Origin: Spirochaetota bacterium
Lineage (GTDB): Bacteria; Spirochaetota; Spirochaetia; Treponematales; Rectinemataceae
DNA: 64,000 bases
Assembly (NCBI GenBank): GCA_029265615.1
Contig: JAJUIB010000006.1
Coordinates: 62,001-126,000, forward strand
Reading direction: 5' to 3'
Made by a program: the position numbers and the translations under genes. Positions within the stretch are counted from its first letter, which is position 1. Every line of letters starts with the position of its first letter. Positions 1 through 64,000 of the stretch are shown one piece after another. Below the pieces are notes generated by a model, which saw nothing but the letters and a program-made list of their open reading frames with translations, was not told the origin of the DNA and did not search any database.

Positions 1-378
1 GATTTCCTGAGATTTCTCCTCGACGACACCGATGAGGAGCCCATACGTCACCTCGTGGAGATAGCGGATAAGGTGCTCCCTGCTCCGCGAATGATAGGTT
101 TTAAGAACAAAGACCCTATTCTCGAGCGCGTATTCGAATATGTGCGTGAACCCCTCCTGCCAGGAGTCATAGGTTTTTTTGCCGGCGAGCGCCTTCGTTG
201 CTTCGGTAGTATAAATCCAATTAATAAGATCATATATATCTCTGAAATGGTAGTAGAACGTCTGGCGGTTGACTTCGCAGTCCTCGGCAATCTCGACAAC
301 GGTGATGGCGTCGAGCGGCCGCTCGGAAAGGAGCTTTTTAAACGATGCGGCGAGCGCCTTTTTCGTTATCTGGGACAT
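1..378 (-). CDS. TetR-family regulator, DhaS-like (3' end outside window)
   Basis: Partial gene; 126 codons are visible and no stop is reached before the window edge. Residues about 1-50 form a TetR-type helix-turn-helix with the typical recognition helix VNRQTFYYHF, preceded by a first helix starting ITKKALAASFKKLL. The part that follows looks like the C-terminal ligand/dimer domain of the DhaS-like group (dihydroxyacetone-kinase activator homologues), but the ligand cannot be told. The ATG at 378 is chosen because GGAGGG lies 7 bases upstream. A short palindrome TACGCGTA at 398-405 sits just upstream and could be an operator. Family call is firm, subgroup moderate. Confidence 0.8.
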   Translation of the reverse strand, partial: MSQITKKALAASFKKLLSERPLDAITVVEIAEDCEVNRQTFYYHFRDIYDLINWIYTTEATKALAGKKTYDSWQEGFTHIFEYALENRVFVLKTYHSRSREHLIRYLHEVTYGLLIGVVEEKSQEI

Positions 379-502
379 GGACGGGCCCTCCATACGATAC
401 GCGTAGCGTGGAAAAGCTAACGCTTTTATGACGCTTTGAAAACTCCTAAAGAAAACATGCCCCGCCCTGCACCCTGGGGCCGCTCCAGAGAAGGCCGCGC
501 CC

Positions 503-532
503 TTGCACGAGGCACTCAGGAAGGCATATGCT
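503..532 (+). promoter_or_regulatory. Probable sigma-70 promoter of the deoxynucleoside kinase gene
   Basis: TTGCAC (503-508), an 18-base spacer and TATGCT (527-532) lie about 75 bases before the kinase start codon. The rest of the 379-607 gap shows no convincing gene; a small reading frame at 436-636 is a GC-rich chance frame overlapping the kinase start. Confidence 0.45.
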
Positions 533-607
533 CTCAAAAGAAAAATCCGCAATGCGCGGGGCGAGACGAGAATCCCGCCACGCGGGAAAGCGTAGTCACT
601 CAGGCCC

Positions 608-1282
608 ATGAAAAAGTATCTTGTGCTTGCCGGTAACATCGGCGCCGGAAAGTCAACGCTTGTAGGCCTCCTCGCCGAGCGTCTTGGCTTCAGGCCGTAC
701 TACGAACCTGTTGCCGAGAATCCCTATCTTGAGGATTTCTACGCGGATATGGCGCGCTGGGCCTTTCATTCGCAGCTCTTCTTTCTCACCCACCGAATCA
801 AGAGCCACCGTGCGCTCATGAACGACCCCGCCTCCGTCGTCCAGGACCGCTCGGTGTACGAGGACGCCGAAGTGTTCGCGCGCAACCTCTATGGACAGGG
901 TATCATGAGCGCACGCGACTGGGAAACCTACCGCTCGCTCTATCGCACGCTGACCGACCTCCTTCCTCCACCCGACCTTGTCGTCTATATCCGCGCCTCG
1001 GTACCCACGCTCAAACGCCGCATTGCAAAGCGCGGCCGTGCATTCGAAGCCGCCATTTCCGACGACTACCTTGCAGGACTCAACCAGCTCTATGAAGAGT
1101 GGCTCGAAGGCTTTGACCTTGCACCCGTGCTTGTGGTGCCGGGCGACCGCCTCAATTTCGTCGAGGAGCCGCGAGACCTTGACGCCATCGTGTGGGGCGT
1201 TGAGGAACGGCTCTGCGACAAACAGCGGAGCCTCTTCCCGATCAGCGTGACCCACCCACCGCAGCGCGGCATTCGCTCTTGA
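608..1282 (+). CDS. Deoxynucleoside kinase (dAK/dGK/dCK family)
   Basis: Phosphorylates deoxynucleosides to 5'-monophosphates in the cytosolic salvage pathway. At 224 aa it has the family length. The P-loop GNIGAGKST occupies residues 9-17, the substrate-binding Glu is in YEPV near residue 33, and the conserved DRS triad (80-82) is followed by VYED. An arginine-rich lid (RIAKRGR) lies near residue 140. The ATG start has only a weak Shine-Dalgarno. It is transcribed away from the TetR gene and upstream of tpx; a promoter is visible at 503-532. Which base it prefers cannot be read from sequence. Confidence 0.9.
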   Translation: MKKYLVLAGNIGAGKSTLVGLLAERLGFRPYYEPVAENPYLEDFYADMARWAFHSQLFFLTHRIKSHRALMNDPASVVQDRSVYEDAEVFARNLYGQGIMSARDWETYRSLYRTLTDLLPPPDLVVYIRASVPTLKRRIAKRGRAFEAAISDDYLAGLNQLYEEWLEGFDLAPVLVVPGDRLNFVEEPRDLDAIVWGVEERLCDKQRSLFPISVTHPPQRGIRS

Positions 1283-1399
1283 TTCCGCGCAGGCCGGGAA
1301 GTAGCTTTTAGTCCGCGGCACGACCGGCGCGGCATGGAGGAGTTAAGCTGCCCTTCGGCGATCCCCTTGGTGCGCCCGTCGGCGCCGCAAGGAGGACGC

Positions 1400-1927
1400 A
1401 TGGCGACGATCACGCTCAAAGGCAATCCGGTCCATACCACGGGTGAGCTTCCCGCGAAAGGCACAAAGGCGCCGAATTTCCGCCTCGTCAGAGGCGATCT
1501 TGGCGACGCCACGCTTTTAGATTTCGCGGGCAAGGTGAAGATCCTCAATATCACACCGAGCCTCGACACCTCGGTCTGTGCACTTTCTGCGAAGCGCTTT
1601 GACGCCGAAGCGGGAAGACTCGCGGGGCTTGTCGTGCTCAACGTGAGCCGCGACCTGCCCTTCGCCGCAAGCCGCTTCTGCAAGACGGAGGGGCTTGCGA
1701 ATATTGTCACCCTTTCTGACATGCGGGACCGCGCCTTCGGCCGAGACTACGGCGTGGAAATGATCGACGGCCCCCTCGCAGGACTCCTGTCGCGCGCGGT
1801 GGTGGTCATCGATGGAGCAGACAAAGTCGTATACACCGAGCAAGTGCCCGAAATCGGGAAAGAGCCCAATTACGAGGCTGCGCTCGCAGCCGCGCACACA
1901 GCGCTCGCGGCGCAGGCCGGATACTAG
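1400..1927 (+). CDS. tpx: Thiol peroxidase (atypical 2-Cys peroxiredoxin)
   Basis: Reduces hydroperoxides with thioredoxin as the usual electron donor. The protein is 175 aa, normal for Tpx. The peroxidatic cysteine is C60 in the signature TPSLDTSVC and the resolving cysteine is C94 in RFCKTEGLANI, spaced as in Tpx rather than AhpC or BCP. The start at 1400 is preferred over an upstream in-frame ATG at 1334 because AGGAGG lies directly before it and family similarity begins there. It ends just before a strong hairpin shared with convergent fhs. Oxygen defence fits an anaerobe. Confidence 0.93.
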   Translation: MATITLKGNPVHTTGELPAKGTKAPNFRLVRGDLGDATLLDFAGKVKILNITPSLDTSVCALSAKRFDAEAGRLAGLVVLNVSRDLPFAASRFCKTEGLANIVTLSDMRDRAFGRDYGVEMIDGPLAGLLSRAVVVIDGADKVVYTEQVPEIGKEPNYEAALAAAHTALAAQAGY

Positions 1928-1954
1928 GAAGATCCGGATACGCCGTAGCAAAAC

Positions 1955-1995
1955 AAGGGGGGGCAGGCCATCCGCGCGGACGGCCTGCCCCCCTT
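1955..1995. terminator. Bidirectional terminator hairpin between tpx and fhs
   Basis: Arms AAGGGGGGGCAGGCC (1955-1969) and GGCCTGCCCCCCTT (1982-1995) pair along 14 bases with one bulged G. On the minus strand the stem is followed by TTGTTTT, which suits termination of fhs; on the plus strand the T-tract is poor. Confidence 0.75.
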
Positions 1996-2019
1996 ATGAT
2001 CGGTCGCGCGCAGGTCAGC

Positions 2020-3783
<1,764 letters not shown>

Positions 3784-3843
3784 GCGCTCCTCCTTAAAGG
3801 GTAAAGACGATGCCTTAAAGGTAAGGCCTTGGCCCCGCCGTGG

Positions 3844-5361
3844 TCAACGCGCGGCGGCCCGCTCCTTTTCCTCGACGGCGGCAGCCTCGGCCGCGGCGCG
3901 CCTCTTCCTCCGCCGTGCGAGAGGAATGCCGACGCATGCTATGAGGACCGCAAGCGGCACCGCAACATAGAGGGGACCGCGGAGGTCGAGCGGCGTGCTG
4001 CGGGGAGGGATGGGTGCCTTAGGATCGCAAACGATCGCGGCATAGGTGCGCAATGATGCGCCCAGGGCGGCGTATCGTTTGACAATGGCCGCATCGAGAT
4101 CCTCGCGCGCCGTCTCGCTTACAACGCCTGCGTAAGGTAGCCAAGATTCGCGCCCCTCGTCACGCGCAAGGCCGAAGTCGTATGCCGGGTCGGCGACATA
4201 CTTTGCGGGAAAGGCTTTCACCACAAGCGCATCGAGCTCAGGACCAGCGGCATACGCGCCTCTGGCGACCTCGTCGTAGAGCCAGAGCGACCGATATGGC
4301 GCAGCCGCGGCGCTTCGCCGATCCCCTCCTGCGAGGGCGGCTTCGAACCGGGACGCAGCTTTTCCTGGCGCATCAAAGGCTTCGCGCGCGTAGAGCTCGA
4401 GCACAAGATGACGGTTCGAGAGGAGGGTGAGGATGCCCGCCTTCGCATCAGCGCTCCCGAATGCGTTTACGGTAAGCGTTTCGAAGGTCGATTGCCCCGG
4501 GATCATCCGCGCGTGGTAGGGCTGCGACAGGTCTTCGATGTAGTGCATAGCCCAGCCGGCGAAGCGCCAGCCCCAGTAGGCGTGTCCTCGTTCGAAGGCA
4601 AAGCGCGCAAGACTCGTGAATTGGAGCTCGCGATATGCGGCCTGCGAACGCTGGGAGAATGGCGCGGCAAGGGCGATAACCGGATCTTCCCACGGGAAGG
4701 CCATGTGAAACGGCGCCTGGCTTCCGTAGGACAGTGTGGGGTTTCCAAAGGGCTGCGGCCCAAATCCGTAAAGCGCGCCAAGCGGCCCTTCATTGTCAGT
4801 GTAGAGCCCAACATCCATGCCGTAATCAGGCTCGTCGGAGGCCGTAGCGACGACGTCGAGCGCCGACACGACCTCGCCGGGAGCGAGCGCCTCCATGGGA
4901 GCTCCCGACAAGGTTGCCGCCACGAGCGTGTATGCCTGAGGCGGCAGGACGGGGCGGCCGCTTTGCGCCTCGCCGCGGGCGGGTTGGCGGCAAAGCGGGA
5001 ACCCCACGCGCGGATTCACGCGGATGGCGCGGAGAAAGGATTCGCGGAGCGCGGCCCCCTCTGCGCCCGGGTCGAATGCGATACCGGGAGGAGGCGGCGA
5101 ATAGGCGGGAAGCTCGACGGCCGCCCGCCGCTCGATCGCCTCAAGGACGGCAGGAAGGCCTGCGCGTTCGGCCGCAAGAAAGGACTCAAGCTCCTCGGCG
5201 GCGACCGGATCGGACAGATCGGGAAGTCCGGCAAGGGCGGCTCGGGTGAGAAGCGCGTGCGTCTCCCATGCGCCAAGGGATAGCACGTTATGCACCAACA
5301 AAAACAGTACGGCGCAGAGCGCGAGGGCAGGGGGCTTCGGCCTGCGAATCACAGGTGTCAT
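3844..5361 (-). CDS. Secreted/membrane-anchored phospholipase C / P1-nuclease-fold protein
   Basis: A 505-aa protein with an N-terminal signal or anchor (about 10-30), then AWETHALLTRAAL, matching the W-x2-H zinc-binding start of the zinc phospholipase C/S1-P1 nuclease fold. H260 and HYIEDLSQPYH (H273, D277, H283) are placed like the other zinc ligands of that fold. A single TM helix near residue 465-485 followed by RRRKRR anchors the C-terminus. The start at 5361 has AAAGGAG at proper spacing; the open frame extends further upstream without support. Whether it cleaves phospholipid or nucleic acid, or is inactive, is not clear. Confidence 0.65.
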   Translation of the reverse strand: MTPVIRRPKPPALALCAVLFLLVHNVLSLGAWETHALLTRAALAGLPDLSDPVAAEELESFLAAERAGLPAVLEAIERRAAVELPAYSPPPPGIAFDPGAEGAALRESFLRAIRVNPRVGFPLCRQPARGEAQSGRPVLPPQAYTLVAATLSGAPMEALAPGEVVSALDVVATASDEPDYGMDVGLYTDNEGPLGALYGFGPQPFGNPTLSYGSQAPFHMAFPWEDPVIALAAPFSQRSQAAYRELQFTSLARFAFERGHAYWGWRFAGWAMHYIEDLSQPYHARMIPGQSTFETLTVNAFGSADAKAGILTLLSNRHLVLELYAREAFDAPGKAASRFEAALAGGDRRSAAAAPYRSLWLYDEVARGAYAAGPELDALVVKAFPAKYVADPAYDFGLARDEGRESWLPYAGVVSETAREDLDAAIVKRYAALGASLRTYAAIVCDPKAPIPPRSTPLDLRGPLYVAVPLAVLIACVGIPLARRRKRRAAAEAAAVEEKERAAAR

Positions 5362-5441
5362 GGCGTCTCCTTTGGTGTAGTGGCCATGATACCATCGGTC
5401 CGCGGACTCGCAAGCCCCATTTCTTATGGATGTAAAGCGGG

Positions 5442-6590
5442 TCAACTCCCAGAAAGGTAGCCGTCTGCCTCGGCGAGCCGATCGGGGATAGCAATGCCCT
5501 GGGGACACTTGGAAAGGCATGCGCCGCAGGCGACGCAGGCGTTGCCCCCGGCTCCTTTTGCGCGATAGGCGCTCTCGTACCAGGCGCCCCGGTCGGCGCG
5601 CGCGTCGTACATTACCGCAGCGTTGTAGAGCTCGAAGCATTCGGCAATCGCGACGCCGCTCGGACAGGGCGCGCAGTATCCGCAGCCCGTGCAGGGCACC
5701 TTTTGGCGCGCCCTGTAAAAGTCACGGGCCTCGTCGATGAGCGCAAGCTCCGTCCGCGTGAGCGAGTTCATGCGCGCCGCCTCCGCGTAGCCTGCGTTTT
5801 CGAGGATTTGATCGACGCTCCCCATGCCGGAAAGCACCGTCACGACCTCCTGCCTTTCCCACACAAAGCGCATGGCCCATTCAACCGGCATGCGCGGCTT
5901 CGGGTACTTCGCGAAAATCTCGCGCACAGGCCGGGGCGACCGGGCAAGCGCGCCGCCGCGGAGCGGTTCCATTACGATGACGCCGATTTCGCGCTCGGCG
6001 GCGTACGCAAGCCCTTCCGAGCCCGCCTGGTACTCCCGATCCATGTAATTATACTGGATCTGGCAGAATTCCCATGCGGGGTAGCCATCGATGATCTCCT
6101 TGAACGCGGCAAGGCTGTCGTGGAAGGAGAATCCGATGTGCCGGATCCGACCATCGAGCTTAAAACGTTCGAGCGCGCGCAGGGCACCCAGTCGTTCCGC
6201 CTCTTTCCAGCGCGGACGCGAAAGCGCGTGGAGGAGATAGAAATCGATGTGATCCGTTCCGAGCCGGGAAAGCTGCTCGTCAATGAAGCGCTCCCAGTCG
6301 CCCGGATCCTTTGCAAGCCAGACAGGGCTTTTCGTCGCGACAAGAAACTCGCCCCTAAGCCCCGTGCGCGCAAGCGCGCGCCCCAGAGCCGCCTCGCTCT
6401 CGCCCTTGTGGTAGACATAGGCCGTGTCGAGATAATTGACACCCGCGCCGTGCGCCGCGACAAGCATCGCGTCAAGGCTCGCCTCGTCGATGTCGGCCGG
6501 ATTTGCGCTCCGCGTCGGAAGCCGCATGCATCCGAGCCCGAGCGTTGAAACCTCGAGCTCGTCGATCTTGGGAAAGCGTCGGTACTGCAT
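5442..6590 (-). CDS. Aldo/keto reductase with C-terminal 4Fe-4S ferredoxin domain
   Basis: A 382-aa protein. The AKR barrel holds the catalytic tetrad D55, Y60, K87 and H121 (motifs LDTAYVYHKGE, VATKSP, LLHAL). After about residue 300 a ferredoxin tail carries CTGCGYCAPCP and CVACGACLSKCP, so two 4Fe-4S clusters are likely, possibly passing electrons to or from the reductase. This AKR-ferredoxin layout is common in anaerobes; substrates are generally unknown. Start at 6590 begins the AKR similarity, with GGAG just upstream. It is divergent from glmS across a 94-base gap. Confidence 0.85.
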   Translation of the reverse strand: MQYRRFPKIDELEVSTLGLGCMRLPTRSANPADIDEASLDAMLVAAHGAGVNYLDTAYVYHKGESEAALGRALARTGLRGEFLVATKSPVWLAKDPGDWERFIDEQLSRLGTDHIDFYLLHALSRPRWKEAERLGALRALERFKLDGRIRHIGFSFHDSLAAFKEIIDGYPAWEFCQIQYNYMDREYQAGSEGLAYAAEREIGVIVMEPLRGGALARSPRPVREIFAKYPKPRMPVEWAMRFVWERQEVVTVLSGMGSVDQILENAGYAEAARMNSLTRTELALIDEARDFYRARQKVPCTGCGYCAPCPSGVAIAECFELYNAAVMYDARADRGAWYESAYRAKGAGGNACVACGACLSKCPQGIAIPDRLAEADGYLSGS

Positions 6591-6640
6591 GGCTCCATCA
6601 TACCCCGCAATGCGGCATAGTGAAACGCCCCATCGCATGC

Positions 6641-6646
6641 TATACT
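6641..6646 (+). promoter_or_regulatory. Likely -10 box of glmS
   Basis: TATACT stands 38 bases before the glmS start codon, followed by AAAGGAG (6671-6677) as ribosome binding site. No good -35 box is seen at 17-18 bases. There is no room for a glmS ribozyme in this leader. Confidence 0.4.
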
Positions 6647-6684
6647 GGGAAAACAGCGTTTCAGCCAGCAAAAGGAGTGTTTCT

Positions 6685-9189
6685 ATGTGCGGAATCGTCT
6701 CGATCGCCTATGGCGAGGACAATCCCGATCTCGGCAAGGAGGCCGCCGCCCTCCTCCGCCGCCTTGAATACCGCGGCTACGATTCCACGGGCGCCGCGTT
6801 CATCGACGCGCAGGGGCTCGTAAGCCTCATGAAAAAAGTGGGGGCGCCAAGCCGCGTCTGCCGGGAGCTCGGCGTCGAGCGCTGGGGGGGACGCCGCTTT
6901 ATCGGCCAGGTACGCTGGGCGACCTATGGCGCAGTGACCGACCTCAACTGCCAGCCCCACCATGTCCGCTGCAAGGTCGAAATGGTCGGGGCGCACAACG
7001 GCAACGTTTCCAACACGGACATCCTCAAACCCTGGCTCGAAGAACGCGGACACCGGGTTGTCTCCGACAACGACGGCGAGATTATCGTCCATCTCGTCGA
7101 GGAGCGGCTTCAGGCGAACCGCGCGGCCATGGCCGCTTCCACGGGCAGCCCGCTCGCCATGGCGCGGAGCGCGCTCGATGCGGCCGTCCGGGCTGGGCGG
7201 GTGGACACGGAGACGTCCGTCTCCGACGAGGCCCTCCTCCTCATGCTCTCCGCACGCGAGGCCGATGCGCTCGCCGAAGGTTCCTACGCCGCAGCCGCAG
7301 CCGACCCGCGCATTCCGGGCGTCGTGGCGATGAAATCGGGCTCATCCCTCTACGCGGGCCTTGGACGGGATGCGCGCGGTGAGTTCGTCGTCGTCTCCTC
7401 GGATCTCTCGTCGGTTCTCTCGAAGACGCGCTCGCTCATCCCCCTCGCCGAAGGCGAGGGCATCTGGTTCACCGAGCGCGACTACCTCGTCTTCCCGCTC
7501 TCAGGCGACTTCCGTCTGTCGCGCCCCAAGCCAAAGCGATCCCGCCTCGACGTCAAGGATACCGCCCTCGATCCCCGATACACCCACTTTATGGAGCAGG
7601 AAATCGCGGCGGAAAGCGAAACGATGGGACGTGTCATCCGATATTACTTCGCTGACAACGAAGACGCCGCCCTCGCGGCTAGGCTTGCGGTTTCGCAGCC
7701 AGAGGCAGAACGCGCGGCGGAAGGCGTCCTGGCTCTGGCGGAGCTTAGCCCCGCCGAGGCTGCCGCAGGCCTCGAGGCCTTGAGATCGGGATCCGGCTTC
7801 CGTAGCCTTGCCCAAGAGGTCCGCGACCTCATCCCGCCCGCCGCAAAGGCCGTAGCGGCGGGATCACCCTTCACGTCCGACGAGCGCGCCCTCTTTGAAG
7901 ATCTTGCACGCGAGTGCCCCGCAGCAAGGGCCGATCTTGCCCTCCTCGATGCGATTCTCGTATGGAAAAAACGCCGCGAGACGATGTCCCGTTACCGCGA
8001 CCTCCTTGAGGCGTTGCGCGACACCGATCGCCACGGCGGCCGGACCTTCCTCGTCGCATCGGGGACTTCCTACCATGCGGCGCTCGTCGCATCCTCGTTC
8101 TTTGATGAGCTTGCGCGCTTCCCCGTCTACCCCTGCAATCCTGGCCAGTTCCGCTCGATGTACCTGCGGGGGCTTCGCGATGCCGATCTCGTCATCGCAA
8201 TATCGCAATCGGGCGAGACAAAGGACCTCGTCGATGCGCTCCAGGATGCGGCAGAGCGCTCGCCGGGCTTAAGGCGAGCCTCCATTGTCAACAACGAGAA
8301 CAGCCGCATACCGCAGGAGCTTTCAGACTTTTACCTTCCGATCCTCTGCGGGCCCGAGACCGCCGTGGCGGCGACAAAGTCCTTCACAAACCAGATTGCC
8401 GTGCTCTACGCGCTCGCCGCGGGGCTTTCTGGCGACGAAGCCGCCGCGAAACAGGCGCTCGAGCGGGGCCGCACCCTCGTCGAAACGGCGCTCGCATCCT
8501 CCGAGGCCGCGATCAACGAGGCGGCCGAGCGCCTCTTCGACCGGCCCTCGCTCCACATACTCGGCTCGAGCCTTGTCGGCCTTGCGCGCGAAGGTGCGCT
8601 CAAGGTGCGCGAGGTAGTCCTCTGCCATGCCGAAGGCTACGACGCCGCAGAATTCAAGCATGGCCCGAACACGATTCTCGGCAAGAACACGATCTTCTCG
8701 ACCGCGGACATCGCGCGCGCTATCGCCCTCTACCGCGAGGCCGAAGCCGCGGACCCCAGCCTCCGCACGCTTCCGCCGCTCGATGCACTCAAAAAGCGGC
8801 CTGAGGTTCTCGAAGGGCTCTTCCGCAACTACCCGCTCATCTTTGTCTGCCCGCCTGAGGAGCGCGACATCAAGATCACGGTGAGCCAGATCCATACGCA
8901 CAAAATCCGCGGCGCCGATGTCATCGTCATCGCAGAACCCTCGCGAGAACTCGCCCTCGCCGCTTCGGGGCGCCCGGCGGGTGACGAAGCCTACTGGTCA
9001 AAGCTCATCGAACTCCCCGCGTCGGGGGACCCCGCGCTCTTTGTCTTTTCCGCGGCGGCCGTCCTCCAACGGCTTGCGTACCGCATGTCCGTGCTCAAGG
9101 CCGCGTGGCTCGATGCCCTCGGCGTCCAGAATCACGGCGTGCACCCCGATGTTCCGAAGAATGTGAGTAAATCGATCACCGTGGATTGA
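6685..9189 (+). CDS. glmS: Glutamine-fructose-6-phosphate aminotransferase, expanded form
   Basis: Makes glucosamine-6-phosphate for peptidoglycan and envelope sugars. The N-terminal MCGIV places the nucleophilic Cys at position 2, followed by RRLEYRGYDSTG. Two SIS domains follow from about residue 450 (VASGTSYHA, AISQSGETKD, AATKSFTNQ, EFKHGPN), and the C-terminus ends KNVSKSITVD as in canonical GlmS. At 834 aa it is some 220 longer than the usual ~610. Extra blocks sit in the glutaminase domain (about 145-205), between the domains (about 315-450) and in the last SIS domain (after HGPN, near 660-720). The start is fixed by the Cys-Gly-Ile and by AAAGGAG. Confidence 0.92.
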   Translation: MCGIVSIAYGEDNPDLGKEAAALLRRLEYRGYDSTGAAFIDAQGLVSLMKKVGAPSRVCRELGVERWGGRRFIGQVRWATYGAVTDLNCQPHHVRCKVEMVGAHNGNVSNTDILKPWLEERGHRVVSDNDGEIIVHLVEERLQANRAAMAASTGSPLAMARSALDAAVRAGRVDTETSVSDEALLLMLSAREADALAEGSYAAAAADPRIPGVVAMKSGSSLYAGLGRDARGEFVVVSSDLSSVLSKTRSLIPLAEGEGIWFTERDYLVFPLSGDFRLSRPKPKRSRLDVKDTALDPRYTHFMEQEIAAESETMGRVIRYYFADNEDAALAARLAVSQPEAERAAEGVLALAELSPAEAAAGLEALRSGSGFRSLAQEVRDLIPPAAKAVAAGSPFTSDERALFEDLARECPAARADLALLDAILVWKKRRETMSRYRDLLEALRDTDRHGGRTFLVASGTSYHAALVASSFFDELARFPVYPCNPGQFRSMYLRGLRDADLVIAISQSGETKDLVDALQDAAERSPGLRRASIVNNENSRIPQELSDFYLPILCGPETAVAATKSFTNQIAVLYALAAGLSGDEAAAKQALERGRTLVETALASSEAAINEAAERLFDRPSLHILGSSLVGLAREGALKVREVVLCHAEGYDAAEFKHGPNTILGKNTIFSTADIARAIALYREAEAADPSLRTLPPLDALKKRPEVLEGLFRNYPLIFVCPPEERDIKITVSQIHTHKIRGADVIVIAEPSRELALAASGRPAGDEAYWSKLIELPASGDPALFVFSAAAVLQRLAYRMSVLKAAWLDALGVQNHGVHPDVPKNVSKSITVD

Positions 9190-9211
9190 GGCGGACTGGC
9201 GCACCCTCAAC

Positions 9212-9249
9212 CCGCAATCGCACCGGATTCGAAGCCGGTGCGATTGCGG
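9212..9249. terminator. Hairpin between glmS and the M49-like peptidase
   Basis: A perfect 15-bp stem, CCGCAATCGCACCGG (9212-9226) with CCGGTGCGATTGCGG (9235-9249), and an 8-base loop, lies between two convergent genes. No long T-tract follows on either strand, so the terminator role rests on position and stem strength. Confidence 0.6.
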
Positions 9250-9286
9250 AGATCCGCCGGGGCTCCTTTGATTTAGGCACCAGTCC

Positions 9287-10858
9287 CTACCCCGCAAGCG
9301 AAAAAACCGGGCGTATGTCCGTCGGAATGCCCTCAAGCCGCGCGATAGCCGCCTCGAGCTCAGGCGACACGGTCGCATAGCGAGCGAGGAAGGCTTCGGC
9401 CTCCGCAGGACTTGCGGCAGCTTCGAGCCTACACAGTTCCTCAAGAAGTCCTGAGGCGGCATCCTTGAGCTTCGCGACATCGGCGCGCAATCTGCCATCA
9501 GGATCCCAGGAGAGGACGCCTTTTTCCGAAAACCAGTTGAACTCGACAAGGTTCGCGGCGCCATGCGCCTCGTGGAGCCCGAAGCGCATCGAGCGAAACA
9601 GCCCCGCAACATAGCTGTCGAGAATCTCCCGCTCGCTGTAGGAGGGAATTCCGGCATGCCCGGCCTTGACGAGCATGAGGTGCAGCGCCCCCGTGTCGGC
9701 CTTGGCCTCCTCGATGGCGGTGTAATGCGGACCGAGCGCCTGGTCGACGGGGCTGCCATCCGCCCGATAGGCTGGCCCGAGACCGTGGCTCACCTCGTGG
9801 AGAAGAACGAAAAGGAAAAATGGCTCAAAGCCCGCGCTCGAATCGCCCAAGATCGCCCGCGAGATCGGGGCACCGACCTTGGAGAACTTCGCCTCCATCA
9901 CATTGCGGATCATCACCTGTTTCCAGCCGACCGTACCGCGCACCCAGGGGTCATTCGGGAGATTGAAGGCGGCGGCCATGACACCCTGCCGGGCCTCGCC
10001 GGCCGCGTAGAGAAGATCGACGACGACGATGGGCGCAAGTCCGCCGACTGCCGAACGCGCGCCATCGGGGAGCGGGAAGGCGGCGGCGAGCTCGGGAAGC
10101 CCCCGTTCGATGTCACGGAGCGCGGCGCCTTTTTCCGCATCGACGGCGAACAGCATGCCCTCATACGCTGCTTTCGTCCCCGCAACGCCGTCGATGTAGA
10201 CTTCATAGGGCCCGAGCACGAGTTCGATCGGTGCGTCGCGAAGCCGGACCCAGTCCGCATCGGCGCTACGATAGTCTCCTGAAAGTAGCGAATCCGCGCG
10301 CTTTTCGAGATAGTGCACAAGCGGCGCAAGGTCAGGACCGTCGGTGCGCACCGCATCCGCCGCGGCGCGAAGTTCCGCGGCGATCGGGCCAAGGAGGTGC
10401 GCATATCGTTCATGATAGGGGACGGCGACAAGTCCCGCCGGCGTGCCAGGGCGCTCCTCGACAACGGCATAGTGGTCGGAAAGGCTTAAGCGAAGCTCCT
10501 CGGGAACGAGGGAAAGCCTGCGGGAGAATTCCTTTGCGCTCATCCCTTTGGGATAGAGACCAGCGCCGGGGTCCTTTTCGGGTGCACCGGGGAAGGCGGG
10601 TATATCTCCTTCAAGCGGATTCCAGGGCCCAAGGAAGAACGCGTAAAAGTCGCGCTCGACACCGGGCGGTCCCGCCATCACGGCATCGTAGCGGGCGGCA
10701 TGGCCAGGTCCGAGCTGTTCGAGAAACACCCGGTCGAGGCCGTCCAGGGCGCGCTTGAGCGCGGGAAGGGCGGCGCGCACACCGGACGGAAGCCGCGAAA
10801 GATCAGCGCCAAGAGGAGACGGCGCGAATCGCGCAAGGACGGAGGCAGGATCGTTCAT
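9287..10858 (-). CDS. M49-like zinc metallopeptidase (dipeptidyl-peptidase III relative)
   Basis: A 523-aa cytosolic-looking protein without signal peptide. Near residue 355 it has LLHEVSHGLGPAY, an HExxH zinc motif in the context found in bacterial M49-like proteins, followed some 40 residues later by EEAKADTGAL, where the second Glu of family M49 (EExxAD) would be. True DPP III has HELLGH; this shorter HExxH form is the bacterial variant sometimes listed as MutT/nudix-associated or DPP III-like. It probably removes dipeptides from small peptides. It lies 11 bases upstream of galU on the same strand order (M49 downstream), so it may be read through from galU. Confidence 0.7.
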   Translation of the reverse strand: MNDPASVLARFAPSPLGADLSRLPSGVRAALPALKRALDGLDRVFLEQLGPGHAARYDAVMAGPPGVERDFYAFFLGPWNPLEGDIPAFPGAPEKDPGAGLYPKGMSAKEFSRRLSLVPEELRLSLSDHYAVVEERPGTPAGLVAVPYHERYAHLLGPIAAELRAAADAVRTDGPDLAPLVHYLEKRADSLLSGDYRSADADWVRLRDAPIELVLGPYEVYIDGVAGTKAAYEGMLFAVDAEKGAALRDIERGLPELAAAFPLPDGARSAVGGLAPIVVVDLLYAAGEARQGVMAAAFNLPNDPWVRGTVGWKQVMIRNVMEAKFSKVGAPISRAILGDSSAGFEPFFLFVLLHEVSHGLGPAYRADGSPVDQALGPHYTAIEEAKADTGALHLMLVKAGHAGIPSYSEREILDSYVAGLFRSMRFGLHEAHGAANLVEFNWFSEKGVLSWDPDGRLRADVAKLKDAASGLLEELCRLEAAASPAEAEAFLARYATVSPELEAAIARLEGIPTDIRPVFSLAG

Positions 10859-10869
10859 CGCGTTCTCCT

Positions 10870-11715
10870 TCAGGAAAGGCCAAGATGCTCGCGCGCAAAA
10901 CGCTCGAGAACGGGTCTAAGCGCGGGGTCGCTTGCCGCACTCCTCAGCACCGCATCGAGATAGCCTGCAAGCTCGCCCGTGTCGAGCCTGTGGCCTTCGA
11001 CGCGTTTATATGCCACCTTGCGCGCCGCGATGAGGCGGTCGAGCGCGTAGGTGTGAAAATATTCGCCCTTCTCGTGGAGGGCCCAGCCTTCGGCAAGAAG
11101 CTCGAAGAACTCGGGCGTATAGAGATACCGCCCTATCGAAACCTCGTGCGAGGGCTCCATGCCGCGAGCTGGCTTCTCGACAAAACCGCGCACGCCCTCG
11201 CCATCAGGCTCTGGATCGACGACGCCGTAGCGCGAAACGTCGCCCGGTTCGAGGATGGTCGCCATCACCGACTTGCCCGTGCGCTCGTACACCTCGACAA
11301 GCTGGCGCGCGAGGGGCTTTTCGCCCACATGGAGGTCATCTGGGTAGGCGACGACGCAAGGCGCCCCCCCCACGAACGAGCGCACCTGGAGAAGCGCGTG
11401 CCCCGTGCCGCGCATCTCGCGCTGGCGGATGAACACCACATCGGCCTAGGGCGGCGCGATAAGGGAAAGACGGTCGGTCTTTCCCTCGCGGCGGAAAACC
11501 TCCTCAAGTTCGACCTCTCGGTCGAAATAGTCCTCGAGGCACTTCTTGCGCCGCGAACTGATGATCGCGATCTCGGTGATACCCGAAGCGACAAACTCGT
11601 CCACGATGTACGCAATCGAGGGACGTGTCCCGACCGGAAGCATCTCCTTCGGGACGGTCTTGGTGACGGGAAGAAAACGGGTGCCGTAGCCGGCAGCGAC
11701 GATGACGCCTTTCAT
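10870..11715 (-). pseudogene. galU: UTP-glucose-1-phosphate uridylyltransferase, interrupted by an in-frame TAG
   Basis: Homologous to GalU/GtaB, which makes UDP-glucose. The N-terminal part (89 codons) has the nucleotide-binding signature AAGYGTRFLPVTKTVPKEMLP; reading then hits TAG at 11446-11448. The next codons continue in the same frame with ADVVFIRQREMRGTGHA, exactly the block that follows in intact GalU, and run 192 codons to the natural stop. No base is lost or gained, so one substitution (for example CAG to TAG) explains it. The downstream half has only GTG codons (11439) and no Shine-Dalgarno to restart. TAG is a normal stop elsewhere here (tpx, DUF2259, DUF362 genes). It may be a real nonsense mutation, an assembly error or a strain variant. 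Confidence 0.88.
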
Positions 11716-11832
11716 GGTCGCGATGCTAGCTTGAAGGCGGTAGGCCGCGCAAGGGCGCCCTCCGCAGCTTTGCAGCCGCGCGGCAAAATCAATTACACGC
11801 AATTTGGGCCACAAAAAAGCCCCTCTCCTCCA

Positions 11833-11862
11833 TTGACGTCGCAAGCGGAGGCCAGCTAGGCT
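11833..11862 (+). promoter_or_regulatory. Probable sigma-70 promoter of the MFS gene
   Basis: TTGACG (11833-11838), an 18-base spacer and TAGGCT (11857-11862) lie in the 285-base gap between galU and the transporter. Downstream, GCGCGCCGC (11897-11905) and GCGGCGCGC (11922-11930) can form a hairpin in the leader. Nothing else is recognised in this gap. Confidence 0.4.
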
Positions 11863-12000
11863 CTCGTTCGTGCCCGCTTTCGCTTTTAAGGGGCATGCGC
11901 GCCGCTTTAGGGCGCGCTCGCGCGGCGCGCGTCCTATTTCTTGGGGCCGCCGACTCGCCACCGGACGTCCGCCTTAAGCGGACAGGAAAACAACTTCGCC

Positions 12001-13332
12001 ATGTCTACATCACACATGTCGCGCCTTCGGGCCAGAGTCTCCGCCATGTTCGCGCTGTACCGTGGACTCCCCGCACCGGTCTACGTCCTCTTTCTCGCCA
12101 CGGTTATCAATAGCGTCGGCATGTTCGTCTTCCCCTTCCTCACCCTGTTCCTTACCGAACGCCTCGGCTGGTTGCCTGCGCGGGCGGGCAACTTCATGTT
12201 TCTTGCCTCGCTCGCCTACATCCCCGGCACGCTCATCGGAGGCCGTTTCGCCGATCGCTTCGGGAGAAAAAGCGTCATGCTCGTCGCGCAGGCGCTCGCG
12301 GGGCTCGCATTTTTGCCCTGCGGCTTCCTCGGCGACTCGGAGCTCGTGCCCTGGCTCATCCTGGCAAGCCTCTTTTTCGACGGCGTGACCGATCCCGCGC
12401 GCACCGCGATGCAGATGGACCTCACCCGTCCAGACAACCGCCAGGCGGCTTTTAGCCTCCTCTACCTCGGCCACAACCTCGGCTTCGCCTTCGGGCCCAT
12501 CATCGCAGGCTTTCTCTTTTATGTCGCGCCCAACTGGCTGTTCTGGGGCAACGGGATAGCCATCCTCGTCGCCCTCGGCCTTGTCGCGCGCCTTGTTCCG
12601 GAAACCAAGCCCAGCCATGAGGCAATCGAGGCGACCAAGGGCTCGGGCAGCACAGAAGAGGCGCATGAGGGAGGGCTCATCTCGGCGCTGTTTTCGCGCC
12701 CGTGGCTCCTCGCCTATACGCTCCTTACGACCTTTTACGGCTTTGTCTACGCCCAGCACCGTTTCGCCCTGCCCATGCAGACCTCAGCGAGTTTTGGCAA
12801 AGAGGCGGGTGCCCGCATCTTCGGACTTCTCATGACGCTCAACGCGGTGATGGTCGTCATCCTCGCGACCCCGGTCGTGGCGCTCACGAAGCGCTGGAAA
12901 CCGATCACCAACGTGGCCGCTGCGGGATTTCTGTTCGCAGGAGGATTCGCGCTCGTGGGCCTCGCGCGCTCGCCCGCCCTCATCTACCTCTCCACGGCGG
13001 TCTGGACCCTCGGCGAGATCGTCAATGCGACAAGCGACGGCGCCTATGTGGCGAACCATACACCGATCAGTCACCGCGGCCGCTTCCAGTCGATCCTGCC
13101 AATCATCGGCGGTAGCGGTTTCGCGGTGAGCTCATCGATTGTCGGCGGCATCGTCGAACGGCGCGGGCTTGAGCCCGTGTGGCCGATGCTCGGCATCGTT
13201 GCCGCGGCGGCTGCCGCGGGCCTTGCCGTCCTGGGCGCGGCCGAATCGCGCGCTCAGCGTCTGCGCACGGGTAAAAGCCTAAGCGAACATTCTGTGGCGC
13301 CGGACAGCGGCCGCGCCTCGACAAACTCGTAG
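12001..13332 (+). CDS. MFS transporter
   Basis: About 443 aa with 11-12 predicted TM helices. The loop between TM2 and TM3 reads GGRFADRFGRKSVM, the MFS motif A. The family resembles the drug/sugar efflux MFS type; substrate unknown. The start is uncertain: ATG 12001 is used, with ATG 12016 as an alternative, and neither has a strong ribosome site (AGGA at 13 bases). The last 79 bases overlap the 3' end of the convergent GH5 gene, so the polar tail after the last TM (RTGKSLSEHS...) is encoded inside that gene. Confidence 0.82.
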   Translation: MSTSHMSRLRARVSAMFALYRGLPAPVYVLFLATVINSVGMFVFPFLTLFLTERLGWLPARAGNFMFLASLAYIPGTLIGGRFADRFGRKSVMLVAQALAGLAFLPCGFLGDSELVPWLILASLFFDGVTDPARTAMQMDLTRPDNRQAAFSLLYLGHNLGFAFGPIIAGFLFYVAPNWLFWGNGIAILVALGLVARLVPETKPSHEAIEATKGSGSTEEAHEGGLISALFSRPWLLAYTLLTTFYGFVYAQHRFALPMQTSASFGKEAGARIFGLLMTLNAVMVVILATPVVALTKRWKPITNVAAAGFLFAGGFALVGLARSPALIYLSTAVWTLGEIVNATSDGAYVANHTPISHRGRFQSILPIIGGSGFAVSSSIVGGIVERRGLEPVWPMLGIVAAAAAAGLAVLGAAESRAQRLRTGKSLSEHSVAPDSGRASTNS

Positions 13333-15227
13333 CCAAACGCAGGCGCCGCTTCGCTCCGCAGACCGAGATCCTCGCGGAGTGCAGCCACACAGCCCTCGGC
13401 CTCAACCGCGAAGCCCTCGGGATAGTGTAGTCGCGGCACATAGACGACCGTCGGCGCATCGATTGTGCGATCGGGGTGCCAGCGGAGCGTGAACTCGCGC
13501 CGTGCGGCGACAAACCGCATCGCGCGTATCTCGCCTGCGGTCGCATACGCGTAGGGCCTTGCGAAGCCGCGCATCGCGCGGCCGCCAGCGTCCCGCGGAT
13601 CTCCGGTTTCGCTCCTCCCCGCCGCGGCCTCGTCGGCGCAGTAGATCGACAGATCCTCGCCGTTCCACTGGTCGCCGCGGTCGTGGGTGTTGTCAGCCGT
13701 GTAGTTCCAGATCGTCGAGTCAAGGAGATTCTCGTCGATCGCGTCGTAGTAGGCGGCAAGAGCCTTCTCGTGGAGGCTGTAGTCGCCGGCCCTGGGGCCC
13801 TCGTAGGCGCGCCGCCCGTTGAGGTCGTAGGGCAGGCCGAACTCGCCAAGGAGCGTGGGACAGCCGCCCATGGCTTTGTACGACCAGGCGCGGAGTTCCG
13901 AAAGCGCCTCAGAGAAATAGCGCCTGACGCTTTTGCGGCCAAGGACCGGCCGCTCGCCGCGAGAGTCGTAGGCGACGAAGCCCCACCAGCGCTTCATCGC
14001 GAGGGTGAGGTCGTCGTACCAATGTGTCGCGTCGACAACGGGTCCCTCATCGCCGGGCCCCCACGAGGGCCGTTCGGCATTCGGAACGCCTTCCACAAAA
14101 ATCGCAAGCCGCCTTCCGCCCTCGGCTGCAGCGCGAATCGCCTTCGCATAGCGGACGATGAAGGGCTTAAGGAAGTCGGCCGAGAAATCGACCGTCCGCC
14201 CCCCCACACGGGCAAAGTGGTCCGGCCGCTTGAGCACCGGTTTCCCGGCGTCAAGATCCCAGACGCCCGCCCGGGCCCAGACGCAGTCGCGGTCTTCGGC
14301 CCAGGCGCATAGCCCCTCTTCGCCAAGACGCGTACGCCCGATCTTGCGTTGCCCGAGGCCCCGGATGCCATAGACATCGACCTCGACCGGAAATCCCGAG
14401 CCTGCGAGCATTGACTCCCAGGGTGTGGGCATGGGCCCCATTTTTGCAAAGCAACGTTCGAGCCGCGAAAGATCCCCAAGGCCGATGTATCCCGCCGAGG
14501 GCTCATTAAGGCTGTCGAAGCCGACTACCTGCGCGTAGCCCCCCACCCGCTCGGCGACCTTCGCCATCGCCGCAATGTACCGACCCTGAAGGAAGTCGGC
14601 GTAGCGCTCGCCCTCGCCGGGCAAACCCGCCTCAACACGGAGCCCCGGTGCGTAGGCATCGGCGCCGAAAAAAAGGCTCCACATCGTCTGACAGGCAAGG
14701 CGTGTGTAGTTCGTGAACCAGACCATGCGTGGATAGGCACGACCCATCTCCTGGTGGAGTATGGCCGCCCCCGTCGCCTGGAAGTTCTCGGGGCGGAAGC
14801 CGACCCCCTCGATCGTCCACGCAGGCGCCCCATCTCCGCCCGCCCAGCGTGACCAGACGTCCTGGTGCGGATCGATGAACAACGCAAGCCCATGCTCGCC
14901 CGCCTTGCGCACAACGGCTTCGAGGTAATCGAGATAGGACTCGTCGTACAGGCCCGGCCCCTCGTGCTCCACCGCCTCCCAGGTGACGAGAAAGCGGATG
15001 AACCGAAGCCCCCAGCGCGCAAGGCGGGCGAAATGCTCGTCCGCCTCCGCAAGGGGGAAGGGACGCCCGACGAAGGACATGCCGCACCGATCGTAAAAAT
15101 GCGCCTTTTCGAAGGTCGAACCGTCAGGCTTCGCGGGCACCTTGGTGCTTCCCCCCAGGTTCACCCCCCGCAGTATGAGTCTCCGACCCGCCTCATCCAC
15201 CCAGTGATCTCCGTCGACGGTCATCAT
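13254..15227 (-). CDS. Glycoside hydrolase family 5 protein (endoglycoceramidase / steryl-glucosidase-like)
   Basis: A 657-aa protein without an evident signal peptide. The GH5 barrel shows LRGVNLGG near the N-terminus, the acid/base in FDSLNEPSAGY (E242) and the nucleophile in PTLLGEFGLPYDLN (E462). The long barrel and a C-terminal beta domain of about 130 aa resemble the glucosylceramide/sterylglucoside-cleaving GH5_12 type, better known from fungi, more than cellulases. Intracellular lipid-glucoside cleavage is an inference. ATG at 15227 is preceded by GGAGG; promoter at 15254-15282. Confidence 0.75.
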   Translation of the reverse strand: MMTVDGDHWVDEAGRRLILRGVNLGGSTKVPAKPDGSTFEKAHFYDRCGMSFVGRPFPLAEADEHFARLARWGLRFIRFLVTWEAVEHEGPGLYDESYLDYLEAVVRKAGEHGLALFIDPHQDVWSRWAGGDGAPAWTIEGVGFRPENFQATGAAILHQEMGRAYPRMVWFTNYTRLACQTMWSLFFGADAYAPGLRVEAGLPGEGERYADFLQGRYIAAMAKVAERVGGYAQVVGFDSLNEPSAGYIGLGDLSRLERCFAKMGPMPTPWESMLAGSGFPVEVDVYGIRGLGQRKIGRTRLGEEGLCAWAEDRDCVWARAGVWDLDAGKPVLKRPDHFARVGGRTVDFSADFLKPFIVRYAKAIRAAAEGGRRLAIFVEGVPNAERPSWGPGDEGPVVDATHWYDDLTLAMKRWWGFVAYDSRGERPVLGRKSVRRYFSEALSELRAWSYKAMGGCPTLLGEFGLPYDLNGRRAYEGPRAGDYSLHEKALAAYYDAIDENLLDSTIWNYTADNTHDRGDQWNGEDLSIYCADEAAAGRSETGDPRDAGGRAMRGFARPYAYATAGEIRAMRFVAARREFTLRWHPDRTIDAPTVVYVPRLHYPEGFAVEAEGCVAALREDLGLRSEAAPAFGYEFVEARPLSGATECSLRLLPVRRR

Positions 15228-15253
15228 GCCTCCTCCCCCTCGGCTTTTGCAGG

Positions 15254-15282
15254 ATCATACCCCCTTCTCCTCGAGCGCGCAA
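15254..15282 (-). promoter_or_regulatory. Sigma-70 promoter of the GH5 gene
   Basis: On the minus strand TTGCGC (15277-15282), a 17-base spacer and TATGAT (15254-15259). The 12 bases AGAAGGGGGTAT around the -10 are identical in sequence and position to those in the ferredoxin-AOR promoter at 48178-48206. Confidence 0.6.
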
Positions 15283-15362
15283 CGCACTCGAGGCCGCGCG
15301 CATAGCCCCGCCACGCACGAGGCGACCGCGGATGGAAGCTGGCGCGACGGGCCCAGGCTTGG

Positions 15363-15368
15363 TATACT
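15363..15368 (+). promoter_or_regulatory. Probable -10 box of the ODP-MCP operon
   Basis: TATACT precedes the ODP start by about 20 bases, followed by GGAGG at 15381-15385. The -35 region is weak. Confidence 0.4.
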
Positions 15369-15389
15369 AAACCTACACACGGAGGCATG

Positions 15390-16166
15390 ATGATCGATTC
15401 CGGCGACATGAACGGCAAGGTGCTCTTCGACGACGGCGAGCACAAGTTCGTATGGCTCGGCACCGATGCCGACTACCGGCGCGGCGTCGTGCAGACAATG
15501 CAGTACCTCATCATCGACAAGGGGCGGGGCTGGCTCCTCGATCCGGGCGGGGTGCACCTCTTTTCCCGCGTTGTCGCAAGCGCAAGCCGACTTGTGCCGC
15601 TTGACCGCATCGAAGGCATCTTTTTCTCGCATCAGGATCCTGACGTCTCCTCGGGCATCGCGCTCTGGCTCGGGGTGACGCCCGCAAAAATCTACATCTC
15701 AGAACTCTGGACGAGGTTCCTCCCCCACTTCGGCATCGTCGACGCATCCCGTGTGGTGCCAATCGAATCGCTCGGCAAAGGCGTTTCGCTCGGCTCGGGC
15801 GCCCGGCTCGCCTTCGTCCCCACACACTTCATGCACTCGCCCGGCGCCTTCTCGCTGTTTGACGAGCGCTCGCGCATCCTCTTTTCGGGCGACGTAGGCG
15901 CCGCCATATTCCCCGAGGGGGAGGAGCGGCTCTTCATCGACGACTTTGAACTGGCACGCCCCCATCTTGAAGGCTTCCATCGCCGCATCATCGCCTCGAA
16001 CGCGGTTGCGCGCCGCTGGTCGGAGAGTGTGAGCCGCCTTTCCCCTGCGATGATCGCGCCTCAGCACGGCGGAGTCTTCCGTGACAAGGCGGTGCGCGAT
16101 TTTCTTTCCTGGCTCGGCGGCCTTCGCTGCGGTGTCGATCTTCTCGACGAGCTCTACAAAGCCTAA
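15390..16166 (+). CDS. Oxygen-binding di-iron protein (ODP), metallo-beta-lactamase fold
   Basis: A 258-aa protein of the FprA-like metallo-beta-lactamase fold without a flavodoxin domain. The di-iron ligand set is visible: H81-x-D83-P-D85 in SHQDPDVSS, H146 in PTHFMHSPG, D168 in SGDVGAA and H226 in PQHGG. This is the layout of Treponema denticola ODP, which binds iron and oxygen and signals to chemotaxis through a neighbouring receptor. The next gene, 12 bases on, is a soluble chemoreceptor, which supports the same role here. Start: ATG 15390 rather than 15387 for spacing from GGAGG. Confidence 0.85.
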   Translation: MIDSGDMNGKVLFDDGEHKFVWLGTDADYRRGVVQTMQYLIIDKGRGWLLDPGGVHLFSRVVASASRLVPLDRIEGIFFSHQDPDVSSGIALWLGVTPAKIYISELWTRFLPHFGIVDASRVVPIESLGKGVSLGSGARLAFVPTHFMHSPGAFSLFDERSRILFSGDVGAAIFPEGEERLFIDDFELARPHLEGFHRRIIASNAVARRWSESVSRLSPAMIAPQHGGVFRDKAVRDFLSWLGGLRCGVDLLDELYKA

Positions 16167-16178
16167 GGGGGCAAGATC

Positions 16179-17051
16179 GTGACCGATACCGAAAGCGGCT
16201 TCGGGCCGATCCCGGAGGCCAACTACCGCGGCGCCATCGATAGACTCGCCGCGGGCTACAACAAGGGCGTCGTTCTCGCCGCGGTGACCAATCGCTCCCT
16301 CTCCATCCTCGACGCCGCCGTGGGCGAGGCGGAGGGCGCGCTTTCCTCCATCGTCGCGGCCTTCGAGGAGATCCGCGCGACGAGCCAGAGCACCGCGGAA
16401 AACGCATCGCGCATCGACGCGATGATGAACGAACTCCTTGCCAAAAACTCACGCACCGACGCGGACGTCGCCTCGCGGGTCAAGGAAATCGAAGAGGCCG
16501 CCGCGGACGCGCGGCGCATCGCCGCGCTCTTTGGCGAACTTCGCGAAAAAACGCGGAGCATCGAGGAAGTGACCGGCTCGATCCGCGACGTCTCCGACCG
16601 CACCAACATTCTCGCGATCAACGCCTCCATCGAGGCGGCGCGCGCGGGCGCCGTGGGCAAGGGCTTCCGCATTATCGCGAACGAGGTGCGGGCACTTTCA
16701 GGGCGCACCGGCGAATTCGCAAAGCAGATCGAGGAAACCACCGGTGAATTCCGTGCCTCCGTCGCGGCGATCGACGAGCGCATGAAGGGCTTTCTCGAGC
16801 TCCTCGAGCGCTTCAAGGCCTCGTTCTCCGAGGTGCTCGCGAATTTCCAAGAGAGCGCGGCGAGCGTGGAGCGCACAGGTAGCGCCCTTGCCGAGATATC
16901 GGGTGCCATCCGCGAGGAAAATCTGGCCCTCAACGAAGGGCTTAACTCCCTTGAACGGATATCGGGCAACATGAAGGACACGCACGCCGTCTTCGACGCC
17001 CTCACAAAGAGCCACGCCTTCCTCGACGACCTTCTCGAAAAGCGATCGTGA
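16179..17051 (+). CDS. Soluble methyl-accepting chemotaxis protein, ODP partner
   Basis: A 290-aa protein with no signal peptide or TM helix and almost nothing but the coiled-coil signalling domain. The hairpin tip reads SDRTNILAINASIEAARAG, followed by GKGFRIIANEVRALSGRT. There is no sensor domain, so input must come from a partner, most likely the adjacent ODP. The GTG start lies 12 bases after ODP with an AAGGGGG ribosome site. Its TGA stop overlaps the next gene (GTGA), implying translational coupling to the dehydrogenase. Confidence 0.88.
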   Translation: MTDTESGFGPIPEANYRGAIDRLAAGYNKGVVLAAVTNRSLSILDAAVGEAEGALSSIVAAFEEIRATSQSTAENASRIDAMMNELLAKNSRTDADVASRVKEIEEAAADARRIAALFGELREKTRSIEEVTGSIRDVSDRTNILAINASIEAARAGAVGKGFRIIANEVRALSGRTGEFAKQIEETTGEFRASVAAIDERMKGFLELLERFKASFSEVLANFQESAASVERTGSALAEISGAIREENLALNEGLNSLERISGNMKDTHAVFDALTKSHAFLDDLLEKRS

Positions 17052-18076
17052 CCGCCCTGCCTTTCCACGGCGACTCAGGCGGCGCCCGCCCGAACGGCGT
17101 CCTCGCCGTCATCACCGACGACCGTTTTGGTGATGCAGGTAGCGTCGAAAGGCCGATACTCGAGGCGGCCGGCGTCCGCCTCGAGGTGGCGCGATGCACG
17201 AACTCGGTCGAGGTCGCCGCGGCCTGCCGCGTGGCCGACGCCGTCCTTACGAACCTTGCCCCCCTCGATGCCGCCGCGATCGGGGCGATGGAGCGCTGCG
17301 TCGTCATCGCGCGCTATGGCGTTGGGCTCGACTCCGTCGATTGTGCTCAGGCGGCGGCGCGCGGCATCGCGGTGCGCAACGTGCCGGGCTACTGCGACGC
17401 GGAGGTCGCCGAACACTCACTCGGCCTCATCCTCGCCCTCGCCCGCCGCATACCCGAACGCGACGCCGCGATACGCGTAGGCCGCTGGGACGTAAGCGCG
17501 CCGAACAGGCGTGTCGCGGGCTCGACGCTGGGCATTCTCGGCTTTGGCGGCACCGGCAGAGCCCTCGCACGCGCGGCGCTCGGCCTCGGCCTTCGCGCCC
17601 TCATCGTGTACAGCCCCCACCTCACGCGCGAGCGCCTCGATGCGGGCGTCGGCGGACCATGGGCGGCGGCGGCTCGGGGCGCGGGGCTCGAACTCGAGGC
17701 GGTTTCTTTCGAGGAGCTCCTTTGCCGCGCAGACTGGCTCTCGCTCCACGCGCCGCTCACGGCTACGACACGGGGCATGATCGACGAAGCCGCCCTTGCA
17801 CGCATGAAACCCGGGGCCTGCCTCATAAACACGGCGCGCGGCGGCCTCGTCGACGAAGCTGCGCTTGCGGCGGCGCTCGCCTCAGGCAGGCTCGGCGGCG
17901 CGGGACTCGATGTCTTCGCCGAGGAACCACTACAGGCGGATAGTCCATTACGCAGGCTCCCCAACGTCGTCTTCTCGGACCACGCCGCCTACGCCTCCAC
18001 CGAGTCCATTGCGGAACTGAGACGGCGGACCGCGGAAAACGCGCTCGAGGAACTAAAAAAAGCGGGGAGGGTGTAA
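17048..18076 (+). CDS. D-2-hydroxyacid dehydrogenase (CtBP/phosphoglycerate-dehydrogenase-like)
   Basis: A 342-aa NAD(P)-dependent dehydrogenase. The Rossmann motif GFGGTGRALARAALG is near residue 160, and the catalytic Arg, Glu and His are in NTARGG, FAEEPL and SDHAAYAS. The sequence fits the C-terminal-binding-protein-like branch; substrate unknown. GTG start overlaps the MCP stop, making it the third gene of the ODP operon. Such an enzyme is not a known part of the ODP chemotaxis module, so a redox or metabolic link is only inferred. Confidence 0.85.
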   Translation: MTALPFHGDSGGARPNGVLAVITDDRFGDAGSVERPILEAAGVRLEVARCTNSVEVAAACRVADAVLTNLAPLDAAAIGAMERCVVIARYGVGLDSVDCAQAAARGIAVRNVPGYCDAEVAEHSLGLILALARRIPERDAAIRVGRWDVSAPNRRVAGSTLGILGFGGTGRALARAALGLGLRALIVYSPHLTRERLDAGVGGPWAAAARGAGLELEAVSFEELLCRADWLSLHAPLTATTRGMIDEAALARMKPGACLINTARGGLVDEAALAAALASGRLGGAGLDVFAEEPLQADSPLRRLPNVVFSDHAAYASTESIAELRRRTAENALEELKKAGRV

Positions 18077-18083
18077 GAAGGGG

Positions 18084-18102
18084 GCGCCGCACCTAGCGGC
18101 GC
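18084..18102. terminator. Short hairpin between convergent genes
   Basis: GCGCCGC and GCGGCGC pair across a 5-base loop between the dehydrogenase stop and the stop of the CBM48-type gene, overlapping the latter. No T-tract; weak terminator candidate. Confidence 0.35.
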
Positions 18103-18830
18103 GCGGTACTCGTATCCGCCTCGCCGACGCGCAGGACCGAGACGACACGGCCTTCGGCGTTTGTCGCGCGCTCAACGTTGAGCGGATCCGCGAGATACTC
18201 GCCGCGGACGACGAAGGCGTAGCGGTGCACCCCGGGGGGAAGCGGCAAAGCGAGTTCGTAGACCCCCGGCGCCGTCTCGCAAAGCTCATGGAGAAACGGG
18301 TCCCAGTTGTTAAAGTCGCCCGCCACCGTGACAATTTCGCCCGGACGCCCCTTCCACAAAAAGCGCGCCGTGCGCCCTGCGGCGTCGAGATGGGAATAGA
18401 GGCCGAGCCGTTCATCCGACACATAGGGCACCTCGACGAGCGACAGTGCAAGGCCCGTTTCGCGCCCCGTCGCGCGGCGGGGGTTCACAGGGTCGGGAAC
18501 CCATGCGCCATCGATGATGAGGCGGTACGCAAGGAGGGCGCGCTGTTTAAGCGGAAGGGGGAGCGCGAGCACAAAAACCCCTTCCTTGTTGCGCTCGAAT
18601 GCGTGAATTTTCGCAAAGCCTTCGAACTCGAACGCCGCGCCGACAAAGCGGTAGCCGCCTTTCGCGGAAAAGATGAGGTAGTCACCCCAGACAAAGGGAG
18701 GTTCCGCCTCAGTCTTACCCGCAAGGATGAGGTGAAGCGGTAGCGACTCGATCTCGAACGCGCCAAGCGCCCTTGGCATGGCGAGGAGTAGCGTCGCCAT
18801 CAGTATGGAACAGATATGCCAGCGCTTCAT
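18093..18830 (-). CDS. Secreted protein with two AMPK-type glycogen-binding (CBM48/E-set) domains
   Basis: A 245-aa protein with a signal peptide (about 1-23). The second half carries RFLWKGRPGEIVTVAGDFNNWD followed by LPPGVHRYAFVVRGEYLADP, the typical AMPK-beta/CBM48 pattern. The first half repeats a looser version (FVGAAFEFEGF ... LLAYRLIIDGAWVPDP). No catalytic domain is present. Such proteins recur in treponemes; their ligand and role are unknown. Divergent from the large TPR gene. Confidence 0.75.
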   Translation of the reverse strand: MKRWHICSILMATLLLAMPRALGAFEIESLPLHLILAGKTEAEPPFVWGDYLIFSAKGGYRFVGAAFEFEGFAKIHAFERNKEGVFVLALPLPLKQRALLAYRLIIDGAWVPDPVNPRRATGRETGLALSLVEVPYVSDERLGLYSHLDAAGRTARFLWKGRPGEIVTVAGDFNNWDPFLHELCETAPGVYELALPLPPGVHRYAFVVRGEYLADPLNVERATNAEGRVVSVLRVGEADTSTARR

Positions 18831-18891
18831 AGTGTTTCTTCGCCGTTTGAATATCGGCCCTGCGCCATGTCCGCTTGAAGCAATTTCCTAT

Positions 18892-18907
18892 ACAAACACG
18901 CGTTTGT
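18892..18907. promoter_or_regulatory. Inverted repeat in the divergent CBM48 / TPR intergenic region
   Basis: ACAAAC-ACGC-GTTTGT sits mid-way in the 101-base divergent gap (18831-18931). Its position between two start codons suits a shared operator. TTAATATAAG at 18912-18921 could be a -10 for the TPR gene. Confidence 0.35.
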
Positions 18908-18931
18908 TCCGTTAATATAAGTCGGGTAGTT

Positions 18932-21900
18932 ATGCCGCGCCTCCAGGATGTCGAACGATTTAAGCGCGATCTCGCGTCCCTCTCGCGGGAATCGGAAGTC
19001 CTCGCCCGATGGGGTGAAGAACGCGAAGAGGCGACTGCGCCCGCGGACGCTGTCGTCGAACCGGAGCGCCCCGCCTCTCCTCCGCACACTGAGGCGCCGC
19101 GAGGTCTTGCCGCTCGCGCCGCACGCCTCCGCGCCTCGCCGCCCCCCGCGGAGGCGCCCGGCGAAGAGAGTGTTCCGCCCGATTTTGCCCAGCTACTCGC
19201 CGATCTCCCCCTCGACGAAGCGGAAAAGGAAGCGGAGCCCCTCGTCGCAGACGAAAGCGAAGAACCCGCCTCCACTCCCGAACCCCTAGTCGAAGAAGGC
19301 GAAGCCCAGGACCTCTCACCGCTTGACGACTTCGATCTTGCGGCATTCGCCAGTCTCGAAGAACCGCAAGAGCCCGACACTGCGGCCGCAAGCCTTCCCC
19401 AAGACAGCTTCCCGGAGGCGATGCAGCCCGAAGCGGTCTTCGAGGAATCGCTTCTTGAGCCCACTCAGGAAGAAGCCCCCCCCGCTGCCACAGCCGCCCA
19501 GACTGAGGCAGCCGAGGATTTTTCCCTACCCGACGTGGAACAGTTCGCGCTTGATGAAGCGCAGAGCCCACGCGAGGCCGCCGAAATCCCAGAGGATAAA
19601 GCCGCGCCCGAGGATGCAGGCTTCTCCCTCGACGAATTCTCCATACCCGACTTTGGCGAGGAAGCGGCGGCAGGCGACATGACCGCTAGCTCAGAAGCCT
19701 TAGAGACGTTCTCCGATACGGAGAACGCCCCGGAGCCCGAACCAGCCCTGTCGGAAGCAGAAGCCGGTTTTGGCGAGGGCGAAGGCCTTGACCTTGGCGG
19801 CGAAGGCTTCGCCCTCGCGGGTGAAGCTCCCGCGCCCCTTAAGTCTCCATCCTTTTCGATACCCGAAACGGGATCGGGCACCGCCGGCATACCTGAGATT
19901 GACGCATTCGACTCATTCGACTTCGGCGAGGGCGCGACCTCTTTCGGCGAGCTCGACGGCGAAAACCTGGACCGCGAACTCGCCGCCTTGAGCGAGGAGG
20001 CGGCTCCCGCCACCACGTTCAAGCTCGACGAAACCTGGGGCGCTGACTTCGAAATGCCCGGCGAGGACAAGGCGGCTCAGGCGCGCCGTGCACCGCCGCC
20101 ACCTCGTGCCGCACGAGCCCCCGGCCCCTCCCGCCCAGCGCCCGCGGAAGAACGCGTCCGACCCGTCGAACTCAGCGAAGCGCAGGTCGACCGCCTCCAG
20201 GATCGCCTCCTCGCCCTGCCGCTCAATCTCCGCATCGCCGTCGAAGAGTCTCTCGCCGAAGAGCGCGGCACCGAAGCCCAACGCTCGCGGCTTGTCTGGA
20301 TGCTCGTCGAGGGTGCCGCGCTCGAGGACATCGCCCTCCTTGCGGGTCGCATCCTCGAGCGGCGCATATCGATACCCAAGGGCTACGAAAAAAGCACAGG
20401 CGCCGCGCTTGAGGCGGAGCGCGGAACCTTCCGCTACGCCTTCACCCACACCATTCTCCCCCTCGTCCGAACGATCCTCCTCGCGCTTGTGGGGGCGGCG
20501 GCGCTCGGCTGGCTCGGCTGGCGGTTCATCTACCGCCCCCTTTCGGCCAACGTGCTCTACCGCTCCGGCTACGCACGCATCGCGGAAGACCGCTTTACGG
20601 AGTCGGAGGCCGCTTTCGCAAAAGCGTCAAAAATCCAGGACTATCCCTCGTGGTACTACCGCTATGCGGAGGCATATGCATCGCGCCGCCAGTACATCCT
20701 CGCGGAACGCAAGTATGAGACGCTCGTCACGCGGTATCCGCGCGAGATCAAGGGCGCCCTCGCCTGGGCAGCGCTCGAGAAGGAGCAGCTCAAATACCGC
20801 GAGGCGGTAGACATCCTCACGCGGCGAATTCTCGAACGTGTATACTACCAGAAAGACGCGCTTCTCCTTCTCGGCGACGTCTATCTCGCCTGGGCCGAAG
20901 AGGAGCCCAAGTACTACGAAGAAGCCCGGCTCGCCTATGCGACGCTCATGGAACGCTACGGCCCGAAGGACGAATACGCCGAGCGCATGCTTCTCTATTT
21001 CATCCGCGTCGACAAGCTCGCCGAGGTCCGGCCGCTCAAGGAGCGGTTCATGGCCGCGGACAAACCCTTCCCCACGGCGGCCACCCTTGCGGAACTCGGC
21101 GCATACCTTTTCGACAAGGGCGACAGGGAAGATGTGCACCGCATCCTCATGGCCGCTCAAAAAAAGGATCCCTCGCTTCCCGAAGCGCACTATCATCTTG
21201 CCCGCTATTTCGCAGCGACCGGCGCACCCGCAGAGGAGCGAAAGGCCCTCGACAAGGCTATAGCCGCCTACGAGCGGATGCCCGCTCTCTCCTCTAAGCG
21301 CCTTGCATTCCGCATCGATGCCCTCCTTAGGCGCGGCGAAAACCGCCTCGGCGACGCGCTTGCGCTCGTCAAGGCCGGCCGCCTCGGAGAAACCGAATTC
21401 AGCGCCGCGGAGAAAGACTTCTCGGCCGCCGCCGCACTCTACGAAGAGGCGCTTGGGCTCGGCCGCCTCGCGCGAACACCGCGCTTCGCCGAGGCCTATG
21501 TCGGGCTCGCCGAAGCCGCCTACTGGCGGAATGGCGACTTCGACGCTGCACTGCCGCTCTTCGAGCGAGCCGCGACTCACGGCTTCGACAGCCAGCGCGT
21601 CCGCTATGAACGAGGCTACATCCTCTACCAGAAAGGCCGTTTTGCCGAGGCCCTCGACCAGTTCTACCACGCCGGGCTACTCGGCGAGGCGAGCCCCTAC
21701 CTCGATTACGCATTCGGTTGCGCGCTGTACGCCCGCGCCGATTACCATGCGGCGGAGGGCTATTTCCGCAAAGTCGTCGGCGCGATGAACGTCGAACTCG
21801 AGCGCCTTGACCAGCCCGATCCGCAGGGCAGGGCGTCGCACGGGGAGATCGTCGAGCTTCTTATGCTCGCAGAAAACAACCTCGGCGCCGCCCTCTATCG

Positions 21901-22132
21901 GGTTGCCAACCGCCTCGGCGATCCGGCCCGACGCGCCAGCGCCATGGCCTCCTTCACCGAGTCGGCCCGCCTCTTCGACGCGCTTGAACGGGATCAGACC
22001 ACCATGGTGCGCCCCGAAACCAAAAACCTCGCCTTTCTCAACATCTACTATGTGCTTCACCCAACACGGGGCATCGATATCGAGGCGTACCGCAAAATTC
22101 CGATGACGATGGTCTATCCGCGAACGAGGTAG
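18932..22132 (+). CDS. Large one-TM TPR protein, FlcA-like (periplasmic flagellar collar)
   Basis: About 1066 aa. N-terminal 30 residues (PRLQDVERFKRDLASLSRESEVLARWGE) are followed by ~370 residues of acidic Glu/Pro/Ala-rich low complexity. A small folded region follows (VELSEAQVDRLQDRLLALPLNLRIAVEESL ... ISIPKGYEKS), one TM helix (about 505-530) and then ~530 residues of TPR-like repeats. This order, and the ending block with NNLGAALYRVANRLGD and LNIYYVLHP, resembles spirochaete FlcA (Borrelia BB0326), which assembles the collar of periplasmic flagella and the stator. I cannot align it, so the name is not assigned as a symbol. ATG 18932 is chosen over a TTG at 18875. Confidence 0.6.
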   Translation: MPRLQDVERFKRDLASLSRESEVLARWGEEREEATAPADAVVEPERPASPPHTEAPRGLAARAARLRASPPPAEAPGEESVPPDFAQLLADLPLDEAEKEAEPLVADESEEPASTPEPLVEEGEAQDLSPLDDFDLAAFASLEEPQEPDTAAASLPQDSFPEAMQPEAVFEESLLEPTQEEAPPAATAAQTEAAEDFSLPDVEQFALDEAQSPREAAEIPEDKAAPEDAGFSLDEFSIPDFGEEAAAGDMTASSEALETFSDTENAPEPEPALSEAEAGFGEGEGLDLGGEGFALAGEAPAPLKSPSFSIPETGSGTAGIPEIDAFDSFDFGEGATSFGELDGENLDRELAALSEEAAPATTFKLDETWGADFEMPGEDKAAQARRAPPPPRAARAPGPSRPAPAEERVRPVELSEAQVDRLQDRLLALPLNLRIAVEESLAEERGTEAQRSRLVWMLVEGAALEDIALLAGRILERRISIPKGYEKSTGAALEAERGTFRYAFTHTILPLVRTILLALVGAAALGWLGWRFIYRPLSANVLYRSGYARIAEDRFTESEAAFAKASKIQDYPSWYYRYAEAYASRRQYILAERKYETLVTRYPREIKGALAWAALEKEQLKYREAVDILTRRILERVYYQKDALLLLGDVYLAWAEEEPKYYEEARLAYATLMERYGPKDEYAERMLLYFIRVDKLAEVRPLKERFMAADKPFPTAATLAELGAYLFDKGDREDVHRILMAAQKKDPSLPEAHYHLARYFAATGAPAEERKALDKAIAAYERMPALSSKRLAFRIDALLRRGENRLGDALALVKAGRLGETEFSAAEKDFSAAAALYEEALGLGRLARTPRFAEAYVGLAEAAYWRNGDFDAALPLFERAATHGFDSQRVRYERGYILYQKGRFAEALDQFYHAGLLGEASPYLDYAFGCALYARADYHAAEGYFRKVVGAMNVELERLDQPDPQGRASHGEIVELLMLAENNLGAALYRVANRLGDPARRASAMASFTESARLFDALERDQTTMVRPETKNLAFLNIYYVLHPTRGIDIEAYRKIPMTMVYPRTR

Positions 22133-22159
22133 GCGTACATGGGGGCTCTCGGAGAAGGG

Positions 22160-22182
22160 AAGAAAAAAAAGAAAAGCCCGGT
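22160..22182 (-). terminator. U-tract terminator of tRNA-Val
   Basis: Beyond the tRNA 3' end the minus strand reads ACCGGGC then TTTTCTTTTTTTTC. The flanks CCGGT (5' of the tRNA) and ACCGG (3') extend the acceptor helix by five pairs, which may form the terminating stem. Confidence 0.55.
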
Positions 22183-22253
22183 GGGCGATATTGGATTTGA
22201 ACCAATGACTTCTACCGTGTGAAGGTAGCACTCTCCCGCTGAGTTAATCGCCC
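22182..22253 (-). tRNA. tRNA-Val (anticodon CAC)
   Basis: Cloverleaf of 72 nt: acceptor GGGCGAT/ATCGCCC, D arm ACTC/GAGT, anticodon stem CTACC/GGTAG with loop TTCACAC (anticodon CAC, codon GUG), variable AAGTC, T arm ATTGG-TTCAAAT-CCAAT. The discriminator is A. The template continues CCG, so the 3' CCA is not encoded and must be added. Confidence 0.95.
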
Positions 22254-22308
22254 ACCGGACTTTCCGGCCGGACATTCCGGACGGCCCCCGGGAGGAGCCG
22301 CGAAAAGC

Positions 22309-22337
22309 AATCTAGCATCGCAGGCCGCGCCTGTCAA
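22309..22337 (-). promoter_or_regulatory. Strong sigma-70 promoter of tRNA-Val
   Basis: Minus strand: consensus TTGACA (22332-22337), 17-base spacer, TAGATT (22309-22314), about 55 bases upstream of the tRNA 5' end. Confidence 0.75.
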
Positions 22338-22471
22338 GAGGAGGACCTTTTCCAAATTTCACCAGATCCTTATGTATTTTTTTTCATACAGACTTAGAGC
22401 CTGCACCAGGGATTGGCCGACAGAAGCTTTCACAGAAAGGCTTTAGCCATAGGCCAAAGGAGTGCAAAAGG

Positions 22472-22487
22472 TGGCACGAAAATTGCT
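22472..22487 (+). promoter_or_regulatory. Sigma-54 (RpoN) promoter
   Basis: TGGCACGAAAATTGCT matches the sigma-54 consensus TGGCACG-N4-TTGCW at every conserved base: -24 GG at 22473-22474 and -12 GC at 22485-22486. The predicted start of transcription is near 22497, leaving a 15-base leader with GGAG before ATG 22512. No enhancer site was identified. Confidence 0.8.
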
Positions 22488-22511
22488 TTAATGAAAACAC
22501 GGAGCAATCGC

Positions 22512-23150
22512 ATGAATATGGAGTCGAGCATCCCCACAACAGAGCTTCCGAAAAGCGGTCTTAAAATACGGGAAGAAATCCGCATCGAGCTTCTCCGCAA
22601 GGGCATACACCTGCTCATCGCCTTCGTGCCGAGCATCGCCGGCCTGAGTGTTCGCCTTGCCCTTGGCCTCCTCGGCGCGGGAACCCTCGTGTACTCCCTC
22701 TGCGAAGCGCTCCGCATGTCCGGACTTTCCGTACCGCTTGTTTCTCGCATCACCGCCCTCGCGGCTCGGCGGCGAGACGCGGGGAAATTTGTCCTCGGCC
22801 CCGTCACCCTGGGACTTGGTGCGATGCTCGCCCTCCTCCTCTATCCCAATCCCGCAGCCTCGATCGCGATTTACGCGCTTGCCTTTGGCGACGGCCTTTC
22901 GAGCCTCGTCGGCAAGACCCTGGGATCGGTGCGGCTTCCCTTTACCCGGGGCAAATCGCTCGAGGGTAGCCTCACCTGTTTCGCGGCGGTCTTCCTCGCC
23001 TCGCTCGGAGAGACGCACAAGCCCCTCCCCTCGCTCCTCATCGCGCTCGCGGCGACGATCGTTGAGGCGGCGCCGCTCAAGGACTTCGACAACCTCGTGC
23101 TACCAGTCCTCACGGGAGCGGTTGCGGTGCTCGTGCTCCACGGCGTATAA
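22512..23150 (+). CDS. Dolichol/phytol-kinase-like membrane enzyme (CDP-DAG synthase superfamily)
   Basis: A 212-aa polytopic protein with about six TM helices. The hallmark DGLSSLVGKTLG ... PFTRGKSLEGSLTCF is that of the SEC59/VTE5/DGK1 polyprenol-kinase branch, related to phosphatidate cytidylyltransferases; these use CTP to phosphorylate membrane isoprenoid or lipid alcohols. The lipid here is unknown. ATG 22512 is supported by GGAG seven bases upstream and by the sigma-54 promoter, whose start point lies after the alternative ATG 22491. Sigma-54 control is unusual for such an enzyme. Confidence 0.75.
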   Translation: MNMESSIPTTELPKSGLKIREEIRIELLRKGIHLLIAFVPSIAGLSVRLALGLLGAGTLVYSLCEALRMSGLSVPLVSRITALAARRRDAGKFVLGPVTLGLGAMLALLLYPNPAASIAIYALAFGDGLSSLVGKTLGSVRLPFTRGKSLEGSLTCFAAVFLASLGETHKPLPSLLIALAATIVEAAPLKDFDNLVLPVLTGAVAVLVLHGV

Positions 23151-23218
23151 GGCCGCGCGATACGGCGCTCACACTGCGCAGACTATGCGCCGAAGCACGA
23201 TGCGACCCGGACTAAGAC

Positions 23219-24046
23219 TCACTGCCACAGGTAGTATGCGTGAAGACGGGAGACGAAAAGCCAGGATCCGGCAAGCACGAGCCCGAATCCGAGCATAAGC
23301 GAGAGCGGCCGCCAATCCGTCACGAGGAGCCTTTGTCCCACAAGGAGGGCGATCGTACCCAGCGCGACGGCGCGGTAGCTCCGCTCGCCCGAAACCCGCG
23401 CAGCGTGAAAAAATCCGGCGGCCGTCGCGAGGGCAGAAGCCAACGCGAGAAGGTCGAGAAGCGCGGAAAATCCGGGTCTCAGCATGAGTGTCGGCTCGTA
23501 GGCGCCGGAATTGAGCGGCACGCTCCGCGCAAGCCCCGCGCCGATGAGCATGATGAGCAAGGCTGCGGAGCCCGGCTTTTCACTCCGGAATCCGGCGGCG
23601 AACAGGCTTGCGGTGAAGAGCGCAAGAAGACCGGTTGTTCGCGCGGCGAGCGTCACGCGTGCCGCCGCATGGACAAGGGCAGTCGGCGCCCCCTCCGCGG
23701 CAAGGTGAAACACAAAAAGCCGCGAACACTCAAGGCCGAGTGAAAGAACCCAAAACGAAAAAAAGAATATCTCAGGCGAAACGGTCTTTCTGAAAGAATA
23801 GAGCACAAAGCCCAGACACAGCGTCGCGTACAGGGAAGCGAGAACCGTGGAGGCTGCGCTCGAGCCCAGCGACGAAATACCAAGTCCGAAGAGGCGCGAC
23901 TCGCGAAGCGCACCCGCGCGCTCGAGCACGCCGACATTAACTGCGCCAATAAAGAGCGGAACAGCGAGCAGAACCGCCGCCGCCAGACAGAGGCAGGCGG
24001 CGACAAAAAGCGCCCAGTAAACGCGGCGGCGCGCGGCGGTGGTCAC
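23219..24046 (-). CDS. Polytopic membrane protein of unknown function
   Basis: About 275 aa, predicted 7-8 TM helices spanning nearly the whole length (for example WALFVAACLCLAAAVLLAVPLF at the start and LGFGLVLAGSWLFVS near the end). No family motif recognised. GTG 24046 is chosen because an upstream extension to 24274 would be polar, Lys/Arg-rich and would overlap the divergent DUF2259 gene; the ribosome site is weak. A transporter or sensor role cannot be told. Confidence 0.6.
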   Translation of the reverse strand: MTTAARRRVYWALFVAACLCLAAAVLLAVPLFIGAVNVGVLERAGALRESRLFGLGISSLGSSAASTVLASLYATLCLGFVLYSFRKTVSPEIFFFSFWVLSLGLECSRLFVFHLAAEGAPTALVHAAARVTLAARTTGLLALFTASLFAAGFRSEKPGSAALLIMLIGAGLARSVPLNSGAYEPTLMLRPGFSALLDLLALASALATAAGFFHAARVSGERSYRAVALGTIALLVGQRLLVTDWRPLSLMLGFGLVLAGSWLFVSRLHAYYLWQ

Positions 24047-24148
24047 ATACCCAGCATAGCCCGCGGAAGCGGCCTTTGAAAAGCGCTTCCCGCGGTTTAC
24101 GTCAAGCCCTGAAGCCCTTTCGCCGATATACAAGCTTAGGAGCCTGCC

Positions 24149-24841
24149 ATGAAAAGGATCGTCCTTGCGGCCCTCGCCGCCCTCGTCATCCTTCTTCCGG
24201 CCATAGCCGGCGACGTCACAACGTTTGTCAATCTTGGGTTTTCCGCGGATTCGGCCTACTTCCTCTTTGGTCAATACGGCGCCGACACGGCATCAGGAAA
24301 GCCCTATGCCGAGCTCTACCTCGTCAACACGCAAAAGAACGACTTTGTGCCCAAGGGCATCCAGCGTCGTTCCTTTGATGCCGCCCTCGAACCGGGACAG
24401 GATCTTTCAGGCGCCCTCTTCGCGCTCTATGGCGAGCTCCTCCCCCTCGCACGGAGCGTGAAAATCGATCACCTCAAGCCCGGAAGACTACTCTACCTCC
24501 TTCTCGACGGAGAAGAGCCGCCTGCATCGCTCTCCTTCCGCGACTTCAAAACGGGAACTAGCTACGATGTGGCGCTCAAAAAGCGGATCGTCGAAGCCAA
24601 GGAGAGCGTGACCTCGTCCTTCGACCTTGAGGTGACTGCGGCCGGGAAGGACGGCAAAGTTCGTCGCGTAACGGGCGGCAATCCCGATGTCAAACGGCAG
24701 GGCGTGCGCGACTATGTCATCCGCCGTGTAATCGTCGCTCCGGACGAACGCACCCTCGTGCTCATCATCGAAAAGCGCATGAGCGAGCGAGGCGAGGGCG
24801 CCGTGCGCTATATGGTCGAAACACTCAGGCTTCCCGACTAG
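24149..24841 (+). CDS. DUF2259 secreted protein
   Basis: A 230-aa protein with a clear signal peptide (1-21, cleaved after AIA or so). The start of the mature part, VTTFVNLGFSADSAYFLFGQYG, is the signature of DUF2259, predicted secreted proteins found mostly in spirochaetes. Function unknown. TAGGAG precedes the ATG and TATACA (24127-24132) may be the -10. Followed by a terminator. Confidence 0.85.
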   Translation: MKRIVLAALAALVILLPAIAGDVTTFVNLGFSADSAYFLFGQYGADTASGKPYAELYLVNTQKNDFVPKGIQRRSFDAALEPGQDLSGALFALYGELLPLARSVKIDHLKPGRLLYLLLDGEEPPASLSFRDFKTGTSYDVALKKRIVEAKESVTSSFDLEVTAAGKDGKVRRVTGGNPDVKRQGVRDYVIRRVIVAPDERTLVLIIEKRMSERGEGAVRYMVETLRLPD

Positions 24842-24869
24842 GCCTCCCCCTCCCCGGCCGGCCTAGTTT

Positions 24870-24912
24870 GAAAACGCGCCCCGTAGCCACATGCGCCGCG
24901 GGGCGTTTTCTT
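24870..24912 (+). terminator. Intrinsic terminator after the DUF2259 gene
   Basis: GAAAACGCGCCCCG pairs with CGGGGCGTTTTC (two-base bulge) and is followed by TTTTCTTG on the plus strand. Confidence 0.75.
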
Positions 24913-24950
24913 GCCCCGGCGCCCGCCCCGATCCTTGATGATTCCCCCCT

Positions 24951-24979
24951 TTCGTCGCGGCCGCTCTTCGCGCTATAGT
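24951..24979 (+). promoter_or_regulatory. Probable proS promoter
   Basis: TTCGTC (24951-24956), a 17-base spacer and TATAGT (24974-24979), 33 bases upstream of the proS start codon. Confidence 0.4.
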
Positions 24980-25012
24980 TTTCCCAACATTGTCCCCGCA
25001 CGAGGTAGCCTC

Positions 25013-26479
25013 ATGGCAGAGAAGATCACTCCCCGGAGCGTCGACTACTCGCAGTGGTACATCGACATCGTCCTCAACGCGAAGCTCGCGGACTACAGCC
25101 CCGTAAAGGGCGCGATGGTGATCCGGCCGCGCGGCTACGCCATCTGGGAGCGCATCCAAGCGGAATTCGACCGGCGTTTCAAGGAAACAGGTCACCAGAA
25201 CGCCTACTTCCCCCTCCTCATCCCGATGAGCTTTCTCCAAAAGGAAAAAGAACACGTTGAGGGCTTCAAACCCGAGCTGGCGGTCGTCACGCACGGCGGC
25301 GGCGAGGAGCTTGAGGAGCCCTACTGCGTCCGCCCCACCTCGGAGACGATCATCTGGTCGATGTACAAGAACTGGATCCAGTCCTACCGCGACCTTCCCC
25401 TCCTCTACAACCAGTGGTGCTCGGTGATGCGCTGGGAAAAGCGCACGCGGCTCTTTCTCCGCACCTCTGAGTTCCTCTGGCAGGAGGGACACACCGCCCA
25501 TGAAACCGAGGCGGAGGCGGTCGAGGAAACGATGCGCATGCTCGGCATCTACAAGGAGGTGGCCGAAAAGCACCTCTGCCTCCCCGTCATCGCAGGGAGG
25601 AAAAGCGAATCGGAAAAATTCGCAGGCGCCGTCGCCACCTACTGCATCGAAGCGATGATGCAGGACAAAAAGGCACTCCAAGCGGGCACCTCGCACTTCC
25701 TCGGTCAGAATTTCGGCAAGGCCTTCGATGTCCAGTTCCAGGGCCGTGATGGCAGGCTCGAGTACGCCTGGGCAACGAGCTGGGGCGTTTCAACCCGCCT
25801 CATCGGCGCGCTCATCATGACGCATTCCGACGACCGCGGCCTCGTCCTCCCGCCGAGCCTCGCCCCCGAACAGGCGGTCATCGTGCCCATTCTCAAAAAC
25901 GACACCAAGGCTGCGGTCCTCGCGTACTGCGAGAAGGTGCTTGCCGAACTCAAAGCGGCAGGCATCCGTGCGATCCTCGACGCGGACGACACGCAGAGCC
26001 CCGGTTGGAAATTCGCCGAACACGAAATGAACGGCGTCTGCCTCCGCATCGAGATCGGCCCCCGCGACATGGAGGCCGGCAAGGCGATGGTCGTGCGCCG
26101 CGACACGGGAGAAAAGACGCCGATCGACGTGCTCGGTCTGGGCGCGCGCGCACGGGAGCTCCTCGACGCGATGCAGACGAGCCTCTACGAACGAGCCCGC
26201 GCCTTCCGCATCGCGAACACGAAGAGCGTCGCGGACCGCGGTGAGCTTCTTGCCTTCTATGGCAAGGATCAGGGCGAGGGCTCAGGCACCGCCGCGGCCT
26301 CCGGCGGCTTTGCCGAGGGGCTCTGGTGTGGATCGGCCGAATGTGAAGCCGAACTCAAGGCGGAAACCAAGGTGACGATCCGCTGCCTCCCCGAAGGCCG
26401 CCAGGAAGGCATCGCGGGCGCGTGCTGCCTCTGCGGCAAACCCGCAAAACACCTCGCCGTTTTTGCCCGGAACTACTAA
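25013..26479 (+). CDS. proS: Prolyl-tRNA synthetase, archaeal/eukaryal type
   Basis: Charges tRNA-Pro. The 488-aa size, lack of the ~180-aa bacterial editing insertion, and the C-terminal zinc-type extension ([11 protein letters not shown] ... [10 protein letters not shown]) place it in the short archaeal/eukaryal-like group. Class II motif 2 is in [25 protein letters not shown] and motif 3 in [23 protein letters not shown] lies before ATG 25013; a longer frame to 24911 would start in the preceding terminator. Ends with its own terminator at 26515-26542. Confidence 0.95.
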
Positions 26480-26502
26480 TAAAGGCCTTTAGGCGGTAGC
26501 GA

Positions 26503-27825
26503 ATGTTTGCCGACAAGCGGGCTCGCGGGGGCCCGCTTTTTTCCGCCCCGCCTCGCAATGCTCTCTTTCCCGCCCTTTTCCTCGCTCTGGCGGGGTTTTT
26601 CTTCGCATCGTGCAGTAAGCCCGCTACACCGCGGAACGCGGCGCAAAACGCGGCGCAGCATGCGATACCTCCCGCTTACCCTTTCGCCGCAGATGCCACC
26701 GCCGTCTTTGTCACAAGCGGCACAGGGATACTCCCCGTACCCGCAACAAGCGGGCCGGAGATCTTTGCCGCCCGCTACACCCCCGCGCCTGGCGCGCTCG
26801 CAGTGCGTGTCGCAGCCCTGGCCGCTTCCTCGGGCAAGGCGGGATCGCCGCCTGCGATTCTCGCAGCGGTAAACCGCTTCGGCCTACTGCGCCTCGAGCT
26901 ACAGCCCCGCCCCGCCGCAGCCACGGCACCGGAAAACCGCGGTGAGGGAGCCTATCGTCTCGAAGCCCGTCCGCTTTCGACCCTCTTCGCCCCCGCAACG
27001 GTCGGCGGTCTCTGGACGCTCCCCGAAGGCTACCTCCTCCAGCTCTACCGCGACCCCTTTGTGCGCGACGCCATCGACGCGGCCGCCAAAGGCGGCGAGC
27101 TCTATAGGATCGATCCGCGTGGCGAAGTGTCCCCGCTTCCGGCGCTTCTGCCACCGCTTTACTCTGGCGGGACGCCCCCTCCACCGCGCAGCGCGGATGG
27201 CGCGCTGCGTCCCGAAGCTACAGAAACCCGCTTTGAGGAAGGCTTTCGCCTTTTCGCTCTTTTCCATGCCGGCAATGGACGCTGGCTTGCGGAATTCCGC
27301 GCCGATACGGAGCAGGTGGTGCGGAGCCGCCACGCCCTCTTCGCCGATCCCGCCTTAGGCGGCGGCGAAGCCATAAGCCGCGCCGCCTTTGAAGCTGAGC
27401 TTGCGCCGCGCCGCCTCATCGATGCGCCGCCCGCCCTCCGCGATGCCGCCCTGGCACTCGGCCCGGAGCCCCTCCTCATCCACGCACGCGGGGAAGATGG
27501 TCTCGAGGGATTCTGGATTTCGCTTGGACGCCCCGAGGATGCATGCGAAGCAAGCGCCTGGCTTGCGCGCGACGCTCGCCGCGCCCTCGTCATCCGCTCC
27601 GATGGGCGGGCGGCGCTGTCGCAGGAGGGCCGAACGCTCACCTTCGCGGCACAGCCACCCGTCGCGGACGCGCGCTTCACAGGTCTCGCCGTGCTCTTTG
27701 TATCTGCCGCGGGGGCTTCCGATGCGGAGTCGGGCGGTCTTGCCCTTGTCGCATGGGAAAAAACCGCCTTCCCCGACGTGGAGCTTGCGGGTTTCCTCGT
27801 CCTCCCCCTTCCCCCTCTCAACTAA
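26503..27825 (+). CDS. Lipoprotein of unknown function
   Basis: A 440-aa protein with a lipobox ending FFFASC at C37, after an unusually long basic n-region. The body is Ala/Pro-rich with no recognised domain. No other in-frame ATG, GTG or TTG precedes the hydrophobic stretch, so ATG 26503 is the only start, yet it lies upstream of and overlaps the proS terminator hairpin (26515-26542). The ribosome site is weak (AGGCGGT). Expression may therefore depend on readthrough, or the hairpin may control translation. Confidence 0.65.
   Translation: MFADKRARGGPLFSAPPRNALFPALFLALAGFFFASCSKPATPRNAAQNAAQHAIPPAYPFAADATAVFVTSGTGILPVPATSGPEIFAARYTPAPGALAVRVAALAASSGKAGSPPAILAAVNRFGLLRLELQPRPAAATAPENRGEGAYRLEARPLSTLFAPATVGGLWTLPEGYLLQLYRDPFVRDAIDAAAKGGELYRIDPRGEVSPLPALLPPLYSGGTPPPPRSADGALRPEATETRFEEGFRLFALFHAGNGRWLAEFRADTEQVVRSRHALFADPALGGGEAISRAAFEAELAPRRLIDAPPALRDAALALGPEPLLIHARGEDGLEGFWISLGRPEDACEASAWLARDARRALVIRSDGRAALSQEGRTLTFAAQPPVADARFTGLAVLFVSAAGASDAESGGLALVAWEKTAFPDVELAGFLVLPLPPLN
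26515..26542 (+). terminator. Intrinsic terminator of proS, inside the next gene's start
   Basis: AAGCGGGC (26515-26522), loop TCGCGGGG, GCCCGCTT (26531-26538), then T-tract to 26542. It begins 35 bases after the proS stop and 12 bases inside the lipoprotein reading frame. Confidence 0.85.
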
Positions 27826-27885
27826 ACAGGCGGCGAGCCGGGATAGCGGAATGCGCTATACTATGCACAGGTAAGGAGTGTGCGC

Positions 27886-28530
27886 ATGAGAAGCCGTGCC
27901 TTTGTCCTTGTCCTCGTCGCCCTCGTCGCTTTTCCCATTCTTGCCTTTTCCGCCCCCGCTTCGGTACGGCCGGGGCTCGGCGTCGTCATAGCGCTCAATC
28001 TCGACGAAAGCTCGGAAACCGCGAGCCTCATCACCAACATCCTCGGCGCCTCGCTTGAAGTCCCCTTCGCCGGAGGTTTCGCCTTCGAACCTGGAGCCGA
28101 TCTGTACTGGGCCTACTACGAACTGAGCGCACGCGGCCGCGCCGTACCAACGGAGGTTTCGGATCGGATGGCCTTTGTGCTCGGCCTTCTCCTCGACTTG
28201 CCCTTCACCTACACGGTGCCGCTCGGCGGGCATTTCCGGCTTGCCTTCGGTCTCGGCCTTGCGCTCAACGCGCGGGTGGGCTTCCTTGCCGACAAAAGTG
28301 TCACAAACGACGAACTTATGGCGATCAATCGCTACTTCTGGGAAGTGGGGCGCTTCGCCATGCCCTCGACCCTCCTCCGCATCGAATACCGCCTCACCGA
28401 GCGATTCGATTTCGGCTTTGCAGCACGTGCCTTGTGGCCGCTCTTCAACCTCTGGACCGCCGAAGAGCTTCCCTTCCTCGATCAGGGCATATTCGGCGGT
28501 AGCCTTGTCATCCGCTACCGCATGCGCTAG
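27886..28530 (+). CDS. Probable small outer-membrane beta-barrel or periplasmic protein
   Basis: A 214-aa protein with a signal peptide ending near AFSA. The mature part is a series of short amphipathic strands with aromatic ends (LYWAYYELSARG, FTYTVPLGGHFRLAFGLGLALNARVGF, IFGGSLVIRYRMR), ending in Arg after an aromatic/basic strand as in spirochaete beta-barrels. No family name recognised. ATG 27886 is preferred to GTG 27880 because AAGGAG is 7 bases before it; TATACT at 27857-27862 may be the -10. Confidence 0.65.
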   Translation: MRSRAFVLVLVALVAFPILAFSAPASVRPGLGVVIALNLDESSETASLITNILGASLEVPFAGGFAFEPGADLYWAYYELSARGRAVPTEVSDRMAFVLGLLLDLPFTYTVPLGGHFRLAFGLGLALNARVGFLADKSVTNDELMAINRYFWEVGRFAMPSTLLRIEYRLTERFDFGFAARALWPLFNLWTAEELPFLDQGIFGGSLVIRYRMR

Positions 28531-28548
28531 ACGCGCCAACTAGGAGGC

Positions 28549-30480
28549 TTAGGCGAGTGGGAAGCGGGCGCGCGCGACAAATCCCGGCGCCGCCCCCTCA
28601 AAAGCGAGCGTGCCATGGAGCTGACGTACAAGGGCGCGGACGATCGACAGCCCCAGCCCTTCCTCGAGGTCAGCGCCGGGCCCCTTCCCTTCGTCCCGGA
28701 CCTCAAGGAGCGCCTCCGCGCCCTCGCGCACAAAGCGCACATATGCCACACCTTTTGTTCCTGGTCCGTAGCCGTGTTCGGCCGCGTTGACAAGCAGTTC
28801 GCGGAGAATAAGTCCGAGCGGCACGGCGGCATCGAGCGAAAGCGGTATCGATTCAACCTCGAGCCGCACCTCGAAGCGAGTGTCCTCAAGCTCGGCGCCG
28901 TCCCGGGCGAGGGACGCGATCGCGGCAAAATAGCCCTCGGTTTCAACATGAAGCGTTTCCGCGGTGTCGGCGGCGACAAGGTAGGCTGCGGCAAGCGCAG
29001 AAACACGCGACTGGGCCTTGGCAAGCGCCGGCCGATCCTCTTGTCTGCCTGAATCCTTTTGGAGCTCGATGAGGCTGTCGATGAACTGGAGGTTGTTTTT
29101 CACGCGATGGTGGAGCTCGTGAAGGAGAAGCTCGCGGTCGTCAAGCGCGCGGCGAAGCTCCGCCTCCGTCCGCTTGCGTTCGGTGATGTCGTGGAGTCGT
29201 GCCTGGACAAGCCGTTCCCCTACCCCGTGGACAAGGCGAAGCCCCGCCTCGACGGTGAATTCGCCGCCGTCCTTGCGGCGGTGAACCCACTCAAAGCGTT
29301 GCTCTTCCCCGGCGAATGCGGCGGCATAGATGGCCCGGGCCTGATCGGGAGCAAGCTTGTCGGGTGGCTGGCAAGGCGGCGAAAGGTCATGGATGCTCTT
29401 GCTGCAAAGCTCCTCGGGGCTCATACCGAAGAGCTCCGCCGCCCGCGCGTTACAGCGGCGAACCCGGGCCTGCCTATCGAGAAGCAGAATACCGTCGGTC
29501 GAGGCGTCGAACAAGGCCTCGTAGCGAAGGTCGGATGCGGCGAGCGCTCGCTCGCGCTCGGCGACCGCCTCGGCGAGCCGCCGTCCCTCCTCCGCGGCGG
29601 CGAGCCGCCTAAGCTCGGCGCGATAGAGCGAAAGCGCACCAAGCACAGCAAGGGCCGCGAGCATGAGCCCCGATGCGAGAACAAAACGCCGCGGCGCATC
29701 GATGCTGCGCATTTCGGCAAGGAGAGACGCCTTCTCATCGTAGCCAACGATAAAAAAAACCTCCGTGCCGAGCCGGAAGGCCCGGCGAGTGACGAGGTCC
29801 CCTTCCCCCGCCGCGGGGAGGGCTCCCTTGGGCGGCCAGAGCACCCGCTCCTCGCCCGAAAGGAGATAGCCACGGCGGCCCTCGACGCGGCCGAGGGGAA
29901 GCACATACTTGGCTATCGCCTTGCCAAACCCCACCGCCGTTCCAAGGAGCCCGCGGAGCTCGCCATCAAGGCGAACGGGCAAATAGAGAAGGAAATACGG
30001 TTCGGGCTCGAATCCGCTTCCGGTGAACACAAGCGGCCCTTCAAAGGCTGTAAGCCGCTCCCATGCCTCCTTCGAGCGCGCATCAAGCTCCGCAGCAACG
30101 GCCTCTGCCTCGGCGCGGCCGTCACGAAAACGGGGAGAGCCCGGCTTTTCGTAAAATGCATAGATTATCGATTCCCGATACGAGGCCCGCTCGCTTGCAA
30201 AAAGCGCAATCATTGACGCCGCCGTGCGGACTCCGCGGAGATATTCAGGGAATGAATAGTTTGCAAGAATGCGGTTTCCCTCGAGAAGACGGACAAAGCC
30301 CTCTTCCATCGCGCTCCGCGCGAGCTCCACCTGGAGCCCTCGGTTCCGGGCGACAAGCTCCATGTGGGCACGCGTCGCCGCCGCATCGGCGACAATCCAG
30401 CTCGCCATGGCGCAGAGGGCGACGAGCCCTCCTACGACGAGATAGCGGACGAACGAAGGCCGAGCGCGCGGAACCCCCAT
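28549..30480 (-). CDS. Membrane sensor histidine kinase (HisKA_2) with extracytoplasmic sensor and PAS
   Basis: A 643-aa protein: TM helix ~12-30, periplasmic region ~35-265, second TM ~268-288, PAS ~308-430 (YEALFDASTDGILLLDRQARV), then the dimerisation box with the phospho-acceptor in ELHHRVKNNLQ (His about 457) and a HATPase domain (ELLVNAAEHGYG, DEGKGPG, GLGLSIV). This is the HisKA_2 / HWE-like class common in sensors that signal to atypical or stand-alone response regulators. No response regulator is adjacent. It converges on the small barrel gene. Confidence 0.9.
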   Translation of the reverse strand: MGVPRARPSFVRYLVVGGLVALCAMASWIVADAAATRAHMELVARNRGLQVELARSAMEEGFVRLLEGNRILANYSFPEYLRGVRTAASMIALFASERASYRESIIYAFYEKPGSPRFRDGRAEAEAVAAELDARSKEAWERLTAFEGPLVFTGSGFEPEPYFLLYLPVRLDGELRGLLGTAVGFGKAIAKYVLPLGRVEGRRGYLLSGEERVLWPPKGALPAAGEGDLVTRRAFRLGTEVFFIVGYDEKASLLAEMRSIDAPRRFVLASGLMLAALAVLGALSLYRAELRRLAAAEEGRRLAEAVAERERALAASDLRYEALFDASTDGILLLDRQARVRRCNARAAELFGMSPEELCSKSIHDLSPPCQPPDKLAPDQARAIYAAAFAGEEQRFEWVHRRKDGGEFTVEAGLRLVHGVGERLVQARLHDITERKRTEAELRRALDDRELLLHELHHRVKNNLQFIDSLIELQKDSGRQEDRPALAKAQSRVSALAAAYLVAADTAETLHVETEGYFAAIASLARDGAELEDTRFEVRLEVESIPLSLDAAVPLGLILRELLVNAAEHGYGPGTKGVAYVRFVREGAEALLEVRDEGKGPGADLEEGLGLSIVRALVRQLHGTLAFEGAAPGFVARARFPLA

Positions 30481-30619
30481 GCTTGAAGGATAGCGGCCCT
30501 GGTCCCGACAATCAAGGATTGGCGCATACCGTTCCCATTCGGCCTCTTCCGCGCTATGCTGTGCACTAACATGGTGCCGAGCCGCAGAAGCGGTTCGGCA
30601 GGATCATGCTGGAGGCTCT

Positions 30620-31411
30620 ATGAGCATGGACACGCGGAGGATCGACCCGGAGGATGTGCTCCTTCTTGCGGCGGATACGGCGCGCGTGGTACTCGAATCG
30701 GGGGGTGAAACCTACCGCGCCGAAGACGCAGCCCAGGCAGTCTGCTCGGCCCTCGGGGGGGCCGAGGCCGAATGCTTCGCGACGCCGACTGGCATCCAGC
30801 TCTCCTTCACAGGATTTGACGGCCGCGTGCATTCGATCGTGCGGCGTGTAAAAAAGCGCTCGATGAACCTTGAACGCCTCTCGCGTGTCAACGACCTTGC
30901 GCGCAGGCTCTACGCGGGCGAGCTCGACTTCGACGGCGCCGCGCGCGAACTCGATCTCACCGAGCGCAGGCCCGGCTATCCCCTCGGCGTCTCGCTCGCC
31001 GCCGCCGCCACGGGAACGGGCTTTTTTACCCTGCTCTTCGGGGGAGGATGGAACGATGCGCTCGTCGCCGCCGCGGTCGGAGCACTTCTTTCGCGCGTCA
31101 CCCGCATCCTCGCGCGCAGGCAGATATCGGACTTTTTTACAAACATCGCAGGTGGCGCCGCGGCCGCCCTCCTCTGCCTCGCCGCCGAGCACCTCGGCCT
31201 CGCCGCGAGCGCAGATACGACCATCATCGGGGTAATTATGCTCCTTGTGCCGGGCGTCGCGATCACGAACGCAATCCGCGACACCATCGCGGGCGACCTT
31301 GTTGCAGGGGTTGCCCGCGGCGCGGACGCATTCATGGCGGCGGCTGCCATCTCCATCGGCTCAGGTGGCGCCTTCGAACTCTGGCGCCGCCTCTTCCCGG
31401 GGACGCTATGA
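30620..31411 (+). CDS. Threonine/serine exporter, N-terminal half (ThrE/YjjP family)
   Basis: A 263-aa protein: cytosolic N-terminal domain (about 1-115, ARVVLESGGETYRAED) followed by five TM helices with VPGVAITNAIRDTIAGDL, the DUF1212/ThrE signature. In split exporters this works with a YjjB-type partner, which is the next gene. ATG 30620 follows GGAGG; the stop overlaps the partner's start (ATGA). Confidence 0.88.
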   Translation: MSMDTRRIDPEDVLLLAADTARVVLESGGETYRAEDAAQAVCSALGGAEAECFATPTGIQLSFTGFDGRVHSIVRRVKKRSMNLERLSRVNDLARRLYAGELDFDGAARELDLTERRPGYPLGVSLAAAATGTGFFTLLFGGGWNDALVAAAVGALLSRVTRILARRQISDFFTNIAGGAAAALLCLAAEHLGLAASADTTIIGVIMLLVPGVAITNAIRDTIAGDLVAGVARGADAFMAAAAISIGSGGAFELWRRLFPGTL

Positions 31412-31875
31412 ACGCCGCACTCGGCCTCGTCTGGGCCGCCGTCGCCACGGCGGGCTTCGCGGTGCTCTTCGAGCTCCACCTCCGCGAGGTGCCGCTTGCC
31501 GCGACGGGGGCCATCCTCGGCTGGGGCGTCTACACGCTTTCTGGCGGCGAAGGCGGCACGGCGGTGGCCTGCTTTGCGGCGGCCGCAGCGGTCGGCGTCT
31601 ACGCCGAACTCCTCGCAGCGCTCCGCCGCCGCCCGGCCGCCGTCTACATCGTCTGCGCCATCATCCCCATCGTGCCGGGTGGCGGCATGTATTACACCAT
31701 GCTCGCCTCGGTGCGCGGCGACCTCGCTAAAAGCCTGGAACTCGGCTTTCGCACACTCCAGGCCGCGGGGGCCATCGCAGCGGGACTCGCCGTTTCAAGC
31801 GCGATAGCGCGCCTCATCTCTCTCGAGCGCCTCGCCCGCCGCCTGGGCGGCAGGCGAGAGAAGCCGCGCATCTAG
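31408..31875 (+). CDS. Threonine/serine exporter, C-terminal half (YjjB family)
   Basis: A 155-aa protein with about four TM helices and the motif IIPIVPGGGMYYTM typical of the YjjB/DUF3815 half of ThrE. The ATG overlaps the preceding stop, so both are translated together. A longer open frame starting at 31048 runs out of frame through the upstream gene and is rejected. Confidence 0.88.
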   Translation: MNAALGLVWAAVATAGFAVLFELHLREVPLAATGAILGWGVYTLSGGEGGTAVACFAAAAAVGVYAELLAALRRRPAAVYIVCAIIPIVPGGGMYYTMLASVRGDLAKSLELGFRTLQAAGAIAAGLAVSSAIARLISLERLARRLGGRREKPRI

Positions 31876-31898
31876 CACGCAAGCGTAGCACGCAAGCG
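31873..31898. repeat. Two tandem 13-bp repeats
   Basis: TAGCACGCAAGCG occurs twice head to tail (31873-31885, 31886-31898), with a partial third copy, overlapping the yjjB-like stop codon and ending before the convergent M16 gene. Confidence 0.7.
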
Positions 31899-31920
31899 TG
31901 GCACGTTCATGCGCCGCGCG

Positions 31921-33432
31921 CTAGCGAGTGCCAAGCCGTGCATACGCGGCGGGATCGACGCCTTCGATCGCATCACGCGAACCGAGCGCGACCCACACAA
32001 GCCGTGAGGATGAAAGGGCCGCGACCGCCGCCTCGACCTCGCGTGCGTTCACGGCCTTTATGCGCGCCTCATCGAGGAGCCAGGAGCGGCAGTCGCCCGT
32101 CGTGACAACCGACTGCGCGATAAGTCCCGCGACGGCAGCATTCGTCTGGAGCTTTTCAAAGTACTCGTTCGCGAACTGCGCCTTGTACACGGGGAGCGCG
32201 TCGGCGATTGGCATACGCGGCATGGTCGCGCGCGGCATGGTCGCGGTCGGCATTGCCACGTCCGATTTTTCAGGATCGACGGAGAGGCAGCGCCCCGCGC
32301 GGAGTTCGTCGAAGGCCTCGTCGATGTAGCGCTTGACCTCGGCACCCTTCGTCGTCTTGTAGATGACGACTGAGCCGTAGTTGGCAAGCGCGCCGCGGAT
32401 GAACGCGTTGGGCGAATACGCAGCTCCGTGCTCATCGCGCACAACATTGAAAAGGAGGTCCGCGAACATCTTCATCGCGATGTTCGCCGCCATGTATCCT
32501 GGGTCCGCAGGAGAGGGGGCTGCGAAATCGCCGCGAAGATAAGCGACGCCTCGGGACTGCGGATGCTCGACCTTGACGAGCCTACCCGCGCCGTCGGCGG
32601 CGAACGCGGGTACCTGCGCAAAAGCCCCGCCTCCGCGCGCCGGAATCGCGCCAATGGTCGGTGAAAGTGCCGCCTTGAGGGCGGTAGGATCGAAATCACC
32701 CACCGCGACGACGAAGAGCGCATCGGCGCCGAATCGTCCGTCATACCAAGCACGCACCGCATCGAGCGTCGCGGCTGAAAGCGAGACCTTGGTCCCTTCC
32801 GGCGAAGCCGCATAGGGGTGGCCTGTGAAAAATTCTGAGTTGACCGCGACCCCTGTCCGCTGCCAGGGATCCTGCTCCTTGGATTTGAGCGCGAGCTTCG
32901 CCTCCGAAAGAACCTGGTCAAAATCGGCCGCCTGAAAGCGGGGGGCCACAAGCGTATCCGCCCAGACGGGCAAGAGCCGTTCGAAATGCTTGTCGAGCGC
33001 AGTGAGCGAATACATCGAAAAATCGAGCTGAGCACTCGGGCCTAGCGCGGCGCTTGTCTCGTCAAGAAGCGCAGTTATCTCCTCGTACGAATAACGCTTC
33101 GATCCGCGCGCCATAGTCTTGAGCGCAAGAAGCTCGTAGCCCGCGGTCTCGGGTGTGGCTGCTGCGGCGCCGCCGCGGATCACAAGCGCAATGTGGCGCA
33201 CCGCGCTCGCGGAGTTCCTCCGCACGACAACGGGAATGCCATTGGGAAGCTCGAAGGTCGAAAGGCTCGCAAGCCCCGCGCGCGCATACTCGGAAAGCTC
33301 TGCGGCGGAGGGAAATCCGCCGCGGACAAGGGGGCCGCCGAGTGTCCCGGTCGCGGGAAGGGAGGCGCATGAGGCAAGGAGGCTAATGATGGCGGCGAAA
33401 ACCGCTCCCAATGCATATTTTCTCGTTCGCAT
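31921..33432 (-). CDS. M16-family lipoprotein, catalytically inactive partner
   Basis: A 503-aa M16 fold protein with a lipobox ending SLLASC (C22). Where M16 peptidases have HxxEH it has GYELLALKTM, so the zinc site is missing. It lies 16 bases downstream of an active M16 gene; such pairs form heterodimers in which the inactive half supplies substrate binding. Residues around 395-405 contain a short repeat (MPRATMPRMP) from tandem 15-base units. Lipid anchoring suggests action at the periplasmic side of a membrane. Confidence 0.85.
   Translation of the reverse strand: MRTRKYALGAVFAAIISLLASCASLPATGTLGGPLVRGGFPSAAELSEYARAGLASLSTFELPNGIPVVVRRNSASAVRHIALVIRGGAAAATPETAGYELLALKTMARGSKRYSYEEITALLDETSAALGPSAQLDFSMYSLTALDKHFERLLPVWADTLVAPRFQAADFDQVLSEAKLALKSKEQDPWQRTGVAVNSEFFTGHPYAASPEGTKVSLSAATLDAVRAWYDGRFGADALFVVAVGDFDPTALKAALSPTIGAIPARGGGAFAQVPAFAADGAGRLVKVEHPQSRGVAYLRGDFAAPSPADPGYMAANIAMKMFADLLFNVVRDEHGAAYSPNAFIRGALANYGSVVIYKTTKGAEVKRYIDEAFDELRAGRCLSVDPEKSDVAMPTATMPRATMPRMPIADALPVYKAQFANEYFEKLQTNAAVAGLIAQSVVTTGDCRSWLLDEARIKAVNAREVEAAVAALSSSRLVWVALGSRDAIEGVDPAAYARLGTR
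32219..32245. repeat. In-frame 15-bp tandem repeat in the M16 lipoprotein gene
   Basis: GGCATGGTCGCG recurs at 32219-32230 and 32234-32245 with 15-base period and degenerate flanking copies, encoding TMPRA-like units. Confidence 0.6.
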
Positions 33433-33448
33433 GACAGTTCTCCTTCAC

Positions 33449-34948
33449 CTAGCGGCGCTGCCACCAGAATGCGTTGTCGGGGCCGACAAACGACCAGTCG
33501 CCATCGACTATCGCTTCTACAATGCCCGGCTCCATCTCGAACTCTGCCGTCGCCATGCGGAAGCCCACGGCGTGCGGCGCATCGAGAAGGTAGCGACGCA
33601 CGAATGAGGCGATGTCGGCGAAGCTCACCGACGAACAGGCGCGCTCGTATCCGAGAAAGTAGTCGGTGTTTGCGACCGCCCACCAGAAGGTTAGGGTGCC
33701 CGCGACAAAGGAGCTTGCAACCTCCGTGGAGAGAAGGTTCTGGTCGATGAGTTTGCCCTTCGCCTTTGCAAGCTCGTCTTTTCCGAAATACGCCTCGGGA
33801 TCGCGCGCGATGAGCTCGAACTCCGCACGGAGCGTGGACTCGAGCGCCGCGACGCGCTCGACGGTAGCGCCGGATTCGCCGAGCGTGAGGAAGGTCGAAA
33901 AGGAGAGCTGGCCGCCGTCGCGAGCGGTGGGATAGCTGAAGTCGATGTACTCTGGATCGTAGAGGCCCGGACCCTTCTCCATGAGCGTCGACTTAAAGCG
34001 ACCGACAGGCGACGAAAGCAAGTAGAGAAGCACGTCGGCGACGTAGGTGTCCTTGGTCTGTCGCATAACGTCGGGACCGCGCCAGCGCAGGTTTACGCCA
34101 ACAAGGCCTTCGTAGTAATCAGGATCGGTGTAGACGAGGCGGACGCCCGAGGGGAAGGCAGCCTGGGGTGGCTCACCCAGCTGCGGCGCGGCTTTGCCCT
34201 TCCAATCGCCAAACCACTTCTCGACGAGGGCGAAGGCCTTAGCCGGAGCCACGTCGCCGCCGATCATTACAGCCGCGTTGCGTGGTATATAGTACTCATC
34301 GCGCATCTTTTCGAGATCGGCGATCGTCGCCTTCTTGATGTTCTCCTCGGGACCGTCGATGTTCTTGCGCCAAGGCGCGACCGTGAACAGACGGGACTCG
34401 ATGGCGTTCTCCATGATCTGGTCGGGATCGGCATGGTAGCCGCGTATCTCGTTGATGACAACATCCTTCTCGTCCTCGAGCTTTGCGGCGTCAAACACGG
34501 GCTTCTTCACTGCCCAGGCCCAGAACTCTATACCCTCCTCAAGCCGATCCGAGGGAACTGTTATATAATAATTGATATATTCAGCTCCCGTGGCGCCGTT
34601 CCAGTTCGGCACCCCCATGCGGTTGAGCGCGGCGGTGAAGGCGGCCTGGTTCGGGTACTTCGCATTGGCGGTAAAAAGCATGTGTTCGTAGAGGTGGAAG
34701 AGGCCAGCGGTCTCAGGCGTCTGGGCGATCGCGCCGCCTCGGAAAACGATGCAGATTGTCGCAAGCGGCACCGAATGGTTCTCCGCCACGAAGACCTCAA
34801 GTCCATTGGCAAGCACGCGGTGGGCCGGCGCGGCCTTTACTCGGGCGGTCGCCCCCTGTCGCGGCGCGGCGGCAAGCGGCGCCGCGGCAAGACAGGCGGC
34901 CGCGATGATGATGGCGAAAAATTTAGCCCGTGGTTGGCGGCGATGCAT
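33449..34948 (-). CDS. M16-family zinc metallopeptidase, active subunit
   Basis: A 499-aa secreted protein with a signal peptide (about 1-28). The inverted zinc motif HLYEH is H85-E88-H89, and the third ligand is likely E167 in VVINEIRG, the right distance away. Typical M16B bi-lobed length. Processes or degrades peptides, probably in the periplasm, with the inactive lipoprotein encoded next. AAGGAGG precedes the ATG and TATACT (34978-34983, minus strand) is a likely -10. Confidence 0.9.
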   Translation of the reverse strand: MHRRQPRAKFFAIIIAAACLAAAPLAAAPRQGATARVKAAPAHRVLANGLEVFVAENHSVPLATICIVFRGGAIAQTPETAGLFHLYEHMLFTANAKYPNQAAFTAALNRMGVPNWNGATGAEYINYYITVPSDRLEEGIEFWAWAVKKPVFDAAKLEDEKDVVINEIRGYHADPDQIMENAIESRLFTVAPWRKNIDGPEENIKKATIADLEKMRDEYYIPRNAAVMIGGDVAPAKAFALVEKWFGDWKGKAAPQLGEPPQAAFPSGVRLVYTDPDYYEGLVGVNLRWRGPDVMRQTKDTYVADVLLYLLSSPVGRFKSTLMEKGPGLYDPEYIDFSYPTARDGGQLSFSTFLTLGESGATVERVAALESTLRAEFELIARDPEAYFGKDELAKAKGKLIDQNLLSTEVASSFVAGTLTFWWAVANTDYFLGYERACSSVSFADIASFVRRYLLDAPHAVGFRMATAEFEMEPGIVEAIVDGDWSFVGPDNAFWWQRR

Positions 34949-35052
34949 GGAACCTCCTTATTTCGCGTAATGTTCGAAGTATACTCCCGCGGCGGCAGGG
35001 AATGGAAGTGCGGATTTTCTAGGAGGCAGTATCGCTAAGGGCTGTGCAAGGC

Positions 35053-35427
35053 CTATGCGCCGCGCGCAAGCGCCTTCTCGATCTCCTCAAGGAGGCGCCG
35101 TTCGTCAAGCGGCTTAAAAAGATATGCGGCGGGCTCGGTGGCGCGGATGCGTGCCTCGTTCGCCGTTTCTGGATAGGCCGTAAGGTAGATGACCGGCGCG
35201 CGGCTCACCATGCGGAGGCGCGCCGCGGCGTCGACACCGTCGATATAGCTCCGCAGCTTGATATCCATCACGATGAGGTCGGGCTTGTGCGCAAGCACCG
35301 CGCCAAGCACCTCGTCACCCGAATCGATTACCGCGGGCACGCGGTGACCCGCCCGCTCGAGCGTCTCCTGGATCGCAAGACCGCATATGCCCTCGTCCTC
35401 GACGACGAGGATTGTTGCCGGAGCCAT
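35053..35427 (-). CDS. Stand-alone response regulator receiver (REC) protein
   Basis: A 124-aa single REC domain: acidic pocket VEDEG, phospho-acceptor Asp in DLIVMDIKL, Thr in YLTAYPE and Lys in LFKPLD. No output domain. It is divergent from a HisKA_2 kinase across 111 bases, so the two probably form a pair that signals by protein contact. Confidence 0.9.
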   Translation of the reverse strand: MAPATILVVEDEGICGLAIQETLERAGHRVPAVIDSGDEVLGAVLAHKPDLIVMDIKLRSYIDGVDAAARLRMVSRAPVIYLTAYPETANEARIRATEPAAYLFKPLDERRLLEEIEKALARGA

Positions 35428-35491
35428 GCGCGCCTCCTTGCCGAAATCCTAACCATGCGAGAACCGGTGGCGAGGCAACTATAAAACACGT

Positions 35492-35520
35492 ATGCCAAGC
35501 CGTTCCAGCAATGATATAAT
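35492..35520 (+). promoter_or_regulatory. Sigma-70 promoter of the kinase at 35539
   Basis: ATGCCA (35492-35497), 17-base spacer and consensus TATAAT (35515-35520), followed by AAAAGGG and the ATG. This AT-rich spot stands out in the region. Confidence 0.65.
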
Positions 35521-35538
35521 GACTTCTGGAAAAGGGCA

Positions 35539-36672
35539 ATGGATACACGGCGCAGACACCGGTGGACGGACGACGAGGCGGAGCGCGGCTTTTCGCCGCT
35601 CGACCGGGCCTTATCGCGCCTCCATGCTTCAGTCTTTAAAAGGCACCCCCTTGCGAGCCTCCTTGCGTCGATCGGCCTCTACGCTGCGGTGGTGCTCGCC
35701 TTCGGCCCTCGCCTCGCCGTCTCGAACAATTACTTCGTCGGCATTCCCGTCATCGTCGCGGCGGTGTCGTATGGGCTTGCAGGCGGCGCCATCGCCGGCG
35801 CGCTCGGCCTCCCCGCGAACCTTCTCCTCTTCGCCGTCCTCGGACGCCCCGACTTTTCCCCTGCAAGCAAACCTATCGCGGAAGCCTTTGGCATCGTGCT
35901 CGGCACCGCACTCGGCTACCTGTCGGATTATTTTCGGAAACTCGAAGCAGAGATAGCGCGCCGTGTCCGGGTCGAGGAGCAGCTCCGCGAGGCGCTCGGC
36001 GAAAAGCAGCTCCTCCTCGAAGAGCTCCACCATCGCGTCAAGAACAACCTCAATGTGATAAAGAGCCTCGTTCAACTGCAAAGAGATAGGGCACGCGATC
36101 CTGAGTTCATCGCCGCGGCCGAGGACCTCATGAGCCGCATCCTCGCGATGGCGACCGTCCATGAAAGCCTCTACGCGAAGACCTTTTCCGGCGCGATCGA
36201 GCCAGAGCCCTATTTTGCCTCGCTTCTCGCAAGTCTCGCCCAGGCGCGAGGCGGCGGTGTCGAGCTCTCGTCCTCGGTCGACGCAGGCGGGCTCCTCCTC
36301 CCCGTGGATGCGGCGGTGCCACTCGCCCTCGTCGTGAATGAAGCGGTGACCAATGCCTTCAAACATGCATTCGAGGGGCTCGAAGACCGGCGGATCAGGC
36401 TGACGCTCGGCCACGCGGATGGCGCCTGCGTTCTCGTCATCGAGGATAACGGCCGGGGCGGCGCCTCGAAGGGTCCGGCCGGACTCGGTACGCGCATCGT
36501 CCGCGCGCTTGCCGTCCAGCTTGGCGGCACTTATTCCTACGGACCCGCCCGCGAGCTTGCAAGCGGCGATCCAGGGCGACCCGGCACGCGCATCGAGCTC
36601 CGCTTCCCCTGCCTTGGCAAAAGGCTGGATCCAGACGCCTTGGACGAAGAGACGCCTTGCGGAAAAGTCTGA
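35539..36672 (+). CDS. Membrane histidine kinase (HisKA_2)
   Basis: A 377-aa protein with three to four N-terminal TM helices (about 40-140), a short linker coil, the box LLEELHHRVKNNLNVIKSL (phospho-acceptor His about 164) and a HATPase domain (NEAVTNAFKHAFEG, EDNGRGG, GLGTRIV). There is no periplasmic sensor domain, so the signal may come from the membrane or from inside. Likely partner is the divergent REC protein. Confidence 0.88.
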   Translation: MDTRRRHRWTDDEAERGFSPLDRALSRLHASVFKRHPLASLLASIGLYAAVVLAFGPRLAVSNNYFVGIPVIVAAVSYGLAGGAIAGALGLPANLLLFAVLGRPDFSPASKPIAEAFGIVLGTALGYLSDYFRKLEAEIARRVRVEEQLREALGEKQLLLEELHHRVKNNLNVIKSLVQLQRDRARDPEFIAAAEDLMSRILAMATVHESLYAKTFSGAIEPEPYFASLLASLAQARGGGVELSSSVDAGGLLLPVDAAVPLALVVNEAVTNAFKHAFEGLEDRRIRLTLGHADGACVLVIEDNGRGGASKGPAGLGTRIVRALAVQLGGTYSYGPARELASGDPGRPGTRIELRFPCLGKRLDPDALDEETPCGKV

Positions 36673-36732
36673 GTAATCGTACAATGAGTCTAACATCGCG
36701 CGTCGCTCGCGATAAACAACCGCTGGTTAGTA

Positions 36733-36876
36733 TCCTCGGGCTTTAGTCGGAGGAAGCCCGGCTCGTTGTGAGCGTCACAGTCTTCGTGTGTCGTGGCGTC
36801 AAAACCGCGGTTAAATCACCTGCAGGAACCAAACGACCCGTACGCGCCCTTGTGGGCGCGCGCGCCACAAGGGCGC
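36733..36876 (+). promoter_or_regulatory. Structured leader of the yjjI-yjjW operon
   Basis: The 234-base gap before yjjI holds several helices: CGGGCTT/AAGCCCG (36737-36760), which competes with TCCTC/GAGGA (36733-36754); an inverted repeat TGTGA-GCG-TCACA (36767-36779); and a perfect 12-bp stem GCGCCCTTGTGG/CCACAAGGGCGC (36844-36876) with a 9-base loop, 30 bases before the ATG. No known riboswitch motif is recognised. Confidence 0.45.
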
Positions 36877-36906
36877 GGCAACGCTTGCTTCCCCAAGGAG
36901 CGACGC

Positions 36907-38457
36907 ATGAACCAGACTCTCGACACGATCCGCAACACCACCCTCACCTACCGGCAAAAAGTCCTCGCCCTCGCACGGGCGGGCGAAGAACGAACCCAGC
37001 CCCTCGCCATAGCGCCCGAGGTTCAGGCGCTACGCGACGCCGGCGTCGTCTGCGATCTAAACGAGGGCCCCGCCCCTTACCGCCCCCGGTATGTGCTCCC
37101 GGACTACGCGCGCTTCCTCGACCAGGGCTCGGCGTTTTTGCGTCAGGAACCGCCCCGCGACCTTCTCGGGGCGGTGTTCGCCCTCCTCGGTCTTTATCGG
37201 CACATTCCCTCGATCACGGGTTATCCGGTATGGGTCGGCGATCTTGACGCCCTCCTCGAGCCCTTTGTCCAACGTGATCCTGCGGCACTCGGCCCCGGCG
37301 GCGAACTCTCCCCCGCGGCGGAGCGGCTCGTCAGCCTCTTCCTCGAGGGCATCGACCGCGACAACCCGGATTCGTTTTGCCACGGGGATCTCGGCCCCGA
37401 TACCACCGCGGTCGGCCGCGCCATTCTCCGCCACCAGCGCAGTGCGGGCCGCGCGGTACCAAACCTCACGCTCCGCTACGATCCAGCACGCACGCCTGAA
37501 GACTTCGCTGAAGCGGCGGCGCTCTGCGCCCTCGACGCGGCCAAGCCCTCGTTCGCGAACGATCCGCTGTTCCGCGCGGAATTCGAATCCCTCGGCCTTG
37601 CACCCTACGCCATTGCAAGTTGCTATAACGGCCTCCCCGTCGGCGGCGGATCCTGCACCCTCGTGCGGCTCAATCTTGCGCGCCTCGCCTGCACCGCAGC
37701 GCACACACTCGGCGATCCCGAGGCATTTATCAACGGCCCCCTCGCCGAAGCGGTCGCCGCCACCCTCGCCTACATCGACGAACGCGTGCGCTTCCTTGTC
37801 GAGGAATCGGGCTTCTTCGAATCATCATTCCTGGTCCGCGAGGGTCTCATCGCCAAGGAACGCTTCACGGCTATGTTCGGCATCGTCGGTCTTGCGGAGC
37901 TTGCGAACGCACTCGCGAATGCCGAACCGGGCTCGCGCGAACGCTTCGGCCGCGGTGGCGCAGCCGATACGCTCGGCGCCCGCGTCCTTGCGGCGATCGA
38001 CCGCCTTGTCACTGCCCACCGCTCGCCGTACCTTGAGGCGGCGGGTGGCCGCTACCTCCTTCACGCCCAGGTCGGCATCGACTCCGACCGCGGCGTCTCG
38101 CCCGGCTGCCGTGTACCCATCGGCGAGGAACCGCCCCTCCACGAACACCTTGCGCGCCAGGCTCCGCTCCAGACCCCCTTCATCGCAGGCTCGGGTGACG
38201 TCTTCGCCTTCGAACCCACCGCTCGCGCGAACCCCGGACATATCGTCGACGCGATGAAAGGCTTCTTCGCCTCGGGCGGCCGTTATTTTTCCTGCTATGC
38301 GGCCGACTCCGATCTTGTGCGCGTCACGGGATACCTCGTCAAACGTTCGGAGGTTGAGCGGCTCAGACGGGGTGAGGCGGTGAACAACGGCGCAACGGTT
38401 TTGGGCATGGGCGCCTTCGACAACCTCGGCGTCCTCGACCGCGCAGTGCGGCGATGA
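36907..38457 (+). CDS. yjjI: YjjI-family glycyl radical enzyme
   Basis: A 516-aa member of the glycyl radical family, matching the compact YjjI group (DUF3029). The likely active-site Cys is C238 in ASCYNGLPVGGGSC, and the radical Gly is G475 in LVRVTGYLVKR close to the C-terminus. Substrate is unknown for the group. Start ATG 36907 follows AAGGAG. The stop overlaps the yjjW start (ATGA), so enzyme and activase are coupled. Oxygen-sensitive chemistry fits an anaerobe. Confidence 0.9.
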   Translation: MNQTLDTIRNTTLTYRQKVLALARAGEERTQPLAIAPEVQALRDAGVVCDLNEGPAPYRPRYVLPDYARFLDQGSAFLRQEPPRDLLGAVFALLGLYRHIPSITGYPVWVGDLDALLEPFVQRDPAALGPGGELSPAAERLVSLFLEGIDRDNPDSFCHGDLGPDTTAVGRAILRHQRSAGRAVPNLTLRYDPARTPEDFAEAAALCALDAAKPSFANDPLFRAEFESLGLAPYAIASCYNGLPVGGGSCTLVRLNLARLACTAAHTLGDPEAFINGPLAEAVAATLAYIDERVRFLVEESGFFESSFLVREGLIAKERFTAMFGIVGLAELANALANAEPGSRERFGRGGAADTLGARVLAAIDRLVTAHRSPYLEAAGGRYLLHAQVGIDSDRGVSPGCRVPIGEEPPLHEHLARQAPLQTPFIAGSGDVFAFEPTARANPGHIVDAMKGFFASGGRYFSCYAADSDLVRVTGYLVKRSEVERLRRGEAVNNGATVLGMGAFDNLGVLDRAVRR

Positions 38458-39398
38458 GCGGCCTCAAGGAGCACGGGGAGGCGCTCGGACTCCTTGCGCG
38501 TATCCTCCCCTTCAGCGCAGTCGACGGACCGGGAAATCGCGCCGTCTTCTTCCTCCAGGGTTGCAACTTCGACTGTGCCTACTGCCACAACCCGGAAACC
38601 CGCGCTGCCTGCACAGGCTGCGGCGCATGTATTCCCGCCTGTCCCGCCGGTGCGCTCTCGCCCATGGAGAGGCGCGGTGCGCGCACCATCCCCGTCCAGT
38701 GGGATCGCGCACGGTGCCGCGATTGCGGCGCATGCGCTGCCTCCTGTCCGAGTGGAAGTTCACCGCGCGCCCGTCTTGTCACGCCCACCGAGGCCCTGGA
38801 CGAAATCGCAAGCGCCCGTCCCTTTCTCCGGGGGATCACCGTCTCTGGGGGCGAATGCACGCTCCAATCCGACTTTCTCGTAGCCCTCCTTAAAGGCGCG
38901 CGAAACCTCGGCCTCCCAGGCCTTGTCGACACAAACGGAGGACGGCCTCTTGCGGCCGAGCCGCGCCTCCTTGAGGCGGCGGAGGGCTTTATGCTCGATG
39001 TAAAGGCATGGAACGAGGACGAGCACCGCAGACTCACGGGCGCGGACAATGGGCCCGTTCGTGACAATCTCGCATTCCTCGCCGCACGCGGCGCCCTCTA
39101 CGAGGTGCGCACTGTGATAACCCTGCGCGCGCCCGGCTTCAACGCAAAGCCTGCGGAGAGCGACACCACGAGCGACGATCCTCAAGAAGGCGCCTTCGAT
39201 CTCGAGGAGACTGTGCGCGAAACCGCCTTAACCCTCGCTCGGGCAGGCTCTCGCGCGCGCTACCGCCTCATCCGCTACCGCCCCTACGGCGTGCGCCATG
39301 AACGCGCGGCACTGCTCCGCGAGCCGGGAAGCGCACTCATGGCGCGGCTTACGGAACTCGCGCGGCGCGGAGGCGCCGCGGAGGTCATCGTCTCTTAG
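38454..39398 (+). CDS. yjjW: YjjW-family glycyl radical enzyme activase (radical SAM)
   Basis: A 314-aa radical SAM protein that would install the glycyl radical on YjjI. The SAM cluster motif is C37-x3-C41-x2-C44 (GCNFDCAYCHN). An inserted ferredoxin-like module carries CTGCGACIPACP and CRDCGACAASCP, as in other activases. GGECTLQ near residue 128 is the SAM-binding GGE motif. Ends overlap the convergent MFS gene by four bases. Confidence 0.92.
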   Translation: MSGLKEHGEALGLLARILPFSAVDGPGNRAVFFLQGCNFDCAYCHNPETRAACTGCGACIPACPAGALSPMERRGARTIPVQWDRARCRDCGACAASCPSGSSPRARLVTPTEALDEIASARPFLRGITVSGGECTLQSDFLVALLKGARNLGLPGLVDTNGGRPLAAEPRLLEAAEGFMLDVKAWNEDEHRRLTGADNGPVRDNLAFLAARGALYEVRTVITLRAPGFNAKPAESDTTSDDPQEGAFDLEETVRETALTLARAGSRARYRLIRYRPYGVRHERAALLREPGSALMARLTELARRGGAAEVIVS

Positions 39399-40600
39399 CG
39401 CTCGCTGCGCGCGGGGCTTATGTCCTTCCCGAAAACGGCGAAAAGCACGGTGCCAAGAATGCCGAACCCGAAGGCGGTCAGGAAATTGGCCGCGGGCGAG
39501 ATGTTCCACAGAAGGGCGCTCGAGAGCGCGGCGATGGAGACGATGACGTCGCGGATGAGGTAGTAGGCGCCGAAGGTGCGCGCTTTCGCCTCCTCGGGAG
39601 CGAGATCCATGATGAGCGCCTTGCGGGTCGGCTCGCCGAACTCCTTAAGGCCACGAATCACAAAGGCCAGCACGAACATCGGGAACGAACGAGAGAAAAG
39701 CAGGACAAGCGGGAAAAGCGTGAAAAACCCGAAGGTGATAAGCACGAATTTCTTCTTCCCATACTTGTCGGACATCATCGCAACGGGCACATAGACAAGC
39801 ATCGCCGTGACCATCTCGATCGTCGTAAGGATGCCGAATTGGAGCGGCGTGATGCCATTGTTGTCGACCGCCCAGATGACCACGAAGGCATAGGGTATCT
39901 GTTCCGCGAAGCGGATGAGAATATCGCTCGCAAGAAGACTCCTAAGCGAGGGGCTAAAAAGCTCCCGTGTGCTGATGACGTCGCGGCCGCCTGAGCTCTT
40001 TGCGGGCTTGTCGTCAGTCATGAATTTCTGCATCAGGATGAGCGCCGCGGCGCCCATCGCGAAGGCCGCGCCAAAGGCGAGCCGCACACCATGCACCCGT
40101 CCATAAGCGCCGATAAGAGCGCCGCCGATCACCGGGCCGAGGGCCATAGGGATGCGTTTCGTAAAGGAGTGCATCGAAACGCCGAGCGCGCGGCGCTCCT
40201 TCGGCACGCTCTTCGACACAAGGCTCATGATGGCGGGAAGGGACACCGCGGTCCAGGCGATGAAAAAGACCGCGCCGATGAGCACCGCCTGCCACGCGGG
40301 AACGAGGATCACGAGAAGGTAGCCCGCCATAGCCACGAGCGTGAAGAGCTGGAGCGACTTCTTAAACCCGAGCCGGTCGGAAAGATACCCCCCGGGGAAG
40401 GAGTAGAGCGCGGAAAGGAGGTTATCCATCGAGTTGAGAAAACCCACCGACCAAGTCGATCCGCCGAGGGCCACAAGGTAGAGCGGAAGGAAGCGCTCGG
40501 CCATCTTTTCGCCCATGCCAACGAAAATCACGACGAGGAGCATCGTCGTCATGCTTCCGTTGCGCTTCAAAAACTCCTTGAGCCTGAATTCACGGGACAT
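39395..40600 (-). CDS. MFS transporter in a MarR operon
   Basis: A 401-aa protein with 12 predicted TM helices; YLSDRLGFKKSL between TM2 and TM3 is motif A and MMSDKYGKKKF its repeat in the second half. AAGGAG before the ATG lies in the end of the marR-like gene, three bases upstream, so the two are co-transcribed. Efflux of a compound sensed by the MarR protein is the likely role; the substrate is unknown. Confidence 0.88.
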   Translation of the reverse strand: MSREFRLKEFLKRNGSMTTMLLVVIFVGMGEKMAERFLPLYLVALGGSTWSVGFLNSMDNLLSALYSFPGGYLSDRLGFKKSLQLFTLVAMAGYLLVILVPAWQAVLIGAVFFIAWTAVSLPAIMSLVSKSVPKERRALGVSMHSFTKRIPMALGPVIGGALIGAYGRVHGVRLAFGAAFAMGAAALILMQKFMTDDKPAKSSGGRDVISTRELFSPSLRSLLASDILIRFAEQIPYAFVVIWAVDNNGITPLQFGILTTIEMVTAMLVYVPVAMMSDKYGKKKFVLITFGFFTLFPLVLLFSRSFPMFVLAFVIRGLKEFGEPTRKALIMDLAPEEAKARTFGAYYLIRDVIVSIAALSSALLWNISPAANFLTAFGFGILGTVLFAVFGKDISPARSER

Positions 40601-40603
40601 ACC

Positions 40604-41017
40604 CTACTCCTTGAAGAGATCCGCTTCGTCGCCGATGCTGTCGAGAAACTTCGCAAGTAGCGCCGCAAGCGCACGTCGTTCCGCGGGGGAAAGGCCGCCG
40701 TCCACCTTCGCGGCAAAGCACCGCTCTTCGTCCTCCCTGAGGCGGACGAGCCTCCGCCCCGCCTCGGTCGCGCTCACGAGGACGATGCGCTTGTCGCGGG
40801 TCGAACGCACGCGTTGCACCAGCTCCCGGCGCTCAAGATCGTCCAGCATGCCGATAAGGGTGGCTGGCGGAATCCCGCTCCGCTTTCCGAGCTCGAGCGT
40901 CGGTAGCTCTCCCGCCTCGGCGATCGTCGTAAGAACGCGCATAGGAACGGTCTTCAAACCCGAAGTGCCGCGATGATAGTGCCGTTTATAATCGAAGAGG
41001 TGGATGAGCTGATTCAA
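40604..41017 (-). CDS. MarR-family regulator
   Basis: Winged-helix regulator, 137 aa from the chosen start: TLELGKRSGIPPATLIGMLDDLERRELVQRVRSTRDKRIVLVSATEAG is the MarR DNA-binding core. A longer frame opens at GTG 41080, but a good promoter (41065-41094) and a palindromic operator (41051-41067) lie inside that extension and put the transcript start near 41058. The first in-frame start after that is TTG 41017, which gives the usual family length. The start is therefore inferred and its ribosome site is weak. Probably autorepresses itself and the downstream MFS gene. Confidence 0.78.
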   Translation of the reverse strand: MNQLIHLFDYKRHYHRGTSGLKTVPMRVLTTIAEAGELPTLELGKRSGIPPATLIGMLDDLERRELVQRVRSTRDKRIVLVSATEAGRRLVRLREDEERCFAAKVDGGLSPAERRALAALLAKFLDSIGDEADLFKE

Positions 41018-41050
41018 TAATTCTCTATCCGTATAATTCCCCTTTCGATT

Positions 41051-41067
41051 TATTCGATATGCGAATA
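41051..41067. promoter_or_regulatory. Palindromic operator of the MarR-MFS operon
   Basis: TATTCG-ATATG-CGAATA: 6-bp arms around a 5-base centre, the size of MarR sites. It overlaps the -10 box by three bases and covers the predicted transcription start. Confidence 0.65.
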
Positions 41068-41094
41068 ATAGCGCCTCCACAATTCACCCGTCAA
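41065..41094 (-). promoter_or_regulatory. Sigma-70 promoter of the MarR-MFS operon
   Basis: Minus strand TTGACG (41089-41094), 18-base spacer, TATTAT (41065-41070), in a locally AT-rich patch. Confidence 0.7.
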
Positions 41095-41109
41095 GAGGCG
41101 CGTCTTACC

Positions 41110-42654
41110 TCAGTCATCGCATCCGTAGAGCGTCGTCCGGTTCCGTCCACCTTCCTTGGAAGCGTACATGGCCCGGTCGGCCCGTTGCACGACGCTCTCG
41201 ATCGTATCATCCCTCCGAGCGCCAGAGAGCCCCAGGCTCACGGTCACCGTGCCGCAGGCACCGAAGGGCCTCTCCGCGATCCTCTGCCTAATCCGTTCCG
41301 CCAGAATGAGCGCATCCTCCGGCATGGTGTTGCCACAGAGGACGAGGAACTCCTCTCCACCCCAGCGAGCAAAGGAATCGTTCGCGCGGATGCATGTACG
41401 CACAATCCGCGAGAGCTCGACGAGGACGAGGTCACCGGCGTCGTGGCCGAACTGATCGTTGACCTCCTTGAAATGGTCGATGTCGAGCATGATGACGCTG
41501 AAGGCCGTGGCGTGGCGCCGCTGCGCCTCCAAAGCCTCACGGATAAGTTCCTCCATTTTGCGGCGGTTATAGGATTCGGTGAGGCTGTCGGTCTCTGAGA
41601 GACGGCGCAGGCGGCTGATCTCGCGTATCTCGCGGGCGATGACCACATAACCCACGGGATCGCCCAGACTGTCCTGCACCTTGTTGACGCTCACCGCGCA
41701 GGGGATGTCCTGGCCGTTCGCCGCGCGCACGAGAAGTTCGCCGGCGCCCCGCCCTCCGGTAGCCTCTTCGAGCAGGGCCGCGACCTCGGGCGAGAGCACC
41801 TCAGAGGCAGCGCGACCGGCCATGGATGCCGGTCCGCGGCCAAGGATGCCCAGGACGGCCTCGTTGGCCTCGGAGACGATGCCGCGATTGTCCACAAGAA
41901 AGCACATGTCGGACATGCTACTAACTATCGCGTCAGCGGCAATGCGGGGGGAGAGGGAGAACACAGGGTAGCGCTGCAACTTGGCGGCAACGACGACGAG
42001 CCAAAACGCGAGAAGGATTTGCACGGTCGGCGGAAAGGACTGCAAGCCCGCGAGGGGCAGGACTATGTGGAAAATGATAACAAAAACAACGAGCAGCGCG
42101 ACGGGGAAGGTGATGAGCCGGGCGTGGAGCCTGGCCCGATTGGACTTCGCCCTCCGTTCGAGAACAAGCCCAATGCCCACGAAAAGCACAAGCTCGGCAA
42201 CCAACAGGGAGACAAGGGCCCAGTTCCAGGGCGAAGAGGGGTCCATCCGCTCGATCCAGCCGTTTGGTTCCCGCTCGAAGTCCACGGCAAGGATCTTCCC
42301 GGCGAAGGCGCCGTACCAGATGAGGGGAACCGGCGCAAAGACGAGCGGACGGAGCCAACGGGCGCGGATACGCGCGACGTACTCGTCATAGAGCTCGATG
42401 ACGTAGGAGAGGGCAAGGGAGGGGTTCGCGCCCCAGCCTAGGGCGCTCACCCGATAAACCAGGCGGACAAAGTCTTCGTCCAGCGAGAGCGTCATCGCCG
42501 CATAGGCCGCGTTCCACAGCAATGTACCGAGCGAAAAGTAGAGAAAAGACCTTCCGAGAGGCGAAGCTGAGTCCTCGGAGCGCAGCGTCACGACAATGCT
42601 GAATGCGACGATCCCCGCCACGAAGGCGTAGGCTGCAGCAAAAAATCCCGCCAT
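41110..42654 (-). CDS. Diguanylate cyclase: 7TM sensor - PAS - GGDEF
   Basis: A 514-aa protein that should make cyclic di-GMP. N-terminal ~230 residues hold seven TM helices of the histidine-kinase-N 7TM type, then a PAS domain (~235-350, MCFLVDNRGIVSEANEAVLGILG), then GGDEF. The active loop is RWGGEEFLVL (about 428). RAND five residues before it is a product-inhibition I-site (RxxD). No EAL domain. Start ATG 42654 has AAGG upstream. Confidence 0.92.
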   Translation of the reverse strand: MAGFFAAAYAFVAGIVAFSIVVTLRSEDSASPLGRSFLYFSLGTLLWNAAYAAMTLSLDEDFVRLVYRVSALGWGANPSLALSYVIELYDEYVARIRARWLRPLVFAPVPLIWYGAFAGKILAVDFEREPNGWIERMDPSSPWNWALVSLLVAELVLFVGIGLVLERRAKSNRARLHARLITFPVALLVVFVIIFHIVLPLAGLQSFPPTVQILLAFWLVVVAAKLQRYPVFSLSPRIAADAIVSSMSDMCFLVDNRGIVSEANEAVLGILGRGPASMAGRAASEVLSPEVAALLEEATGGRGAGELLVRAANGQDIPCAVSVNKVQDSLGDPVGYVVIAREIREISRLRRLSETDSLTESYNRRKMEELIREALEAQRRHATAFSVIMLDIDHFKEVNDQFGHDAGDLVLVELSRIVRTCIRANDSFARWGGEEFLVLCGNTMPEDALILAERIRQRIAERPFGACGTVTVSLGLSGARRDDTIESVVQRADRAMYASKEGGRNRTTLYGCDD

Positions 42655-42756
42655 ACCTTGTGTTCTCTCCCTTATGTTCGAGGCTAATGGATAGCCCGTT
42701 TCCCCGAGCTGCGCGCGCAGCGCGTGCGCGAGGTCGTAGCGGCGTGCGCCAGAGAG

Positions 42757-44790
42757 CTACTCGAAACTGAGCGAACCGAGGTAAGCCTCGAAGGATCCTT
42801 GCGCCTCACGGCTTGCCTTCCGCGCGGCCTCGGTTTTAGTCGCAAGGCCGTCGAGCTCGGCCTCGGAATCCATAAGGCGCTTCAGATACTGCTGGCCCTG
42901 GGTCGAGTCGCGCCCGACGGCGGCGAGATTGGACCTGATCCGCGCCTGGCCGGCCTCGAGCTCGCCCGTGCGGGCTTCGAGCTCGGCAAGCGTCCGCTTC
43001 GCGTCTTCGGCCTTCCCCTTAAGCTCGATCGCCTTTTTTAGCGCTTCCTTCACCTTGGCGGGCAGTTCGGAGGAGGAGGCGTAGGCGAGAAACGCTTCGG
43101 AGGAGAGGCCTGAAAGGACAACCCGCTCCTGAGTAGGGCGGCGCTCCTTCACCTCGAGCGTGGCCTGGCCGCCAGCGGGCAGGGAGACGAGAAAGCGATA
43201 GGCGGCGTCGGTCTTTTCGTCGAAGGAGGCGGGAGCGGCGAGTTCGGCGCCCGGCGTCACCGGGTGTTCGACAAGGAGCTTCCGCGGCGTGGCGGAGGCA
43301 TTCCTGGCGACGTAGGTCCTCGTGTAGGTCATGCGCCGCGAAAGGACAAGGACACCCTTCGCGACCGTGACGCTGGTCGTCTCACGGCTCTGGGCGCTTG
43401 AGTCTTCGATCTCGACGGAGAGGTCTTTTCCGTAGGCGATAAGGCGCCTGTCTTTTTCGGGGAGGAACTCAAGGAGCGCATCCCCCGCGTAGCTACCACC
43501 GTCGAAAACGGTGATCGGCCCCGCGGGCAGCTTCATGCCGAGGCTGTTCACGATCCGTGCGCCAAGCATCGGATTCTTCGTGCCCGAGTCCGGCGACCAG
43601 ATGGAAACCTTCTCCGCGGCTATAGGACCCGCGACGAGGGGTAGCATCGCGGATCGCCGCCGCTCCAGGGTTACGGGCTTGCGGATTGTGAACTCGAACT
43701 GGTCGCCGGCGGCCCTTGCCTCGGCCGCCCCCGCCACCGAGGCGGCGAGCGAGAGCCTGTCAGCCGCCGCGCTTACGGATTCGACCGTTTTCTCCCTGAT
43801 GGGCGCGGAAGCGCGGGCGGCCTGCGGCGCGGCGGCAAGGGCCTCGGGTTCGTAGCCGGCCTCGGGCTCGAAGCCCGAGCCGTAGGTCAGGGCCTCGGCC
43901 GCCCCCGCGATGGAGAGGGGGAGAACGGGCCGCGTAAGATGTAAGGGGGCATAGAGATTCTGGATAAAGGAGACTGGCCGCCCGCTCACGAGGGTAAGAC
44001 TCACGTCCTTCCAGTCGGACTGCGAGGGGTTGTCAACGACGGCCCAGCCCTGGAACCAGGGCTTGTCATTCGAAAGGTCCAAGCGATAGGAAGCCTTCCA
44101 GACCGGCGCGGCGACTATGTAGCCTAAGGCCACCTCGCGGGAGCCTGAGCCCGGCAGACGGAGTTCGAGGATGCGCCGCCCCGCATCCCGCGCGCCCAAT
44201 ATCAGCGCGAGCCCCCGCTCGAAATCGGCAGCGATAGCAGGATCGGCGAAGCGAAAGCTCACCATGTCGTCAAGGGCGACTGCGCGAACGCCCCCTTGCG
44301 TGAGGAGAACGACCGTCGCGCGCATCGCGCCGTCCTTGCCCGTGGGCCGCTGTTCCACCGAGACGATGCGCCCCTGGATGCGCTCAGGCGCCTCGACAAC
44401 AAGCTCGGCGCCGCGGAGCCGCGAAAGGAGCTCCTCGACCCGCGGGCTACCGCGAAGGTCCACACCGAGGCCCCGGAGCGTCTCATCCAGGGTCTCGAGC
44501 GAAGGATAGGAGACCGAGGGGCCAAAGCCGCCTGAGGTGCCGCCTAAGGCGCCGCCGCCATAGGCGGCAAGATCCCAGATCACAAGGGACTTAAGAACGT
44601 CATCCACCTCCTGAGTGGAGAAAGGCAGGGATATGGACACATCCCCCTTCACCGTTCCGCGGCGCTCGAAGTAGCCCACTCCGGAGGAGAAGAGGGCGAC
44701 CTTCGTGACGGGCAGGTCCTGGGCGGCGGCCAGCCCTCCCGACAGGAGAAGGGCGGCGAGGGCGAGCGCGGGCATCGTGCGAGGGTGCAT
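42757..44790 (-). CDS. DUF4139 domain secreted protein
   Basis: A 677-aa protein with a signal peptide (1-23). After VTKVALFSSGVGYFERRGTV comes the DUF4139 pattern (ASYRLDL, WAVVDNPSQSDWKDVSLTLVSGRPVSF), and the C-terminal ~100 residues are a coiled coil (KVKEALKKAIELKGKAEDAKRTLAELEARTGELEAGQ). Homologues are large envelope proteins of unclear function; the E. coli-type mucoidy-inhibitor relatives share the domain. AGGAGG precedes the ATG and TATACT (44818-44823, minus) may be the -10. Confidence 0.82.
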   Translation of the reverse strand: MHPRTMPALALAALLLSGGLAAAQDLPVTKVALFSSGVGYFERRGTVKGDVSISLPFSTQEVDDVLKSLVIWDLAAYGGGALGGTSGGFGPSVSYPSLETLDETLRGLGVDLRGSPRVEELLSRLRGAELVVEAPERIQGRIVSVEQRPTGKDGAMRATVVLLTQGGVRAVALDDMVSFRFADPAIAADFERGLALILGARDAGRRILELRLPGSGSREVALGYIVAAPVWKASYRLDLSNDKPWFQGWAVVDNPSQSDWKDVSLTLVSGRPVSFIQNLYAPLHLTRPVLPLSIAGAAEALTYGSGFEPEAGYEPEALAAAPQAARASAPIREKTVESVSAAADRLSLAASVAGAAEARAAGDQFEFTIRKPVTLERRRSAMLPLVAGPIAAEKVSIWSPDSGTKNPMLGARIVNSLGMKLPAGPITVFDGGSYAGDALLEFLPEKDRRLIAYGKDLSVEIEDSSAQSRETTSVTVAKGVLVLSRRMTYTRTYVARNASATPRKLLVEHPVTPGAELAAPASFDEKTDAAYRFLVSLPAGGQATLEVKERRPTQERVVLSGLSSEAFLAYASSSELPAKVKEALKKAIELKGKAEDAKRTLAELEARTGELEAGQARIRSNLAAVGRDSTQGQQYLKRLMDSEAELDGLATKTEAARKASREAQGSFEAYLGSLSFE

Positions 44791-44873
44791 GGGAGCCTCC
44801 TAAAGCCGGACGAGGCAAGTATAGCGCACCAAGAGCCTTCCTGCCTCGCCCCCCGCGGCCTTCGCGCCCGCTT

Positions 44874-45293
44874 TCAGGAGTTCCGGAAGACCACCGGCAT
44901 AAAGAAGAAGGCGACAAGGATGAGGGCATACACCGAAGTGAAGGACGCGAAGACGGCGCACTTGCCGAAAGGTAGCGCGGACTCGAGAAGGACGGCCGCG
45001 AAGAGGCCCTGGATCGTGGAGCAGAGCCCGAGCGCCAGGGTCATCACGGAAATGCCGACATAGACACTTCTCGTCTCCGCAGACTTTTCGCCGCGACCGG
45101 AAAAGGAGAATGCCTGCCCGAGGCCGCGAAGAAGCGCGCCGTACCGCCCGTGGGAAACCGCCGCCGCCGAGAGGACCGCGCCTGCGAGCACGATGAAAAC
45201 GCTGTCGAGGTTGACGAAGCTACCGATCCCGCCCGAGAGGGCGGCGGAGGCAAAGAGGATCGCGTTCAATGCGCAAAAAACGAGGAAGATCAT
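44874..45293 (-). CDS. Small membrane protein, weakly MotA/PomA-like
   Basis: A 139-aa protein with four predicted TM helices. SFVNLDSVFIVLAGAVLSAAAVSHG resembles the second helix region of MotA/PomA proton-channel subunits (the FVDLPSLLIVLGG-type segment), but the cytosolic and C-terminal conserved parts of MotA are absent. It may be a remote or truncated relative, or unrelated. No MotB is nearby. Confidence 0.5.
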   Translation of the reverse strand: MIFLVFCALNAILFASAALSGGIGSFVNLDSVFIVLAGAVLSAAAVSHGRYGALLRGLGQAFSFSGRGEKSAETRSVYVGISVMTLALGLCSTIQGLFAAVLLESALPFGKCAVFASFTSVYALILVAFFFMPVVFRNS

Positions 45294-45311
45294 GGGAACC
45301 CCTTATGGTCT

Positions 45312-45340
45312 TTGTCGGCCGCCTTAAAGGCGGCCGACAA
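45312..45340. terminator. Perfect 14-bp hairpin
   Basis: TTGTCGGCCGCCTT and AAGGCGGCCGACAA are separated by one base. It stands between the AOR terminators and the small membrane protein gene; no strong T-tract on either strand. Confidence 0.55.
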
Positions 45341-45370
45341 GCCATACGGCGGAAGACGCGGCGCGGTTTG

Positions 45371-45401
45371 AAAAAACGGACGGCCCCCGAAGGGACGTCC
45401 G
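45371..45401 (-). terminator. Intrinsic terminator of the ferredoxin-AOR operon
   Basis: Minus strand: CGGACG pairs with CGTCCG (inner GGG/CCC pairs too), followed by TTTTTT (45371-45376). Confidence 0.8.
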
Positions 45402-45416
45402 CCTTGTTTAAAATCG

Positions 45417-45440
45417 GCGCGGGCGGCGATCCGCCCGCGC
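45417..45440 (-). terminator. First hairpin after the AOR stop codon
   Basis: GCGCGGGCGG and CCGCCCGCGC form a perfect 10-bp stem with a 4-base loop, starting 8 bases after the AOR stop. The minus strand continues CGATTTTAAA. It is the first of three stacked hairpins. Confidence 0.6.
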
Positions 45441-45447
45441 TCGGGGA

Positions 45448-47616
45448 TCAGATCTTCCCAGCGATCCTCGCCTCGACAACCTCGAGAACCTCGGGGAGGT
45501 CCATGCCGATGGCCTTTAAGTGCTCGGGGGTCGGACAGCCATCGGGAGTCCAACCGCGGCGCTTGTACACCGCGTCGACGAGCGAATCATACTGCTTCAT
45601 GCGATATTCGCGCGTTATGCGGATTTTCTCCTTCACAGAAAGGCCCGCCGGGTCGACGCCGATCTTTTCCTTCATCTGCTTATCGTAGCGTTCCGCGCGC
45701 GCCTCGTACTCGTCCTCGAGGACAGGGCCCATGGCGCGGTAGGGCGGGTAGTCCTCGGCGCGATGACCTCGTCCCTGGCGGATGTTGAACGCGCGCTGGA
45801 AGTTGTACACACGCTCGGACTGGACAATGAGGCCGTCCCAGTCGAGCGGCTCGCCGGTTATCGCGGTGTAGAGCTCGCGATAGTTCGCGACATGCTCGGG
45901 CACCTTGTTCGGCTCCTTCCACTTCGCGTTATCGGCGGGCTCGACGTCGTTCCAGGGAAGCTTGCAGAGCCCCTGAAGCCCGAACCAAGTACGGAACATG
46001 GGGAAGTAGTGGAGCGCCTCGGCCTTGTTCTCGAAGGTCGGGATGCGGTTATTCACCATGTCCATGAAAATGAGCCAGGCCTCATCGTGCTGCGGGCCCT
46101 TGTTGGTGAGGTAGTAGCCGCCCTGCTGCGCGAGGGACTCCTTCGAGATGTATTCGGACTGTTCAAGCCCCTTCCCGTGGAGGGCTATGTCCCTCATGAA
46201 CTGAGGATCGGCGCCATACTCCTTCACGAAATGCTCGGAAAGGAACTTGACCCCCCGGCCGGCAAGGACGCCGAAGCGCTTTCCCTCGGCAAGATCGTGG
46301 AGTATCTGGCAGGCGCCCTTCCAGTTGCCCCAGGAAAGGTCGATACCGTCGGTACGTTCCTTGGTGAGGATGCCATGCTCCCAGCACTCCATGAGGAAGC
46401 CGACCGTCGTCCCGAACGAGATCGTGTCGATGCCATAGGTGTCGCAGTAGAAGTTGATCTCGAGAATGCCGTGCGGATCGTAGATATAGAGGTTCGAGCC
46501 GACGCCAGCCGCGGTTTCGTACTCGGGGCCGTCGACGCAGACCTTATGCCCCTTGTAGGGGCCGGTTTCGAGCTCGAACTTGTCAACCGCGTGCGCGCAG
46601 GCCATCGTGCAGCCGAACCAGCAGCCGTCCGGCAGGTTCTGCGACAGCAGCTTTTCCCAGACCCAGCTCGCAATTTCGGGACCGCGGGGATCCTGGCCAT
46701 ATTTGTGGTTCTTTGTCGGAAGGAGGTCGTAGTCGTTCATGACCTCCATGAGGTGGGCCGTCCCCTGCTTGCGCATCTTGCACTGCTTGTCGTCGTTGAC
46801 GACGATCTCGCGGTGGAGCTTGAGGCCGATCCGCTGGACCGCGGCGGGGTCGGCCGCGCCGTTCGAATCCTGCTCGACACCCCGATAGCGGCAAACGAGG
46901 GCAAGGAGTTTCTTGTCGCGGAAGACGGTGCCGATGCCGCCACGGCCCGCCTGCTTCACGCGGATACCCGCGCGGCGCTTGTCGTAGAGGCTGAAGTTGA
47001 GGAGCCCCATGGGCGAATGTTCGGCGCCCCGGCCTGCGGAGACGACAGAAACCGCCTGCAGATCGCTGGGGTCATCGCTCGCGGCAAAGGCGTGGGTGAG
47101 CACTTCAGCAAGGAGGTGGGTGTCGCGCGGAAGATCCGTAGGCGCCTCGTAAAAGCGGATCACACCCTCGTTGCCATCGATGAAAACGATCGTCTCGGAT
47201 GGCGCCTTGCCCTGAAGTTCGAGCGCGTCAAAGCCCGAAAACTTAAGGTAGGGGCCAAAATACCCGCCAACATTGGAATCGATGGGGATGCCGGTCATCG
47301 GAGAAAGCGACACGACGAGGCTCTTTCCCGAACCGGGATAGTTCGTGTTGCCGCAAATCGGCCCCATCGCGATGACGATCTCGTTTTCAGGGCTGTCCCA
47401 CCTCGTGGAGGGCTTCGTGCCGTCCCAGAGTAGCTTGAGGCCGAAGCCCTTGCCCCCCACGAATTTCTGTTTCATCGTCTCGGAGACAGGCTTTTCCGTC
47501 GCCTTGCGCGAGGAGACGTCAAGATGGAGCGTCCGCATGTTGTAGCCGCGAACGACTTTGCCGGGCGTATAGCGCGACTCGGAAACGAGCTTGAAATCCT
47601 TTATGCCGTAGCTCAT
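45448..47616 (-). CDS. Tungstopterin oxidoreductase, AOR family, BamB-like
   Basis: A 722-aa enzyme of the aldehyde:ferredoxin oxidoreductase family, longer than classical AOR (~610). The N-terminal pterin domain has FVGGKGFGLKLL and GPICGNTNYPGSGK; the cluster ligands fall in DGCWFGCTMACAH and later Cys residues. FYCDTYGIDTISFG ... FLMECWEHGIL resembles BamB, the catalytic subunit of class II benzoyl-CoA reductases, more than classical AOR. The upstream four-cluster ferredoxin matches a BamC- or AorA-type partner. Substrate could be an aldehyde or an acyl-CoA; not decided. GGAGG precedes the ATG. Confidence 0.85.
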   Translation of the reverse strand: MSYGIKDFKLVSESRYTPGKVVRGYNMRTLHLDVSSRKATEKPVSETMKQKFVGGKGFGLKLLWDGTKPSTRWDSPENEIVIAMGPICGNTNYPGSGKSLVVSLSPMTGIPIDSNVGGYFGPYLKFSGFDALELQGKAPSETIVFIDGNEGVIRFYEAPTDLPRDTHLLAEVLTHAFAASDDPSDLQAVSVVSAGRGAEHSPMGLLNFSLYDKRRAGIRVKQAGRGGIGTVFRDKKLLALVCRYRGVEQDSNGAADPAAVQRIGLKLHREIVVNDDKQCKMRKQGTAHLMEVMNDYDLLPTKNHKYGQDPRGPEIASWVWEKLLSQNLPDGCWFGCTMACAHAVDKFELETGPYKGHKVCVDGPEYETAAGVGSNLYIYDPHGILEINFYCDTYGIDTISFGTTVGFLMECWEHGILTKERTDGIDLSWGNWKGACQILHDLAEGKRFGVLAGRGVKFLSEHFVKEYGADPQFMRDIALHGKGLEQSEYISKESLAQQGGYYLTNKGPQHDEAWLIFMDMVNNRIPTFENKAEALHYFPMFRTWFGLQGLCKLPWNDVEPADNAKWKEPNKVPEHVANYRELYTAITGEPLDWDGLIVQSERVYNFQRAFNIRQGRGHRAEDYPPYRAMGPVLEDEYEARAERYDKQMKEKIGVDPAGLSVKEKIRITREYRMKQYDSLVDAVYKRRGWTPDGCPTPEHLKAIGMDLPEVLEVVEARIAGKI

Positions 47617-47619
47617 GCC

Positions 47620-48069
47620 TTACTCCTCCCTGACCTTGGCGATGGCATCGGCCCAGGCGCGGGAGGCCGGGCTCTCTTCCTTTTCGGCAAGCTCGAGCGC
47701 GCCCTTCGGGCACTGCTTCGCACACTGTCCGCAGGCGATGCACTTAAAAGGGTGCTTGAGGCCGGGATAGTATCGCATCGCGCCGGTCGGACACACGGCC
47801 ACGCAGGCCAGACAGCCGACGCAGACTTTCTTGTCGATCATCACGGCGCCATTTTTGGCAACCGAGATGGCTTGAACCGGACACTCGGCCACACACTTTC
47901 GACATTCCTGATCGCAGACGACGAGGTGGAATTTCCCCGCCCCCAGATCCTGGACCTGGATAGCCGCCTTGGCGGGGTTGTCTTCCTTGAAATAGAGTTT
48001 TGAGCAGACCGCGGTGCAGGTCATGCACCCGACACACTTTTCATCGACGGTCTTGAGGTACTTGATCAC
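47620..48069 (-). CDS. Polyferredoxin, electron-transfer partner of the AOR-family enzyme
   Basis: A 149-aa protein with four Cys groups: CVGCMTCTAVC, CDQECRKCVAECP, CVGCLACVAVCP and CIACGQCAKQCP, enough for up to four 4Fe-4S clusters. It ends three bases before the AOR-family start, so the genes form an operon. The GTG start at 48069 is chosen because AAAGGAGG lies directly upstream and the similarity begins there; the frame is open further to 48138. Layout resembles BamC or AorA. Confidence 0.88.
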   Translation of the reverse strand: MIKYLKTVDEKCVGCMTCTAVCSKLYFKEDNPAKAAIQVQDLGAGKFHLVVCDQECRKCVAECPVQAISVAKNGAVMIDKKVCVGCLACVAVCPTGAMRYYPGLKHPFKCIACGQCAKQCPKGALELAEKEESPASRAWADAIAKVREE

Positions 48070-48177
48070 GGCTCCGGTCCTCCTTTGTTCGGCTCCACGG
48101 CGAGTCACGCCGCAGGTACCGCGATCCGGCCGTATCATTAGGGACGGAAGTCGCGGCGGGGCTGTGAGTGAGAAAGG

Positions 48178-48206
48178 AGTATACCCCCTTCTGTCATTTT
48201 CCGCAA
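48178..48206 (-). promoter_or_regulatory. Sigma-70 promoter of the ferredoxin-AOR operon
   Basis: Minus strand TTGCGG (48201-48206), 17-base spacer, consensus-like TATACT (48178-48183). The leader to the GTG start is about 100 bases and holds a small CGGCG-AGTCA-CGCCG hairpin; no molybdenum/tungsten-cofactor riboswitch pattern is recognised. Confidence 0.7.
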
Positions 48207-48258
48207 CGAAGGAGCGGCAATATTCGCGGTAAGTATCGGTCTTGCATAAATATACAAT

Positions 48259-50199
48259 TCAAGGCGCGGCGAAGGGGAAGCGCACCTCAACCTGCGTACC
48301 TTTCTCTGAGCCATAAAAGCGCACCGTGCCGCGAAGCTGTGCAACAAGGCCCTGGATAAGACTCCCCCCGATCCCCTCGCCTCCGCCGCTCCGCCGTGGG
48401 GGCATTGCAGGATCCGCGCTTGCAGGGAGCCCCACGCCGTCATCCTCGACCCGGAGGACGCAGTCCGCGCCCTCGCGGCGCAGACTCAGACACACGCGCC
48501 CCGTGCTTCGCCCTACAAAGGCGTGCTTCACCGCATTGGCGACCAGCTCGTTCGCAATGAGGCCGCAGGGCATGGCGCGGTCAAGGCCAAGCCGGAGGCC
48601 CTCCCCCCGCAGGCTGACGTCGATCGAACAAACGCGAGGACCGCCATCCGGGCCATAACAGTAACCGCAAAGCGACTCAGCGATCCGCCCAAGGTAGTGA
48701 TCCATATCCACTGCCTCGAAGCTGCCCGACTGGTAGACATCCTCGTGAACAAAGGCCATCGCCTGGATGCGCTCCTGGAGCCGCTCGTAGCCCTCGCCTG
48801 CCGCGGGATCCTGCACCTCGCCGGCCTGGAGCCGCGCTAGGCTCGACACGATCTGCATATTGTTTTTCACCCGGTGGTGCACTTCTCGGAGGAGCACTTC
48901 CTTTTCCGCAAGCGAGTGTTCAAGGTCGGCGACATACCGATCAAGCCGCTGTGCAAGCGCCGCGAAGGAGCGGGCAAGGCGGCCGATTTCATCGGGCCGG
49001 TCGGCGAGCGCTCCGGTCTGCTGGCCAAGCGACTCCGCCCCGCCGGGGATATAGGCACCCAGGGCGGCGCCAAGCATGCGTAGCGGCAGCGTCACTCGGT
49101 GGGCCGTGAAAAAGGCGAGCGCAATGCTCGCGGCGAGCATGAGCCCAAGGACATGGGCGGCGATCCGATCGGTTCTCTTAAGCGGAGCGACAAAACCCGC
49201 TTCAGGCAGGGCGAGCACGAGGCGCCACGCGAGCCCGAGGCGCCCCCCGAGCGGGATGACGACGGAGCGAAAGGCTTCACCGGCCGACACCACCCGGACG
49301 GCGCGGCCTGACTCGCGGGAGGCGGCGGTCACGAGCGCCTGAGTCGTTTGCGGCAGATCACGCAGGCAGAGTCGTTGCGGATCCGCTGCGGCCGCGGGCG
49401 GGACGGCGACCGACTCCGTCCCGGATGGAGTGTTTGTCCGCGCTCTCGTAGCGGAAGTGAGTGCGACAAGGCAATCCGATTCGTCCAGGATGAGTGCCCG
49501 GGCACCGGGCTCCGCGGCAACGCGCTCAAGAAACCCGGAGATGCTCCCAAGGCGGACAGTGGCGCTGGCGACACCAAGAACGCGCCCTCCCTCCCGGGCG
49601 GCGGCCACGGCCGCCATCGCAAGCTCGCCCGACGACGCGATCGCGTAGGGGGCCGTCCACGCCGCAGACGCCGAAGCGACGGCGCGCCGATACCAGGGCC
49701 GCTCGCGGGGGTCGTAATGCTCACGCCGCAGCTCGACTGCAACAGGGTTCCCCTCCTCGTCGACGCGCTCAAGGACGAGAGCGCCGCCAGAGTGCAGGCC
49801 GGCACTCCCCGTGCGGAGCCGCCCGTCGGCAAGCCGTTCCGCCTCGGCGTATGCGCCATCGGCGAAGCCCACGCTCACGATGTCGATTTCGGGTCGCTCG
49901 AGTAGTTGAAAGTGGAGCGCCCGGCGGAGAGCGGGGAGCTCGCTAGCAGCGTTCGGGAAGGCGCGCACAAAGGCGACATTGGTCTCGGCGACATCAAGTG
50001 CGCGTTCGAGAAAGGCCTCGACGCGTTCGGCGGCGCGCTCGGCGGACGAAAGGGCATAGGCGTCGACAACGGAGAGGACCGCCTTCCGCGAGCTTGTCAC
50101 ATAGAGAAGCCAGCTCGCGCCAAAGCCCGCCACAAGAAGAATGATGAAGGGCACAAGGAGGGTCCGCTTCATACCGCCGCGGCCGAAGAGCCAGCGCAT
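48259..50199 (-). CDS. Membrane sensor histidine kinase (dCache-like sensor, HAMP, HisKA_2)
   Basis: About 646 aa: TM ~10-30, a large periplasmic double-Cache-like region (~35-330, with HYDPRERPWYRRAV, a typical Cache motif), second TM ~345, HAMP, then REVHHRVKNNMQIVSSL (His about 440) and HATPase (NELVANAVKHAFVG, EDDGVGLP). Start uncertain: ATG 50199 is used, ATG 50172 and a GTG upstream are alternatives, and none has a clear ribosome site. It follows an MCP gene in the same direction after 116 bases. No adjacent response regulator. Confidence 0.85.
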   Translation of the reverse strand: MRWLFGRGGMKRTLLVPFIILLVAGFGASWLLYVTSSRKAVLSVVDAYALSSAERAAERVEAFLERALDVAETNVAFVRAFPNAASELPALRRALHFQLLERPEIDIVSVGFADGAYAEAERLADGRLRTGSAGLHSGGALVLERVDEEGNPVAVELRREHYDPRERPWYRRAVASASAAWTAPYAIASSGELAMAAVAAAREGGRVLGVASATVRLGSISGFLERVAAEPGARALILDESDCLVALTSATRARTNTPSGTESVAVPPAAAADPQRLCLRDLPQTTQALVTAASRESGRAVRVVSAGEAFRSVVIPLGGRLGLAWRLVLALPEAGFVAPLKRTDRIAAHVLGLMLAASIALAFFTAHRVTLPLRMLGAALGAYIPGGAESLGQQTGALADRPDEIGRLARSFAALAQRLDRYVADLEHSLAEKEVLLREVHHRVKNNMQIVSSLARLQAGEVQDPAAGEGYERLQERIQAMAFVHEDVYQSGSFEAVDMDHYLGRIAESLCGYCYGPDGGPRVCSIDVSLRGEGLRLGLDRAMPCGLIANELVANAVKHAFVGRSTGRVCLSLRREGADCVLRVEDDGVGLPASADPAMPPRRSGGGEGIGGSLIQGLVAQLRGTVRFYGSEKGTQVEVRFPFAAP

Positions 50200-50315
50200 C
50201 GCGCCGCGCAGGCCCTGCCGAGAAAAGACACTATCTTTCACGCGGAAAGTATACGTGATTTTTACCCTTTGTGTCCGGGAAAATGCGCCCGACCTCGCCT
50301 GCACACGGCCATGCG

Positions 50316-52508
50316 CTATACGGTGAAGCGGCCGATCGCCTCCTCCATGGCAAGGATACTGTCATGCGTTTTAGTCGCAAGCTCGGACACGGCCTGCGCG
50401 GCCTTGTGGATCTCTCCGGCACCGGCGGCCATCTCGTCCATGCTCCCCTCGATCGTCGCCGCAAGTTCGGAGAGCCGCCGCATCGCCTCGAGCACCTGGG
50501 CGTTGCCCGCGCGCATTTCGCTCGAACCGGCGCGCACCTCGCTCGTCGCACCGTTCATGTCGCGGAGCGCCTCGAGAATCTGCCGTGAGCCCTCCTTCTG
50601 CTCGAGCATCGCACGCTCAATTTCACGAACGAGGTCCGCCGTCGCGGAAATCGATGCCGCCACCTCGGCGAAGGAGGAGCCCGAGGCCTTCGAGGCCTCC
50701 ACCACTTCGGCGATCGAAGCGCCGATCTTTTTGAGCTCGGCGCCGATGTTCCGCGACTGGGCCGCGCTCGTCTCGGCAAGGCTGCGTATTTCGTCCGCGA
50801 CCACCGAAAAGCCCCGCCCCGCATCGCCAGCATGCGCCGCCTCGATGGCCGCATTCATCGCCAGAAGGTTTGTCTGCGAGGCGATTTTTGCGATGATGCG
50901 GTTTGCCTCCATGAGGAGCTCCGACTGCTCGGCGATCTCCCGGGCCTTGTCTTCGACCGCAGTCTGCTTGGCCTTTCCGGCCTCGGAGGCCTCGCGGAGC
51001 GATTCGAAGCGGTCGGCCATCTTCTCGATCGATGCGGTGACCGAGCCGATGTTGCCCACCATCTCCTCGATAGAGGCGGAGGCCTCGGTAACGCCCGCGG
51101 CCTGGGTCTCCACGAGCTTGTCGAGCGACTCGATGTTGCGCGCTGTCTCTTCGACCGCACTCGAAGCGTCGCCGACACTCTCCGCCTGACGTTCCGCCTG
51201 CTTTCGCACTCCCTCGACATTGGCGAGAATCTCCGCCGCCGCACTCGCCGCCTCGTGCGAACTCGCCGCAAGATCGCTCCCTATGCTGCCGAGTGCCTCC
51301 TGCGAGGTTTTGAGACTCGAGACAATCTCACGGAGCTTGCCAACAAATCCGTTGAAATCCCGCACAAGATCGCCGATCTCGTCGTTCCGGGACAGATCGA
51401 TCCGCCGCGTGAGGTCGCCGCCGCCCTCGGCGATCGCGCGGATCGCGGAACCCGCCATCGACAGTGGGCGGAGGGCGCGGCCGATGAGCACCCAGATCGA
51501 CACAGAGAGCGCGACTAGGATGATAAGCGAGCTTGCGACGATAAAGACGGTGACCCGCGCGGCCGAGGCGAGGATTGCCTCGACGGGGATCGATATGCAA
51601 AGGCTCCAGTAATCGTCGCTCTTCCCAAGCCGAATCGGGTGCGAGACAAGGTAGCTCACACGGCCATCGACCGCCGAGCGGCGGGTGAGCGTGCGATGCT
51701 CACCACGCGAGACCGCGGCAAGAAAGTCATCGCGAACCGCTGGCTCAAGGAATTCGCCGACCGGCCTGCCGATAAAATCACTTCGCGGATGAGCGAGTAT
51801 CTCGCCCCGACGGTCGAGGAGAAAGGCGTAGCCAAAATCCATGGGCTTTATGAGGGCAATGAGGCGCTGGAGGGCGCTTACCTCGATGTCGACCCCCGCG
51901 ACGCCAATGACCCGCTCGCCGAGGATGATGGGCTCGACGGCTGAAATCGTGGTCAGCGCCTTCCCCGCGACTGTGAATGTTTTGGGCTTCGTAAAAAACG
52001 GCTTTTTTGTCGCTCGGGGAACGGTGTAGAAATCGCCTTCGGGCTTCCCTGTTTCATAAGCGAGCGCGGTATCGAGGACGAGCTCGCCGCCCTCGCGGCT
52101 CCACAGGGGATTCAGCCTGCCCTCGGGGCCGTAGCCTTTGCGTCCCGCATAGGATGCATCCTTTCCGTCGTAGGCGCCGGGTTCAAAGGCGCACCAGAGC
52201 GCGGAAAGCGCAGGCGTTCGTTCAAGGACGAGCGAAAAGGTCTCCACGAGGTTCTCTCGCGACACCCCCGCCTCCTTGAAGGACAAAGCCGTCGTCGCCA
52301 GACTCGAGGCATAGATCGAGGCATCGCCCACAAGACGCTCCACGTCGCGGCCATAGTTCTCCGCAAGGTATTCGGTAGAGGTGTAGGCGACCTTCCGGAG
52401 GGCCTCGCGGGACTGCGCGGCAACGAGGAGCGAGAGTACGCCAAGGCAGAGAATTTGGATGCCGCCGAGCATCGCGATAAGTTTGCCGCGCAGTCCGAGC
52501 CGCTTCAT
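50316..52508 (-). CDS. Methyl-accepting chemotaxis protein with dCache sensor
   Basis: A 730-aa transmembrane chemoreceptor: TM1 ~10-32, periplasmic dCache domain ~35-300 ([28 protein letters not shown]), TM2 ~305-330, HAMP ([10 protein letters not shown]), and the signalling coiled coil with tip [19 protein letters not shown] followed by [19 protein letters not shown] 52508 is fixed by AAGGAGG. Ligand unknown. Confidence 0.93.
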
Positions 52509-52777
52509 CCCCCGCCTCCTTGCGGGCCATGCACGACCATCGTGTGGCCCTCTTTCCATAAGAGTAATGTTTAAGTCGCCTCTACGACAATGCACGGCGC
52601 GATTACGTTTTATTGATGCGCACACCCTGCGTGAGCGCCGCACGAAAGGGGCACCGCCCCTCTGAGGCGCGCCCCCTTTAGAACGCGGCCCCTTGTCCTG
52701 GCGCGCTCAGGATGGCTATGCTTGGCCTGACACCAGCGCCATTCTGGCGCAGACGCCGCGCAAAAAGAGGAGGGAGT
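52509..52777. other. Intergenic region between the MCP and ThiS-like genes
   Basis: A 269-base gap without a credible gene. It contains AGGGGC-ACC-GCCCCT (52647-52661), a short hairpin. I see no TPP riboswitch pattern upstream of the ThiS-like gene. Confidence 0.6.
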
Positions 52778-52981
52778 GTGCGAATCACCTTAAACGGCGA
52801 GGCGGAGACCTACGAGGGCGACAGCATCTCGATACGGGCCATCCTCGACAGAAAGCGCTGGTCCTTTCCCCTCATCATCGCGAAGCTGAATGGCGAACCC
52901 GTGCCCCGGAACGAGTACGAAAGCCGCCTTGTCCGCGAAGGCGACGCGCTCGAGCTGTACCACCTCGTCAGCGGCGGATAG
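52778..52981 (+). CDS. ThiS/MoaD-like sulfur carrier protein
   Basis: A 67-aa beta-grasp protein, RITLNGEAETYEGDSI at the start and ending LYHLVSGG; the terminal Gly-Gly is the thiocarboxylate site. GTG 52778 follows GAGGAGGG; an upstream ATG at 52712 would add an Arg-rich extension. No ThiG, ThiF or MoeB lies nearby. It could serve thiazole synthesis or, since such orphans often accompany AOR-type enzymes, tungstopterin sulfuration; the latter is inference. Confidence 0.8.
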   Translation: MRITLNGEAETYEGDSISIRAILDRKRWSFPLIIAKLNGEPVPRNEYESRLVREGDALELYHLVSGG

Positions 52982-52992
52982 GCCAGTCGCGG

Positions 52993-53397
52993 CTACGCGC
53001 GCTCGTAGCGCTCGACGATCTCCACGCGATCGCCGAGGGTCACGCGCACCGGACAGGTCTTACCCGCATTGACGATCATCGCGAAGTCCTTGTCGGACAG
53101 CGGCCCTTTAAGCCGGTACACAACCTCGAGTTTGGCGATGCGGCGCGGCCCCGCCGCCATTTCCTTCGTGAGTTCGAACTCGACGCCCTCGAGCGGGAGA
53201 CCCTTGTCGCGGGCGAACAGCGACATGATGGTCGTTCCGCAGGCGCCGAGCGAAACGGCGCACAGGTCGGTCGGCGAAAACCGCGAGCCGTCGCCGCCGT
53301 TGTCCTTCGGCGCCATCGTGGCGATGACCGCGCCCGACTCGTGCACGAGCTCGACGGTGGTGGGGCCGGTTGACCGGCCGCGCATGGTGACACTCAT
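52993..53397 (-). CDS. OsmC/Ohr-family protein
   Basis: A 134-aa protein with the two family cysteines: SLGACGTTIM (about 53) and KTCPVRVTL (about 114). OsmC-type proteins reduce organic hydroperoxides or act in redox stress. It begins at the stop of the formyl-THF cyclo-ligase gene (overlap), so the two are co-transcribed. Confidence 0.85.
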   Translation of the reverse strand: MSVTMRGRSTGPTTVELVHESGAVIATMAPKDNGGDGSRFSPTDLCAVSLGACGTTIMSLFARDKGLPLEGVEFELTKEMAAGPRRIAKLEVVYRLKGPLSDKDFAMIVNAGKTCPVRVTLGDRVEIVERYERA

Positions 53398-54017
53398 ATC
53401 CGCTCCTTACAACAACAAGGTCGCACGAGGTTTGCACCCGCGACGACAAGCTCGACGGTCTCGTCCTCCGGCCCGGCGGGCACCTCGTCGACGAGTTGCT
53501 CAGGGAGGGCGTAGCCGCAGACGACGAGCCGCCCGCCTCTAGAAGCCGCGGCCGCACGCGCGGCGCGAAGAAAGCGGTCGTAGAACCCCTTCCCGCGCCC
53601 GAGCCGACGCCCTGCAGGATCGAACGCAAGCCCCGGCGCCACCACGAGCGTTCGGGCTGCGCCCAGCTCCGCGAGGGACAGCGCGCGTGCGGCGGCGGGC
53701 GGCTCGGGTATGCCATAGCGATCGCGCGGCCAATGCTTCCAGTCCGCCGACAGCGGCACGAAGGCGAGGGCCTCTCCCTCGATGCGCGGCGCCGCGACGC
53801 GCTTGCCCGCCAAGAGCGCGGCTTCGATGAGCGGCCCTGTGTCGATCTCTCCCGGCATGGAGAGAAAGACGAGAAGCAGTTCTGCCTCGGCGCACTCGGG
53901 GAGGGCAAGGAGCGTCGCCGCCGCCACGGCGCTTCCGGCAGCGCGACAGCCCGGGGAAAGAGAGCGAAGGCGCGCGCGCATACTGCGGCGCATCTCCGCC
54001 TTATCGAGCATGGGCAT
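53394..54017 (-). CDS. 5-formyltetrahydrofolate cyclo-ligase
   Basis: About 207 aa; converts 5-formyl-THF to 5,10-methenyl-THF with ATP. The nucleotide/folate loop GRRLGRGKGFYDRFL near residue 145 is the family signature, and KAEMRRSMRARLRSL is the typical N-terminus. ATG 54017 or 54011 may be the start; neither has a good ribosome site. Completes folate handling together with fhs. Confidence 0.9.
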   Translation of the reverse strand: MPMLDKAEMRRSMRARLRSLSPGCRAAGSAVAAATLLALPECAEAELLLVFLSMPGEIDTGPLIEAALLAGKRVAAPRIEGEALAFVPLSADWKHWPRDRYGIPEPPAAARALSLAELGAARTLVVAPGLAFDPAGRRLGRGKGFYDRFLRAARAAAASRGGRLVVCGYALPEQLVDEVPAGPEDETVELVVAGANLVRPCCCKERI

Positions 54018-54070
54018 GAAAGGAGTGTAGCGCGCGCCGCGCACCTAAGGCAAGCGCGCCTAAGGGACGC

Positions 54071-54475
54071 TTAGGCCGTCGCCTCGTCCGCGAGGCAGTT
54101 TTCGATCACCGCGGCAAGCTCGTCGGTGCGCCAGGGCTTATGGATGCAAGCGCAGATTCCGGCGAGGGAACGGGCGCGCTCTATCGAGTCCTTATCGGCC
54201 TGGCCGGTGATGAGCACCATCTTGATCTCTGGTGCGCGCGCATGGAGGTCGATGAGAAAGTCATCGCCCCGCGTGCCGGGCATAAGCCAATCAGACACAA
54301 CGAGCGAGGTACGCACACCGCGAGCGGCAAGTTCGTCGACGATCGCGTTCGCCTCGGCGGCGTTGAGGGCGGTTTCGATATGGAAACGGTCCTTAAAGCG
54401 GCGCTTGAGCTCCTGCTTGAGGGCGAGGAGGATGATCGCTTCATCGTCGACGCAGATGATCGCCGGACGTGTCAT
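54071..54475 (-). CDS. Stand-alone response regulator receiver protein
   Basis: A 134-aa REC domain: CVDDE pocket, Asp in LVVSDWLMPG, Thr in VLITGQAD, Lys in CIHKPWR. Resembles receivers of the RpfG/HD-GYP type but no output domain follows. ATG 54475 has GGGAGG before it. No kinase is adjacent; the HisKA_2 kinases in this window are possible partners. Confidence 0.88.
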   Translation of the reverse strand: MTRPAIICVDDEAIILLALKQELKRRFKDRFHIETALNAAEANAIVDELAARGVRTSLVVSDWLMPGTRGDDFLIDLHARAPEIKMVLITGQADKDSIERARSLAGICACIHKPWRTDELAAVIENCLADEATA

Positions 54476-54583
54476 AACGCCCCTCCCCAAGTCCCGCACA
54501 ATCGGCCGCAGACGCGCTCCATAGCTACGAGTATAAGCCCCTTGGCGCTTCGCCGCCAGGGCCGCTTCCATCGTTCACGGCCG

Positions 54584-55111
54584 TCACTCAATGCGGGGAT
54601 TCCCGGCGGCAAGGCGGTCATGTTCGTCGATATCTTCAGCGTCCCAGGGATAGACAATCCACGCGTCGGGTATGGTGCGCCCGGCGATGTAGCGGACAAC
54701 GTCCTGAGGTAGTGCGCCCCGCTTTTCCTTGTCCTTGTTGTGGAGCACGGCGACGGCGACCTCGGCGGGCTCGTGCCGCAAGAGCTCGCGCACGCAGTAT
54801 TCGAGCGTGACGCGCGAGTCGTCCACCTCGTCGACGAGGAGGATGCGCTTTCCGGCGAGCGTGCGCTCCGCCTCCTCGATCCACTGCACTTTACGCGGAG
54901 TGTCGGTGGGCTTGTCGTTCGCATCGTAGTAGGCGATGCCAACCGCGAGAATGGGTTTGCCGAGAAAGGTCCTGATGATTCGCGCCGGGATAAAGCCGCC
55001 CGAACCGATGGCGACGATAAGGTCAGGCTCGAAGCCCCCCTCACGCACGCGGCGCGCGATGTCGCGCGCGGTCCTATGGATATCCTCGTAGGTAAAGCGG
55101 TACTTTTCCAT
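54584..55111 (-). CDS. Purine-type phosphoribosyltransferase
   Basis: A 175-aa PRTase-fold protein: AIGSGGFIPARII is the flexible-loop/PPi region and RILLVDEVDDSRVTLEYC the PRPP-binding motif (usual form DDVxxTGxT, here DEVDDSRVT). Length and motif fit archaeal/bacterial xanthine-guanine- or hypoxanthine-type enzymes, but the base cannot be assigned. Divergent from the DUF362 gene. Confidence 0.8.
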   Translation of the reverse strand: MEKYRFTYEDIHRTARDIARRVREGGFEPDLIVAIGSGGFIPARIIRTFLGKPILAVGIAYYDANDKPTDTPRKVQWIEEAERTLAGKRILLVDEVDDSRVTLEYCVRELLRHEPAEVAVAVLHNKDKEKRGALPQDVVRYIAGRTIPDAWIVYPWDAEDIDEHDRLAAGNPRIE

Positions 55112-55164
55112 GGAGCGATACTAAGGAGCCCCTGCCCGCTTGGCAAGGGGGAAGGGATGGCCCC

Positions 55165-57219
55165 ATGGCCCTCGTCGTCGTTGAAAAACTGAAGCCCGCC
55201 GACTATGCCGGACAGTGCGCGGCGCTCCCCCGCGACTACGGAACGCCCGCCTGGGAGGAGCGGCTCGAGGTGCGCGAGATCCGCCGCGCAGTCTTCGCCG
55301 CCCTCGACACCCTCGAGACCGAAACAGTGATAGGCGCGCGCATCGCAGGTAAACCCGTCCTCGTGAAGCCGAACCTTGTCACGGTCTACGAAAACATGGG
55401 GCTCCAGAGAAAAACCTACCCCGAGTCGACCGACCCCCGCGTCCTCGACGCGGTCGTCCTCTGGCTTTCCGCGCGCGCCGCCAGCGTCACCATCGTCGAG
55501 TCTTCGGGCCGCGGAGCGCCCACCCGCGGCTCCTTCCGCGTGGCGGGGATCGATCGCCTCGCGCGGCATCGCGGCACGGGGCTCCTCGCCCTCGACGAAT
55601 GCCCCGTCGATCGGTATTTCCTTCCCAAGGCCCAGGTTCAGCGCGAGATACTCGTACCGCGCGCGTTTTCCGCCGTCGTACGCGGCGAGGCGGCCTATGT
55701 CTCGGTGCCCAAGCTCAAGACAAACCTCTACACCGGCGTGACGCTCGGCTTCAAGAACGCGATGGGCGTCATACCCTACAATCTGCGCCAACGGAGCCAC
55801 CACCACGCGATCGACCGAAAACTCGTCGAGATGCTCTATCTCTTCAAACCCGATCTCGTGCTCATCGACGGCGTCGTCGGCGGCGAGGGGGAATGCCCCG
55901 CCCCCGTCGACCCCGTCGACGCCCGCCTCATCATCGCGGGCGACCAGAGCGTGGAAACCGACCGCATCGCGACACGGCTCATGGGCTTCGACCCCAAACA
56001 GATCGAACTCATGCGCGTCGCCGACAAACTCGGCTTCGGCGATCCAGAGGGCGTCCGCGTCATCGCGCGGGGCTTCGAACCCGGCGCTGGAGATCCCGAA
56101 CTCGGCGGCGCGCAGGCCGTCACCTTCCGGCCCGCGGACTGGTCGCTGCTCTCCGCGCGTGCGCAGGCGACCTGCCCCAGGGTGACAACGCTCATCGGCA
56201 TCGACCTACGGCCCGAAGGCGAGCGTGCGGCGATACTCGCTTCCGCTGCGGCCACACATGGCAGATCCGAGAGCGAAGCGCAAAACCCCGGACTCCCGCG
56301 CCGGCTCGAGGCATCCTGCCGCGGAGGCTGCGTCGCCACGACGCGCTTTGCGCTTTCTATGTTCGAACATGAGGGCATTGGCCCGGGAAATCCGGTCACC
56401 CTCATCCTGGGCGGTGGCTATGCGACGGCGGCAGGGCTCCGCTGGTACGATGCCGCGGGTCGGGCCTACGACGAAGAAGCTATTCGCGCCCTGTCGGGGC
56501 GAAAAGCGGTCATCGGCGCCTGCGCCCGCCGCCTTGCCCCCTGTGCGGACCGCTTTGTCGACGGGTGCATGCCGCTCCCAAACGCGCCGCATGCGGTACT
56601 CCACGAGCTTGCGGGCAAACCCTGCCGCGTGATGTCGCTCAGGAACGCCCAGCTTCTGCCGCTCCTTGCCTGCATTCTCGGCCAGCGCGCGGCGCGGCGG
56701 CGCCTTATCAAGGCGGGCGAGTGGCTCGATGTTCCGCTTTCGCTCAATGACGGCGCAGGCCCCGAGGGACTCCCGCCTACGGCGGACGAAGGGCGCAGCT
56801 GGGTCGCCTGGCCGCTTCCTCCTATGGGTTCCGCGGAGCGGTCGCGCATCCTTGCGACAGAGGATGACGCGGCGGTCGCCGCCCTGCGTGGCGTGTTTGT
56901 GCCGGGGTTAAAACGGCGCGTGCGCTGGCGGATCACGGCGATCGCCACGGGCGCCCTCACCCTCGCCACCGCGTGCCTAGCCGCTGCATCGGCCGCAGGG
57001 ATCCCCCTTCCGGGGAGCACGGGGACCTGGCTTTTCGTCTTTGCCGGCATCGAGGCGCTCCATGCCGCCGAAATTCCTGCGAGCCTTGGGGCGAGGCGCC
57101 GCTTCGCGGAACGCCGCGGTCGGCCCTGGACCCGGCGCGCCGTGGCGGACTCGGTGTTCCTCACCCTCGCAATCGGCTATCCGGCCTGGCTTCCGCACCG
57201 CCGCGGTGTCTTCGACTAG
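55165..57219 (+). CDS. DUF362 protein fused to a long C-terminal region with two TM helices
   Basis: 684 aa. Residues about 40-320 are DUF362: VLVKPNLVTVY, VTIVESSGRGAPT, SVPKLKTNLYTGVTLGFKNAMGVIPY, VLIDGVVGGEGECP. The usual ferredoxin partner domain is missing. Residues 330-570 are Cys-containing and unassigned (RLEASCRGGCVATTRFAL, RRLAPCADRFVDGCMPLP), and the end has two hydrophobic helices (~585-635). Role unknown; DUF362 proteins are thought to bind or move Fe-S or cofactors. The stop overlaps the convergent VanZ-like gene by four bases. Confidence 0.75.
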   Translation: MALVVVEKLKPADYAGQCAALPRDYGTPAWEERLEVREIRRAVFAALDTLETETVIGARIAGKPVLVKPNLVTVYENMGLQRKTYPESTDPRVLDAVVLWLSARAASVTIVESSGRGAPTRGSFRVAGIDRLARHRGTGLLALDECPVDRYFLPKAQVQREILVPRAFSAVVRGEAAYVSVPKLKTNLYTGVTLGFKNAMGVIPYNLRQRSHHHAIDRKLVEMLYLFKPDLVLIDGVVGGEGECPAPVDPVDARLIIAGDQSVETDRIATRLMGFDPKQIELMRVADKLGFGDPEGVRVIARGFEPGAGDPELGGAQAVTFRPADWSLLSARAQATCPRVTTLIGIDLRPEGERAAILASAAATHGRSESEAQNPGLPRRLEASCRGGCVATTRFALSMFEHEGIGPGNPVTLILGGGYATAAGLRWYDAAGRAYDEEAIRALSGRKAVIGACARRLAPCADRFVDGCMPLPNAPHAVLHELAGKPCRVMSLRNAQLLPLLACILGQRAARRRLIKAGEWLDVPLSLNDGAGPEGLPPTADEGRSWVAWPLPPMGSAERSRILATEDDAAVAALRGVFVPGLKRRVRWRITAIATGALTLATACLAAASAAGIPLPGSTGTWLFVFAGIEALHAAEIPASLGARRRFAERRGRPWTRRAVADSVFLTLAIGYPAWLPHRRGVFD

Positions 57220-57635
57220 GCGCCGAAGTCCCGATGCTTACGAGCACCACACACCAAGGCCGCGGCAACCACGGCTCCGCCAGCGAGGTCCACGCCTAGA
57301 TCGAAAAGGTCGAAGGAACGGCCAGGCACGAATAATTGTAGCGTCTCCGTCACAAGACCGAAGATCGCTGCCGCCACCACAAGGGCCGGGGGACACGTTC
57401 GCAGTCTGGGCCGATCCAGCGCAAGCGCAAAGGTCCATCCGCCAAAAAGGCAGAGATGTACAAGCTTGTCGAGTCCGGGAAACTCGAACCGGTGGAGTCC
57501 GTCGCCCGGCCAGAGGAGGAGCAGGAGGACGAGCGTCGTCATCGCGATGCTTACAAACGGCACACGCCCCGGCGCGCGTGAAGCGACAGAATCCTGCACC
57601 TGTCTGCCCTGCGATATCCTGCGAAGTCCCAGCAC
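57216..57635 (-). CDS. VanZ-like membrane protein
   Basis: A 139-aa protein with three to four TM helices and the VanZ marks DKLVHLCLFGG and TETLQLFVPGRSFDLFDLGVDLAGG. VanZ relatives give low-level glycopeptide tolerance or are of unknown use. The GTG start at 57635 is supported by AGGAG eight bases upstream. Confidence 0.82.
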   Translation of the reverse strand: MLGLRRISQGRQVQDSVASRAPGRVPFVSIAMTTLVLLLLLWPGDGLHRFEFPGLDKLVHLCLFGGWTFALALDRPRLRTCPPALVVAAAIFGLVTETLQLFVPGRSFDLFDLGVDLAGGAVVAAALVCGARKHRDFGA

Positions 57636-57668
57636 TTTTACGACTCCTCGTAGCGTCGTTTTGGGTAT

Positions 57669-58034
57669 ATGATAGCGTCGATGAGCGACGAAACCTTGAT
57701 CAAGGACAACCTTGCGGAAATGTCCCGCGCACTTGCGGCGACGAACGACCCTGCCCTCATCGAGGGCTTTCTCTACAGCCTGTTCACCCCCTCGGAGGCG
57801 GACGAGATCGCCAAGCGCTGGGCCCTTGTCAAGGACCTGGCCGCAGGCAAACCTCAGCGCGAGATCGCGAAGCGCCTCGGCCTGTCGCTGTGCAAGATAA
57901 CACGCGGCTCGCGCGAACTCAAACGCGAGGGCTCGCCCTTTCGCTCCATGCTCGAGACGGCGGGTTACGAAGTGCGGATCAAGGGCCGCCCCTCCGCGGA
58001 TGACGCTCGCGCGGGGGGAGAAGGCGCGCGCTAA
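57669..58034 (+). CDS. TrpR/YerC-family DNA-binding regulator
   Basis: About 121 aa. GFLYSLFTPSEADEIAKRWALVKDLAAGKPQREIAKRLGLSLCKITRGSRELK is the TrpR-superfamily helix-turn-helix. Whether it binds tryptophan is unknown; no trp genes are in the window. Starts at 57669 or 57681; neither has a ribosome site, and TATGAT overlaps the first ATG, so a leaderless message from 57681 is possible. Shares a 33-base gap with the divergent VanZ-like gene. Confidence 0.82.
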   Translation: MIASMSDETLIKDNLAEMSRALAATNDPALIEGFLYSLFTPSEADEIAKRWALVKDLAAGKPQREIAKRLGLSLCKITRGSRELKREGSPFRSMLETAGYEVRIKGRPSADDARAGGEGAR

Positions 58035-58060
58035 GGCGCATCCTTGGCGCGCATAAAGCC

Positions 58061-58570
58061 CTATGCGACGACACTCGCCTTGAGAAGGACGATATCCGTC
58101 TTAGGCACATCCTGGTGGGGGAAGCGCGAGCCGGTCGCGACCTTCGCCATCGCATCGACCACGTCCATCCCCTCGATAACCTTGCCGAAAACGCAGTAGC
58201 CCGCGCCGGAAGCCCCGCCGCCGCGGTAATCGAGGGAGCGGTTGTCGACAAGATTGATGAAGAACTGGCTCGTTGCGCTGTCGGGCGCCGAAGTGCGGGC
58301 CATGGAGAGCGTCCCGCGTGTGTTTGCCGGTCCCTTGGCGGCTTCGTTGACGATAGGTGCGCGGGTCTTCTCCTTGTCCTTGAGCCCGGGAAGGAGTCCG
58401 CCACCCTGGACGACGAATCCGGGGATGACGCGATGGAAGATGGTGCCGTCATAGAACCCCGAGCGGACATAGGCGAGGAAATTCTCGGTCGTGATGGGTG
58501 TCTTGTCCTCGAAGAGCTCGATGAGTATCGATCCGAGGCTTGTCTCAAGTGCAACGCGGGTATTCGCCAT
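58061..58570 (-). CDS. Peptidyl-prolyl cis-trans isomerase, cyclophilin type
   Basis: A 169-aa cytosolic cyclophilin: TTENFLAYVRSGFYDGTIFHRVIPGFVVQGGG, SMARTSAPDSATSQFFINL and VFGKVIEGMDVVDAM are the family blocks with the catalytic Arg in FHRV. ATG 58570 is chosen over 58585 because GGAGG lies 8 bases upstream of it. Confidence 0.94.
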   Translation of the reverse strand: MANTRVALETSLGSILIELFEDKTPITTENFLAYVRSGFYDGTIFHRVIPGFVVQGGGLLPGLKDKEKTRAPIVNEAAKGPANTRGTLSMARTSAPDSATSQFFINLVDNRSLDYRGGGASGAGYCVFGKVIEGMDVVDAMAKVATGSRFPHQDVPKTDIVLLKASVVA

Positions 58571-58741
58571 GCTCGTGACCTCCATAAAAGACTTTGATCA
58601 TAAACCGCTCAGGCGGCCTGGGGCAAGCCGCTTGTCCCGGTGCCCCGTGGTCTGTATGCTTACGCACGTGGCGTAGACCTCCCCCTGGGACGACTACGCC
58701 CCAGAGGGGCCTCTCGGGCCCCAACCCCCTGGAGGCCCTGC

Positions 58742-59317
58742 ATGGACATACCGCTCACCCTTGATACGCGAAAGCCAAACCGCCTCGTCTACGCACTCCC
58801 CCTCTGGTTCCGCATAACCATGGCTGCCATGGCGGCCATCCTCATCGCGGCCCTCGCCGTGGCAGGGGGAGCCCCCGGCCTCATCGGCTGGGGCGCACTG
58901 GCGCTCGCCGCCTTTGCAGCGCTCTACGAGGAGCGCTGGACGCTCGACCTCGAACACGCCAGCCTCCGCCACCGCTTCGGCCTCCTCTTCGCCGCGCGGC
59001 GCATTGAGGTCCCGTTCACCCGTATAAGCGCCTTTACCCTCCGCTCCTTCGCACGCGGGGCAATGCCGGGCGGCGAGGAGGATCGCGCCCTTCGCGAAGC
59101 CGCGCTTTCCGCCGCTGAAACAGGCGATGCGAATGGCGATGCAAAAACCCGCCGCAAGCTCAACCGCGTCTACGTAGCGCTCGTCTGCCTGGATGCGGAA
59201 GGTAACGACCTCGTCCTCAATATTCTGCCCGCCCGCCGCGTCGAAGAACTTAAGACGGTCGGCCGGCGCCTTGCAGAGGCCGCGGGAAAGCCCTTCCTCG
59301 ACGAAGCACGCGCCTAA
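58742..59317 (+). CDS. Membrane protein of unknown function with two N-terminal TM helices
   Basis: A 191-aa protein: polar N-terminus, two adjacent TM helices (~24-60), then a ~130-residue cytosolic part (EERWTLDLEHASLRHRFGLLFAARRIEVPFTRISAFTLRSF) resembling bacterial PH-like domains (YdbS type), interrupted by a charged loop. GGAGG precedes the ATG. The family is not firmly recognised. Confidence 0.65.
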   Translation: MDIPLTLDTRKPNRLVYALPLWFRITMAAMAAILIAALAVAGGAPGLIGWGALALAAFAALYEERWTLDLEHASLRHRFGLLFAARRIEVPFTRISAFTLRSFARGAMPGGEEDRALREAALSAAETGDANGDAKTRRKLNRVYVALVCLDAEGNDLVLNILPARRVEELKTVGRRLAEAAGKPFLDEARA

Positions 59318-59345
59318 AAACAATTCGCATCCCGCCTGCAAAAAG

Positions 59346-59357
59346 GGCGGCGCCGCC
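59346..59357 (+). terminator. Short palindromic hairpin after the small membrane protein gene
   Basis: GGCGGCGCCGCC is a perfect palindrome followed on the plus strand by TTATT; weak terminator candidate. Confidence 0.4.
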
Positions 59358-59360
59358 TTA

Positions 59361-59398
59361 TTAAAAAACAAAACGGGCCGCCCCTAGGGGCGGCCCGT
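59361..59398 (-). terminator. Intrinsic terminator of the opp operon
   Basis: A 26-base perfect palindrome (59373-59398, arms ACGGGCCGCCCCT / AGGGGCGGCCCGT) followed on the minus strand by TTTTGTTTTTT. It ends the oppABCDF transcript. Confidence 0.88.
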
Positions 59399-59423
59399 GC
59401 AGCATACTGCATGCCTTCGTCGG

Positions 59424-60437
59424 CTAGTCCGGATCGTGATACAGGAAGCAGGCAACCTCGTGGCCGGGAGCCGCCTCCTTGAGCCGGGGCTTGTGCTCCT
59501 TGCACTTGTCCATATGCTTCCAGCAGCGGTCATAGAAGGGGCAGCCCGGGCGCTGCTTGTCCGGCGAGGGCACGTCACCCGTGAGGATAATGCGCTTGCG
59601 CTCCTTCTCGATCTTGGGATCGGGGATCGGCGCCGCCGACAGGAGCGCCTGGGTATAGGGGTGGAGCGGATTCTTGTAGAGCTCGGCCGAGTTCGAAATC
59701 TCCGCCACCGTGCCTAAGTACATCACCGCGACGCGGGTCGAGATGTACTGGATGACGGCAAGATCGTGGGCGATGAAGAGATAGGTGAGCCCGAACTCCT
59801 CCTGGAGATCCTTGAAGAGGTTGAGAATCTGCGCCTGAATGGAGACGTCGAGAGCGGAGACCGGCTCGTCGCAGAGCACAAGCTCGGGCCGGAGGGCCAG
59901 GGCGCGGGCTATGCCGATGCGCTGCCGCTGACCGCCCGAAAATTCGTGCGGATAGCGGTTACGGAAGAAGCGCGAGAGGCCGACGCGCTCCATGAGCTGC
60001 TCGACGCGCTCGTCCATCTCCTTTTTGGTCATCGAAAGGAGACCCTTCTTCTGGTAAATGCGCATGGGCTCCGCGATGATGTCGCCACTCGTCATGCGCG
60101 GGTTGAGCGATGCATAGGGGTCCTGGAAGACCATCTGCATGTTCTTGCGCGCCGCGATGAGCTCGCGCGGGGGGAGCTTCGTCAGGTCCTTCCCCTTGAG
60201 CACGACACTCCCTGCCGTGGGCCTATAGAGCTGCGCGACCGCGCGAGCCGTGGTGGACTTGCCGCAGCCTGATTCGCCGACGAGGCCGAGGGTTTCGCCC
60301 TTCTTTATCTGGAAATTCACGCCGTCGACAGCGTAGATAAAGTTCTGATGCCCGCCGAACAGGGCCTTAGACCCGATCGGAAAGTGCATCTTGAGGTCTT
60401 TGACGTCGAGGAGTACTTCTTTCTCGATCATGGTCAC
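59424..60437 (-). CDS. oppF: Oligopeptide ABC transporter ATP-binding protein OppF
   Basis: A 337-aa ATPase: Walker [10 protein letters not shown], signature [14 protein letters not shown], Walker [14 protein letters not shown]-loop AHD. The C-terminal oligopeptide/dipeptide extension contains CPFYDRCW...CKEHKP, the Cys-rich motif that in OppF/DppF-type subunits can hold an Fe-S cluster. Start overlaps the oppD stop (ATGA). Confidence 0.95.
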
Positions 60438-61417
60438 TTAGCCTCCGTGTAGAGCCAGCACGAGACGGCGCGGCCGTTCCCGTACTCGGTCGTGGCCGGA
60501 TACTTGCGTTTGCAGATGTCCATCGCCTTATCGCAGCGCGGATAGAAGGGGCAGCAGTCCGGCAGGTCGATGACGTTCGGCGGCTGGCCCCGGATGGAGC
60601 GGAGCCGGTCACCCTGCGCCTGATCGAGGCGAGGAACCGACTTGATGAGCCCCTGAGTATAGGGATGCTTGGGCTCCGCGAAAATCTCCCCTGTGGCGCC
60701 GCGCTCGACGACGCGGCCTGCGTACATGACGCAGAGCGTGTCGCACATGCCCGCGACAACGCCGAGCGAGTGGGTGATGAGGATAACAGCCGTCCCAAGT
60801 CGGGCGGTCAGGTCCTTCATGAGATCGAGGATCTGCGCCTGAATCGTGACGTCGAGCGCGCTCGTCGGCTCGTCTGCGATGAGAATCTCGGGATTGCAGG
60901 AAAGCCCCATCGCGATCATAACACGCTGGCGCATGCCGCCCGAAAACTGGTGCGGATACTGGTCGATGCGCTTTTCGGGCGCGGGGATGCCCGCAAGCTT
61001 GAGCATCTCGATGGCCTTGGCCTTGGCCGCTTTTTTGTCGAGGCCCTGGTGGAGCACGATCGTCTCGACCATCTGCGTCGAAATGCGCAGGAAGGGGTTG
61101 AGGCTGGTCATGGGATCCTGGAAGATCATCGAAATCTTGTTGCCGCGGATGGACCTAAGATCCTTCACAGGCATCTTGAGCAGGTCCGCGCCGTGAAACA
61201 GCACCTCGCCGCCCGCGATGCGTCCGGGCGGATTGGGAATCATGTTGATGATCGAAAGATTCGTGACGGACTTGCCCGAGCCGGATTCGCCAACGATACC
61301 GAGCGTTTCGCCCTTGCGGAGATTAAAGCTCACACCGTCGACGGCCTTTACGATGCCCTCATCGACGTGGAAATAGGTCTTGAGGTCCTTGACCTGGAGG
61401 ATGACTTCGTCGGTCAT
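60434..61417 (-). CDS. oppD: Oligopeptide ABC transporter ATP-binding protein OppD
   Basis: A 327-aa ATPase: Walker A GESGSGKSV, signature SGGMRQRVMIAMGL, Walker B ILIADEPTSALD, H-loop THSL. C-terminal CCPFYPRCDKAMDICK is the Cys motif of OppD-type subunits. GGAG-type ribosome site (AAGGAGCG) upstream. Fourth gene of the operon. Confidence 0.95.
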   Translation of the reverse strand: MTDEVILQVKDLKTYFHVDEGIVKAVDGVSFNLRKGETLGIVGESGSGKSVTNLSIINMIPNPPGRIAGGEVLFHGADLLKMPVKDLRSIRGNKISMIFQDPMTSLNPFLRISTQMVETIVLHQGLDKKAAKAKAIEMLKLAGIPAPEKRIDQYPHQFSGGMRQRVMIAMGLSCNPEILIADEPTSALDVTIQAQILDLMKDLTARLGTAVILITHSLGVVAGMCDTLCVMYAGRVVERGATGEIFAEPKHPYTQGLIKSVPRLDQAQGDRLRSIRGQPPNVIDLPDCCPFYPRCDKAMDICKRKYPATTEYGNGRAVSCWLYTEAK

Positions 61418-61443
61418 TGTGGTTTCGCTCCTTGGTGGGGACC

Positions 61444-62514
61444 TTAGGTCCGGTTCTTGCTCTGCGGGTCAAGCGCGTCGCGCAGACCGTCGCCGAGGAA
61501 GTTCATCGCGAAGAGGAAGAGCGTCATCGCGATCGCCGGCACGAGCAGGCGCCAGGGATAGAGCTCCATACCCTGGACACCCTCGGAGACGAGGGTACCC
61601 CAGGAGGCGGAGGGCGCCGACACGCCGAGGCCGAGGAAGGAGAGGAAGGACTCGTTCATGATGAAGCTCGGCAGCTGGAGCGTGGCAAAAATGATGATGA
61701 CGCCGAGCGTGTTCGGCAGGAGGTGACGGAAGATGATCCGCCCGGAGCCCGCGCCCATCGACCGAGCCGCCTCCACAAATTCGGCGTTCTTAAGACTCAT
61801 GATCTGGCCGCGAACGACGCGGGCGATCGTAAGCCAGGAGAGCGCCGCGATCGCAACAAAGAGGATGACGATCGAGTTCGTCCCCTCCGGCACAAGAGAC
61901 ATGAGGATGATGACGACCAGCATGTACGGAAGGCCATACAGAATGTCGACAAAGCGCATGAGGAAGTTGTCCGTGCGCCCCCCGACATAGCCGGCGATCG
62001 AGCCGATAACGATGCCGATGAGCACGGCGGTGATCGTACCGACAAGGCCGATCATGATCGAAATGCGGCCGCCGTAGATCGTCCGCGCGAGCATATCACG
62101 GCCAAGGTAGTCGGTGCCGAGGATGTACACGCGCTGGTGCACCGGCTTGGTCGAGATCTCGGCGGTGAGGCGCTCATACTCAGCCTTCGCCGAGACAAGG
62201 TCGGACTTGAGGTCCTCGCGGAAGCCGCCCGCAGCCTCAAGCTCGGCGATGCGCTTCTGGAGGCGCTGGAGCGCCACCTGACCCGCGGGCTTGAGCGAGG
62301 GGGGCAGGTTCACGTGCGTGAGCTCCTGCGAAGAAAAGTCGTAGAGGGGCAAAATGGGCGCGGCAAGCGAGACGGTGACGTAGATGCCGACGACCCAGAG
62401 GCCGAAGAGCGCCATTTTGTTTTTGCGGAGGCGCTTCCACGCGTCGGCCCAGAGGGAGACGGGCTTGACCTGCTGGTTGAACTCGTTGACCGCCTGGTTC
62501 TTCTTGGGGGACAT
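61444..62514 (-). CDS. oppC: Oligopeptide ABC transporter permease OppC
   Basis: A 356-aa permease, TM1 ~38-58, then an extracytoplasmic insertion (~62-135) with a charged heptad-like coil (LQRLQKRIAELEAAGG ... SDLVSAKAEYERLTAE), then five TM helices. HVLGTDYLGRDMLART-like text (ILGTDYLGRDMLART) and the EAA loop (EFVEAARSMGAGSGRIIFRHLLPN) identify OppC. It is about 50 aa longer than usual because of the coil. Confidence 0.93.
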   Translation of the reverse strand: MSPKKNQAVNEFNQQVKPVSLWADAWKRLRKNKMALFGLWVVGIYVTVSLAAPILPLYDFSSQELTHVNLPPSLKPAGQVALQRLQKRIAELEAAGGFREDLKSDLVSAKAEYERLTAEISTKPVHQRVYILGTDYLGRDMLARTIYGGRISIMIGLVGTITAVLIGIVIGSIAGYVGGRTDNFLMRFVDILYGLPYMLVVIILMSLVPEGTNSIVILFVAIAALSWLTIARVVRGQIMSLKNAEFVEAARSMGAGSGRIIFRHLLPNTLGVIIIFATLQLPSFIMNESFLSFLGLGVSAPSASWGTLVSEGVQGMELYPWRLLVPAIAMTLFLFAMNFLGDGLRDALDPQSKNRT

Positions 62515-62523
62515 GCCGTTCTC

Positions 62524-63453
62524 CTATTTGTAGGCGATGCGCGGATCAAGGAATCCGTACACGATGTCGACCACGAAGTTCATCGCCACAAGAATGAGCG
62601 AGTAGACGATGATGTCGCCCATAATGAGCGTGTAGTCGCGGTTCAGTGCCGATTGAACGAAGATCTTGCCGACGCCGGGGACGACGAAGACCGTCTCGAC
62701 GACGACCGAACCCGTGATAATGCCGGCGAAAGCCGGCCCGAGGTAGGAGACGACGGGCAGCATTGCGCCCTTGAGGACGTGCTTCGCCACGACCACCGAC
62801 TCTTTAAGTCCCTTCGCGCGCGCCGTGCGGATGTAGTCCGAGCGCAGCACCTCAAGCACCGAACCGCGCGAGAGGCGGGCGATATAGGCGAAGTAGGGGA
62901 AGGAAAGCGTGAAGGCAGGCATGATGAGCGCAAGGATGCCCGCGCGGCCGGTAATCCAGCCCGAGGTGGGGAGCAGATGCAGCTTCATTGCAAAGACGAG
63001 CTGCAAAATCGGGCCGATAACAAAAAGCGGTACCGAGATGCCAACCACTGCGAGCGACATCGCCATGTAGTCCTGCCAGCGGTTCTGCTTGAGCGCGGAG
63101 ATAATGCCAACCCCCACACCAAAAAAGACCGCAAGACCGAGCGCGATCGATCCGAGGAGAATCGAATTCGGCATCGTCTGCTTGATGAGCTCCGTGACGG
63201 TCTGGTCCTTGTAGCGGTAGGAGGGACCAAGATCGCCCTTGAGGATGTCGCCCATGTACCTGAGGTACTGTTTCCCGAGCGGCTCGTCCATGTGGTACTT
63301 TTTAAGGATATTCTGAAGCACTTGCTCAGGCAGCTTCTTCTCGCTCGAGAAGGGGCCACCCGGAGCGAAGCGGATCAGGAAGAAGCTGAGCGTCACGATG
63401 ATAAACATCGTGGGGATGAGGCTCAGCACTCGTCGGATGATGAACTTCGTCAT
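62524..63453 (-). CDS. oppB: Oligopeptide ABC transporter permease OppB
   Basis: A 309-aa permease with six TM helices; typical N-terminus FIIRRVLSLIPTMFIIVTLSFFLIR, EAA loop DYIRTARAKGLKESVVVAKHVLKGA and C-terminal DPRIAYK. Nine bases separate it from oppC. Confidence 0.95.
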   Translation of the reverse strand: MTKFIIRRVLSLIPTMFIIVTLSFFLIRFAPGGPFSSEKKLPEQVLQNILKKYHMDEPLGKQYLRYMGDILKGDLGPSYRYKDQTVTELIKQTMPNSILLGSIALGLAVFFGVGVGIISALKQNRWQDYMAMSLAVVGISVPLFVIGPILQLVFAMKLHLLPTSGWITGRAGILALIMPAFTLSFPYFAYIARLSRGSVLEVLRSDYIRTARAKGLKESVVVAKHVLKGAMLPVVSYLGPAFAGIITGSVVVETVFVVPGVGKIFVQSALNRDYTLIMGDIIVYSLILVAMNFVVDIVYGFLDPRIAYK

Positions 63454-63519
63454 CGCTTCCTTTTCCTCCGAGAGAAGGATTATCGCGTCTCGCCGTGCGT
63501 ATCGAGGAACGCGGAGTCC

Positions 63520-63549
63520 GCCCGCGGCGGCCCTTCACGGCCCGCGGGC
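63520..63549 (-). other. GC-rich inverted repeat in the oppA-oppB gap
   Basis: CGCCCGCGG and CCGCGGGCG can pair downstream of the attenuator stem. It may protect transcript ends; nothing else is recognised in this part of the 236-base gap. Confidence 0.4.
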
Positions 63550-63573
63550 GCGCTTCGGGCGCCTCGCCCCTAC

Positions 63574-63610
63574 AAAAAGCCACGGAGAACGCCGGAGCGC
63601 CCTCCGTGGC
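63574..63610 (-). terminator. Intercistronic terminator after oppA
   Basis: Minus strand: GCCACGGAG pairs with CTCCGTGGC and is followed by TTTTTG. A further 9-bp stem CTGCGGCCC/GGGCCGCAG lies at 63651-63673. Partial termination here would give more oppA than oppBCDF message. Confidence 0.75.
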
Positions 63611-63689
63611 GGATCGTCGTCCCGGGAAGTCTTGCACTCTCCCCAAGAACCTGCGGCCCATACAGGGCCGCAGATAGGAAGCGGAAGTC

Positions 63690-64000
63690 CTACTTCTTGT
63701 AGATGAACTTCCAGTTGTGGATGCCGAGCGGGTTGTTGTACCAGCCGCCCCACTTGTTCGTGTCGATGAGGTGCTGCTCGACATAGTGGTAGAAGGGCGC
63801 GACCGCCTGATCCTCGTCGAGGAGGAGGCGCTCCGCCTCGGCGAGCGTGGCAAGACGCTCGGCGCCGGCAGGCATCGTCATCGCCTTCTTCACAAGCTCG
63901 TCGTACTTCGGATTGTTGTAAAGGCCATCGTTGTTGCCCGAGCCCACAATGAACATATCGAGGAAGGTGTTCGGATCGAGGTAGTCGCCGACCCAGCCCG
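63690..64000 (-). CDS. oppA: Oligopeptide-binding protein OppA, C-terminal part
   Basis: 103 codons of the 3' end; the 5' part is beyond the window. The text GWVGDYLDPNTFLDMF ... NDGLYNNPKYDELVKKA and the ending IHNWKFIYKK are typical of the C-terminal lobe of SBP family 5 peptide-binding proteins. First gene of the opp operon, followed by a terminator hairpin. Confidence 0.9.
   Translation of the reverse strand, partial: GWVGDYLDPNTFLDMFIVGSGNNDGLYNNPKYDELVKKAMTMPAGAERLATLAEAERLLLDEDQAVAPFYHYVEQHLIDTNKWGGWYNNPLGIHNWKFIYKK

Follow-up and report, generated by a model that had tools for sequence, protein, structure and literature searches.

The window, by which we mean the whole stretch of 64,000 nt analysed here, comes from a Spirochaetota bacterium of the Rectinemataceae (assembly GCA_029265615.1, contig JAJUIB010000006.1, positions 62,001-126,000 of the forward strand). 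CheA dimerisation domains are found in three proteins of its genome (2.70 Mb, 99.9% complete), and a chemotaxis system is therefore present to feed into. Between positions 15390 and 18076, genes for an oxygen-binding di-iron protein (ODP), a sensorless methyl-accepting chemotaxis protein (MCP) and a dehydrogenase form one tight plus-strand run. This three-gene run had been proposed from the sequence before (the original prediction), and is borne out both by the gene calls, made by codon-scored ORF calling in GC-rich DNA with long antisense ORFs, and by domain matches:

15228..15389, no strand: divergent intergenic region between the minus-strand GH5 glycosidase gene and odp (gene calls)
15390..16166, plus strand: odp, oxygen-binding di-iron protein (PF19583, 6qnm match, kept ligand set)
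16179..17051, plus strand: sensorless, membrane-free MCP, predicted ODP partner of the TDE2496 type (MCPsignal)
17048..17051, plus strand: GTGA overlap of the MCP stop (TGA 17049-17051) with the dehydrogenase start (GTG 17048) (sequence)
17048..18076, plus strand: D-2-hydroxyacid dehydrogenase (PF02826/PF00389, residue table, structure model)

Twelve bases separate the ODP stop from the start of the MCP gene, and the dehydrogenase GTG indeed overlaps the MCP stop, as had been described. Judging from this gap and this overlap, sensor and dehydrogenase would share one transcript, and translation of the dehydrogenase may be coupled to that of the MCP. The operon promoter probably lies in the intergenic region at 15228..15389; a sigma-70 consensus scan of the three-gene region, this interval included, returned no site anywhere (0.3 expected). 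Downstream of the dehydrogenase, the terminator search found a strong stem at about 18084-18102 that has no T-run and a z of only -1.07. Genes for a CBM48/AMPK-type glycogen-binding protein and a large TPR protein occupy 18093-22132, a block that adjoins the dehydrogenase in many relatives, whether ODP is present or absent.

The 259-residue product of the first gene scores 229.7 bits against Pfam PF19583 (cut-off 27.2), and its best solved relatives are 6qnm, a T. denticola-type ODP (E 1e-111), and 6qrq. The match to 6qnm is full-length, and the domain stands alone: the flavodoxin part that flavodiiron proteins have is missing. All six di-iron ligands originally listed, H81, D83, D85, H146, D168 and H226 (H-x-D-x-D ... 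H ... D ... H; numbered from the ATG at 15390, one higher if counted from 15387), are present, and in an alignment of 40 orthologues five of them are invariant and D85 is replaced by N in one. The first ATG of the frame lies at 15387; since relatives begin at the residue encoded by 15390, the latter is the better start, in agreement with the original prediction. By curated cut-off, ligand set and stand-alone domain, the protein is predicted to belong to the ODP family and, by homology to its T. denticola counterpart, would bind O2 at the di-iron site. A second, weak ODP-family match in the same genome, within a 464-residue frame (G000:C21:7754-8350), is probably a flavodiiron protein.

The second product matches MCPsignal with 82.7 bits at residues 116-259. 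It was said to have neither a transmembrane segment nor a sensor domain, and both halves of that statement stand: the profile search found no sensor domain above cut-off, and the highest 19-residue Kyte-Doolittle mean is only 1.35, so that no membrane helix is expected. Domain, membrane, sensor and neighbourhood properties together mark it as a putative TDE2496-type sensorless ODP partner. In T. denticola, the ODP TDE2498 pairs with TDE2496, a receptor that lacks membrane and sensing modules, is able to modulate CheA and is incorporated in the membrane array (PMC7666581); the precedent invoked for the pairing is thus genuine. The window pair shares with TDE2498/TDE2496 the di-iron family, the ligands and a sensorless, membrane-free receptor directly downstream, and from its sequence we take it to be of this ordinary, already known kind. 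By analogy, ODP would act through the MCP within the chemoreceptor array and thereby change CheA activity. Elsewhere in the window (48259-52508, minus strand), a membrane HisKA_2 kinase gene adjoins one for a membrane MCP, and both proteins have dCache-type sensor regions.

How faithfully do ODP and its receptor keep company? Of 294 genomes of the same order, which appears to be Treponematales because Gracilinema, T. putidum and T. lecithinolyticum are represented among its ODP loci, 52 contain ODP; a receptor gene lies directly behind it in 51 of these, the exception being G049, whose contig breaks off within ODP. Whenever ODP is lost in this order, the MCP is lost too. In named genomes, scanned separately, ODP loci turned up among Spirochaetota, Aquificales, Thermotogota, and Thermodesulfovibrio with its relatives, and almost all of them had an MCP gene immediately downstream. 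Inheritance of ODP follows family lines. In one MAG that is 72% complete (G088), the receptor gene is seemingly broken into two frames (L067:2500-3311), by a frameshift or an assembly error.

What, then, is the third gene? Its product carries both 2-Hacid_dh_C and 2-Hacid_dh (PF02826/PF00389), a Rossmann GxGxxG motif and the catalytic residues R264, E293 and H312, that is, the two Pfam domains, the glycine motif and the Arg/Glu/His triad by which D-2-hydroxyacid dehydrogenases are recognised. The two-domain fold, GxGxxG and R/E/H triad are common to it and to the solved enzymes 1wwk (phosphoglycerate dehydrogenase), 5tx7 (Desulfovibrio) and 2dbq (glyoxylate reductase), whereas the window enzyme has Ser for their beta-2 Asp, and Asp rather than Pro before the catalytic His. 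Its earlier description as CtBP-like holds at the level of the fold and fails by sequence profile. CtBP1/CtBP2 are the best structural matches of the model (pLDDT 87.6), Foldseek placing CtBP2 first with many other members of the 2-hydroxyacid dehydrogenase family tied, and some orthologues have an HxAWYS-like motif. Yet identity to CtBP1/CtBP2 is about 32%, and the profile ranking of solved relatives (1wwk, 265 bits; 5tx7, 239; CtBP2, 200) rules out CtBP as the closest relative by that measure, P. horikoshii phosphoglycerate dehydrogenase, Desulfovibrio 5tx7 and glyoxylate reductases all scoring higher. The NCBI equivalog search reached no cut-off, its best match being PRK06487 with 207 of 448 bits. 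In the orthologues of the two families that will concern us most (f1 and f4), a Ser (residue 189 here) stands at the end of beta-2, in a W/Y/H-S-P/R motif, where NAD-dependent members have Asp; in the f5 and f2 orthologues this Asp is retained. An Asp-to-Ser change at this Rossmann position usually relaxes NAD preference towards NADPH. With Ser in place of the usual NAD-selecting Asp in the whole clade, the original choice of NADH as cofactor is doubtful; the enzyme probably prefers NADPH, and is probably a 2-keto-acid reductase of the glyoxylate/hydroxypyruvate kind.

At a threshold of E <= 1e-60, 35 of the 294 genomes have a dehydrogenase orthologue: it is next to the pair in 15, without any ODP in 18, and together with an ODP elsewhere in the genome in two (G025 and G053). 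The linked copies belong to family f1 (G000, G001, G004, G005, G008, G015) and family f4 (G038, G040, G058, G061, G067, G073, G084, G088, G094); the G001 locus is divided between the ends of two contigs, and the G094 contig stops short of ODP. A 16th linked copy (G046, L077) lies 73 bases behind the receptor and is diverged, but falls within the dehydrogenase clade as sister to G040; it evolves very fast (37% identity, long branch) and has possibly changed function. The arrangement is therefore not confined to this one genome, the outcome that would have counted against the original prediction, but spans two families. In 13 of these 15 genomes the receptor and dehydrogenase genes overlap (-4 or -1); in the other two the dehydrogenase starts 3 (G004) and 18 (G088) bases past the receptor stop. 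A single GTG/TGA overlap means little, since 82 of 411 same-strand neighbours in these loci (20%) overlap by -4 or -1; its recurrence in 13 of 15 is well above this background, though the genomes are related. A search of the open literature for this dehydrogenase with ODP or with spirochaete chemoreceptors returned nothing relevant, and the conserved, clade-specific arrangement is apparently new, being undescribed in the literature searched.

Wherever an f1/f4 genome has pair and dehydrogenase, the junction between them is retained, while the gene downstream of the dehydrogenase varies, possibly reflecting selection for joint expression. Perhaps, then, the enzyme is a co-regulated metabolic effector, wanted whenever oxygen is sensed without touching the signalling proteins, for example for re-oxidation of NADPH or clearing of glyoxylate-like 2-keto acids under microoxic conditions. 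That none of the 16 genomes of f1 and f4 with both parts has broken the junction, although downstream neighbours changed, would fit such a role, as would the situation in the f4 genus g26 (L068, L069), where genes for a YjjI-type glycyl radical enzyme and its activase follow just behind the three genes. Glycyl radical enzymes are a class inactivated by oxygen, so that in g26 the genes of an oxygen sensor adjoin that of an oxygen-sensitive enzyme. (The window has its own YjjI-type glycyl radical enzyme and radical-SAM activase, at 36907-39398.) However, operon neighbours generally stay together whatever their function, 11 of the 18 genomes with the dehydrogenase and no ODP fall within f1 and f4 themselves, and four genomes keep ODP-MCP without the dehydrogenase. 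We regard this explanation as unlikely, albeit the strongest competitor to the one preferred below.

In G017, the GH5 gene, the dehydrogenase and the CBM48 gene follow one another in the order and orientation of the window with the pair missing; in G027, G032 and G070 the same pair is missing from a series of hydrolase gene, dehydrogenase, CBM48 and TPR gene. Conversely, G043 and G080 have the pair without the dehydrogenase between the same flanks, and G035 and G064 complete the set of related pair-only genomes. In the dehydrogenase tree, linked and ODP-less genomes interleave within one clade, requiring nine changes, at least six of them forced by well-supported branches; the idea that linked and ODP-free enzymes are different subfamilies is thereby ruled out. 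The simplest account of this tree is that the dehydrogenase gene was placed downstream of the MCP gene a single time, before f1 and f4 diverged, and that later lineages repeatedly lost the pair in one piece while retaining the enzyme. The R/E/H triad is complete in every orthologue, ODP present or absent.

Other lineages fill the slot behind the receptor differently. In Breznakiellaceae (f5), a gene for an unknown protein of about 460 residues comes next, often overlapping the receptor stop (-1), and then NIF3 and lspA. That protein (L090:5726-7108, L081:5466-6848, L043 and others) falls into two clusters, c26 and c42, of which neither has a Pfam match and c26 has no NCBIfam match. The T. denticola group has an unknown protein, UDG (family 4) and PriA where the window has the dehydrogenase, and the T. 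lecithinolyticum group a spiro-SPASM protein gene. The slot is thus promiscuous. Kin of the dehydrogenase, for their part, lie away from ODP in f5, beside HAD, CorA and Sua5 genes, and in G299 and G340 beside TRAP transporter, GntR, SDR and aldo-keto reductase (AKR) genes.

These neighbourhoods bear on the functional element of the original prediction, a redox enzyme that feeds into or follows the oxygen response. Could the dehydrogenase itself take part in signalling, either by informing the MCP of NAD(P)H or a 2-keto acid or by acting on the array? The conserved overlap with the MCP gene speaks for it, as does the fold match to CtBP, itself an NAD(H)-responsive regulator. Yet enzyme and pair are separable in both directions, unrelated genes share the same coupled slot, relatives elsewhere in the phylum sit by transporter, regulator, reductase or housekeeping genes, and the catalytic residues are fully retained, as expected of an enzyme. 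With the dehydrogenase outliving loss of the pair, the proposal is left unsupported, and a signalling partnership seems to us improbable.

We consider it probable instead that the first two genes encode a standard ODP-MCP oxygen sensor and the third a self-standing metabolic companion, which shares the transcript without forming part of the sensor. Presence and loss of ODP and MCP coincide, but the dehydrogenase does not follow them, its triad stays intact regardless of ODP, and unrelated genes fill the slot in other families; the retained junction and the excess of overlaps over background count against this reading. Being separable from the pair, the dehydrogenase would work in metabolism rather than in the array. 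Least probable of the readings discussed, in our view, is that the receptor unit of these families recruited a dehydrogenase that modulates the ODP-MCP signal according to the state of its cofactor or substrate, so that chemotaxis would respond to oxygen and redox state jointly; should the enzyme act on the receptor after all, an unusual direct link would connect central redox metabolism with chemotaxis. A signalling link should not be read from gene overlap: across the whole order, ODP and MCP behave as an inseparable two-gene unit, while the third gene, though tightly coupled, is separable.
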